From Verrucomicrobiota bacterium (GTDB taxonomy: Bacteria > Verrucomicrobiota > Verrucomicrobiia > Opitutales > JABDGR01): a DNA stretch of 39,444 nt. A program made the translations under genes and the position numbers. The notes under the pieces were generated by a model. That model saw only the letters and a program-made list of their open reading frames with translations, searched no databases and had not been told where the DNA came from. Below, in pieces: positions 1 through 39,444 of this stretch (position 1 is its first letter; each line of letters begins with the position of its first letter). The stretch covers positions 1-39,444 of the forward strand of contig JABDGR010000008.1 in the NCBI GenBank assembly GCA_013285985.1, given 5' to 3'.

Positions 1-2
1 TT

Positions 3-866
3 GACGACACCGTGCATGGCCTCGTCCCCGGCTCGCAGGTGAAGTTCAAGGGCGTGCCCATCGGCTCGGTGCAATCCATCCGCCTTGATTATCGTCAGCC
101 CGGCGGCGACCGCCGCGTCCCCGTCCTCATCCAATTGAATGTCGACCGTTTGCAGCATCAGCTCGGCGTGCTCGAGGACTTGTCCGACCCCGCCGTGCTC
201 GCCGCGCAAGTCCACCGCGGCCTGCGCGCCGAAATGCAGGTTGAGCACTATGTCACCGGCGAAATGTCCGTCGAACTGGAATACCACTCGCCCGTGCCCG
301 CCTTTGTCCCCGTCACCACTCCGCCGGGCCTCTCGGCCTATCCGGTCATGCCCTCGGTTCCTTCCGAAGACGTCGCCAACTTCCAAAAAGCCCAGGACAT
401 CATCTCCTGGCTGCCGACGTATGATTTCAAGGGCGAGATTGAAAAAGTCGGCGACAAAATCGATTCCGCCACCACCATGGTTTCCGTCATCCCCTACGCC
501 GAATATAATCAGCACATCCGCCAGGCGCTCGGCCCGCTCGTCAATTTCAACTTCCCCTCCTGGCAGCGCAACTTCGACAACTTTTTCTCCCGGCTCGACA
601 ATTATCAGGGCGCCATCGGCGACGCCAACCGCCTCTTTTATTCCGAAAGCCAGGACTTCGTCGCCATGAACGGCCAGGCCCGCAGCCAGCTTCAGCAATG
701 GGACGCCAACCTCGCCGCCCTGCGCGCCGCCCTCCAGCCCACCGACCCCTCTCTGGCCCACCTCACCCACAATTTCGAGCAGCTTTCCGGGGACATGAAA
801 AGGCTCACCGACAAGCTCAACGCCTTCGAGCAACAGCCCAGCCTGCTCGACAAAGTGGCCCCTTAG
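3..866 (+). CDS. MCE-domain (MlaD/PqiB-like) lipid transport protein, 5' truncated
   Basis: This is the C-terminal part of a gene that begins before the window. The first visible residues, around VHGLVPGSQVKFKGVPIG, match the start of an MCE domain, and the pattern GLRAEM...YVTGEMSVELEY matches the end of one. That pairing is typical of PqiB/MlaD proteins. Known members form periplasmic hexameric rings that move phospholipids between the inner and outer membranes. After the MCE domain come about 190 residues with helical, low-complexity character (for example QARSQLQQWDANLAALRAAL), as in the helical tails of family members. The N-terminal membrane anchor is outside the window. A GC-rich hairpin with a T run follows the stop at 897-916. 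Family assignment is fairly sure; the exact subfamily is not. Confidence 0.8.
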   Translation, partial: DDTVHGLVPGSQVKFKGVPIGSVQSIRLDYRQPGGDRRVPVLIQLNVDRLQHQLGVLEDLSDPAVLAAQVHRGLRAEMQVEHYVTGEMSVELEYHSPVPAFVPVTTPPGLSAYPVMPSVPSEDVANFQKAQDIISWLPTYDFKGEIEKVGDKIDSATTMVSVIPYAEYNQHIRQALGPLVNFNFPSWQRNFDNFFSRLDNYQGAIGDANRLFYSESQDFVAMNGQARSQLQQWDANLAALRAALQPTDPSLAHLTHNFEQLSGDMKRLTDKLNAFEQQPSLLDKVAP

Positions 867-889
867 CCTCCGTCGCCTGGTATTTTCCG

Positions 890-918
890 TTGACAGCCGC
901 GCCCCGGCGCGGTTTTAT
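890..918 (+). promoter_or_regulatory. candidate promoter for the bL36-bL31 pair
   Basis: A perfect TTGACA (890-895) lies 17 bases before TTTTAT (913-918, 4 of 6 matches to TATAAT) and about 36 bases before the bL36 ATG. The spacer is almost entirely a GC-rich inverted repeat (897-912). The same bases could therefore be a terminator for the upstream MCE gene, an operator within the promoter, or both. No Zur-like box is recognisable. Confidence 0.35.
897..916 (+). terminator. candidate rho-independent terminator of the MCE gene
   Basis: CCGCGC (897-902), loop CCCG, GCGCGG (907-912), then TTTT (913-916). The six-pair GC stem directly followed by a short T run lies 30 bases after the MCE stop codon. 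It overlaps a possible promoter for the next gene, so the two readings compete. Confidence 0.45.
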
Positions 919-953
919 GACCCTTTTTCCGCCTAATTTCCGGCCCTCCTGCC

Positions 954-1079
954 ATGAAAGTCACCTCCTCCATCAAGTCCCTCAAGAACCGTCACCCCGG
1001 CTGCCAGGTCGTGCGCCGCAAGGGCCGTATCTACGTCATTAACAAGACGAACCCGCGCTTCAAAGCCCGCCAGGGCTAA
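954..1079 (+). CDS. rpmJ: 50S ribosomal protein bL36, zinc-independent form
   Basis: This 41-residue basic protein has the typical ending [20 protein letters not shown]. It keeps one cysteine (C17) and lacks the CxxC...C...H zinc ligands of the 37-38-residue classical bL36. It is therefore the longer C-minus form, like E. coli YkgO. It starts at an ATG after the pyrimidine-rich CCCTCCTGCC, with no Shine-Dalgarno sequence. The gene for the matching zinc-free bL31 follows 37 bases downstream, the same pairing as E. coli ykgM-ykgO. In many bacteria such pairs replace the zinc-binding versions during zinc shortage under Zur control. Whether this genome also has zinc-binding copies cannot be seen here. 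Confidence 0.95.
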
Positions 1080-1116
1080 AACCGCCCCTTTTCGCTCACT
1101 CTTACCTATTTTCGCC

Positions 1117-1365
1117 GTGAAAAAAGAAGGCCATCCCGATTACCACCCGGTCTGCTTTGTGGACGTCTCCACCAACCGGAAGTTCCTCACCCGCTCCACC
1201 ATGCGCTCCAAGCAAAAGGAGACCATTGATGGAGTCGAATACAATGTCGTCGTGCGCGACGTCACCAGCGACTCGCACCCCGCCTACACCGGTGAGAAAC
1301 GCTTTGTGGACGCTGCCGGCCGCGTCGAAAAGTTCAAGACCAAGTTCCAGCGCCTCCGCAAGTAA
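1117..1365 (+). CDS. rpmE2: 50S ribosomal protein bL31, type B
   Basis: This 82-residue protein begins MKKEGHPDYHPVCFVDVST and ends in a lysine- and arginine-rich tail, as in type B bL31 (E. coli YkgM). It lacks the CxxC zinc site of type A and keeps a single Cys at residue 13. The start is GTG at 1117. No nearer in-frame ATG gives the conserved N-terminus, and no Shine-Dalgarno sequence precedes it. It probably forms a transcription unit with the bL36 gene upstream, and a strong hairpin terminator (1397-1423) closes the unit. bL31 bridges the ribosomal subunits near the central protuberance. Confidence 0.95.
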   Translation: MKKEGHPDYHPVCFVDVSTNRKFLTRSTMRSKQKETIDGVEYNVVVRDVTSDSHPAYTGEKRFVDAAGRVEKFKTKFQRLRK

Positions 1366-1396
1366 GGAGCCGCTTGGGAATGGTGTTCAAAGGTAG

Positions 1397-1423
1397 GGCG
1401 CGCTGCCCTCAGCGCGCCGTTTT
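1397..1423 (+). terminator. rho-independent terminator after bL31
   Basis: GGCGCGCTG (1397-1405), loop CCCT, CAGCGCGCC (1410-1418), then G and TTTT (1420-1423). The stem is nine perfect pairs, 31 bases after the bL31 stop codon. Confidence 0.75.
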
Positions 1424-1432
1424 ACTCGTGGC

Positions 1433-1465
1433 AAATCGCTTTTTCCGGGTTGCTCGAGTTTGGGG
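1433..1465 (+). repeat. imperfect direct repeat, copy 1 (before the GH28 gene)
   Basis: A 33-base stretch starting AAATCGCTTTTTCCGGG matches 2941-2973 at 29 of 33 positions without gaps. The mismatches are at positions 3, 14, 22 and 25. The two copies flank the GH28 gene at 1567-2931. Confidence 0.6.
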
Positions 1466-1566
1466 TGAACGCTCTTTCCCAAAGATTTGTCTTTAGGCCC
1501 ACCCGTGCCCGCCGCCCCCACAGTCGTTGATGGACTTCTGCTCCCGGACGGTTCATTTTTTGCCCC

Positions 1567-2931
1567 ATGAACACCCCCGCATCCCGCAGCTTGCTGGCTG
1601 CCGCTTTGGTTCTGGCTGCTTCTTTGGCCTATGGCGCTGATACCGTGCCTTCGCGCCCGGACGTTTCCCCCGCGAAACCCGTCATCCCCGGCCACACCTT
1701 CAAGCTGGCCGATTTCGGGGCCAAGGGTGATGGCACCACCCTGAATACCGACGCCTTCAAAAAGGCCATCGCCGCCGTGGGCAAGGCCGGCGGCGGCACG
1801 CTCGAGGTCCCGGGCGGCACTTATTTGACCGGGGCGATTGACCTGTGCTCCGGGCTTAATCTCCACCTCGCGGCGAACGCCACGATCAAGTTTTCGCCGA
1901 ATTTTGATGAATACCGCAATGGCGCCCGCTTCCGCCCGCTCATCGGGGGCGCCAAGCTCAATGACGTCGAGATTTCCGGCGAAGGCATCATCAACGGCTC
2001 GGGCGAGGCCTGGTGGCCGTCGGCCATCGCCTTCAAGACCGATGCCGACTCCCGGCATATTACCAACAACACCAGCCCCCGGCCCACCATGCTCAACCTC
2101 ACCGGCTGCCAGCGCGTGCTCCTGCAGGGCGTCACCTTCACCAGCGCGCCGGTCTTCAACATCGTCCTTTCCAATTGCGAGGACGTCACCGCCGACCACG
2201 TGAAAATTTTCAACCCGAACGATTTGTCCCCCAACACCGACGGCATCGACCCCGCCGGCTCGCGCCGGGTCCTCATCACCCATTGCAACATCGATACCGA
2301 CGACGACTGCATCGCCATCAAGTCCAGCAATGCGAAAACCCCCGTGGAGGACATCCTCGTCACGGACTGCACCTTCGGGCATCGCTACGGCTGCGCCATC
2401 GGCAGCGAGACCAACGGCTCCGTCCGCCACGTCACCTTCCGCAACTGCACCTTTGACGGCAACCGCATCGCCATCTACCTGAAGGCCAGCCGCGACCGGG
2501 GCGGCGTGGTGGACGACGTGGTCTACGAAAACATCACGATGAAAAACGTCGGCGAAATCATCCACATCGCCAGTTATTACCCGGATAATAAAATTCCGGC
2601 CCCGGGCGTGAAGGTGGAGCCCGCCCCGTTGGGCGACCACACGCCCCAATGGAGCAACATCACCATCCGCAACATCGTCGCCACCGGGGGCACCCGGGAC
2701 GCCGGCGTGATTATGGGCCTGCCTGAAGCCCCGGCCGCCAACATCACCCTTAGCAACGTCACCATCGAGGCCCCCACCGGCCTGCGCCTCGGCTACGCCA
2801 GCAAGATTACTCTGGATAAGGTCAGCATCAATGCCGCCAAAGGCCCCCCGCTCATCACGGACGACACCGTCAAAGGCCTGGTTCAGGGTTCATCACCCGC
2901 TGGTTCCAAGTCGGCCCAGGCGCATTACTGA
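1567..2931 (+). CDS. secreted glycoside hydrolase family 28 protein, variant active site
   Basis: This 454-residue protein has a clear signal peptide (about residues 1-24). A right-handed beta-helix protein of the polygalacturonase family follows, with the opening FGAKGDG. GH28 motifs are present in order: NTDG at 223-226 and the Asp pair in DTDDD (243-247). At 271-273 GHR replaces the usual GHG, with H272 kept. YLK (304-306) stands where polygalacturonases have RIK. The catalytic aspartates and histidine are thus in place, but the substrate-binding arginine is missing. That suggests a substrate other than plain homogalacturonan, perhaps a rhamnogalacturonan or a substituted oligosaccharide. 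The second GH28 in this window (9535-10944) keeps all four motifs. Short direct repeats flank the gene (1433-1465, 2941-2973). Confidence 0.88.
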   Translation: MNTPASRSLLAAALVLAASLAYGADTVPSRPDVSPAKPVIPGHTFKLADFGAKGDGTTLNTDAFKKAIAAVGKAGGGTLEVPGGTYLTGAIDLCSGLNLHLAANATIKFSPNFDEYRNGARFRPLIGGAKLNDVEISGEGIINGSGEAWWPSAIAFKTDADSRHITNNTSPRPTMLNLTGCQRVLLQGVTFTSAPVFNIVLSNCEDVTADHVKIFNPNDLSPNTDGIDPAGSRRVLITHCNIDTDDDCIAIKSSNAKTPVEDILVTDCTFGHRYGCAIGSETNGSVRHVTFRNCTFDGNRIAIYLKASRDRGGVVDDVVYENITMKNVGEIIHIASYYPDNKIPAPGVKVEPAPLGDHTPQWSNITIRNIVATGGTRDAGVIMGLPEAPAANITLSNVTIEAPTGLRLGYASKITLDKVSINAAKGPPLITDDTVKGLVQGSSPAGSKSAQAHY

Positions 2932-2940
2932 ATTGATAGA

Positions 2941-2973
2941 AATTCGCTTTTTCGGGGTTGCACGGGTTTGGGG
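2941..2973 (+). repeat. imperfect direct repeat, copy 2 (after the GH28 gene)
   Basis: Partner of the copy at 1433-1465, 29 of 33 identical. The left part (2935-2954) also resembles 3531-3550 on the far side of the AT-richer gene (16 of 20 ungapped, better with two one-base shifts). Related sequence thus recurs on both sides of two successive genes. Confidence 0.55.
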
Positions 2974-3016
2974 ATGGGACTTAACCAATGCTATGGTTGG
3001 CTGGTAGGTTCATTTA

Positions 3017-3520
3017 TCAGCCCTTTGTTGTGGTGTGCTGAGTATCCTCACTTAGTACAAGACTTGGCATGTTTATCCATTGAGAATAGAAACGATGAAA
3101 TTCATTTCGCTCTTCTTCTGTCCATCGAGTGACTTGTACGCCAACAATAGCAGTGCCATCCTTTTTATAAATGTAAATCCAGTTGTTTGTCTGAAGATAG
3201 CAAGCAGATTGCAATGCTGCCAATATGAATAATACTAGAAATAGGCCGGCTGAGTAGCGCCAAGGCAAGGGCAGCAACACATACGAAAACATGGATAAAA
3301 CCAGATAAATTCCAGCCAAACGAGCCGCCTTTTTAAGTTGTTTACTTGGCCCTTTAAAGTCGGTCAATTGCGACGCAAGCTCTCGTCGCAAGGCGATTCG
3401 TTCCGCTTTTTCATGACCCCAGCCAAAGAGATCCCAAAAACATTCCATGCGATCTGGAAAAAACTCCACGGAACAGCGCCAGCACGCATTTCGATAGGTG
3501 AACTTTCTTGATGTATTCAT
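3017..3520 (-). CDS. small two-helix membrane protein, unknown function, atypical composition
   Basis: I do not recognise this 167-residue protein. A cytosolic-looking N-terminal part holds CWRC at 13-16 and several more Cys, Trp and Phe residues. Two likely membrane helices follow at about 68-84 and 89-108. The C-terminal part of about 60 residues contains an IYIYKKDGTAIVGVQVTRW strand pattern and a polar tail. The DNA is visibly AT-richer than all neighbouring genes and uses codons such as ATA, TTA and AGA freely, which points to recent acquisition. It is convergent with the GH28 gene, and sequences of the 2941 repeat family lie at both ends. The start at 3520 is the first in-frame ATG; no clear ribosome-binding site supports it. 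Confidence 0.6.
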   Translation of the reverse strand: MNTSRKFTYRNACWRCSVEFFPDRMECFWDLFGWGHEKAERIALRRELASQLTDFKGPSKQLKKAARLAGIYLVLSMFSYVLLPLPWRYSAGLFLVLFILAALQSACYLQTNNWIYIYKKDGTAIVGVQVTRWTEEERNEFHRFYSQWINMPSLVLSEDTQHTTTKG

Positions 3521-3576
3521 ACTTATTACTGATAGGAAATTCCTTTTTCGTGCAGCCAGGACTGGGCGGGCGCGGA

Positions 3577-3861
3577 TTACTTCCCCTTTCGCACCTTATT
3601 CTTCGCATCCTCGCGTTCTTCCTCGATGCGCGTGCGTTCGCGGCGGAGTTCCTCGCGGAGCTTTTCATATTCCTCCGCGTTGCCCGCGGCCCGCGCCGCC
3701 GCAATCTGCTGGTTGAGGAATATCTCCCGCTCCGCCAGCTTCGCCTTGTGCCGCTGGTCAATGTCCGCGAGTTGTTTCTTCTGCTCCTTCGTCAATTCCT
3801 TCCCGCCCTCCGGGTCGGCGGCATTAAGCCGTTCCATCGCCAGTTCATACGCGCTTTTCAT
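3577..3861 (-). CDS. small charged coiled-coil protein, unknown function
   Basis: This 94-residue protein starts MKSAYELAMERLNAADPEGG. From about residue 22 to the end it is almost all Glu, Lys, Arg, Gln and Ala in a continuous helical pattern (for example EEYEKLREELRRERTRIEEE). That indicates a long coiled coil. The ATG at 3861 is chosen over the upstream in-frame start at 4095 because the extra 78 residues would be encoded by the palindromic repeat cluster. No function can be assigned. I have a weak recollection that proteins beginning MKSAYELAM occur in other Verrucomicrobiota and Planctomycetota. Confidence 0.7.
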   Translation of the reverse strand: MKSAYELAMERLNAADPEGGKELTKEQKKQLADIDQRHKAKLAEREIFLNQQIAAARAAGNAEEYEKLREELRRERTRIEEEREDAKNKVRKGK

Positions 3862-3940
3862 GGATTCACCAAAACCGTTTCCGAAGGTTGAAGCAAGCTT
3901 GGTGTGGGTCGTCGCAGTTTGGTTTTGGCCATGTTGGTTC

Positions 3941-4129
3941 TCGCCCTGAAGGGGCGAAGGAATCCAGCCCAGGGGTTGAGCGAAGCGAAACCCTGGGTGG
4001 GATATCCAAAAAAACCACCGCCCTGTAGGGGCGGAGGAACGCACGGCTCCTGCGCCCTTTCCGGGCACAAGTTCCCGGGGTTTCGCTTCACTCAACCCCG
4101 GGCTCTGCTCCCGCAGCCTTTCAGGCTGC
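3941..4129. repeat. cluster of palindromic (REP-like) repeat units
   Basis: Six hairpins lie within 190 bases: 3941-3957, 3968-3997, 4018-4034, 4054-4066, 4074-4102 (nine-pair stem) and 4113-4129. The block at 3968-3997 and the reverse complement of 4074-4102 are nearly the same sequence, built around GGTTGAGCGAAGCGAAACC. The cluster is thus two related units in opposite orientation. The segments CCCTGAAGGGGCG and CCCTGTAGGGGCG are a second shared element. It lies between the comEC stop codon and the coiled-coil gene and is not coding. I recall similar dispersed repeats in Verrucomicrobiota and Planctomycetota genomes. Confidence 0.75.
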
Positions 4130-4150
4130 CGTAGTCACAAACTTACAGCT

Positions 4151-5896
4151 TTACGCCACCCGCACCGTAAACACCGCGAACCCCGTCAAAATTCCCACCG
4201 GCAACGCAAAATACCACCACCGCGGCGGACGCTCCTTCGGCTGCGCCAGCAACATCGCCACCAACACCGCCAGCGCCGCAAACGACCCCGCCCGCGCCGG
4301 CTCAATTTGCAGGTGCATGAACAAACCTGGCAACGGCGGCGCCAGGTTCGCAATCTTTTGCATCAACCCGACCACCCCCAAACCCGCCGCATTCGCCAGC
4401 CACGCCAGCCAGGTCAACGGTGGAAATCCGACTAATCCCGCCACCACTGCAATCGCCCCCGCCCACAACGCCGCGCACGTCAGCGGAAAGAAAATCAAAT
4501 TTAGCACCAGCACGTGCGCGGAAAAAACGCCAAAAAACTCCGCCGTCAACGCCGAACTGCACAACACCGCCGTCCACGAGGTCACCACCAGGTCCATCAG
4601 CCTGTCCCACAGCCAGACCACGCATTTTTGCCACGGCGCATAGCTTTCCGCCGGCACGTCCCGCCACGGCCGCCAGCGCGTCCGCACCGCCCAACGCAAC
4701 AGCGGCGCATACAAAATCAGCCCCAGCACAACCCCGAACGACAGCTCGAAGCCGGAATTCCCCAGCGCCAGCGGGTCCACAATCAAAGTCGCCACGCCCG
4801 CCGCGACAATCGCCGCCAGCGGGCTCCTTGCGCGCCCAAACCACCGGGCCAGCAAATAAAAAGTCAGCATCAGCGCCGTCCGCCGCGCCGAGGGCGTGCC
4901 GCCTGCGATTTCCACATAAAGCCACGCGACCCCGAGCGTGAACGCTTCGCCCAGCACATGCGGCAGGCCGGGGATTTTCCGCAGCAGCCACCACAACGCC
5001 GCTGCCAGCACCCCCACGTGCAGCCCGCTGATGGCAAAAAGATAAATCTCGCCGGAAACCGTGAACGCCTCGCGCTGGTTTGCATCGAGCAGCGAGGGCT
5101 CGCCCAGCAGCAACGCGGTGTAAATGCCGCCGTATTTATTTTCCCACGCCACCGGACCATGGCGCAGCAAAGCCTCGATATGTTCGTGTTGCGCCGCCAG
5201 CCAGTTTTGCCACGAACTCGCCGGCGCCACCTTCTTTGTCACCCGCCCGCGCGTGAGTTCAAACCACGCCCCCTGCGCGTGCATATACGCCCGAAACCTT
5301 GCCGCATCTTCCGACGATGGGTCGGCCGGGTTCGGAGCAATGTTCGGCAAATAACTCAGCACTCCCGTTACCTCAATGGACGTCCCGCGCGCCGGCGGTG
5401 TTTCTCCCGCCCGCACCCGCACGCGGAACAACACATTCCTTTCCTCAAGCTCCGCTAAAACTGTCGGCGCTGCCACGACTTCCGCTAGGCCTCCGGCGTA
5501 ATCACTGCCGGCTTTTTGCGAAAAATTGCGCGTCACCCGCAAGGTCAGCGTCGCCTCGCGTTCAGGCAGCCTGGCCCAGTCGGTTGAGGGCAGAGGTACG
5601 CGCACTTCCTGCCAGGCCCACGCAAGCAATGTCCCCGCGATTAAAAAAGCCGCGCCCCACGCCGCGCAAATTTTCCTCTCTCGAAAGCCCGTCAACGACG
5701 CCCGCAGCGCCACCACCATCGCCCCCGCGGCAAAAAAACCAGCCAGCCCCGCCAGGATTTTTGGCGGCGTCTCCGGCAGAATTGCCGCCAGGATATATCC
5801 GGCCAGCACCGCCGTCGCGACCCACAGCACCGGTGCGCGGCGCGCCTCGGTCGCCGGGCGGGGCGGGGGAGCAGGTTCCGGAGCAACTTCCGGCAT
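4151..5896 (-). CDS. comEC: ComEC/Rec2-family DNA uptake channel, short form
   Basis: This 581-residue polytopic membrane protein has an N-terminal membrane pair, a soluble OB-like domain at roughly 100-235, and then the Competence domain. The domain carries LLGEPSLL and ISGLHVG (H293), GGTPSARRTALML, and FELSFGVV. ComEC carries single-stranded DNA through the inner membrane during natural transformation. The protein ends soon after the last membrane helix and lacks the C-terminal metallo-beta-lactamase-like domain of the roughly 750-residue forms, so it is a short variant. No other competence gene adjoins it, but a type IV pilus-like secretin block lies elsewhere in the window. The start at 5896 gives a complete N-terminus. 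Confidence 0.85.
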   Translation of the reverse strand: MPEVAPEPAPPPRPATEARRAPVLWVATAVLAGYILAAILPETPPKILAGLAGFFAAGAMVVALRASLTGFRERKICAAWGAAFLIAGTLLAWAWQEVRVPLPSTDWARLPEREATLTLRVTRNFSQKAGSDYAGGLAEVVAAPTVLAELEERNVLFRVRVRAGETPPARGTSIEVTGVLSYLPNIAPNPADPSSEDAARFRAYMHAQGAWFELTRGRVTKKVAPASSWQNWLAAQHEHIEALLRHGPVAWENKYGGIYTALLLGEPSLLDANQREAFTVSGEIYLFAISGLHVGVLAAALWWLLRKIPGLPHVLGEAFTLGVAWLYVEIAGGTPSARRTALMLTFYLLARWFGRARSPLAAIVAAGVATLIVDPLALGNSGFELSFGVVLGLILYAPLLRWAVRTRWRPWRDVPAESYAPWQKCVVWLWDRLMDLVVTSWTAVLCSSALTAEFFGVFSAHVLVLNLIFFPLTCAALWAGAIAVVAGLVGFPPLTWLAWLANAAGLGVVGLMQKIANLAPPLPGLFMHLQIEPARAGSFAALAVLVAMLLAQPKERPPRWWYFALPVGILTGFAVFTVRVA

Positions 5897-6022
5897 AACG
5901 CGCCCAATTCAGGCCAACTCTCTCCCCGAGCCAATATTATTTTTAATCTTTTATCGGTGGATTCTTGTTCCGCGCGGTCGCCGCCCCAGCCCTTGGCCCG
6001 CCCGGCCGACGCAGAATTTTGG

Positions 6023-6051
6023 TTGAAATGCCCGCTGGGAAGGGATTTAAT
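6023..6051 (+). promoter_or_regulatory. promoter of infC
   Basis: TTGAAA (6023-6028), a 17-base spacer and TTTAAT (6046-6051), each 5 of 6 matches to the sigma-70 consensus. Transcription would begin near 6058 and give a leader of about 108 bases before the IF-3 start. It is the best-matching promoter seen in the window. Confidence 0.6.
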
Positions 6052-6165
6052 GAAGTCTTATCGTCTTAAATAAGCTGAAGATATACTGAGTTTCGACCAA
6101 CGCATGAACAGACCCAAGCACTCCGCAGGGCGCCCATCCGGGTTTCCCCGTAACCCCCTGCATTG

Positions 6166-6990
6166 ATGGCGGTTCAATACACCAGCACCGGGGCGCCACG
6201 CCCCATGGCTCCGCGTCCGCCGATGGGCGGGCCAGGTCCCCGGGGGCCACGCCGCCCTTATCCCAGCCCGCACATTCCGCAGGTTCGCAAGAACGAGCGC
6301 ATCCGCGCCCCCGAAGTCCGCGTCATCGGCCACGATGGCAAGCAAATCGGCATCCTGCCCACGCGCGAGGCCCTCCGCATCGCCCAGACCCAGGGCTTTG
6401 ACCTCGTCGAAGTTTCGCCCGCCGCGCACCCGCCGGTGTGTAAAATCCTCGATTACGGCAAATACATGTACGAGGAAGGCAAGAAGCAGAAGCACCACAA
6501 GGCCCACGCCTCGAAGCTCAAGGAAGTCAAATTTCGCCCGCGCATCGAGCACCACGACTACATCACCAAGCTCCGCCACGTGGAGGAATTTCTGTTCCAC
6601 AGCGACAAGGTGAAGCTCACCCTCTTTTTCAAGGGCCGCGAAATGGAGCACAAGGAACTGGGCTTCGAGACCATGAAGCGCGCCATCACCGACCTCGCCC
6701 ACGTCGGCGTACCGGACCAGCCCCCGCGCCTTTTCGGCCGCAATATTTCCACCACGCTGTCGCCCCTCCCGCCCAACAAGCGCAAATGGAAATACAATTT
6801 GCGCGAGGGCGAAACCGTGCCGCACGCTCATAACCTCGGTCATGCCCGTGATCAATCTCACGAACACGATGAGGATGATGAAGATGACGGGCACGATGCG
6901 CCGAAAGCGCCCGCCGGCGCCGTCACTTCCCTCGGCTCCGCCCTGGATTCCGCCCACGCCGCGGCCAAACCGCCCGTCCCGGGCAAGTGA
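6166..6990 (+). CDS. infC: translation initiation factor IF-3 with extended tails
   Basis: The core is a normal IF-3. It has an N-domain (about 40-110; NERIRAPEVRVIGHDGKQIG, GFDLVEVSP, PPVCKILDYGKY) and a C-domain (about 115-205; KEVKFRPRIEHHDY, KVKLTLFFKGREM). IF-3 binds the 30S subunit, prevents premature 50S joining and checks the start codon. Both ends are unusual. About 38 Pro-, Gly- and Arg-rich residues precede the N-domain, and about 65 follow the C-domain, including a His- and acid-rich stretch (HEHDEDDEDDGHD). The ATG at 6166 is chosen; a TTG at 6163 is in frame. The rpmI and rplT genes that usually follow are absent. The stop overlaps a possible GTG start of the amidase gene. Confidence 0.95.
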   Translation: MAVQYTSTGAPRPMAPRPPMGGPGPRGPRRPYPSPHIPQVRKNERIRAPEVRVIGHDGKQIGILPTREALRIAQTQGFDLVEVSPAAHPPVCKILDYGKYMYEEGKKQKHHKAHASKLKEVKFRPRIEHHDYITKLRHVEEFLFHSDKVKLTLFFKGREMEHKELGFETMKRAITDLAHVGVPDQPPRLFGRNISTTLSPLPPNKRKWKYNLREGETVPHAHNLGHARDQSHEHDEDDEDDGHDAPKAPAGAVTSLGSALDSAHAAAKPPVPGK

Positions 6991-8126
6991 TCCGCCCGAA
7001 TATTTCTATGCCGCCGGCCGCCCCAGCCAGGCTTCGTGTAACCGGACTCTTTTTCCGTGGCGCGCGCGTCGCCACCTTTGTTGCTCTCGGGTGTCTCCTC
7101 TTTCCCCATTTGCGCGGGGCGGAGACGCAACTGTCCGGCCAGACGTACCTGCCCTTGTCCGATGTCGCCGCCCGCTACGGCATGAAGCTCGGTTGGGGGG
7201 AGAGCGACAAGACCATGCAGCTGCAAAATAGTTACTGCACCATCGAATGTACGGTGAACGAACGCAGCCTCCGCCTCAACGGCCAGCCCATGGCGCTGGG
7301 CTTTCCCATCATCGATCGCGGGGGCATGTTTTATCTCGCGAAACTTGATTTTGACTACAACCTCTTTCCGCTCCTGTCCCCCGGGCAGATTCCCGGCGTG
7401 CCCTCGCTCCACCGCATCATCATCGACCCCGGCCATGGCGGTGACGACCCCGGCACGCAAAACGCCGCGCTCCAAACCAACGAAAAGACCAACACGCTCG
7501 ACACCGGTTTGCGCCTGGCCGAGGAACTCCGCAAGCGCGGCTACGAAGTCATCCTGACGCGCACGAGCGACGTGACTTTCGACCGCAAGAAGCGCCCGAT
7601 TTTCGCCAACAACTCGAAGGGCGACCTCTACCTCAGCATTCATTTCAACGAAACCGACGTCAACTCCGTCTCCGGCGTGGAGACCTGGATTCTCACTCCG
7701 CCCTGGGAGCCCTCGAGCACCCAGCCCAAATTCGTCGATGCCGATAAAAACGTGCTGCCGGGCAATCGTTTTGATTTATGGAACACCCTCATCGGATTTT
7801 CCGTTGAGCGCACCGTCACCAAGGAACTCGGGGCGGAAAACCGCGGGGTGAAGCGCGCGCGTTACGATGTGCTCGTCCCGCTCAACATGCCGGGCCTGCT
7901 CGTCGAATGCGGTTTTCTAAGCAACCCGACCGAAGGCCGGCTGATTCTCACCCCGGACTACCGCCAGAAAATCGCCCTCGCCCTCGCCGATGGCATCGAC
8001 TTGTACAAAACCACGCTCGACAAATTGCGCCCGCACACTCCCGCGCCGCCCCCTTCGCCCACGACGCCCCCCCGCCATCCCGAGATGATCAACGAAATCA
8101 GTTTGCCGCGGTCGGTTGCGCCTTAA
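6987..8126 (+). CDS. N-acetylmuramoyl-L-alanine amidase (Amidase_3), exported
   Basis: A zinc amidase that cuts the bond between MurNAc and the stem peptide of peptidoglycan. The zinc ligands and catalytic residues are visible: H150 in DPGHGGDDPG, E166 in NEK, H219 in LSIHFN and E307 in VECGFLSN. Before the catalytic domain, residues about 45-135 resemble the copper amine oxidase N-terminal type beta domain (TYLPLSDVAARYGMKLGW), often found in cell-wall enzymes. A Pro-rich tail ends the protein. A signal peptide precedes RGAE. The GTG at 6987 overlaps the infC stop (GTGA) and implies translational coupling; the in-frame ATG at 7008 is an equally plausible start with a shorter n-region. The stop lies two bases from that of the convergent pectinesterase gene. 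Confidence 0.9.
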   Translation: MIRPNISMPPAAPARLRVTGLFFRGARVATFVALGCLLFPHLRGAETQLSGQTYLPLSDVAARYGMKLGWGESDKTMQLQNSYCTIECTVNERSLRLNGQPMALGFPIIDRGGMFYLAKLDFDYNLFPLLSPGQIPGVPSLHRIIIDPGHGGDDPGTQNAALQTNEKTNTLDTGLRLAEELRKRGYEVILTRTSDVTFDRKKRPIFANNSKGDLYLSIHFNETDVNSVSGVETWILTPPWEPSSTQPKFVDADKNVLPGNRFDLWNTLIGFSVERTVTKELGAENRGVKRARYDVLVPLNMPGLLVECGFLSNPTEGRLILTPDYRQKIALALADGIDLYKTTLDKLRPHTPAPPPSPTTPPRHPEMINEISLPRSVAP

Positions 8127-8128
8127 AA

Positions 8129-9511
8129 TTAATTGGCCTTGGCCGCGGGCAGGGTCGTGTTCGCCATCACCGTCGTGGCATCCGCTTCCGAGGCCAGGAT
8201 AAATCCGCCATTGAGATCAACGCTTGCCGGAACATCCGCTGCTCCCGTTGGCGTCGAGAACGTCAGCGTATCGCTGCCGCTGCCGGAAGTGTAATTCGCG
8301 AAACCGCCGGATTTCAAGACCAGCCGTGGTTTGCCTTTTACGGTGACTGGTTCGCTGAAATGAATCGAAAAGGCGCCGCTCCCGGCGTTTTGTATGCCCG
8401 CGACTTCTGTAACCCCGGGTCCGCTCGTGCGTTCCGGGTCCCACGCCCCGTTAAATGCCCACTTCGCCGTTACCTCCTCCGGCTTGGGCGAGCCCGGCGC
8501 CTTGTCGAGGTTGTTCGTCATCCAGGGATAATTACCGCCTTCTTTTTTGTCATTGAAGTAATAAGCGCGCTCGCCCCATTTGTTCGACGCATCCAGACCC
8601 TGATTTTTCGCGATGTCCGCCGCCGTCGGCGTCGAGCCATCCAGCGGGTACACCACGCGGTACGGCGGTTTGTCGTTCTGCATCTTCGACATCGTGCAAT
8701 CGAGGAAGAAAAACAAACCATCGTGATGGTGCCGCCCGAGGTTGAAGCCGTACGCGCCGTCATACTGGCAGTTGCGGATGACGAATTTCTGCGTGGCGTC
8801 ATACTGGCCGTCGTGCCACATCATCGCCTCGATGCCCTGGTTCATCTCGTAAAGTTTGCTGTCTGTCATGTAACACGCGGCATGCGGGCACACAAAATCC
8901 ACCGAGCCGGTCACATTCAGGCGCGCGTGGTAATAATGCCCGTCGTTCTGCCAGAGCGCGATTGTGTCGTCCCCGTCGCTGTAAACATTGCAGTCCTCAA
9001 TCACGCAATGGTCGCACACCCGCCCGGAGAAACACTCCGCATGCACGCCTTTCGAGCCCGCCGTGTTGCTCACCGTCAGGTTCTGGAAAATGCAATCCTT
9101 TCCGCCGACATTGATGACCGACGCCGCCGGCGCCACGATGCGCGTGCCGTCCCGGCTTTGCCCGCGCAGGGTGACATACGGCGCGCTCATCCGCAAAATC
9201 TCGCTGTAAAACCCGTCCTTGATGTAAATGACCATCCGCTGGGTATTGTCTGCCGGGATGGAATTGATGGCTTCCTGGATGGTCTTGAAGTTGCCGCTGC
9301 CATCCGCCGCCACCGTGATGTCGGGCTTCGGCAGCGCCGCATACGAAGGCGCCGGCCACTTTCCCGGGTTGGGCATCGCCGTGGACTTGAACGCCGCTTC
9401 ATCGTCCGCGCTTACGGTTTGTTCGGCGGCGCGGCAGTGGAGCACGGTTGCCGGCAGCATCAGGGCGCCGAGCAGTAGGGAAACAAAAGAGAACGATGAG
9501 GACCTGTTCAT
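8129..9511 (-). CDS. secreted pectinesterase-like protein (CE8) with C-terminal beta domain
   Basis: This 460-residue protein has a signal peptide (to about CRA, 27). A CE8 beta-helix follows: ITVAADGSGNFKTIQEAIN, GFYSE, GDDTI (D181, D182), VDF (D205) and LGR (R260). In plant and Erwinia enzymes the two catalytic aspartates and the arginine correspond to D182, D205 and R260 here. The oxyanion-hole glutamines do not match: H157 stands where QAVAL has Gln, and D181 replaces Gln of QDT. From about residue 365 a separate domain (VTVKGKPRLVLKSGG, GSGSDTLTF) resembles SwmB-type repeats of surface proteins. It lies just downstream of the polygalacturonase gene on the same strand, and together they would de-esterify and cut pectin. 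Activity is likely but altered specificity is possible. Confidence 0.83.
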   Translation of the reverse strand: MNRSSSFSFVSLLLGALMLPATVLHCRAAEQTVSADDEAAFKSTAMPNPGKWPAPSYAALPKPDITVAADGSGNFKTIQEAINSIPADNTQRMVIYIKDGFYSEILRMSAPYVTLRGQSRDGTRIVAPAASVINVGGKDCIFQNLTVSNTAGSKGVHAECFSGRVCDHCVIEDCNVYSDGDDTIALWQNDGHYYHARLNVTGSVDFVCPHAACYMTDSKLYEMNQGIEAMMWHDGQYDATQKFVIRNCQYDGAYGFNLGRHHHDGLFFFLDCTMSKMQNDKPPYRVVYPLDGSTPTAADIAKNQGLDASNKWGERAYYFNDKKEGGNYPWMTNNLDKAPGSPKPEEVTAKWAFNGAWDPERTSGPGVTEVAGIQNAGSGAFSIHFSEPVTVKGKPRLVLKSGGFANYTSGSGSDTLTFSTPTGAADVPASVDLNGGFILASEADATTVMANTTLPAAKAN

Positions 9512-9534
9512 GTTGGGATAAAATTAAAATTGCT

Positions 9535-10944
9535 CTATTGGCCGGTTGCGGGGTTGCTCCGCAAAATCGCGCCTTTGACACCCAGTGCCGGCGCTTTGCC
9601 CGTCAACGGTGCTTTGCTCGCGGTGCTCAGGCGCTTGTCGTCCACCTCGGAGGTCTTTCCACCCAGGAGCAGCGGCGAGCCTTGCTTCGGGTTGATCACG
9701 CAATCGAGAAACGTGATGCCCTTCGCGTCGGTGACGATGAAGCCGCTGGCCGAATCAATGTGCACGTTGTTGAACGTAATGTCCTCAATCGGCATTTCGG
9801 GCAGGCCGGTGATGCTCCCGGCGTTTTTGGCCCCGCGGGCCGTGATGTTGTTGAACAGAAATCCATGGTAACGCGGCGTGCCTTCATCCACGGGGAAAAC
9901 ATCCGACGGCTTGTCGTTGCCGTGGTAATACGTCGTAATCTGGAAAGGGTCGGGTACGTCCTGCATCACGATATTGACGCCGATCACGCCTTCCACCACG
10001 CCGCCGCGCCCGCGTTGCGACTTTATCCGGATGCCCACGTCCGTGTTCTGAAACACACAATTAGAAATCACCACGTTGTGCACCCCGCCGGACATTTCGC
10101 TGCCGATGGTCACGCCGCCGTGCCCGTGCATCATCACGCAGTTGGTGATGGCGATGTTCTCATCCGGCTTGCCCACCTCGCGGCCCACCGCGTCCACGCC
10201 GGATTTCAGCGTCACGCAGTCGTCGCCCGTGTCAATGCGGCAATTGCTGATCTGCACGTTCTTGCAGCTGTCGGGGTTGATGCCGTCCGTGTTTTGCGAG
10301 CGCGCGGGGCTTTCAATCGTCACGCCGTCCACTTTCACGTTTTCACAGAAGAGCGGGTGGATGTTCCACGATGCCGAGTGATGCAGGGTTATCCCCTGGA
10401 TGACGACGTCCTTGCACCGCACCAGGCGGATGAACTGCGGGCGGTCGCCGCCGCGCTGCACTTCCGGCACGCCCTCCGGCCGGGGTAAGCCCCCCGCGGT
10501 GGCCACCCACCAATATTCTCCCGTTCCCTCCATCGTGCCGCGGCCCGTGATGGTTATTTTTTCCGCGTCCTCGGCCCAGATTACCGGCCCCAGTGATGTT
10601 GACCCCGGTCGCCACGGGTTTTCCACTTGGGCGAAGTCCGCGGGGCTCATGCTGGTCTGCAGGGTCGCCCCCGCCTCCAGGTTCAAGGTCACGTTGCTTT
10701 GCAGGACAATTGTGCCGGTGTAATAAGTGCCCGGTGGCACGTAGACGGTGCCGCCGCCGGCCTTGGCGCAGGCTTCCACCGCTTTGTTGATCGCCGCGGT
10801 GTCGAGCGTTTTGCCGTCACCGGTCGCGCCATAATCGCGCACGTTAAAAATTGTGGAAGGCGCGGTTGCGCCGAACGCGGGCGCCGCCGCGGCTAGAATC
10901 ATCAGCAAACCCGCCGAAAACCGGCGTAAGGAATAATTTTTCAT
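9535..10944 (-). CDS. secreted polygalacturonase, GH28
   Basis: A 469-residue protein starting MKNYSLRRFSAGLLMILAAA, with a good signal peptide ending near AFGA. The ATG at 10944 is preferred over the upstream in-frame codon at 11040 because it places this signal at the N-terminus. All GH28 motifs are canonical: NTDG (218-221), TGDD (D241, D242), GHG (274-276) and RIK (306-308, in GIRIKSQRGRGG). The enzyme should hydrolyse alpha-1,4-galacturonan by inversion. The pectinesterase-like gene follows 23 bases downstream, so the two are probably cotranscribed. Three GAGCTT elements at 10975-11004 upstream may be regulatory. Confidence 0.92.
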   Translation of the reverse strand: MKNYSLRRFSAGLLMILAAAAPAFGATAPSTIFNVRDYGATGDGKTLDTAAINKAVEACAKAGGGTVYVPPGTYYTGTIVLQSNVTLNLEAGATLQTSMSPADFAQVENPWRPGSTSLGPVIWAEDAEKITITGRGTMEGTGEYWWVATAGGLPRPEGVPEVQRGGDRPQFIRLVRCKDVVIQGITLHHSASWNIHPLFCENVKVDGVTIESPARSQNTDGINPDSCKNVQISNCRIDTGDDCVTLKSGVDAVGREVGKPDENIAITNCVMMHGHGGVTIGSEMSGGVHNVVISNCVFQNTDVGIRIKSQRGRGGVVEGVIGVNIVMQDVPDPFQITTYYHGNDKPSDVFPVDEGTPRYHGFLFNNITARGAKNAGSITGLPEMPIEDITFNNVHIDSASGFIVTDAKGITFLDCVINPKQGSPLLLGGKTSEVDDKRLSTASKAPLTGKAPALGVKGAILRSNPATGQ

Positions 10945-10974
10945 TTTCCGCAACAAACCGACAGTGGGGTAATT

Positions 10975-11004
10975 AAGCTCACACGATAAAGCTCGTCTAA
11001 GCTC
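10975..11004 (-). promoter_or_regulatory. three direct GAGCTT repeats upstream of the polygalacturonase gene
   Basis: AAGCTC on the given strand at 10975-10980, 10989-10994 and 10999-11004, that is GAGCTT three times in the direction of the gene, 31-60 bases before its ATG. Start-to-start spacings are 14 and 10 bases. A regulator site is possible; chance is not excluded for a six-base word. Confidence 0.25.
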
Positions 11005-11066
11005 GGGGTGGGGTGACTTTCTTCCTCCAAAGCCCGCCACGGGTCAAGCCCGTTAAGGGGAGGCGT

Positions 11067-11747
11067 TTACGGGTTGGCTTCCGACATTTTGTCAATGCGG
11101 ACGTTGTGCAACGGGCCGATAAGGTTGTTAATCCCCGCGGCAAGATACCAGTGGCCATCTTGCTTGGCGAAAACTAAGGGAATTCGGATGATGGTATCGG
11201 GGTCCATTCCCGGTGGAAGTTTTTCCAGAGGGATGGGCGGTACAATCCCGTAGATGGTGCGGTCCAGAAAAATGGCCCGGTTCGAGCCAGAGTGAATTTC
11301 GGGGGTCTGGCCAGCCATGGTGACGAACACCTTGCTGAGTTGACGCAGGCGAATTTGGCCGGATTCTCCTTCTTTCTGAAAGTTTTGGAACACTCGCAAA
11401 AGTTCCTTTTCCTGACCCGGCAGTGAATAGTTGTTGGCCACGGCTTCGAAATTGCCTTTCTGCAAGAGATGAGCGATGTCGGCCACTGCATTATCCAAGG
11501 CGGCGACATCGGCGTTGGTGCCCGCTGGGTCGGAGGCCCCTGCCGGGGCGGGCGGCAGCACCGGTGCCGCGACTTGGGCCACTGGCGCAAGTGGCAGCAC
11601 AGACGGAGCGACCCGTGCAACTGGCGCCGGCGCTGGTGACGAGGCGGGCGGCGGGCTGGATCCCGCGCCCTGGCGGAAATAGAGGAACAACGCGACGAGC
11701 AAAGCGAAGACCACAACCCCAAGGAAGATTTTAGAGGGCTTGTTCAT
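11067..11747 (-). CDS. membrane-anchored protein with Pro/Ala linker, unknown function
   Basis: This 226-residue protein has one N-terminal membrane helix (FLGVVVFALLVALFLYF, about 7-23). A linker of about 60 residues rich in Pro, Ala and Val follows, with a repeated VARVAPSVLPLAPVAQVAAP pattern. A globular C-terminal domain of about 130 residues begins with a helical stretch (ALDNAVADIAHLLQKGNFE) and ends in strands (IPLVFAKQDGHWYLAAG). The last part recalls NTF2-like or DUF4878-type folds, but I cannot name a family. The ATG at 11747 is chosen because AAGGA lies five bases upstream, one of the few Shine-Dalgarno-like sites in the window, and because it puts the helix at the N-terminus. It follows the RCC1-repeat gene on the same strand. 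Confidence 0.7.
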   Translation of the reverse strand: MNKPSKIFLGVVVFALLVALFLYFRQGAGSSPPPASSPAPAPVARVAPSVLPLAPVAQVAAPVLPPAPAGASDPAGTNADVAALDNAVADIAHLLQKGNFEAVANNYSLPGQEKELLRVFQNFQKEGESGQIRLRQLSKVFVTMAGQTPEIHSGSNRAIFLDRTIYGIVPPIPLEKLPPGMDPDTIIRIPLVFAKQDGHWYLAAGINNLIGPLHNVRIDKMSEANP

Positions 11748-11841
11748 ATTGTCCTTAGGGGTGGAAGCGAATGGAACGTGGGGGTGAGGCAAATATCCGT
11801 CCCATGACCGTTATTCCACCAGGGCCAAACATTTTTGCTTA

Positions 11842-13512
11842 TCACGGCGCGGGTTGCAATGCTGCGGCCGGAGCAGAGGCATCGGGTTCCCTAAAGAGCA
11901 AGACCTGATTGTAGTCATCCCCTTCAACGGCGAGGATGGTCTTGCCTTTGAGCGCCCCGCCGAGGTCAGCGCGCTCGGGCAAGCCATAGCCACTCCAATA
12001 AGCCGAGGTGCCATCGGAGCACTGGATGAGCGACCCGCTGAGTGCGGTGACGGTTTTGCCCTTAAGCACGCCAGTCCCGCTGACGAGGTGGGGTGGGGTC
12101 GCCAACAACATAAACCCAATTTGGATGTTTTCCGGCAAAATCATTGTGCTGGCCGCGTCCGGAGCAGCGTCATTTTTTTCCTTGGGGGTCAGATGCTGCG
12201 CATCCGCCGCCACCATTCGATTGTTTTTTGAAGCCGGCCCGGTGAAACCACCCCAGGCCACCAAAGTACCGTCAGAACATAACGCCAGCAGGTAGTTGAG
12301 ATCGTCCTGCGTAGCGATAGCGACGACTGTTTTTCCCGCCAATACGCCCTCCATCTTGACCAGGTAGAGTTCATCGTGGGCAGTTTGGACCACGGGTGTT
12401 TTCGCGTATTGCCAGACCGTCAGCGTGCCATCGGAGCAGAAAATAGCTTGGGAGGTCAGGGCGGTGATTGTTTTGCCGGCCAGCAGCCCCCGTGTGTTCC
12501 CCACCGCGGCCGCGGGTTCAGTGACAGGCCCCCATCGGATGAAGGTTCCATCGGAACACAACGCGGAATAGACCTCAGGTCTGATGGCGACAACTTTTCG
12601 GCCCTTGAGGGCGCCAAAGTCAAACAACGTCGGTTCGTCAACCGATTGGTGCGGATCAGGCTTATGAAACTCTCTGCCCACCGCACCCCAGGCATACACT
12701 GAACCATCCGAGCAAAGGGCATAATTACGACCTCCTGAGGTTGCAATGGCGGTGATTTTTTTGTCCTTGAAGGTCCCGGGCCGGTGGACGAGGACGGGTG
12801 AAATGGCGTAAGCCTGCATGCTGGGATGATCCTTGTCTAATCCGTGCCGGCCTATGCCCAGTTGGCCGTCCTGATTGCTGCCCCAGGCCACGAGTGTGCC
12901 ATCCGAGCACAGCGCCAGCGTGTGCTCGCCGGCCCGATCGTGAGCGATGGCCGTGATGGTCCGGCCTTTCAGCACGCTGGAGGTATCCACCAAGCCATCC
13001 ATTCTCGGATTGGCCATCACCGGCCCTTCGCCCATATATACTTCACGATTACTATACCGCATGGCGACGCCGGTTGGCGCAAGCGGGGGCGTGGGCGGCG
13101 GCGAGCCCGGCTGGTTCTCGGGATGTTTCACTACCCAGTCCTGGATGAACTGCTGGTCTTCCTTGCTGAATCCGGTGAGCGGAAACGACTTCGGTGAAGT
13201 ATGGCCGCTCACCTTGAGATTGAATACCCATTGGATTAAAACGACATCGTTTCCCTTGACACTGTAAATGGTGCCATAAATCCAGCCGCTGGCTTGGCCG
13301 GTGACAGTAAAGATATGCCCGTCCGCATCCGTGAGCATCCGCAGCGTTCGCTTGGGCTCAGGTGTGGACGCTGCCGTCGAAGTGTTGTCGGCGGTTTTAT
13401 CTGGAGCAGCGTCCGTGCCGATCAAAGCGGAAAAGCCGCAGAACATCGCCGCGCCAATAAGCCAGGGGCGGAAATGGATACGTCTCAATCCTCGATGGAT
13501 CGAATGCGGCAT
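11842..13512 (-). CDS. exported RCC1-like beta-propeller protein
   Basis: A protein of about 556 residues. It has a signal or anchor sequence (WLIGAAMFCGFSALIGTDAA), a region of about 120 residues without clear family, a Pro-rich linker and then RCC1-type repeats. Six copies of a core like LALCSDGTLVAWG can be seen, with about seven copies of a preceding strand such as LKGKTVTALS. Together these suggest a seven-bladed propeller. RCC1 proteins in eukaryotes act on Ran; bacterial ones are mostly exported and uncharacterised. A good promoter at 13528-13556 would start transcription inside the first codons of an ATG at 13524, so the ATG at 13512 is preferred. Base composition is a little less GC-rich than the enzymes nearby. 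Confidence 0.75.
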   Translation of the reverse strand: MPHSIHRGLRRIHFRPWLIGAAMFCGFSALIGTDAAPDKTADNTSTAASTPEPKRTLRMLTDADGHIFTVTGQASGWIYGTIYSVKGNDVVLIQWVFNLKVSGHTSPKSFPLTGFSKEDQQFIQDWVVKHPENQPGSPPPTPPLAPTGVAMRYSNREVYMGEGPVMANPRMDGLVDTSSVLKGRTITAIAHDRAGEHTLALCSDGTLVAWGSNQDGQLGIGRHGLDKDHPSMQAYAISPVLVHRPGTFKDKKITAIATSGGRNYALCSDGSVYAWGAVGREFHKPDPHQSVDEPTLFDFGALKGRKVVAIRPEVYSALCSDGTFIRWGPVTEPAAAVGNTRGLLAGKTITALTSQAIFCSDGTLTVWQYAKTPVVQTAHDELYLVKMEGVLAGKTVVAIATQDDLNYLLALCSDGTLVAWGGFTGPASKNNRMVAADAQHLTPKEKNDAAPDAASTMILPENIQIGFMLLATPPHLVSGTGVLKGKTVTALSGSLIQCSDGTSAYWSGYGLPERADLGGALKGKTILAVEGDDYNQVLLFREPDASAPAAALQPAP

Positions 13513-13527
13513 GGGGTAGAGCATTTT

Positions 13528-13556
13528 AATATACTTTAGCTAAATCTATTTAGCAA
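13528..13556 (-). promoter_or_regulatory. promoter of the RCC1-repeat gene
   Basis: On the minus strand TTGCTA (13556-13551), a 17-base spacer and TATATT (13533-13528, 5 of 6). The expected start of transcription is near 13521, which decides for the ATG at 13512. The area is AT-rich, unlike its surroundings. Nothing else stands out in the gene-free stretch to 13761. Confidence 0.5.
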
Positions 13557-13761
13557 GGCCACGCTGCATGGGGCCATGCCTGCTCAAGCAGCGCCTACCC
13601 GACATTCAGTGCCTTTGCTCCTACGCTGCGCCATGACCTTTTACCTACGCAAATCGTGACCTCGGGGGCTACTCGTTCGCCGCCACTTCGGGTATATTCG
13701 CCACGCTTGCCCGAGCCAGCCCAATGCCAGCCCGGGCCAAACATCCCAAAAAAATCCTTCC

Positions 13762-14535
13762 ATGAAAAAAATCCTCCTCTCCCTTCTCGTCGTCGCTGTG
13801 CTCGGCGCAGCCTTCTATGCCTTCAACCCCGCTTCGCCCGTTCCGGCGACCGCTCCTGCGAAAACCGCGAGCGCACCAACCACCCGCGCAACCCCGCCGG
13901 CCACCACCCCGGCAAAAACGCCTTCTCCCGCAACTGCTACTTCTCCGGCGAAAAAAGAAGCTGAAATACCGGACGATTTCGTCAAGACGGTCCGCATCAC
14001 CCTGTCCCCGCAAGCCACTTTTGGTGAGAAGGAGGCCGCTTGGGAACAATTGCGCAACGACGGGCAACTTGACCAGGCCATCGCCGCACTCGAGAAAGAA
14101 GCCCAGGCGAATCCCGGTTATCCCGAGACCTTTGTCGCCCTCGGCCGCGCCTACATGTATAAGTCGGGAACGGTTTCGGATATTTCCCAAGTGGGCGCTT
14201 TGGGTATGAAAATAGACCAGTCGTTCACCTCCGCCTTGAAGCTGGATCCCACCAACTGGGACGCGCAATATTTCCGCTCCGTGTCCTTCTCCTTCTACCC
14301 GGCGTTCATGAATAAGGGGCCGGACGTCGTTGCCGGTTATCAGGCGCTCATCCAGCAACAGGAATCCCAGGCTCCCCAACCGCAATTTGCCAACGCCTAC
14401 CTGAATCTTGGCCAACAATACCAGAAACAAGGCGACAACGATTCCGCACAGAAAGCCTGGCAGCGCGGCGCCGCCCTGTTTCCCGACAACCAAGCGTTGC
14501 AGAAAAAAGTCAGCCCGCCCGCGGCCCAGCAATAA
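13762..14535 (+). CDS. membrane-anchored or exported TPR protein
   Basis: This 257-residue protein starts MKKILLSLLVVAVLGAAFYAF, a signal anchor or uncleaved signal. A Pro-, Ala- and Thr-rich linker follows (about 25-65). A helical repeat domain then begins around residue 93, with TPR features such as GQLDQAIAALEKEAQANPGYPETFVALGRAYM and ANAYLNLGQQYQKQGDNDSAQKAWQRGAALFP. TPR domains serve as protein-binding scaffolds, here in the periplasm if the topology is right. The start is an ATG after AAAAAAATCCTTCC, with no Shine-Dalgarno sequence. The histidine kinase gene begins 72 bases downstream, so a functional link with that signalling pair is possible but unproven. Confidence 0.75.
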   Translation: MKKILLSLLVVAVLGAAFYAFNPASPVPATAPAKTASAPTTRATPPATTPAKTPSPATATSPAKKEAEIPDDFVKTVRITLSPQATFGEKEAAWEQLRNDGQLDQAIAALEKEAQANPGYPETFVALGRAYMYKSGTVSDISQVGALGMKIDQSFTSALKLDPTNWDAQYFRSVSFSFYPAFMNKGPDVVAGYQALIQQQESQAPQPQFANAYLNLGQQYQKQGDNDSAQKAWQRGAALFPDNQALQKKVSPPAAQQ

Positions 14536-14607
14536 TGGGCCCGCCCATCCTGTGCGAAAGCCTTTGCCGCCGTTCTCCTTAACCTTCACCATCCACCCAT
14601 TGCCAGC

Positions 14608-15840
14608 ATGAGCAACCTTTCGCAATCGTCCGCCCGCCCGCAGCCTGTTCAGCCGTGGCTCGCGCGTTTTTTCTCCTGCGAACCCTTCCATTACCTGTTT
14701 TTGGGCGGGTTCGTGGTCTGCTTCTACTTCTGGCTGCGCATCCACAATTTCTGGACCGCCCAGACGGCCTATGTGTCCACCTTGGTCGCGGCGCAATTTG
14801 CGCTCTACTCCTGGCGTAATATCTTCAAGCGGAATATTTGGCCGGGAGGCATGGTCGGGTACGGCGTCTTTTTCGCGGCCAGTTTTGCGCTGGCGCTGGC
14901 CGTGGCGCCCCAGGCCCAAAATGAATTCTGGTGGGTCCGGCTGGTTTATACCGGAATCTCGTTCGCGGTTTTGCCGCTCTGGGGTGCCATCATGCTGGCC
15001 ATCCCCGTGGGCTTTCTCTATCTGCCCCTCACGCAGGGCTGGAACTTGCAGGATTATTCATTCGGGGACTGGTTTGGCGCGGTTTACCCGATTGTGCTGC
15101 CCGCCGCCCTCGGCCTGCTCATCAAGCAGCAAAACAATACGAACACCGAACAAGCGCGCTTGATTAAGGAATTGGAGGCGACCAAAAAAGCGTTGGAGCT
15201 CGCCCGCGACCGCGAGGGCGAACTCGCCACCTTGCGCGAACGCGAACGCCTCGCCCGCGATTTCCACGACACCCTGGGCCATCAACTCGTCACACTGACC
15301 GTCCAACTCGAAGCCGCGCAACGCTTGCTCGCCGTGGATCCCACGCGTGCCGCCACCTTGTTGCAGGACATGCAGAAACTTTCGCGCTCCAGCATGGATG
15401 AGTTGCGCCGCGCACTCGACAACTTGCGCGCCTCCGGCCTCGGTGACCGCGCGTTGGCGGCGGCGTTGCAAGACCTCTGCGCGGACACGACCAAACATTT
15501 CAACGTGCCAGTGGATTGCAAACTGGCCGCGAGCACCGATGCGCTTCCCCGCGCCGTGGCCGAGGTTCTTTGGCGCGTCGCGCAGGAAGGCCTGACGAAT
15601 ATCGGCCGCCACGCCCAGGCCCGTAGCGTCCAGATGAAATTGGACGTGCTCCCCAAAGAAATCATTTTGCGCGTGGCCGATGACGGCGTCGGCCTGCCGC
15701 CCGGCGCGGAAGACAAGCCCGGGCACTACGGCTTGCGTGGCTTGCGCGAACGCGTCGAGGGCCTCGGCGGGACATTTACGCTGGCAACTCCGGCGGGCGG
15801 TGGCACCATCCTGGAGGCCCGCTTGCCCATCATCACCTGA
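14608..15840 (+). CDS. NarL-type sensor histidine kinase with multi-pass membrane input domain
   Basis: A 410-residue kinase. About six membrane helices (29-180) form the input region, with no recognisable PAS, HAMP or extracellular sensor domain. A short coiled coil follows. The HisKA_3 dimerisation domain has the phospho-acceptor H220 in RERLARDFHDTLGH. The HATPase domain has N-box VAQEGLTNIGRHA, ADDGVGLPPG and GHYGLRGLRERVEGLGG. The layout resembles the DesK/LiaS group, in which the membrane segments themselves sense lipid or envelope state. The stop overlaps the start of the response regulator by one base (TGATG), so the pair is translationally coupled. The partner and the signal are inferred from context only. 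Confidence 0.9.
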   Translation: MSNLSQSSARPQPVQPWLARFFSCEPFHYLFLGGFVVCFYFWLRIHNFWTAQTAYVSTLVAAQFALYSWRNIFKRNIWPGGMVGYGVFFAASFALALAVAPQAQNEFWWVRLVYTGISFAVLPLWGAIMLAIPVGFLYLPLTQGWNLQDYSFGDWFGAVYPIVLPAALGLLIKQQNNTNTEQARLIKELEATKKALELARDREGELATLRERERLARDFHDTLGHQLVTLTVQLEAAQRLLAVDPTRAATLLQDMQKLSRSSMDELRRALDNLRASGLGDRALAAALQDLCADTTKHFNVPVDCKLAASTDALPRAVAEVLWRVAQEGLTNIGRHAQARSVQMKLDVLPKEIILRVADDGVGLPPGAEDKPGHYGLRGLRERVEGLGGTFTLATPAGGGTILEARLPIIT

Positions 15841-16472
15841 TGAAACCCATTCGAATCCTGCTGGCCGAAGACCAGACCCTCATGCGGCAGGGGCTCAAGA
15901 CCATCCTGGAGCTTGAGCCGGATTTCCGCGTGGCGGGCGAGGCGGATGACGGCCGCGCCGCCGTCAAACTCGCCCTGCAATTGCGCCCCGACATCATTCT
16001 CATGGATGTGCAGATGCCGCAATTAAACGGCGTGGAGGCCACCACCGAGATTTGCCGTTCTTGGCCCGAGGCCAAAATCATCATTCTCACCACTTTTGAC
16101 CGCGATGATTACGTTTTCCAGGGCGTGCGCGCCGGCGCCCGCGGCTATTTGTTGAAAGACCTGCCCGCGGTAAAATTGATCGAAACCATTCGCCGCGTGC
16201 AGGACGGCGAGACGTTCATCCAGCCCGAGATTGCCTCGCGTGCGCTACGCAGCGCCTTGCACTCGCCCGGCGAATTCGTGGAACCGCTTTCCGAACGCGA
16301 GCGCGAGATTCTCGTGCTGCTCGCCCAGGGTGTGCCCAACAAGGAAATCGCCGACAAACTGCACATCGCCGAAGGCACGGTCAAAAACCACGTCACCAAC
16401 ATCCTCGGCAAACTGCAGGTGCAAAACCGCACTCAGGCCGCCGATATCGCGCGCCGGCGGGGTTTGATTTAA
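15840..16472 (+). CDS. NarL/LuxR-family response regulator
   Basis: A 210-residue regulator. The receiver domain has acidic pocket E10-D11, phospho-acceptor D56 in ILMDVQMP, a Thr-Thr switch in ILTTF, and Lys in LLKDLP. The C-terminal LuxR-type helix-turn-helix has LSEREREILVLLAQG, NKEIADKLHIAEGTVKNHV and ILGKLQVQNRTQA. It is the cognate partner of the kinase encoded immediately upstream. Its DNA targets cannot be read from the window. The stop codon is five bases from that of the convergent gene, with no hairpin terminator between them. Confidence 0.95.
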   Translation: MKPIRILLAEDQTLMRQGLKTILELEPDFRVAGEADDGRAAVKLALQLRPDIILMDVQMPQLNGVEATTEICRSWPEAKIIILTTFDRDDYVFQGVRAGARGYLLKDLPAVKLIETIRRVQDGETFIQPEIASRALRSALHSPGEFVEPLSEREREILVLLAQGVPNKEIADKLHIAEGTVKNHVTNILGKLQVQNRTQAADIARRRGLI

Positions 16473-16477
16473 TTACC

Positions 16478-19231
16478 TCACGCCTGGCGCAGCAAAAAAT
16501 ACGGCTGGTTGCCGAGGGTGGGGTTGAAGCCGGGATACAGCGCCGGCCGGCTTTCGCCGCGGGCCATTTCAAAATAATAAGTCAGCGCGTAAGGCGCATC
16601 CGTATACTCTCCCGGTATCGTTGCACGGAACCCGCCGTCGGCGTCGCGGGTCATGTCCAATGTTTGCCACGCTTCGGCTTGCTGCGTATGGCGGTAGTGC
16701 AATCGCGCGGATGTGGAAACGCCATTGCTTGTCGGCGTAAGCGCAATCGCCACGGCCTGGCCGCGCTTGAACGGCGGCGGCAAAACATGCGCCAGGTTCG
16801 TAATAGGCCGTGATACCGGTCGGCCCAACGCAGTGTGCAGAAGTTCAGTAATGACTTCCTCCGGCAACCCGGTCACCGTCGGCGCGGGTGGCGCATGTTG
16901 TTCCATGGCAATGATATCTTGATCTATCGCGGCCACGCGATCACTCCAATTCCCGCGCTGGAACCACGCATCACCATAGGTCAAATCTTTCACATAAGTT
17001 ATCCCCGCCAGTTCTGCGAACTCGATCCAAATCCGTCGCGTTTCCCGGTAATTGTTCAACGCGGCCACACCCAGCGAAGGGTCGCCGGTGCGTTCGAATA
17101 ACGCGTAGATCAATGCCGTGCGAACTTTTTTGGCAAAAAACCGGCCCAGGCCGATTTGTATTTGCACATCCACCGCATAACGGCGAAAGGCCGGGTCGGC
17201 GCGTTCGGGTACGCTGTCGTGCGCTTTTTCGTAGGCGTCATTCGCTGATTGCGCGAAGTCTTCCAGCCATTGTGCGACTTCCAGCGGGGAATATTTTACC
17301 CCCGGTTTGCCTTGGAGCATTTCGTCCGCGAAATCATCGATGCGCGAAAATAATTGCGGATCGAGCGGGCTGACGGTGCCAAAGCGCCGCGGGCTGGGTG
17401 TTTCACTGGGGCCGTAGGGGTCGGGGCGCTGGGTATCCACGCTCGCGGCGTCCACGATGGACATGTTCTCGTACATTTCCGGCCAGTATTGATTGTTGGA
17501 GGCCGAGGGCATATGCGCCGTCGTCACCAACGGCAAAATGCGGCTGGCGTGGCCGAGCGATAATTCGACGCTGTTCGCCGCGTCCGCAAATTCATGGCGC
17601 AACTGCCGCGCCCAAGTCTGTTGCTGCGCCTCGGGGCTGTAAAGCATCCGGCCCCAGACACGGAAGGAGTAGCGGTATTTTTCAAAATCGCCGCCGGGCG
17701 CGCGCAATGACAAGTCGGCATAGCCATCGCGCCCGCCGGGCATGCCGGAACCCTTGCGGCCTTTGAACGAGAGCGGGTCAAAAATTTCCTGGCCGAGGCT
17801 GCCGCAGAAACTGCCCGCGCGGCTGTAGCCCGCGGCAAACACCGGGTCGCCCCATAGCAGCACGCGCTGGGTGCCGGGCCAGATGCGGTGCAAAATTCCG
17901 TATTTGCGGTCGGTGGTGAGCAAATCGCCGTAGCCATAACGCAGGAAACTGCGCGCGCCGTTGCTTTGCGCGAAGGCGCCGCCGCCGCGCGCGGCTTTGG
18001 GTTGCTCGGTCTGGCGGATGGCCGCCTGCTCGTATGGCAGGCCCATGTGTTCCGCCCATAATTTCGGCGAAATCGCCACCGGCAGGCCCGTGGCGAGCGC
18101 GACGTCGATGGTCTGCTGGTCCATGCCCTTGGCATGCATGTCCAACTCCACGCGCCGCCCGCTGCGCACCAAGCCGTCAAAAATCGTGCGCCATAAATCA
18201 TAGCTGCCCTCGGGCACGCCGCTTTCGCCGTGAATGCGGAAAGTCACGCCCGTGATGTTCGGGCATTCTTTTAAAATTATTTCGAGTGCATCGCGCGAGT
18301 AGGTCGCCTGCGTCTGGGGCGTAAGGCCGGTGATGACGTGGTTGGCGTACGGGCTGTTCGTCAACTGGTAGGCATGGGTCCACAAGCCGAGTTGGAATTC
18401 CAGGCCGCGCGCCGCTGCCTCGTCGCTGATAAAGCGCAGCATGGCAAAATTCGCGTCACGTTCCGCAATCGGCAAATTTGTGGCGGCGACCTCGTAGCCG
18501 GGCACCGAAAGCAGGAAGGGGTACGCGAAATAAAGGTAGGAATCGCGCACGCCTGTTGGCCCGTCGTAGCCCAGGCCGAAGGCCAGGTTGAAGCGGTTGA
18601 ACCGCTGCGTGGCGAGCATGGTCAGGTAACTGCGCCAGAAATCACGGTCGTTGTACCACGCCTTGTCCTCAACATCGCTGGCAAACACCCGCATCACGCT
18701 GCGGGTTCTGTTCGCGGGCCGTTCGGCGAGTGTGTTGGAGTTTGCCGGCAGCACGGCTTCAGGAATTCCTTCAAAGGCCACGGCATCCGCCAGGTCGGTC
18801 AAGGCATACATGAGCCCGCGCGCATCCGCGCCCGCCGCCGCGAGTACTGGCCGCGTGCCGAGCCGCCCGGCGGCGATGGCCAGCGCTTCAGGCTCGTTGG
18901 TTGCGATTGCTCCGGCGTCTCGCGCCAGCGGGGAATTTTTTCCTGCCACGATGATGCAGCGCGCGCCCGGCGGTGCTTCGTCGATTTTCGCCACCACGCG
19001 CACGTCGAAGTTTTTCGCGGCCAGCGCCTCGCGCAATTGTCCGATGCCCCATTGCGCCGGGGCGGACGCTGCCACCGGGTCAGCCGGGTCGGCGATGATG
19101 GCCACGACATTGCTTGTGATTCCCACCGCGGATGCTTCCGCCCCCGCGCTTGCACAGCCGCCCAAAGTTCCCCCGACCATACCCCCGGCGGTGGCCAGGC
19201 CGGTTTTGACAATAAAATCACGTCGATTCAT
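16478..19231 (-). CDS. Tat-exported lipoprotein, glycosidase-like, specificity unknown
   Basis: A protein of 917 residues. The N-terminus MNRRDFIVKTGLATAGGMV has a twin-arginine motif, and LGGC shortly after looks like a lipobox. The protein would be folded in the cytoplasm, exported by Tat and lipid-anchored. The ATG at 19231 puts this signal at the start. The next part (about 45-180) resembles the alpha/beta N-terminal domain of GH67 and GH20 enzymes, including GADARGLMYALTDLAD. The central part (RNRFNLAF-like strands, GLEFQLGLWTHAYQ, GVTFRIHGESGVPEG, VELDMHAKGMD, ISPKLWAEHMGLPYE) suggests a TIM barrel. Two beta domains follow. Candidate acids include the Glu of HGESG, but no GH family can be named with confidence. 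It may belong to the pectin programme. Confidence 0.6.
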   Translation of the reverse strand: MNRRDFIVKTGLATAGGMVGGTLGGCASAGAEASAVGITSNVVAIIADPADPVAASAPAQWGIGQLREALAAKNFDVRVVAKIDEAPPGARCIIVAGKNSPLARDAGAIATNEPEALAIAAGRLGTRPVLAAAGADARGLMYALTDLADAVAFEGIPEAVLPANSNTLAERPANRTRSVMRVFASDVEDKAWYNDRDFWRSYLTMLATQRFNRFNLAFGLGYDGPTGVRDSYLYFAYPFLLSVPGYEVAATNLPIAERDANFAMLRFISDEAAARGLEFQLGLWTHAYQLTNSPYANHVITGLTPQTQATYSRDALEIILKECPNITGVTFRIHGESGVPEGSYDLWRTIFDGLVRSGRRVELDMHAKGMDQQTIDVALATGLPVAISPKLWAEHMGLPYEQAAIRQTEQPKAARGGGAFAQSNGARSFLRYGYGDLLTTDRKYGILHRIWPGTQRVLLWGDPVFAAGYSRAGSFCGSLGQEIFDPLSFKGRKGSGMPGGRDGYADLSLRAPGGDFEKYRYSFRVWGRMLYSPEAQQQTWARQLRHEFADAANSVELSLGHASRILPLVTTAHMPSASNNQYWPEMYENMSIVDAASVDTQRPDPYGPSETPSPRRFGTVSPLDPQLFSRIDDFADEMLQGKPGVKYSPLEVAQWLEDFAQSANDAYEKAHDSVPERADPAFRRYAVDVQIQIGLGRFFAKKVRTALIYALFERTGDPSLGVAALNNYRETRRIWIEFAELAGITYVKDLTYGDAWFQRGNWSDRVAAIDQDIIAMEQHAPPAPTVTGLPEEVITELLHTALGRPVSRPITNLAHVLPPPFKRGQAVAIALTPTSNGVSTSARLHYRHTQQAEAWQTLDMTRDADGGFRATIPGEYTDAPYALTYYFEMARGESRPALYPGFNPTLGNQPYFLLRQA

Positions 19232-19370
19232 GGGGTAACGCGTAGGCAACCATCAGAGACCAAAAGTCTCCCTGGCGCAATCATGGAGGATGAGGATTTT
19301 CCTTCAGCTAATTTCTCTAAGAAACGGCTGGCTCCGGCGTCTCACAGGAAACAAACTAACTTATCACCCA

Positions 19371-20846
19371 ATGAAAACCACTCGACTCATCATTTTTCTT
19401 GCCGCCGCGCAGACCGCGCTGCTTTCCGCCCAGCCCTCGCTGACCATCTACAACCAGAACTTTGCCGTCGTGCGCGACCAGGTTCCGCTCGACCTTAAAA
19501 CCGGCGAAAACGTCGTACCCTATACGGGCGTCACCGCGCAGCTTGAGCCGGATTCCGTCGTGCTGCGCGACCCATCGGGGAAAACACCCTTCCGCATCCT
19601 CGACCAGAGTTACCGCGCCGACACGCTTTCCGTCGGCTACATGCTGCAACTTAACGAAGGGAAAACGATAGACTTCCTGGTGCGGGACAAGGATAACAAA
19701 GAATACCCGATGCAGGGCAAAATCATCCGCAGCGGGTACAACCCGGGCGGAAATTCTGAATACGGCTTCAATCCCCGTCCGGGTAGCGATACGCCCATCA
19801 TCGAGGTCGGAGGCCAGTTGCGGTTTTCCCTGCCCGGCGAACCGATTTTCCCCAAACTGGCCGACGACAGCGTGCTGAAACCCACGCTCACCTGGCGGCT
19901 CGCCGCCGACGCCCCAGTCAAACTCAACGCCGAATTAAGCTACCTCACCAACGGCTTGAGTTGGAAGGCTGCCTACAACCTCATTGCCCCGGAAAAAGGC
20001 GACAGCCTTGATTTAACCGGCTGGGTCACCTTTGAGAATAACTCCGGCAAGGAATTCAAGGACGCCACCGTCAAGCTCATGGCGGGCAACGTGAACAAAG
20101 TTCAGGACAACCAGAATTATCCCATGGCCCGGAATGCGCTCATGGCCGATGCGGCGGCTGGCGCCCCGCCCGTTACCGAAAAAGCCTTCGATGAATTCCA
20201 TCTGTACTCCCTGACGCGCCCGGTCTCCTTGCACGACCGCGAAACCAAGCAGGTCGAATTCATCCGCGCCGCCAATGTGAAGGCGGCCACCCTCTATATT
20301 TACGACGGCGCAGCGCTCAACAATTTTCGCGGCTGGGATCCTATCACCATTCGCAACAACGCGGACTACGGCACGCAGTCGAATAAAAAGGTCTGGGTCA
20401 TGCGTGAATTCAAGAACAGCAAGGAAAACGGCCTGGGCATTGCGCTGCCCGCCGGCCGCGTACGTTTCTACCGTCGCGATGATTCCGACAACAGCGTGCA
20501 GTTCGTCGGCGAAAACAACCTCGACCACACTCCCGAGGGCGAGACCGTGCGCCTCTATACCGGCGACGCCTTCGACCTGGTCGGCGAGCGCACACGCACC
20601 GAATACCAATCCGACAACCGCAACAAACAGGCCACGGAGGCTTTTGAAATCAAAGTCCGCAATCACAAAACAGAACCGGTCGAAATCCGCGTCGTCGAGC
20701 ATCTGTACCGCTGGACCAACTGGGAAATCACCGACAAATCCGACGACTTCACCAAAACCGACGCGCAAACCGTCGAGTTCCGCGTGACCCTCAAACCCGA
20801 CGAGGAAAAAACCATCACCTACCGCGTGCGTTACGATTGGAAATAA
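19371..20846 (+). CDS. exported DUF4139-family protein
   Basis: A 491-residue protein with a signal peptide (MKTTRLIIFLAAAQTALLSAQ). The start is the ATG at 19371; the longer reading frame from 19290 adds a stretch that would bury the signal. The opening LTIYNQNFAVVRDQVPLDL resembles the N-terminal part of this family. The region LNAELSYLTNGLSWKAAYNL...LTGWVTFENNSGKEFKDATVKL is typical of DUF4139, and the C-terminal part (EIRVVEHLYRWTNWEI, RVTLKPDEEKTITYRVRYDW) completes it. Members are exported beta-rich proteins of unknown role. The 139-base gap to the divergent Tat-lipoprotein gene must hold both promoters. It contains a small inverted repeat GAGAC-N5-GTCTC (19255-19269). Confidence 0.82.
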   Translation: MKTTRLIIFLAAAQTALLSAQPSLTIYNQNFAVVRDQVPLDLKTGENVVPYTGVTAQLEPDSVVLRDPSGKTPFRILDQSYRADTLSVGYMLQLNEGKTIDFLVRDKDNKEYPMQGKIIRSGYNPGGNSEYGFNPRPGSDTPIIEVGGQLRFSLPGEPIFPKLADDSVLKPTLTWRLAADAPVKLNAELSYLTNGLSWKAAYNLIAPEKGDSLDLTGWVTFENNSGKEFKDATVKLMAGNVNKVQDNQNYPMARNALMADAAAGAPPVTEKAFDEFHLYSLTRPVSLHDRETKQVEFIRAANVKAATLYIYDGAALNNFRGWDPITIRNNADYGTQSNKKVWVMREFKNSKENGLGIALPAGRVRFYRRDDSDNSVQFVGENNLDHTPEGETVRLYTGDAFDLVGERTRTEYQSDNRNKQATEAFEIKVRNHKTEPVEIRVVEHLYRWTNWEITDKSDDFTKTDAQTVEFRVTLKPDEEKTITYRVRYDWK

Positions 20847-20901
20847 ATTTTGCCGATTTGTAGCGCGGCGGCTTGACGCTGCTTTTCTCCTGCCCGACTA
20901 A

Positions 20902-22080
20902 TCATGTCTTCTCCGCCGCCAGAAACGCCCGCAGCAGCGCGTACAAATCCGGCGAATTCAGCAAAAACGAATCGTGGCCGAGGTCAGAGGTGACTTCGGC
21001 GTAAGTGGCGCGTTTGCCGGCGCGGAGCATCGCCTGCGCGATTTCCTGATTTTGCTCTTTGGGAAACAGCCAGTCCGACGTGAAGCCGACGACCAGCGCG
21101 CGCGCCGTCATGGGCTTGAAGGCGTCTTCCAGCGGTCCGTCCGGCCCGTGCAGGTCAAAGCGGTCGAGCGCCTTCGTGAAATACAGATACGTGTTCGCAT
21201 CGAAGCGGTTCACAAAGCTCTGCCCTTGGTGCTGCAAATAGCTTTCAACCTCGAACTCGACGTCGAAGTGGCCGGGCGCGTCGCCACTATTGCCGCCAGT
21301 TTCGCGTTTTGCGCGGCCAAATTTCGAGTCGAGGCTCTTGTTTGAAAGATACGTGATGTGCGCCATCATGCGCGCAACGGCCAGGCCGACGTTCGGGCCT
21401 TTGTCCGCCTCGTAATCGCCCTGGTTCCACGCCGGATCCTGCATGATCGCGCTGCGGCCCACCGCGTTGAAGGCGATGGCCTGGGCACTCTGGCGCGCGG
21501 TTGTCGCCATCGAGATGACCCCGCGCACCATTTCCGGAAAATCAATCGCCCACTGCAGCGCCATCATCCCGCCCATCGAACCACCGACCACCGCGGCGAG
21601 GCTCTCCACCCCGAGGTGCTTCACCAGTCGCGCGTGCGCACGGACCACATCGCGGATGGTCAGCGCGGGAAAATCGAGGTTATAGCGCCGGCCCGTGCGC
21701 GGGTTGGGGGAGGACGGCCCGGTCGAGCCGCGGCAGCCGCCGAGTCCGTTCGCACAAATGACGAAATATTTCCGCGTGTCGAACGGCTTGCCCGGGCCGA
21801 TGATGTTGTCCCACCAGCCGGGCTTGCGGTCTTCGGGCGCATGGCGGCCCGCGCAATGGTGGTCGCCGCTTAGGGCGTGGCAGATAAAAATGGCGTTGGT
21901 GTGCGCGGCGTTCAGCTGGCCATAAGTTTCGTAGCGCAGGGTAAATTCGGGAATTTCCGCGCCACAGTCGAACGTGAACGGCTCGCGGCAGACGAAATCC
22001 TGCGGGCGCACCACGCCCACGTCGCCTTCCTCGGCGGCGGTTTTGGACGTGGTGGCCACGGCGGTATCGTCGTCAGTCAT
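20902..22080 (-). CDS. metX: homoserine O-acetyltransferase
   Basis: A 392-residue alpha/beta hydrolase of the MetX family, which acylates L-homoserine from an acyl-CoA in methionine synthesis. The nucleophile elbow is GGSMGG with S168. The rest of the triad is D336 (FTSDWLF) and H369 (LGHDSF). Other family signatures are CHALSGDHHCAG, GWWDNIIGPGK, NGLGGCRGSTGPSS and YNLDFP. The ATG at 22080 is chosen. The earlier in-frame start at 22134 would lie only 18 bases after the SRP RNA terminator run. The genes metY and metW are not present. Acetyl- versus succinyl-CoA preference cannot be decided safely from sequence. Confidence 0.93.
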   Translation of the reverse strand: MTDDDTAVATTSKTAAEEGDVGVVRPQDFVCREPFTFDCGAEIPEFTLRYETYGQLNAAHTNAIFICHALSGDHHCAGRHAPEDRKPGWWDNIIGPGKPFDTRKYFVICANGLGGCRGSTGPSSPNPRTGRRYNLDFPALTIRDVVRAHARLVKHLGVESLAAVVGGSMGGMMALQWAIDFPEMVRGVISMATTARQSAQAIAFNAVGRSAIMQDPAWNQGDYEADKGPNVGLAVARMMAHITYLSNKSLDSKFGRAKRETGGNSGDAPGHFDVEFEVESYLQHQGQSFVNRFDANTYLYFTKALDRFDLHGPDGPLEDAFKPMTARALVVGFTSDWLFPKEQNQEIAQAMLRAGKRATYAEVTSDLGHDSFLLNSPDLYALLRAFLAAEKT

Positions 22081-22158
22081 CTGGGCAAGGATGAGGGATG
22101 ATGGCCGCCGGATGAAGTCAAATTTCGCGCCCACCCCTCGAATTTAGGCAATAAAAAA

Positions 22159-22253
22159 GCCAGGCACCCTACGGCACACATGAAGCCTGGTTACCGTTGC
22201 TCCCTTCCGGGCCTGGCGGAGTTCACCGGTTCTACGTTGCATAGGACCCGGCC
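22159..22253 (-). ncRNA. ffs: bacterial small signal recognition particle RNA (4.5S-type)
   Basis: On the minus strand the conserved SRP core CCAGGCCCGGAAGGGAGCA is present, including the GGAA tetraloop with its 5' and 3' flanks. The Ffh-binding loop lies at 22199-22213. The 5' end GCCGGGTCC pairs with the 3' end GTGCCTGGC to give the closing helix, which puts the RNA at about 95 bases. Six T residues (22158-22153) follow as a terminator. The small RNA with Ffh targets nascent membrane and exported proteins to FtsY and SecYEG. The upstream promoter is not clear. The ends are estimates from base pairing. Confidence 0.93.
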
Positions 22254-22309
22254 AATGTTGAGCTTCGCACGAATTAGCCCCGGCGGCAACCTCTAAATAA
22301 ACAGGGTTT

Positions 22310-23338
22310 TCACAGCAAATGCTTCACCAGCCCCAAAATACCCTCTTTAACCGGGGAGCGATGGTGTGAAGCCTGGCGCGCGCGTAAAATGGTTTCGCGA
22401 TTCTTGAGATACCATTCGTAGCTCTCCACAAACATTTCCTCGTTGGAATACCGGGGCTGCCAGTTGAGTTCCGCCCGGGCTTTGGTGATATCAAAATACA
22501 ACGAGCGCCCGTACATGAGCGCATGGTAAGGCCCCAGTGGCGAAAGCCCTGCCGCGCCGGCGATTTTCATCAACACCTCCGTTGGCCCCCTTGGTACGCG
22601 GCGCACCTTGGAGCCGGTTTTGGCGTGCGCGCAGAGATGTTCGAGCACCGCGCGCATCGTGCCATAACTGTCGGTGCCGCAATTATAGGAAGTTGCGCCG
22701 GGCCGTGCCGTCGCGGCCAGGCAGACCTCGACGAGGTCGTCGGCATGGACGAATTGGTAGATATTGTCGCCGTTTCCGAACACCGGCACGTTGTAGCCCG
22801 TGCGGATCCATTCAAACAAAATTTGAAAAATCCCCAGGCGGCCATGCCCCATGATGGTGCGCGGGCGAATGATGGTGACGTCTAGTCCATCGGAGGCGTA
22901 ACGCCAGCAAAGTTTTTCGCCTTCCAATTTCGCGACGCCGTACGCTTCGGCGGGTGACGGCAGCGTCTGCTCGTTCACTGGGTTCTCAGCGGGTGCGCCG
23001 TAAATGGCGCTCGAGGAAAGATAAATGACCTTCCGCAGTCCGGCTTTTTGCGCCGCGCACAGCAAATTTTCTGTGCCGGTCACGTTTACAGAGTGAAACA
23101 GTTCCTTGTCCTTTGCCAGGGGGACTTGCGCCACGCAATGGTAAACAACCTCGCATCCTTCGCACGCCCGCGCCAGTGCCACCGGGTCGCGAACATCGCC
23201 TTGTGCAAATTCAACGGAAGCAACCCGGTCGTCGGCATCCACAAGGTCGAACACCCGCACCGGCTGGCGCAGTGCGACGAGCCGGTCGCGCAACAACGCG
23301 CCAAAGTAGCCGGAACCGCCAGTGACCAGATGTTTCAT
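22310..23338 (-). CDS. extended SDR, NAD-dependent sugar epimerase/dehydratase-like
   Basis: A 342-residue extended short-chain dehydrogenase. The Rossmann motif is TGGSGYFG (6-13), the catalytic Tyr-Lys pair is Y133-K137 in YGVAKLEGEK, with the Ser pair in YLSSSAIYG. FGNGDNIYQFVHADDL is typical of nucleotide- or lipid-linked sugar epimerases. The last 45 residues are basic and end in a hydrophobic stretch. It is the last of four tightly packed genes, 10 bases after the preceding SDR gene. It may supply a keto-reduction or epimerisation step on the product of the UbiA and GMC enzymes. The substrate is not evident. Confidence 0.85.
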   Translation of the reverse strand: MKHLVTGGSGYFGALLRDRLVALRQPVRVFDLVDADDRVASVEFAQGDVRDPVALARACEGCEVVYHCVAQVPLAKDKELFHSVNVTGTENLLCAAQKAGLRKVIYLSSSAIYGAPAENPVNEQTLPSPAEAYGVAKLEGEKLCWRYASDGLDVTIIRPRTIMGHGRLGIFQILFEWIRTGYNVPVFGNGDNIYQFVHADDLVEVCLAATARPGATSYNCGTDSYGTMRAVLEHLCAHAKTGSKVRRVPRGPTEVLMKIAGAAGLSPLGPYHALMYGRSLYFDITKARAELNWQPRYSNEEMFVESYEWYLKNRETILRARQASHHRSPVKEGILGLVKHLL

Positions 23339-23348
23339 GGATAGGTGT

Positions 23349-24416
23349 TCAGAATTTGATTTTATTTTCCACGCACCAGCGCAGCGAGCGCCGCATGCCT
23401 TCCTCGAGTTTGACCATCGGGCGGTAGCCCAACTCGCGCTCGGCGCGCGCGACCGAACAGGCGATGGTCTGGTTCATTTCCGAAAGCACGTGGATTTTCT
23501 GGTGGTAAAGGCCGAGTGCTTGCAGCGTTGCGTCGCCCACGCCCGCCGCGAAGCTCGCGAGACCCGGCAGCCGCAACCGCCGGTGGGCGCATTTCTGGCC
23601 AAACTCATTTTCGAGCAATCGTTCGATGGTATCAACGATTTCGTTCATCGAATACGGACGCCGGTCGGCGATCCAGTAAAGCTGCCCGGCGGCTGCGGGG
23701 GTAAGCGCCGCCAGTTGCAGGCCCTGGCACAGGTTGTCGATGTAGCTCATCGAGCGCAGATTATTTCCGTTGCCAACAATGGGCGCCTTGCCATCGCGGA
23801 TCATCCCGAAGAACAACGTCTGGCGTGGCGGTTGAAACGGTCCATAAAACCACGGTGGGCGAATGACGACAGTTTCCAATCGGCCACGCGTGGCAAATTC
23901 CTTTGCCGCCAGTTCCAGCAGCATTTTTGAACGTCCATAGTGCCGGTACGGATGGTATGGGGAAATTTCGTCGAACAAATGGCCGGGGGGCGGATTGCCC
24001 CCGCACGGCGAATTCGAGGAGACAATCACTGCGCGCCGCACTCCGGCAGTTTCCGCCGCGGCCAAAATATTTTTCCCGCCCTCGACGTTGATTTCGTAAA
24101 ATTCGCGCACGCGCCGCGGGTGGATGATGCCGGCGGTGTGGAACAATATTGCGCCTTTCGCATTCGCGCACAATCGCGCACACGCCGCCGTGTCGCGCAA
24201 GTCGCCTTTGATAACTTCCACTTCGCCGGAAATTTTCCGCAAAGGTGTAGGGTCCTGACCCGGCAGCACCAAGGCGCGAATCCGCAGCCTTTTGTTTGGG
24301 CCGCGCAGTTGGTCGTGGTCGGCGAGTCCCTCGGCCAGTGTCTGCACCAAGCGGTAACCGAGCCAGCCCAGTGCGCCGGTGACAATGACTTGGTTGGCTG
24401 GCCAGCGGTCGTTCAC
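23349..24416 (-). CDS. extended SDR, 3-beta-HSD/epimerase-like
   Basis: A 355-residue protein. The Rossmann motif is TGALGWLG (13-20), VIVSSNSPCGG is the Ser strand, and Y160-K164 in YGRSK the catalytic pair. RPPWFYGP and MSYIDNLCQG are found in 3-beta-hydroxysteroid dehydrogenase-like SDRs and in relatives acting on lipid-linked sugars. The start is GTG at 24416 and overlaps the stop of the GMC oxidoreductase gene by four bases (GTGA), so translation is coupled. Two SDR genes in a row beside an FAD oxidoreductase suggest a two-step oxidation and reduction of a hydroxyl group. Confidence 0.83.
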   Translation of the reverse strand: MNDRWPANQVIVTGALGWLGYRLVQTLAEGLADHDQLRGPNKRLRIRALVLPGQDPTPLRKISGEVEVIKGDLRDTAACARLCANAKGAILFHTAGIIHPRRVREFYEINVEGGKNILAAAETAGVRRAVIVSSNSPCGGNPPPGHLFDEISPYHPYRHYGRSKMLLELAAKEFATRGRLETVVIRPPWFYGPFQPPRQTLFFGMIRDGKAPIVGNGNNLRSMSYIDNLCQGLQLAALTPAAAGQLYWIADRRPYSMNEIVDTIERLLENEFGQKCAHRRLRLPGLASFAAGVGDATLQALGLYHQKIHVLSEMNQTIACSVARAERELGYRPMVKLEEGMRRSLRWCVENKIKF

Positions 24417-26257
24417 GATTTATGGCTATTGAGAAAATGCCGGGCATTGCGACGTGCGATGACCATGACGCTGCCTTGTGGATTCACGCCCGGCGCAGTA
24501 CAAAGCAGGCTCGCGTCCGCCACGAACAAATTTTTTGCGCCATGGACGCGGCCAAACGAATCCACGGCGCATTTCGCGCGGTCTTCGCCCATCGGGCAAG
24601 AAGAAAACAGGTGGATGGTGATGAGGCTCGCCTTGCCGTCCGGCAGTTCCGCGGGAAGGCTGCGCAGGTCGTCCGCACTCTTTAATATCGGTGTGCCGGC
24701 GACGCCGGGGTACACAGCCTCGGCGCCGCTGGCGAACATGATTTCCGCAAGCTTTCGCAAGCCATCGGCGAGGTCGTGCAAGTCGCGCGGCGCAAGGCGG
24801 TAGCGTACCAGCGGGTCGCGAAAACCCGGCAGCGTGCGAATGGTTCCGCTGCCGTCGCCGGTGATCATCGCGTAGTAATTGGCCTGGTGGGTCCAGGTCT
24901 GCGGCACGGCGCGCACCGCTGCGGTATGGTCGAGCAGCCCGAGGGCGAGGTAGGGTGGGGAGCTGAGGGAACAGCCGAAACTCAGGCGCGGGGAAAATTC
25001 CTTTACCTGATGAGCCGGTACACCCATGTCTGCCGCATTCACCGGTTCCGGGAATTGCGCGACGAGCTTGACGGTTGGATGCAAACGCAGGCGTTCGCCG
25101 ATGTTCTTGGTCAGGCCGCACCGGCGCAGCAACGCCGGTGTCTGCACTGCACCGGCGGCCACGAATAAATTTTCCGTGGAAAGCTCAATGGTTTTTCCTG
25201 AAACATATTTGGCGTGCACGAGCCAGCACCCGCCTTCGTAACGGATCGACAGCGCGCGGGTGTTCGGCAGCAATTTGCCGCCCGCGCGCAAAAACCGCGG
25301 CACATAAGTCTTAGTCATGGACTGGCGCGAACCTTTCTGCGTTGATCCCGGTTCGTAGCGGAACCATCGAGGCACCTCTTGCGATTTCCAGCCGAGTTTT
25401 TGCGCGCCGTCGCGTAGTTTCATTGAAGCGGCCGGAAGTTCACCGGGCAAAAGCGAGACACTCAATTCCTTTTCGCACGCTTCAAAATGCGGGCGCAGGT
25501 CGTTGTCATCCAGGCCGTCCACTTTGAATTCCTTACGCCAGGTTTCAAGGATGTCCGGCGGGGTACGGTGATAGAGACCGCTGTTGATTTCGCTGCCGCC
25601 GCCGACGCACCGGCCTTCGACGTAGGCGATTTTCGTTTTGCCCATCGCCACGGTCAATCCGCCATTGCGGTATTTTTGCTCCATTTCTTGACGGGAAAAC
25701 GGCTCGCACGATTCGAGCGCGAGATAAGGCCCTTCCTCCACCATCACTACTTCGCGGCCGGCTTCCGCCAGCAGGCAGGCGGTAATACTCCCACCCGGCC
25801 CCGAGCCAAGCACCAGTGTGCCGCAGCGAATTTTTTCTGGCGGTTCACGCCACACTGCTTCCAGGGATCCCGTTTCTTCGCGCGGGGTGGCAGAAGACAA
25901 AGCTCGGCTATGCAAGGCGAGGGCAGTCAGGCTTTCGTAAAAGCGGATGAAATCACGCTGCAAGCCCAGTCCGGAATTCTTCCAGGCTTGAATCTGCCTT
26001 GCGCATTTTTCGGGTGACGAACGATGAAAGATGTTCCCTGGTGTTAGCCTGCCGGACAAATCGAAGCCCAGCGTCGCCAGGGTCATCGGCAGCCGGAGAT
26101 AATCCGTCATCCGCGTCTGTTCGCGAAGAACAAATTGGGTGAGATCGTCGTAAGGCGGGGCCAGCTCCGGGTGGTTTGGCTCGACGAGGTTGGCGGCCAG
26201 TGAAGAGACGAGGGCCTCAGCGCTGGGGTGCAAGTTCGACTGAAATAAATTGCTCAT
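24413..26257 (-). CDS. GMC-family FAD-dependent oxidoreductase
   Basis: A 614-residue flavoenzyme starting MSNLFQSNLHPSAEALVSSL. The first 125 residues are a helical extension, as in the gluconate dehydrogenase small subunit or fungal alcohol oxidase relatives. The FAD-binding GSGPGG is at 151-156. GRCVGGGSEINSGLYHRTP is the second FAD signature. The C-terminal part has HLFSSCPMG and NPQGSVMVIARRNA, which hold the GMC catalytic His and Asn. It should oxidise an alcohol on a sugar or lipid. The ATG at 26257 is 13 bases downstream of the UbiA stop, and the gene end overlaps the next SDR. No Tat or Sec signal is seen, so it probably acts on the cytoplasmic side. Confidence 0.85.
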   Translation of the reverse strand: MSNLFQSNLHPSAEALVSSLAANLVEPNHPELAPPYDDLTQFVLREQTRMTDYLRLPMTLATLGFDLSGRLTPGNIFHRSSPEKCARQIQAWKNSGLGLQRDFIRFYESLTALALHSRALSSATPREETGSLEAVWREPPEKIRCGTLVLGSGPGGSITACLLAEAGREVVMVEEGPYLALESCEPFSRQEMEQKYRNGGLTVAMGKTKIAYVEGRCVGGGSEINSGLYHRTPPDILETWRKEFKVDGLDDNDLRPHFEACEKELSVSLLPGELPAASMKLRDGAQKLGWKSQEVPRWFRYEPGSTQKGSRQSMTKTYVPRFLRAGGKLLPNTRALSIRYEGGCWLVHAKYVSGKTIELSTENLFVAAGAVQTPALLRRCGLTKNIGERLRLHPTVKLVAQFPEPVNAADMGVPAHQVKEFSPRLSFGCSLSSPPYLALGLLDHTAAVRAVPQTWTHQANYYAMITGDGSGTIRTLPGFRDPLVRYRLAPRDLHDLADGLRKLAEIMFASGAEAVYPGVAGTPILKSADDLRSLPAELPDGKASLITIHLFSSCPMGEDRAKCAVDSFGRVHGAKNLFVADASLLCTAPGVNPQGSVMVIARRNARHFLNSHKS

Positions 26258-26270
26258 GGCCCGGGGCGCC

Positions 26271-27743
26271 TCAGGTCGCTGACCAGACCAGCAGCAGCGC
26301 CAGTGTGCCAATGAGGTAGCTCTGCACGTCGGTGACGGCAAACAGCACCGGGTCGTCGTACAATTGACCACGGTGGGCGAGGAGCCACATGCGACTGAGC
26401 CAGTACATCAGCAATGGGCAAATGAGCAGTAGCAGGCCGGGATGATGATACAGAATAATAACTTGCGCACTATTGACATACAACGCCAGCACGAGGACGG
26501 ACAGATAGCCGCTCGCCACGCCGAAATTATTGATCATCTCCAGGTCGCCCACCACGTAGCCGCGGCCGCGCGCGACCGTCTGGTTGCGTTGTTTCAGCGA
26601 GCGCAGTTCCTGCAGCCGTTTCATCATTGCCAGGCTCAAAAAGATGAACATGGAAAACCCCAGCAGCCAGGATGAGAAGACGATATCCGTGGCCACGTGT
26701 CCCGCAATCAGGCGAAGGGTGTAGAGCCCCGACAGCACAAACACATCGAGCACGGCGACCTCCTTGAAGAGCAGTGTGTAGGCGATGGCGAAAAAGCCGT
26801 AAGCCAACAGCACCAGGGTGAATTTCGGCAGCACGGCCAGCGAGAGGGCCAAGGGCAAAACCAGCAATAGCGGCCCACCCGCGAACGCCCACGGCAAATA
26901 CAAACGCCCCGAGGCCAGGGGGCGGTTTCGTTTCGACACATGTTGCCGGTCTGCGGCCAAATCAAACAAGTCGTTCAGCACATACACTCCTGAGGCAAAG
27001 AGACAGAAGGCGGCGAACGCCAACACTGCCGCCCACAGCACCACCAGATTGCGGAGGTTGTGGGACGTGATGACCGGAACGAAAACGATGATGTTCTTTA
27101 CCCATTGATACGGGCGCAGCGTCTGCCAGACCGCCTCGGCGTGGTCTGATGGTCCGGGAAATTCCGCCGACACGCGCCCTTCGCTCCGCAATTGGGACGC
27201 GAGCGCCCGCGGCGCATTCACCACCAGGATATTTTTTGCGCCCGCCCAGACGGGCAGGTCCACATAGGAATTTCCGGCGTAATCGAAACCGCCCCGGCCA
27301 AACTTTGCGGTGAGCGCGGCGCATTTGGCCGGCCCGCGCAGGTTGGTTTGCCCGTCGCTGCCGAGCACCTCGTCAAACAAACCCGTGTGTGCAGCCACTT
27401 TTTCCACCAGTACCCGGTCGGAAGCACTGACGAGGAGCAGCCGGCGCCCGCATTTTTTTTCTGCGCGCAAAAATTCAACAAAAGGTTCGTTGTAGGGCAG
27501 CAGGGTGGGGTCGATGGTCGCGCGGGCGGCGACCTCCCGTTTTAAATTTGCCCGCCCCCGCAGCAACCAGATAGGGACCAGAAAAATGAAAAGCAGGTTG
27601 CGCCGCAACAGCACCGCCAGCGATTCCCAGAGCAGGTCCGAAAGGATCAGCGTTCCATCCAAATCCACGCAGAGTGGAACCGGCGAGGAAGAGGTTGCTT
27701 CCGGCGGGGCTGAAGCGGTTTGGGGAGGGCGGGCCAAGCCCAT
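26271..27743 (-). CDS. HAD-UbiA fusion prenyltransferase (polyprenyl-phosphate phosphoribosyltransferase-like)
   Basis: A 490-residue fusion. Residues 20-210 are a HAD phosphatase-like domain with DLDGTL (D27, D29), LLLVSASD and GRGGFDYAGNSYVDLPVW. Residues 215-490 are a UbiA-type membrane domain with about eight helices. The prenyl-diphosphate site is NDLFDLAADRQH (N257, D258, D261, D265), then KRNRPLASG. The nearest family I can name is decaprenylphosphoryl-5-phosphoribose synthase (Rv3806c), where the HAD part would remove the phosphate that in mycobacteria is removed by a separate enzyme. Other UbiA prenyltransferases also carry HAD domains. It heads a four-gene run with oxidoreductases suited to convert the transferred sugar. 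Confidence 0.85.
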   Translation of the reverse strand: MGLARPPQTASAPPEATSSSPVPLCVDLDGTLILSDLLWESLAVLLRRNLLFIFLVPIWLLRGRANLKREVAARATIDPTLLPYNEPFVEFLRAEKKCGRRLLLVSASDRVLVEKVAAHTGLFDEVLGSDGQTNLRGPAKCAALTAKFGRGGFDYAGNSYVDLPVWAGAKNILVVNAPRALASQLRSEGRVSAEFPGPSDHAEAVWQTLRPYQWVKNIIVFVPVITSHNLRNLVVLWAAVLAFAAFCLFASGVYVLNDLFDLAADRQHVSKRNRPLASGRLYLPWAFAGGPLLLVLPLALSLAVLPKFTLVLLAYGFFAIAYTLLFKEVAVLDVFVLSGLYTLRLIAGHVATDIVFSSWLLGFSMFIFLSLAMMKRLQELRSLKQRNQTVARGRGYVVGDLEMINNFGVASGYLSVLVLALYVNSAQVIILYHHPGLLLLICPLLMYWLSRMWLLAHRGQLYDDPVLFAVTDVQSYLIGTLALLLVWSAT

Positions 27744-27795
27744 ATTTCAACCAAAATCCCCCCTCGTCACAAGCCTTTCCCAGTTTGGTTCGAGA

Positions 27796-28485
27796 CTAAC
27801 GCCGCCGGTTGTTAACCACCAGCAAAAGGTGCAGCAGCCAGCCCAACGCGGCGATGAAGGCCGCAACGTAGGTCCAGGCCGCGGCTTTCAACGTTTCCCG
27901 TGCGCCGACCATTTCATCGGCGGTCAAAATGCCCAGACCTTCAAGCCGTTGCAGCGCCCGGCGGGAGGCATCGAACTCCACCGGCATGGTGACGAGTTGA
28001 AAGACAGTCAGGATCAGGTAAGCGCCGATCCCGAGATAAAGCAGCCCGAACATATGAAAAATGAACCCGCCGAATATCGCCAGCGGCAGCAGCGAGCTCG
28101 CGAAATTTGTAATGGGCACCAGGCTCATGCGCATTTGCAAAGCCGGGTAGTTTTGCTTGTCCTGGATGGCATGGCCCGATTCATGTGCAGAGACGCCCAG
28201 GGCGGCCAGGCTCGTGCCGCGGAAATTTTCCGAACTCAGGGCGAGGCGCTTGTTCTGCGCATCATAGTGGTCGGTCAGGTGACCCGCAATTTCGACGATT
28301 TCAACGTTGTCAATGCCGGCGGAACGCATGACGGCGTCCGCCACTTCCGCGCCCGTCATCCCGCTGCGCGAACCGACCCGCGACCATTTCGCATAAACAC
28401 CACCCACGCGCATCTGGGCCCACAGGCCCAAAATCATGGGGAAAATGATCAAAAGCAGGTATTCCGATCCGGGGAAGTAATACAT
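27796..28485 (-). CDS. membrane zinc metallopeptidase, YugP family
   Basis: A 229-residue membrane protein of the Zn_peptidase_2 (DUF2268-unrelated, YugP-like) family. An N-terminal helix (YLLLIIFPMILGLWA) precedes the zinc site HESGH (H101, E102, H105) in LGVSAHESGHAIQD. VEFDASRRALQRLE may supply the third ligand, and C-terminal membrane helices end the chain. Members are broadly distributed and their substrates are unknown. The gene ends 52 bases before the HAD-UbiA start on the same strand and could be transcribed with it. It diverges from the LolC-like gene. The 295-base stretch between (28486-28780) holds both upstream regions and no convincing gene. Confidence 0.88.
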   Translation of the reverse strand: MYYFPGSEYLLLIIFPMILGLWAQMRVGGVYAKWSRVGSRSGMTGAEVADAVMRSAGIDNVEIVEIAGHLTDHYDAQNKRLALSSENFRGTSLAALGVSAHESGHAIQDKQNYPALQMRMSLVPITNFASSLLPLAIFGGFIFHMFGLLYLGIGAYLILTVFQLVTMPVEFDASRRALQRLEGLGILTADEMVGARETLKAAAWTYVAAFIAALGWLLHLLLVVNNRRR

Positions 28486-28780
28486 GGTTGGTGGCCGGCG
28501 CTGGAAGAGAGGTTATGGAATGAAGTGGCGATTTCCTTGCAATAGACCAGCGGATTCTGGGCCAAGTTCCTCGGACGGGCAAGTTTAACCCGTTGGGCAC
28601 GGTGGGCTTGCCTCGGGCGTGGCAGGGTGTCATCGTGGCCGTTTCCATGAGCGGAAAACCATTTGAACAGGCCAATAAAGCACGCGTTGGCGTTGTCCGT
28701 GTCGGAAGTGGCCAAGGATTACACGATTTTCCGTGTTTCTAAAAAACAACTTCACATCTTTTCTCCAGTTTTATTTTCCC

Positions 28781-30253
28781 ATGCCCTGGCCGGTTTATCT
28801 CGCATTCAAACATCTGTTCCCGACCGGGCGGCGGGGATCTCCATTATGGAGCACACTGGTAAGGGCGGCGCTCGGAGCCACCGGATTGTTTGTCATTTTA
28901 CTTGGTCTGCTGTGGGGAAACGGCGTGCTGGCCCGCCTCTGGACTTACACGCCTTCCAAAGCGACACTGGCGGAAGATCTCGGCAGCGTGTGGCTTTGGG
29001 TGACGGCGGGGGTGGTGCTGGTGGTGATGATTTTCCGCAGCACGCCGTTTTTCAACGCCATGTCCATTTTTGGCATCACGCTGGGTGTCACCGTGCTCAT
29101 CACTGTGCAAAGCGTCATGAACGGGTTTGCCCACGAATACGAACGGGTCTTCATTGAGACGCAGGGGCATTTGGCCGTCACCACGGGCGGGATAATTGAA
29201 AATCCGCAGGAAGTGGTGCAAGTGCTTAAGCAAGTTCCCGGCGTCACTCTGGCCGAGCCAATCATGACCGGGGTGGTTGGGCTGGTTTACCAAAACCTGC
29301 CGGCATACCCGCTCGTGCGCAGTTTTGACATGAACAGCCCGGATGCCAAACGCGATCCGCTCGCCAGCGATGTCATTGAAGGCTCATTCGATGATCTCGA
29401 CGATCAAAGCGTGCTGGTGGGCGCCGGCCTGGCCGAGCGCCTGGGCTTGCATGTGGGTGACTTGGTGGATGTTTCCTACCCGCGCATGCTGGAAGAAATC
29501 AAACGCGACCACGTGCCAATGCCCAGGGAACTCAAGGTGGCGGGGATCCTTGAATCAGGCTGGGTTGGGCTGGACGACAACACCGTGTTCTTCAGCCTGC
29601 GCCTGATGCGCGAATTAAACGGTTTCACCGACGAAGCGTACCGCATCGAAGTGCGCCTCGATAACGACGACCTTGGCCACACGCTTGACCTGCAAACGAC
29701 TTTGCAGAAGGCGCTCCAGCCTCTCGGCGACCGGCGCGTGGCTGCGGGCGACAAAAACGGGCAGTTTAACGTGGAAACCTGGCAGGAAATCAACCGCGAC
29801 CAGATGCAAATACTGCTGGTCGAAAAATCCGTCATGTTTTACATCATGATCGTCATCGTCATTGTGGCGGCGTTTTGCATTCTGTGCTCATTGGCGACCT
29901 CCGTGGTGCGCAAGACGCGCGAAATCGGCGTCCTCGGGGCCTTGGGCGCGCGGCCGGCGCAGGTGGCGGCGGTGTTTTGCCTGCAAGGCATGTTTATCGG
30001 TTTGGTGGGCACGCTGCTCGGGGTGGTGCTCGCCGTGGTTTTATTGCACTACCGGCAGAATATTGTCGGCGCATTTGTGGATCAGCGCCTGATTCGCGAC
30101 TTCTATAAGTTTTACAGTTTTCCCGTGCAATACCGCGCGCTGGACTTCGTGAAAATCATCGGGTTCACCTTTGTCATCAGCACGCTGGCGGGCGTGCTGC
30201 CCGCCTGGTGGGCGGCCCGGCTCAAGCCGGCGGAATGTCTGCGTTATGAATAA
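28781..30253 (+). CDS. lolC: LolC/LolE-type lipoprotein-releasing ABC permease with extra N-terminal membrane pair
   Basis: A 490-residue permease. Lol proteins extract outer-membrane lipoproteins from the inner membrane. SIFGITLGVTVLITVQSVMNGF (94-115) is the usual first Lol helix. A large periplasmic MacB-type domain spans about 120-360. Three C-terminal helices end in LAGVLPAWWAARLKPAECLRYE. Between the opening YLAFKHLFPTGRR and the usual helix 1 lie about 70 extra residues with two more likely helices (25-45 and 69-85). The ATG at 28781 is chosen, after a TTTTATTTTCCC pyrimidine tract. The gene for the ATPase LolD follows. A single permease suggests a LolF-like homodimer rather than LolC plus LolE. 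Confidence 0.85.
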   Translation: MPWPVYLAFKHLFPTGRRGSPLWSTLVRAALGATGLFVILLGLLWGNGVLARLWTYTPSKATLAEDLGSVWLWVTAGVVLVVMIFRSTPFFNAMSIFGITLGVTVLITVQSVMNGFAHEYERVFIETQGHLAVTTGGIIENPQEVVQVLKQVPGVTLAEPIMTGVVGLVYQNLPAYPLVRSFDMNSPDAKRDPLASDVIEGSFDDLDDQSVLVGAGLAERLGLHVGDLVDVSYPRMLEEIKRDHVPMPRELKVAGILESGWVGLDDNTVFFSLRLMRELNGFTDEAYRIEVRLDNDDLGHTLDLQTTLQKALQPLGDRRVAAGDKNGQFNVETWQEINRDQMQILLVEKSVMFYIMIVIVIVAAFCILCSLATSVVRKTREIGVLGALGARPAQVAAVFCLQGMFIGLVGTLLGVVLAVVLLHYRQNIVGAFVDQRLIRDFYKFYSFPVQYRALDFVKIIGFTFVISTLAGVLPAWWAARLKPAECLRYE

Positions 30254-30306
30254 ATTTTGCCCGACCATTTCCATTCAAACACCTGCCTTAACCGCTTAAC
30301 CAACGG

Positions 30307-30329
30307 ATTAGTCACCCTACTAATTTTTT
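30307..30329 (+). terminator. AT-rich hairpin with T run between lolC and lolD
   Basis: ATTAGT (30307-30312), loop CACCCT, ACTAAT (30319-30324), then five more T residues to 30329. The stem is only six pairs and AT-rich, so it might act as a weak attenuator that lowers lolD relative to lolC, or have no role. Confidence 0.3.
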
Positions 30330-30388
30330 CGCCAAATCACCGAAAATTTTTTTGTTTCACTCTCTTTTTCACGCGCTTTATTTCTTCC

Positions 30389-31078
30389 ATGCCTGCGCCA
30401 ATTCTCACTGCCACCGGTCTCGCCAAAAGTTATCCGACACCCTCGGGTGACTTGGCCGTGCTGCGTGAAGTTGACTTGCAAGTGACGGCGGGCGAGAGCG
30501 TCAGCATCCGGGGCGAGTCCGGCTCGGGCAAGACAACACTCTTATACTGTCTGGCGGGGTTGGAGCCGGTGGACCGGGGTGAATTGCACTGGGACGGGCA
30601 CAACGTTACCGCGCTCAACGTGGGCGCCCGCGCCCGGATTCGCGCAAAAATATTGGGATTCGTTTTCCAGTCCTACCATCTGACGCCGGAGCTGGATGCC
30701 TTGGAAAATGTGCTGCTGGCGCGCCGGCTCGCGGGCCGCGTGCGGCCCGAAGACGAATCCCGCGCGCGGGAACTGCTGGCCAGGGTGGGGCTCGGCGGAC
30801 GTTTACGCCATGTGCCGGGAAAGCTCTCCGGCGGTGAAGCCCAACGCGTCGCGGTCGCGCGCGCGCTGCTCAACCGCCCGCGGCTGCTGCTGGCGGACGA
30901 GCCGACCGGCAACCTTGATGAGCGCACGGCGAAAGAAGTCATCAACCTTTTGTTGCGCTTGTGTGCGGAGGAAAACACCGCGCTCGTGTTGGTGACCCAT
31001 CATGCCGGCTTTGCCGCGCTCACGCGGCGTGCCCTTCGCCTCGAACAAGGCGTGCTGGCCTCGGCCCCGCAAAGTTAA
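30389..31078 (+). CDS. lolD: LolD-type ABC transporter ATP-binding protein
   Basis: A 229-residue ATPase. Walker A is GESGSGKTT (42-50), the Q-loop VFQSYHL, the signature LSGGEAQRVAVARAL (146-160), Walker B LLLADEPTG (D170, E171), and the switch His is in LVTHH. It belongs to the MacB/LolD group. It should power the permease encoded 135 bases upstream for lipoprotein release toward LolA. The ATG at 30389 follows CTTTATTTCTTCC. The longer reading frame from 30257 adds 44 residues with no family resemblance and crosses a hairpin. Confidence 0.92.
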   Translation: MPAPILTATGLAKSYPTPSGDLAVLREVDLQVTAGESVSIRGESGSGKTTLLYCLAGLEPVDRGELHWDGHNVTALNVGARARIRAKILGFVFQSYHLTPELDALENVLLARRLAGRVRPEDESRARELLARVGLGGRLRHVPGKLSGGEAQRVAVARALLNRPRLLLADEPTGNLDERTAKEVINLLLRLCAEENTALVLVTHHAGFAALTRRALRLEQGVLASAPQS

Positions 31079-31149
31079 GTGCTGTTTGGGTTGGTCGATA
31101 GTGAAAAAATTCTATTGATTTCCACATTCAACAGAGTAGAAATTCCCGG

Positions 31150-31824
31150 ATGTTCTCGTGTTTTACCCCCAGACACCTTGCGATGGCCGGCATTTTGCTG
31201 GCCGCCGCAGCGCGTGCCGCGGATGCGCCCCCGGCGGCGAGTGGCAGCCAGCCCAGCGCATCAGTCACGGCTGAGAACCTGACGACCAGCGCCATCACCT
31301 TTCTGCCGCAGATTACAGATAATTACTCCCGGGCCAACTGGATGGCCATCGAAGTGGATTTCGATGCCAAGCCCGCCAACAAGGTGATCAACGACGTCGC
31401 CGTCACGTTGATGCTCGCCTGGGACAAGCCGGGCGCGACTCCTCCGGTGGACTTGGTCATCGCTTCCACGGTCAAACTGGTTGGTGCCATCGGCGGCAAG
31501 CGCAACGTGGTATTTTTCTTTGTCCCGCCGGAAACCCTCGCCCGCTCCAGCACAGGAACCCCATATGACGCCAACCACGCGCCCAAGTACTTTGCGGTTC
31601 AATATAAAGTCGGTGATGCCGCGCTCCCGCTCGGCCGGAGTGATTACGCGCCCTCCTTTCCCAAGCCCGAATTTGCAAGCAGCTTTATTACGATGGCCAG
31701 CGGCCTGGCGACTACAAGGGGCCTGCTGTTTTCTGAGACAACCGTGCCTTCTTATATCCTGGCCGCAGTCCTGCAGCGGATCGGTTCCAACGCATTCCCG
31801 ACATTTTTCTCGCCAGGTGGCTGA
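31150..31824 (+). CDS. small exported protein of the pilus-like locus (Amuc_1102-like position)
   Basis: A 224-residue protein with a short signal peptide (MAGILLAAAARAADA; the ATG at 31183 is an alternative start). A Ser- and Ala-rich linker precedes a beta-rich domain (VTAENLTTSAITFLP, WMAIEVDFDAKP, VINDVAVTLMLAWDKP, KRNVVFFFVPPETLAR, PKYFAVQYKVG). I recognise no catalytic motif. In Akkermansia the gene before the PilM-like Amuc_1101 encodes a small exported protein, Amuc_1102, with a similar place and size. Homology to it is inferred from context and general look only. It may be a pilus-associated or envelope protein. Confidence 0.6.
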   Translation: MFSCFTPRHLAMAGILLAAAARAADAPPAASGSQPSASVTAENLTTSAITFLPQITDNYSRANWMAIEVDFDAKPANKVINDVAVTLMLAWDKPGATPPVDLVIASTVKLVGAIGGKRNVVFFFVPPETLARSSTGTPYDANHAPKYFAVQYKVGDAALPLGRSDYAPSFPKPEFASSFITMASGLATTRGLLFSETTVPSYILAAVLQRIGSNAFPTFFSPGG

Positions 31825-31834
31825 TGCCGGGCAT

Positions 31835-31858
31835 TGACACGCGCGCGCAGTTGTGTCA
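31835..31858. promoter_or_regulatory. inverted repeat TGACAC-N12-GTGTCA before the PilM-PilN gene
   Basis: TGACAC at 31835-31840 and GTGTCA at 31853-31858 form a perfect six-base inverted repeat with a 12-base GC-rich centre, 63 bases before the PilM-PilN start. A TTGACA (31834-31839) overlaps the left arm, but no matching -10 box lies at the right distance. It could be an operator or an RNA hairpin. Confidence 0.3.
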
Positions 31859-31921
31859 CCCCATTCGTTTCCGCCCAAGATTTACCCTCCCCAACTCTAA
31901 AATCCGCACACCCCTTTTCGG

Positions 31922-33673
31922 ATGCCATCGAAGACCCTTGTCATCAATTGCGGCGCCAGCCATGTGGCCGCAGCCGTATTCAGCGCCGCCAACGGAAAGC
32001 TCACGTTGGAGGATTTGGACACCCGCGACCTGCGTTACGACGTGTCCAAGGACGAAGCGTGGCTGCCTGCCCTGGCGGAAGGCTTGCGCGACCTCTCGCG
32101 TTCGAACTCCCGGTTCCGCGGTCGGGCCACTTTCATTTTGCCCGGCTACCAACTGCTCATCAAGCCGATCAAGGTTCCCCACGTCGAAGCGGCCAAGCAG
32201 GCGCAAATCATTGCCTTTGAAGCGCAAAACAACATTCCGTTCCCGCTGACGGAGGCCGTGTGGGGCAGCCAGGTCATCGCGGATGACGGCATTGAAACCG
32301 AGGTGTTGCTCGCCGCGCAAAAAGCGGAGGCCGCGAACCGCTTTTGCGGCTTGATGGCGACGATTGGCTTTCAGCCCGTTTCACTGCAACCCAGCTCTCT
32401 TTTAGACTACAACGCCTACAAACATGTCCACGGCGCGGATGTCGAGGACACCCTGATGGTCAACATCGGTGCGCGCTCCACCAACCTCACCTTTGTCAGC
32501 CCCGCCGGCCTGTTCATTCGCAACGTCAGCCTTGGCGGCAATGCCTTGACTCAGGGAGTGGCCGATACTTTGGGCAAGAGCTTCACCCAGGCCGAGGAAC
32601 TCAAGGTCGCGTTTTATTCCGGCCAGACCACTTTTGAGGCGGATGATCCGGCGGTGGCCCCGCTTCAAGCCAAGGCGCAGGACTTCATGAAGCGCCTGAG
32701 CCAGCAGATTACCCAGTCGATCATTGCCTATCGTCGCGCCAGCAACCGCGCCGCACCCCAACGCATTTTGCTCACCGGCCGCGGCAGCCTGCTCTCCGGC
32801 CTGCCGGAATTTTTGAGCGAAGCCCAGAAGGTCTCGGTGGATTATTATAACCCGACCGGCACAGTGAGGGCCGCCTCGCGTCTCGGCCAGGGCGTGATGG
32901 AGCAATATTATTACCAGATCAGTGAATGTGTGGGCGAAGCCGCCCGCTTGGTCAAATCCGACGCCATGGGGGTGAACCTGCTGCCGCCGCTTATCCGCGC
33001 GCGCATGCTCTTCAACCGCCAGAAGCCTTTCCTCGTTTTGTCAGCCCTGTGCCTGGCCCTGGCGCCCCTGCCGATGCTGTATTATTTTTATCAGCAAAAC
33101 AGCATCATCAAGAGCGAGCGGGCACAGTACGACACCCGCACCAAATCCCTGGCGGGCCTAACCACGCAAATTCAGCAAAAGTCCGACGAGGCGACCACGA
33201 CGCGCAAGCAGATTGCCGACTTGGAAAACCTGATGAATTCGCGTTTTAACTGGATTCAATTTTTTCAGAAGCTTCAGGACACCCTCGTTGGCATCAAGGA
33301 CGTCTGGCTGGACAACCTTGATGTGATCCGCACTGCCGCCCCCGTGACCGCGAGCGACGCCGCTGGCACGCCGTCCACGGCCACTGCCAAAACAACGACG
33401 GCCGCCCCTCTCACCCCGCCCCCGCCCGCCATATCCTACAAGCTGCACGTCAAAGGCCGGCTGTTGCTCCATGCGGATAATCCCGATGCCACTGACAAGA
33501 CGGCCCTCCGCGCCGATGCCCAGAGCCGCCTGAACAACTTGCGCAACAGCTTCAAGTCCATCCCCTTCGTCAAAGACATTGATGAAAGCGGCTCGAAGAC
33601 TGACTTTGTGTCCAACCCCAACCTGGTCACTTTCGAGTTCACGGTCATCATTAATCCTGAGAGCCCGTTGTGA
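31922..33673 (+). CDS. PilM-PilN fusion, inner-membrane assembly protein of a type IV pilus-like system
   Basis: A 583-residue protein. Residues 1-345 are a PilM-type actin fold: INCGASHVAAAVFS near the start, IIAFEAQNNIPFPLTEAVWG, MVNIGARSTNLTFV and LTGRGSLLSGLPEFL. Then NLLPP at 352-356, within GVNLLPPLIRARM, is the PilN N-terminal peptide that in normal systems binds the groove of PilM. A membrane helix (369-390), a coiled coil (about 393-435), a Thr-, Ala- and Pro-rich loop and a PilN-like ferredoxin-type domain follow. The cytoplasmic and periplasmic parts are thus covalently joined. It corresponds in position to Amuc_1101. The PilO-like gene follows after 55 bases. In known systems PilM-N-O-P aligns the motor with the secretin. 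Confidence 0.85.
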   Translation: MPSKTLVINCGASHVAAAVFSAANGKLTLEDLDTRDLRYDVSKDEAWLPALAEGLRDLSRSNSRFRGRATFILPGYQLLIKPIKVPHVEAAKQAQIIAFEAQNNIPFPLTEAVWGSQVIADDGIETEVLLAAQKAEAANRFCGLMATIGFQPVSLQPSSLLDYNAYKHVHGADVEDTLMVNIGARSTNLTFVSPAGLFIRNVSLGGNALTQGVADTLGKSFTQAEELKVAFYSGQTTFEADDPAVAPLQAKAQDFMKRLSQQITQSIIAYRRASNRAAPQRILLTGRGSLLSGLPEFLSEAQKVSVDYYNPTGTVRAASRLGQGVMEQYYYQISECVGEAARLVKSDAMGVNLLPPLIRARMLFNRQKPFLVLSALCLALAPLPMLYYFYQQNSIIKSERAQYDTRTKSLAGLTTQIQQKSDEATTTRKQIADLENLMNSRFNWIQFFQKLQDTLVGIKDVWLDNLDVIRTAAPVTASDAAGTPSTATAKTTTAAPLTPPPPAISYKLHVKGRLLLHADNPDATDKTALRADAQSRLNNLRNSFKSIPFVKDIDESGSKTDFVSNPNLVTFEFTVIINPESPL

Positions 33674-33728
33674 ACTGCACCCACTCCTCCCTTTCCTTTT
33701 TGCGCCCATCCCTAATCGCCTGCCCCCC

Positions 33729-34787
33729 ATGGATTTCGTGAAACGCTACCCGTTATTGACCGCCGTGCTGGCTGTGTGCGTGACCGCTTTCGCGGTCGAG
33801 TTGTTTTTCCTGTGGAGGTTCAGCACCAACGCCACCACCTTGCAGTCCCAATTGAAGCAAAGCCAGTCCAAGGCTGAAACTGCCGCGCGGCAGACCCCCG
33901 CCCCCAGCGACCAAAATCTGGCCGATGCCACCAAAAACGTGGACGACCTGAATGCGGAGCTCGCCGACGTCCACAAGACTTTGCAAGACACTCCGGAAAA
34001 GATCGAATACACCCCTCCGCCCAAGGGTGATGACGCCGGCACGGATTTGACAGTCGAAATCCAGCAATATGCGGACAAGATGCAGGCGAAGGCCACGGAA
34101 AAAGGCGTAATCCTGCCCACGCCGAAAAATTACGGCTTCGGCATGGCTCTTTATGTCGGCCAGGGAGTTTCCCCTCCTCCAGTGGATAAAATCCCGGCGG
34201 TGTACAAACAGTTGAAAGTCCTCGACTATGTCGTGGGCCATCTCCTCGACGACGCCAAGCTGCCGGATCAAAAAATGAAAATCGTGTCCATCGACCGTGA
34301 AGATGTGGCCTCGGTCACGGCGTCCGTGGGTGGTCCGCCTCCCGGCGGCGATCAGGGAACCAGCGGGCTGGATCTGTTTGTGGTTGACCCCACGGTCACC
34401 GCCCGCGTCCCCGGTGCAATCAACACCCTGGCTTTTCGGATTCGATTCGTCGGATATAGTGAGTCGCTGCGCATCCTCCTCAACGATTTGGCCAAATTCG
34501 ACCTTCCCCTTGTCGTGCGCAGCATTGATGTCGAACCGGCCCAGGCGGATCGCGCCCTCACCGGCCCGCTCCCTGGTCCTGCCACCGGCTCTGCGGCGGC
34601 GGCCGCGGCGGACAACTCGGCCCGCCGGCCCGTCATTACAGAAAACTTTTCCCAGTTCACCATCGTGATCGAATACGTCGAGCTTCCGGCGCCTCCCGCC
34701 AGCCCGGCCGCCACCGATGCCGCCGCTGCGAGCGGTACTTCGCCCGCGGCCGCTTCCGGCGCCGCCGCCTCGGGAACTGCCCACTAA
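33729..34787 (+). CDS. PilO-like membrane-anchored protein (Amuc_1100-like)
   Basis: A 352-residue protein with a short cytosolic N-terminus MDFVKRYPLLT and one membrane helix (about 8-28). A periplasmic coiled coil follows (TLQSQLKQSQSKAETAARQT, NVDDLNAELADVHKTLQDTP). The globular part has two alpha/beta units (VYKQLKVLDYVVGHLLDDAK, TLAFRIRFVGYSESLRILLND), as in PilO and PilN folds. An Ala- and Ser-rich tail ends it. In order and architecture it corresponds to Amuc_1100, the Akkermansia protein known for host effects and for structural likeness to PilO-type proteins. The ATG at 33729 follows CGCCTGCCCCCC; the open frame upstream overlaps the PilM-PilN gene and is not used. Confidence 0.75.
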   Translation: MDFVKRYPLLTAVLAVCVTAFAVELFFLWRFSTNATTLQSQLKQSQSKAETAARQTPAPSDQNLADATKNVDDLNAELADVHKTLQDTPEKIEYTPPPKGDDAGTDLTVEIQQYADKMQAKATEKGVILPTPKNYGFGMALYVGQGVSPPPVDKIPAVYKQLKVLDYVVGHLLDDAKLPDQKMKIVSIDREDVASVTASVGGPPPGGDQGTSGLDLFVVDPTVTARVPGAINTLAFRIRFVGYSESLRILLNDLAKFDLPLVVRSIDVEPAQADRALTGPLPGPATGSAAAAAADNSARRPVITENFSQFTIVIEYVELPAPPASPAATDAAAASGTSPAAASGAAASGTAH

Positions 34788-34851
34788 TACTCCCTCGCCC
34801 GCCCTTCCCCCCACTGAAACCATCCCCCTAACTTTAAAGTCATCGTCAGGC

Positions 34852-35760
34852 ATGAAAAAATATTACGACAAAGTCTTGTTCCTCCTCGCGCTCGTGGTGT
34901 TGGGCTTGGGGGCCGGCATCTTTTTCAAAAAAGGCGGCGTGCCCAAGAGCCCGGCGCTGCCGGCGGCGAAACTTAGCGGCGATGCCTTTACCACGATTCC
35001 CGCGCCCACTTTCGACAAAACCACTTACACTTGGGAGTCGCCGCCGGATCAACGCGAGGACGATCCGGGTTGGATCTATTACGTCTTCACCCCGCCAAAA
35101 ATTTGGTGGGAGCAAGGCACCGGCTGGATCGCCGTGCCCCCCGTGCCCATCGTGCCGGTTCCCTTTGGCCTGCATCTGGTGTCCGCAAAAAAAGAACTCT
35201 ACCGCGTTCAGTTGCAGGGCACCTCCGGCAATGGCGACAAGGATGACGAAATCAATTTCAGCGATGAAGAAACCGGCCTGGATTTCCATCTGAAGCTCGG
35301 CCAGGAAAGCGAACTCCACAAAATCAAGGTCACGGACCTGAGCTTTGACCCGGTGGACAAGGGGCACGGCGTCGTGTTTAAAGCCGCCCGGGCCACCATC
35401 CTCGACGAAAGCACCGGCGAAACAGTTACTCTTACCGAAGGCGTGGAATTCGCCCCGACGGACAACCAAGTCTATGTGCTGCAAACGGACGACCCCTTCC
35501 CCTCCCAGGAATGGAAAGTCTCCTCTCAGGATTGGAAGGTCGCCGTCAAAAATGGCCAGGACGAAACGCTGAAGCAACCCGGCGGTCTGGAAGATTTCAA
35601 AGGCGACATCGTTTTTAAGGTGGTCAATCTTGACTTTGATAAGCCGTCCGTTACGGTCGAGAAACAATTCACCACCAAATCTGGCAGGAAATCCACCAAA
35701 ACGATGGAACTGACCATTACCCAAGCCCCGGCCAAGACTGAATCTTCCCCAGCGAAATAA
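34852..35760 (+). CDS. membrane-anchored protein of the pilus-like locus (Amuc_1099-like position)
   Basis: A 302-residue protein with an N-terminal membrane helix (VLFLLALVVLGLGAGIFF, about 8-25). The periplasmic part is mostly beta strand: WIYYVFTPPKIWW, LVSAKKELYRVQLQG, an acidic loop NGDKDDEINFSDEETGLDF, KIKVTDLSFDP and DIVFKVVNLDFDKPSV. No lipobox is present. Its place between the PilO-like protein and the secretin is that of PilP in classical systems, where PilP connects PilNO to PilQ. I see no clear PilP signature, so that role is a positional inference. The start ATG at 34852 is 64 bases after the preceding stop. Confidence 0.7.
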   Translation: MKKYYDKVLFLLALVVLGLGAGIFFKKGGVPKSPALPAAKLSGDAFTTIPAPTFDKTTYTWESPPDQREDDPGWIYYVFTPPKIWWEQGTGWIAVPPVPIVPVPFGLHLVSAKKELYRVQLQGTSGNGDKDDEINFSDEETGLDFHLKLGQESELHKIKVTDLSFDPVDKGHGVVFKAARATILDESTGETVTLTEGVEFAPTDNQVYVLQTDDPFPSQEWKVSSQDWKVAVKNGQDETLKQPGGLEDFKGDIVFKVVNLDFDKPSVTVEKQFTTKSGRKSTKTMELTITQAPAKTESSPAK

Positions 35761-35830
35761 GGCTGGCCGTTTCTTTCCCTCACCCCCATCCTCTCCCCTT
35801 CAACTGACACGCCACACTGTCCGCATTCCT

Positions 35831-38746
35831 ATGAAGACGCCCAGGAAATCCCGCCGCTCCCACGCCATCGTTCTGGCCCTCGCCGCCGGTCTGCTTGCTG
35901 GGGCCATTGCCCTCCCAACTCCGCTTCGCGCCCAAGCCGGCTCCTCCAGCGAGCTTGCCAACGAGAAGATGCAACTCCAGTTGCAAGCCCTTGACGCCAA
36001 AACCACCGGGGACTACGCCAAGGCCAAGGACCTGCTCAACAAGATTATCGCCCTTGACCCCAAGGACCCCAACAACACCGACGTGCAACGGCAGATTGCG
36101 ACCATTGATGCCGCACTCGCCAGCCAAAGCGCGGGCAAGCCCACCATTTTCGATGCCAACGGTTCCGGCTCGGCGGCCCCCTCCGCCATGACGGCGCGCC
36201 AACTCGCGGCCGACAGTCCCGCCCCGGCCACGACGACGGACACCGCCGCCCCCGCGATCACTTCTGAATCCAAGACGGCCTTGGATGCCGAAGCCGCGCG
36301 CCAGGCCGGGCAAATTGCCTCCATTCGCAAGTCCATCGAGAAAGCGAAAGCTCTCGAAGCCTCCGGTGATTATGCCGGAGCGCGCGATGCGCTCGACGCC
36401 GCCAAGGCGCAAGTTCCCCCCGGCATGGCGTTTGCGGACATCCGCAACGCGATTGCCCAGGAAACAGCCAACAGTTGGTATTTGCAGGCGGTCGCCGACT
36501 ACAACGGCAAAAAACTGGCCACCGCGAAGGATGACCTCGCCAAGTATGTCGAAGTCAAAGGCGGTGCTGATTCCCGCTCCAACCAGCTGCAAAAGAACAT
36601 TGCGGCGGCGCAGAAAAACCCCCTTAGCCAGGATATCGCTCAAATCAGCCCCGGCTTCGAGGAATTACAGGATAAAGTCCAGCAGCTCATGGTCACCGGC
36701 CGCGCCCAGTTCCTTTATGGCGACTTTGATGGGGCGATGAAAACCTTCAACGTGGTGATTACCTATTCCCCCGACAATATCGAAGCCAAGGCCTATATGA
36801 TGCAAATCAACCAAATCCAGGTTGATAAAGGCTACATGAACCGCTTGCAGACCCGCGCGAACATGCTCTCGCAAGTGACCGATGACTGGTCCCTCCCGGT
36901 CTACAACCAGGCGGCGGCGGCGGAAGCGCCCGCTCCGGTGCAGGAGTCGGCTGAAATGAAAAAACTCCAGACCATTTTCATCCCCTCGGTGGACATCCAG
37001 GTGCCCACGCCCCTCGAACAAGTCGTCCAGGTGCTGCACGACGAATCGATCAAATTCGACCCGGATGGCAAAGGTGTCAACATGCAGGTCTTTGTCGCCG
37101 AGGGTGATCAAATGCCCAAGGTCACGCTGGCCGGGGTGACCAACCTCAGCATTGCCGAAATACTTTCCATTGCTTGCAAAAAAGCCGGTTACGGTTACGG
37201 GTCCGAGGGCCACATCATTGCGCTGCGCAAGGGTGGCACGGGCGACTCGTCCGCCAATTCCGGTTTTGTGCGCCAGACGATCGGACTCAGCGACGGCGCG
37301 CAAGAGCTGCTCGGTTTGAGTTCCGGCGGCAGCGCTGGAGCGACCAGCGCCGGCCCGGCGACTGCGGCCAACCCCTTTGAAACGCCCGGTGGCAACACCA
37401 CCGCCGCTGCGGCGGCCCCGGCGGACACCTCCGGCGCCAGTTCGTCGGACCTCGCGGATCAGCTCCAAAAGAAGTTCGTTGAAAACGGCATTGAATTCCC
37501 CCCGGGCTCCAAGCTGACCCTGCTGGGCAGAACCAACAGCAAAATCAGCGTCTTCAACACCCTGGAGAACATCAACAGTCTGCGTAATTTCCTGAATACT
37601 CTCAGCGACGTCAAACAGGTTCAAATCGAATCCCGCTTCCTGGACGTCACCCAAAGCGCGCTCAAGTCTTTTGGCGCGCGCTGGGCCGCCACCAACAGCC
37701 GCTTGCCCAATGACTTCCTCCAGACCGGCAGCAGCGGCCAGACCAGCAATTTGCGCTCGCTCAGCACAACCTTCTCCCAGGGTTCGGCCAATGCTGCGCC
37801 GACCGTTATCACCGGTTTGACCGGCCAAACGATTAATGGCACCTTGGGCGGGAGCGGCCTCACGTTCCTTCCGGGTTCACTCATCGACAACCAAGTCATC
37901 CCGACCTTGCCGACGGCCGTCAATACCGGCGTCGCTTCTTCCGATGTGTTTAGCGGCGTGGTCAGCTGGCTGGATGGCTATCGCATTCAACTGGTTCTCG
38001 ATATGCTCGACCAGGAGAACGGCTCGGACCTCATGACCTCTCCCAAGGTCACCGTCATGGATGGCGTCGACGCCACCATCCTCGTGGCCCAAGATTTCAA
38101 GTACCCGCAACAATTTCAGGCGGTGACGGCCACGGTCAGCCCGGCTTCCGGCAACAGTGGTGCGGGTGGTGGTATCGCCGTTGCGGCGGGCAACCCCAAT
38201 CAATTCGTGGACGAGAACATTGGTGTCTCGATGCGGGTGCATCCCGATGTGCAGCCGGATGATTCCATCAAGATCGCCCTCGACCCGAAGGTGACGGAGT
38301 TTGACGGCTTTGTTGAATACGGCAGCGCCTCCATCGCCATTCAAGGCACCATCACGGCCATCGTGCCGTCGGGCGTCATTCAGCCCATTTTTGACCAGCG
38401 CGAAATGAGCACCACGGTCACCGTCTCAGACGGCGCCACGATCGTCATGGGCGGCATGACCCGCGACGAAGTTGACTCAGTCAATGACAAGGTGCCCGTC
38501 CTTGGCGACATTCCCCTGCTGGGCCGACTGTTCCAGTCGAAGGCCGAGACCTCGGAGAAGCGTAACCTGCTGATCTTTGTCACCGCCAACCTTATCGGCC
38601 CCGGTGGTTCACCGGCGCTGCAAACCTTCCAAGGCCTCCAGCCGGGTACGCTCTTCACGAACCCGACCCTGGTCATGCCTTCCGGCAGTTTTGAACGCAC
38701 GCCCGCCAAATCGTTGGTGACGCCCGCCGCGGCGCCTCAACCGTAA
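35831..38746 (+). CDS. secretin with N-terminal TPR-like region (PilQ/GspD superfamily, Amuc_1098-like)
   Basis: A 971-residue outer-membrane secretin with signal peptide ending near LRAQA. Residues about 35-360 are helical and TPR-like (LDAKTTGDYAKAKDLLNKIIALDP, RAQFLYGDFDGAMKTFNVVITYSPDNIEAKAY). At about 381-468 an N0/STN-type domain appears (PSVDIQVPTPLEQVVQVLHD, SIAEILSIACKKAGYGY). An N3-like part follows around 560-600. The secretin core begins at VKQVQIESRFLDV (594) and includes the conserved VPVLGDIPLLGRLF (888-901) and RNLLIFVTANLI. A Ser- and Ala-rich segment (about 495-535) sits between. No lipobox is seen, so a pilotin or self-insertion is needed. It ends the block, followed by a strong terminator. 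Confidence 0.9.
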   Translation: MKTPRKSRRSHAIVLALAAGLLAGAIALPTPLRAQAGSSSELANEKMQLQLQALDAKTTGDYAKAKDLLNKIIALDPKDPNNTDVQRQIATIDAALASQSAGKPTIFDANGSGSAAPSAMTARQLAADSPAPATTTDTAAPAITSESKTALDAEAARQAGQIASIRKSIEKAKALEASGDYAGARDALDAAKAQVPPGMAFADIRNAIAQETANSWYLQAVADYNGKKLATAKDDLAKYVEVKGGADSRSNQLQKNIAAAQKNPLSQDIAQISPGFEELQDKVQQLMVTGRAQFLYGDFDGAMKTFNVVITYSPDNIEAKAYMMQINQIQVDKGYMNRLQTRANMLSQVTDDWSLPVYNQAAAAEAPAPVQESAEMKKLQTIFIPSVDIQVPTPLEQVVQVLHDESIKFDPDGKGVNMQVFVAEGDQMPKVTLAGVTNLSIAEILSIACKKAGYGYGSEGHIIALRKGGTGDSSANSGFVRQTIGLSDGAQELLGLSSGGSAGATSAGPATAANPFETPGGNTTAAAAAPADTSGASSSDLADQLQKKFVENGIEFPPGSKLTLLGRTNSKISVFNTLENINSLRNFLNTLSDVKQVQIESRFLDVTQSALKSFGARWAATNSRLPNDFLQTGSSGQTSNLRSLSTTFSQGSANAAPTVITGLTGQTINGTLGGSGLTFLPGSLIDNQVIPTLPTAVNTGVASSDVFSGVVSWLDGYRIQLVLDMLDQENGSDLMTSPKVTVMDGVDATILVAQDFKYPQQFQAVTATVSPASGNSGAGGGIAVAAGNPNQFVDENIGVSMRVHPDVQPDDSIKIALDPKVTEFDGFVEYGSASIAIQGTITAIVPSGVIQPIFDQREMSTTVTVSDGATIVMGGMTRDEVDSVNDKVPVLGDIPLLGRLFQSKAETSEKRNLLIFVTANLIGPGGSPALQTFQGLQPGTLFTNPTLVMPSGSFERTPAKSLVTPAAAPQP

Positions 38747-38756
38747 GGTGTTCCTG

Positions 38757-38829
38757 GGCAGAAGGATCATTTCTGCCAGATTGTTTTACGCGCGAGCTTC
38801 GGAGCCATTCCGAAGCTCGCGTTGTTTTT
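38757..38829 (+). terminator. double-hairpin terminator of the secretin operon
   Basis: A first hairpin GGCAGAA (38757-38763) / TTCTGCC (38771-38777) is followed by TTGTTTTA. A second has a perfect 13-pair stem (38791-38803 with 38809-38821, loop GCCAT) and then TTGTTTTT (38822-38829). The second is the strongest terminator in the window and isolates the operon from the convergent ndk gene. Confidence 0.9.
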
Positions 38830-38911
38830 CCAGACTTTTGCCGAGAGGGCTGGGGCGCGGCCGCCTCGTAAAGGCCTGCGCCTATCTTCGGCCCATCAGC
38901 CGTTTTCCCGC

Positions 38912-39334
38912 CTAGCCAAAAATTTCGTCGGCGCGGAAGAAGCGCTGGATTTCAGTGGCCGCCGCCGCGGCGCTGTCCGAGGCGTGGCAGATGTTGGACA
39001 TCTTGTCCGTGCCCAAATCGCCCCGGATGGTTCCCTTGGGCGCCTTGGTGGAGTCGGTGGGGCCCAGTAATTCGCGCACGCGGTCAACCGCCCGTTCGCC
39101 GCGCAGAATCAACACTATCACCGGCCGTGAGCCCATGAATCGCTCGATTTCGGGGAAAAATGGCAGCTTCGCCAGGTGGGCGTAATGCTCGCGCAACAGG
39201 GTGGTGGACAACCGCATCATCTTGCAGGCCGCAATTTCAAAGCCGGCTCGTTCAAAGCGTTCGATGACTGTTCCGGCGGCGCCTTGGTTCAGGCAGTCAG
39301 GTTTGAGGATGACCAAGGTTTTTTCGGCAGACAT
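38912..39334 (-). CDS. ndk: nucleoside diphosphate kinase
   Basis: A 140-residue enzyme, the usual length. It moves the terminal phosphate from ATP to other nucleoside diphosphates. It starts MSAEKTLVILKPDCLNQGAA, where Lys of LKPD is the conserved phosphate ligand. It has ERFMGSRPVIVLILRGE, TDSTKAPKGTIRGDLG, and the active-site H117 in NICHASDS. The ATG at 39334 is chosen because it gives the family N-terminus; the open frame extends 30 residues further upstream without resemblance. It is transcribed toward the secretin gene, with the double hairpin between the two ends. Confidence 0.96.
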   Translation of the reverse strand: MSAEKTLVILKPDCLNQGAAGTVIERFERAGFEIAACKMMRLSTTLLREHYAHLAKLPFFPEIERFMGSRPVIVLILRGERAVDRVRELLGPTDSTKAPKGTIRGDLGTDKMSNICHASDSAAAAATEIQRFFRADEIFG

Positions 39335-39444
39335 GGTTCGATTTTCGGATGGGATGGCAGGGGGAGAGCCTGTCGCCAGTGTCCCGGCGGTGGCAAAACC
39401 TCCAACATGGCAGTCCCGTTGCATTTTACAAGCCTGTTTCCATC

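Follow-up and report, generated by a model that had tools for sequence, protein, structure and literature searches.

A one-chain PilM–PilN protein in the type IV pilus locus of Verrucomicrobiota, with an NLLP peptide probably docked in cis

Results

PilM and PilN share one reading frame

The open reading frame at 31922-33673 of the window, i.e. the whole stretch of 39,444 nucleotides analysed here, encodes PilM and, joined to it through a short linker, all of PilN. It runs on the forward strand as a single frame, from an ATG at 31922 to a stop codon at 33671-33673, and specifies a protein of 583 amino acids and 63.7 kDa. We consider it probable that this protein acts as a one-chain PilM–PilN stator, whose NLLP peptide is most likely docked on its own PilM domain. 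The features of the gene are the following.

31922-33673, forward strand: PilM–PilN fusion ORF, divergent Amuc_1101-like, 583 aa
31922-32950, forward strand: PilM domain, actin-like, residues 1-343 (Pfam PilM_2; PDB PilM by profile and fold)
32951-32974, forward strand: linker, residues 344-351 (AlphaFold model; alignment of 142 homologues)
32975-32986, forward strand: PilN docking motif N352-L-L-P355 (L353/P355 conservation in alignments)
33026-33091, forward strand: transmembrane helix, residues ~369-390 (hydropathy; helix in model)
33092-33295, forward strand: long periplasmic helix, residues ~391-458, predicted to form a coiled coil like that of PilN (model; PilN profile match)
33302-33652, forward strand: PilN-like ferredoxin-type domain, residues 461-577 (secondary structure; 4BHQ and 3JC8 profile matches)

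A sequence-only reading had placed PilM, the NLLP peptide, a membrane helix, a coiled coil and a PilN-like domain in this one 583-residue frame, with which both the ORF and the profile matches agree. The PilN half spans about residues 351-583. Hydropathy peaks at residues ~369-390, and the single membrane helix lies after the NLLP motif, a PilN-like arrangement also found in the model and the alignment.

The N-terminal assignment is direct, with Pfam PilM_2 matching residues 9-328 at 64.2 bits (cut-off 27) and PilM as the top fold match in Foldseek. Searched alone, the 583-residue protein gives no match to Pfam PilN. However, one homologue (L167) matches both PilM_2 (158.7 bits) and PilN (23.2 bits; cut-off 22.8) in one chain. 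The profile of a 32-member family alignment matches the Myxococcus PilN of 3JC8 starting at its residue 3 (E 1.3e-11); from residue 347 on, the family profile aligns with residues 3-200 of 3JC8 (E 4.4e-10) and with Thermus PilN 4BHQ (E 3.4e-4). In the AlphaFold model, the C-terminal half consists of a long helix to residue 458 followed by beta-beta-alpha-beta-beta elements, with a low-confidence insert at 474-499 inside the ferredoxin-type domain. Two strands, a helix and two strands after a long helix are the order expected for the ferredoxin-like fold of PilN, PilO and GspL. The PilN-like C-terminal half read from the sequence is thus borne out by the double match of L167, the family profile against solved PilN structures and the order of elements in the model.

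Since the type II secretion protein GspL shares this overall plan, the fusion might instead have been a GspL with no part in a type IV pilus. T2SSL is weakly matched in 6 of the 32 family members, and it is absent among the Pfam matches of the 583-residue protein itself. Against this very improbable reading, PilM_2 is matched in all 32 members (up to E 2.9e-45), and PilM and PilN head the matches both to PDB entries and by fold, GspL appearing only at rank 41 and over ~205 columns. On these matches, a GspL identity was rejected. The operon, with a PilO-like gene, a gene without family match and a secretin, together with a PilT in the genome, also speaks for a pilus machine.

The operon resembles that of a pilus machine

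The fusion gene is flanked by the following genes.

31150-31824, forward strand: upstream gene at the operon start, no family match, in the Amuc_1102 position, conserved (neighbourhood comparison)
33729-34787, forward strand: PilO-position gene, Amuc_1100-like (67.6 bits, below the cut-off of 180)
34852-35760, forward strand: PilP-position gene, no Pfam or NCBIfam match, conserved in the operon
35831-38746, forward strand: secretin in the PilQ position, Amuc_1098-like (337 bits, below the cut-off of 750)

Among relatives' loci with enough sequence, the PilO-position gene lies downstream of the fusion in 67/67 and the secretin in 39/39; the PilP-position gene is found in 37 loci, compared with 39 having 4.9 kb of downstream room. 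The N-terminal part of the secretin carries TPR-like repeats near residues 53-79, 171-196 and 290-319. The same genome, which is 50% complete, encodes a PilT family protein (461 bits; cut-off 319) and two PilB/GspE-like ATPases whose scores fall slightly short of the cut-offs. Motors for extension and for retraction are therefore both available, and this machine would presumably use them. Elsewhere in the window, the product of a gene at 26271-27743 on the reverse strand combines, in a single protein, a HAD phosphatase domain at the N-terminus with a UbiA prenyltransferase domain at the C-terminus.

The fusion is spread across the phylum

A match to the fusion protein was found in 346 of 388 genomes sampled across the phylum Verrucomicrobiota. 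Among the matches listed, nearly all frames are stop-free and 550-650 aa long, a few being shorter. The named relatives are Verrucomicrobiota, chiefly Opitutae/Opitutales, with Cerasicoccus among the closest, and a PilM_2 search of genomes from the same order returned, in most of them, the fused gene as the sole match. The chance that a sequencing or assembly error joined two genes is practically nil: the source genome is indeed split into 116 contigs and half complete, but the fusion is common to hundreds of independent genomes. The stop-free fused frames in these 346 genomes rule out such an error and establish the frame as genuine, in line with the original reading.

Unfused PilM also occurs in the phylum (L166, L168, L170, L171, L173 and L175). 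In these six loci, the PilM-like frames of ~336-356 aa have a separate gene directly downstream, which in most of them encodes an N-terminal VNLL or similar and in several overlaps the PilM frame by stop and start codons. The fused layout would result from joining the two frames of such a pair. Next to one unfused PilM, L168:1747-2676 encodes a 309-aa protein with a PilN-like start (MALHLNLLHEA) followed by a hydrophobic helix and a PDZ domain at about residues 158-246, a PilN–PDZ combination. The idea that fusions have lost a competing N-terminal PilM motif was dropped, since the unfused comparators of the phylum vary and their start codons are uncertain; in 133/141 fusions, the Gly11 column is preceded by 11-12 residues.

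The junction retains the NLLP motif at a fixed distance

Leu353 and Pro355 are invariant in the 32-member alignment, in which identity to the 583-residue protein is 22-45%. Among nearer relatives, Pro355 is kept in 72/72 and Leu353 in 71/72. The span from Gly338 to Pro355 measures 17 residues in 124 of 142 homologues; judged from these alignments, linker length is constrained.

A similar junction has been built artificially. In 5EOU, an engineered chimera of Pseudomonas aeruginosa PilM and PilN(1-12), the C-terminus of PilM is joined to the PilN peptide as in the natural fusion, and the family profile aligns across the junction up to the NLLP of the chimera, where 5EOU ends. By hand count on the alignment, the equivalent span is 18 residues in 5EOU versus 17 in the natural fusion. 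While the man-made chain stops after the peptide, the natural one continues through all of PilN, so that the latter is nearly the same construct extended by the rest of PilN.

Predicted structures favour a docked peptide

In the full-length AlphaFold2 model, residues 341-360 have a pLDDT of about 95. When the model is truncated at 358, residues 344-358 become a free tail devoid of secondary structure, and yet mean pLDDT remains 95 for 341-350 and 90 for 351-358. A loose tail is not expected to score so high, which points to ordered docking. Both models are closer to PilN-bound PilM, with Foldseek TMt values of 0.85-0.86 to 2YCH and 0.80-0.81 to 5EOU, than to PilN-free forms of the Pseudomonas PilM found in 5EOU (5EOX, 5EOY, 5EQ6; 0.66-0.72). 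As 5EQ6 contains AMP-PNP, nucleotide alone does not account for this difference. The predicted PilM domain resembles the closed, peptide-bound form, which AlphaFold2, being trained on PilM structures, may give regardless of the peptide. A mean-field coevolution analysis of the peptide against the PilM groove (141 sequences, Neff 101) returned scattered top pairs and no usable signal.

The intramolecular docking first proposed from the sequence is likely on this basis, i.e. the conserved NLLP motif and a peptide predicted to be ordered in both the full and the 358-residue monomers. A 1:1 ratio of PilM to PilN, the other consequence attributed to the fusion, is indeed fixed by the single covalent chain. 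Its consequence is weaker than supposed, however, separate PilM and PilN being already close to 1:1: in Thermus, the two separate proteins assemble 1:1 and 3:3 (PMC6325625), and the Myxococcus model places both in a dodecameric ring (PMC8389850).

Nucleotide-site residues are mostly lost in one branch

Lys26 of Thermus PilM is required for ATP binding, but the PilMN complex with K26A still stimulates the motor (PMC6325625). In the fusion protein, its equivalent is Ala16 (codon 31967-31969), as mapped by hand on the GAS-motif alignment with 2YCH, and the phosphate-loop Asp of the DxG motif is replaced by Asn181 (codon 32462-32464). Among 72 near relatives, the Lys is present in 1 and the Asp in 11, whereas 40 deeper-branching fusions retain them in 18 and 35 cases, respectively. 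The nucleotide-site residues thus look degenerate, with their loss concentrated in the Opitutales-like branch, and the fusion seems to predate this decay.

Discussion

The best explanation is that the fusion protein serves a type IVa-like pilus machine as its PilM–PilN stator subunit, made as a single polypeptide. Its cytoplasmic PilM domain would hold the motor ATPases. From the C-terminal helix of PilM, about eight residues would lead to the N-terminal NLLP peptide of PilN, which most likely docks back on the same PilM domain and keeps that domain closed, as in PilN-bound PilM. After crossing the membrane, the chain would end in the coiled coil and the ferredoxin-like domain of PilN, both of which are expected to pair with the PilO-like product of the next gene. 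The outcome would be a stator whose PilM cannot leave PilN. In Thermus, motor ATPase activity is roughly doubled by PilM and PilN together, but by neither alone (PMC6325625). Once fused and docked, PilMN would show this stimulating form constantly; PilB would presumably be stimulated by it, and PilM–PilN exchange would be lost as a regulatory step.

Two other docking modes have to be weighed. Each NLLP peptide could occupy the PilM groove of a neighbouring fused chain, so that a cytoplasmic ring would be cross-linked by domain swapping. PilM and PilN of Myxococcus have been modelled in a dodecameric ring (PMC8389850), and monomer AlphaFold2 models, which do not distinguish a swap from docking in cis, are compatible with it. 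Nevertheless, the tightly conserved length of the linker and the ordered tail in the 358-residue monomer model indicate that docking in cis is sterically easy, and we find the swap distinctly unlikely. Alternatively, docking could be reversible, PilM acting as a switch that opens and closes on the peptide of its own chain, in which case regulation by docking would persist within one chain. A functional dynamic contact would also explain why the motif is conserved, and the Lys and Asp kept in many deeper-branching fusions fit such a switch. Conversely, the docked tail is predicted with high confidence, and in the Opitutales-like branch, where both residues are mostly lost, this loss argues against a switch driven by nucleotide. 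Reversible docking is, in our opinion, rather unlikely.

Beyond stable docking in cis, we raise as a tentative and somewhat doubtful proposal that the PilM–PilN switch of Verrucomicrobiota is locked, with NLLP held in its own groove, PilM remaining PilN-bound and the idle nucleotide site having decayed in the Opitutales-like branch.

A fusion of PilM and PilN is as such already known. In type II secretion, PulL/GspL is described as a PilM–PilN fusion (PMC10191384, PMC6325625), but it belongs to another machine and its sequence match to the Verrucomicrobiota fusion is weak. In Clostridioides difficile, PilM and PilN of the type IV pilus are fused as PilMN (PMC6916266). The host there is monoderm, and the same review puts forward another motif for the interaction, RD(MILF)N(FYW)FS.

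The closest known counterpart is in Akkermansia, whose pilus locus Amuc_1098-1102 has neighbours corresponding to those of the fusion gene. NCBIfam NF045709, the Amuc_1101 family, matches residues 4-491 of the fusion protein at 290.7 bits (cut-off 650), which makes it a divergent homologue of Amuc_1101 rather than a member of the NF045709 equivalog. Two members of NF045709, L046 (678.7 bits) and L050 (902.6 bits), also have a PilN motif and a membrane helix after PilM, but the name of the family refers to PilM alone. Amuc_1101 itself has been annotated as FtsA (PMC5332112) and as PilM (PMC13174399), and no text naming its PilN half was found in the literature searched, most subscription papers lying outside its scope. 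What may be new here is the recognition of the PilN half in Amuc_1101-type proteins, its phylum-wide spread, the diderm motif retained in cis and the branch-specific degeneration of the nucleotide site. Within the same search, these four points were not found described.

McCallum 2016 reportedly proposed that the pilus motors are controlled through dynamic binding of PilN to PilM. PMC5424180 refers to this work as a model in which PilM–PilN interactions modulate the associations of PilB and PilT. As PilM and PilN form one chain in nearly the whole phylum, their complete dissociation is not essential there. If the switch is locked, retractile type IV pili would work without PilM–PilN exchange, against models where exchange drives extension and retraction.

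To conclude, two ideas that are usually merged can now be separated, i.e. docking of the peptide, which is conserved, and exchange of subunits, which is not available to a single chain. Besides, the Akkermansia pilus locus gains a better annotation, as its Amuc_1101-type protein contains a PilN half of which the name says nothing.
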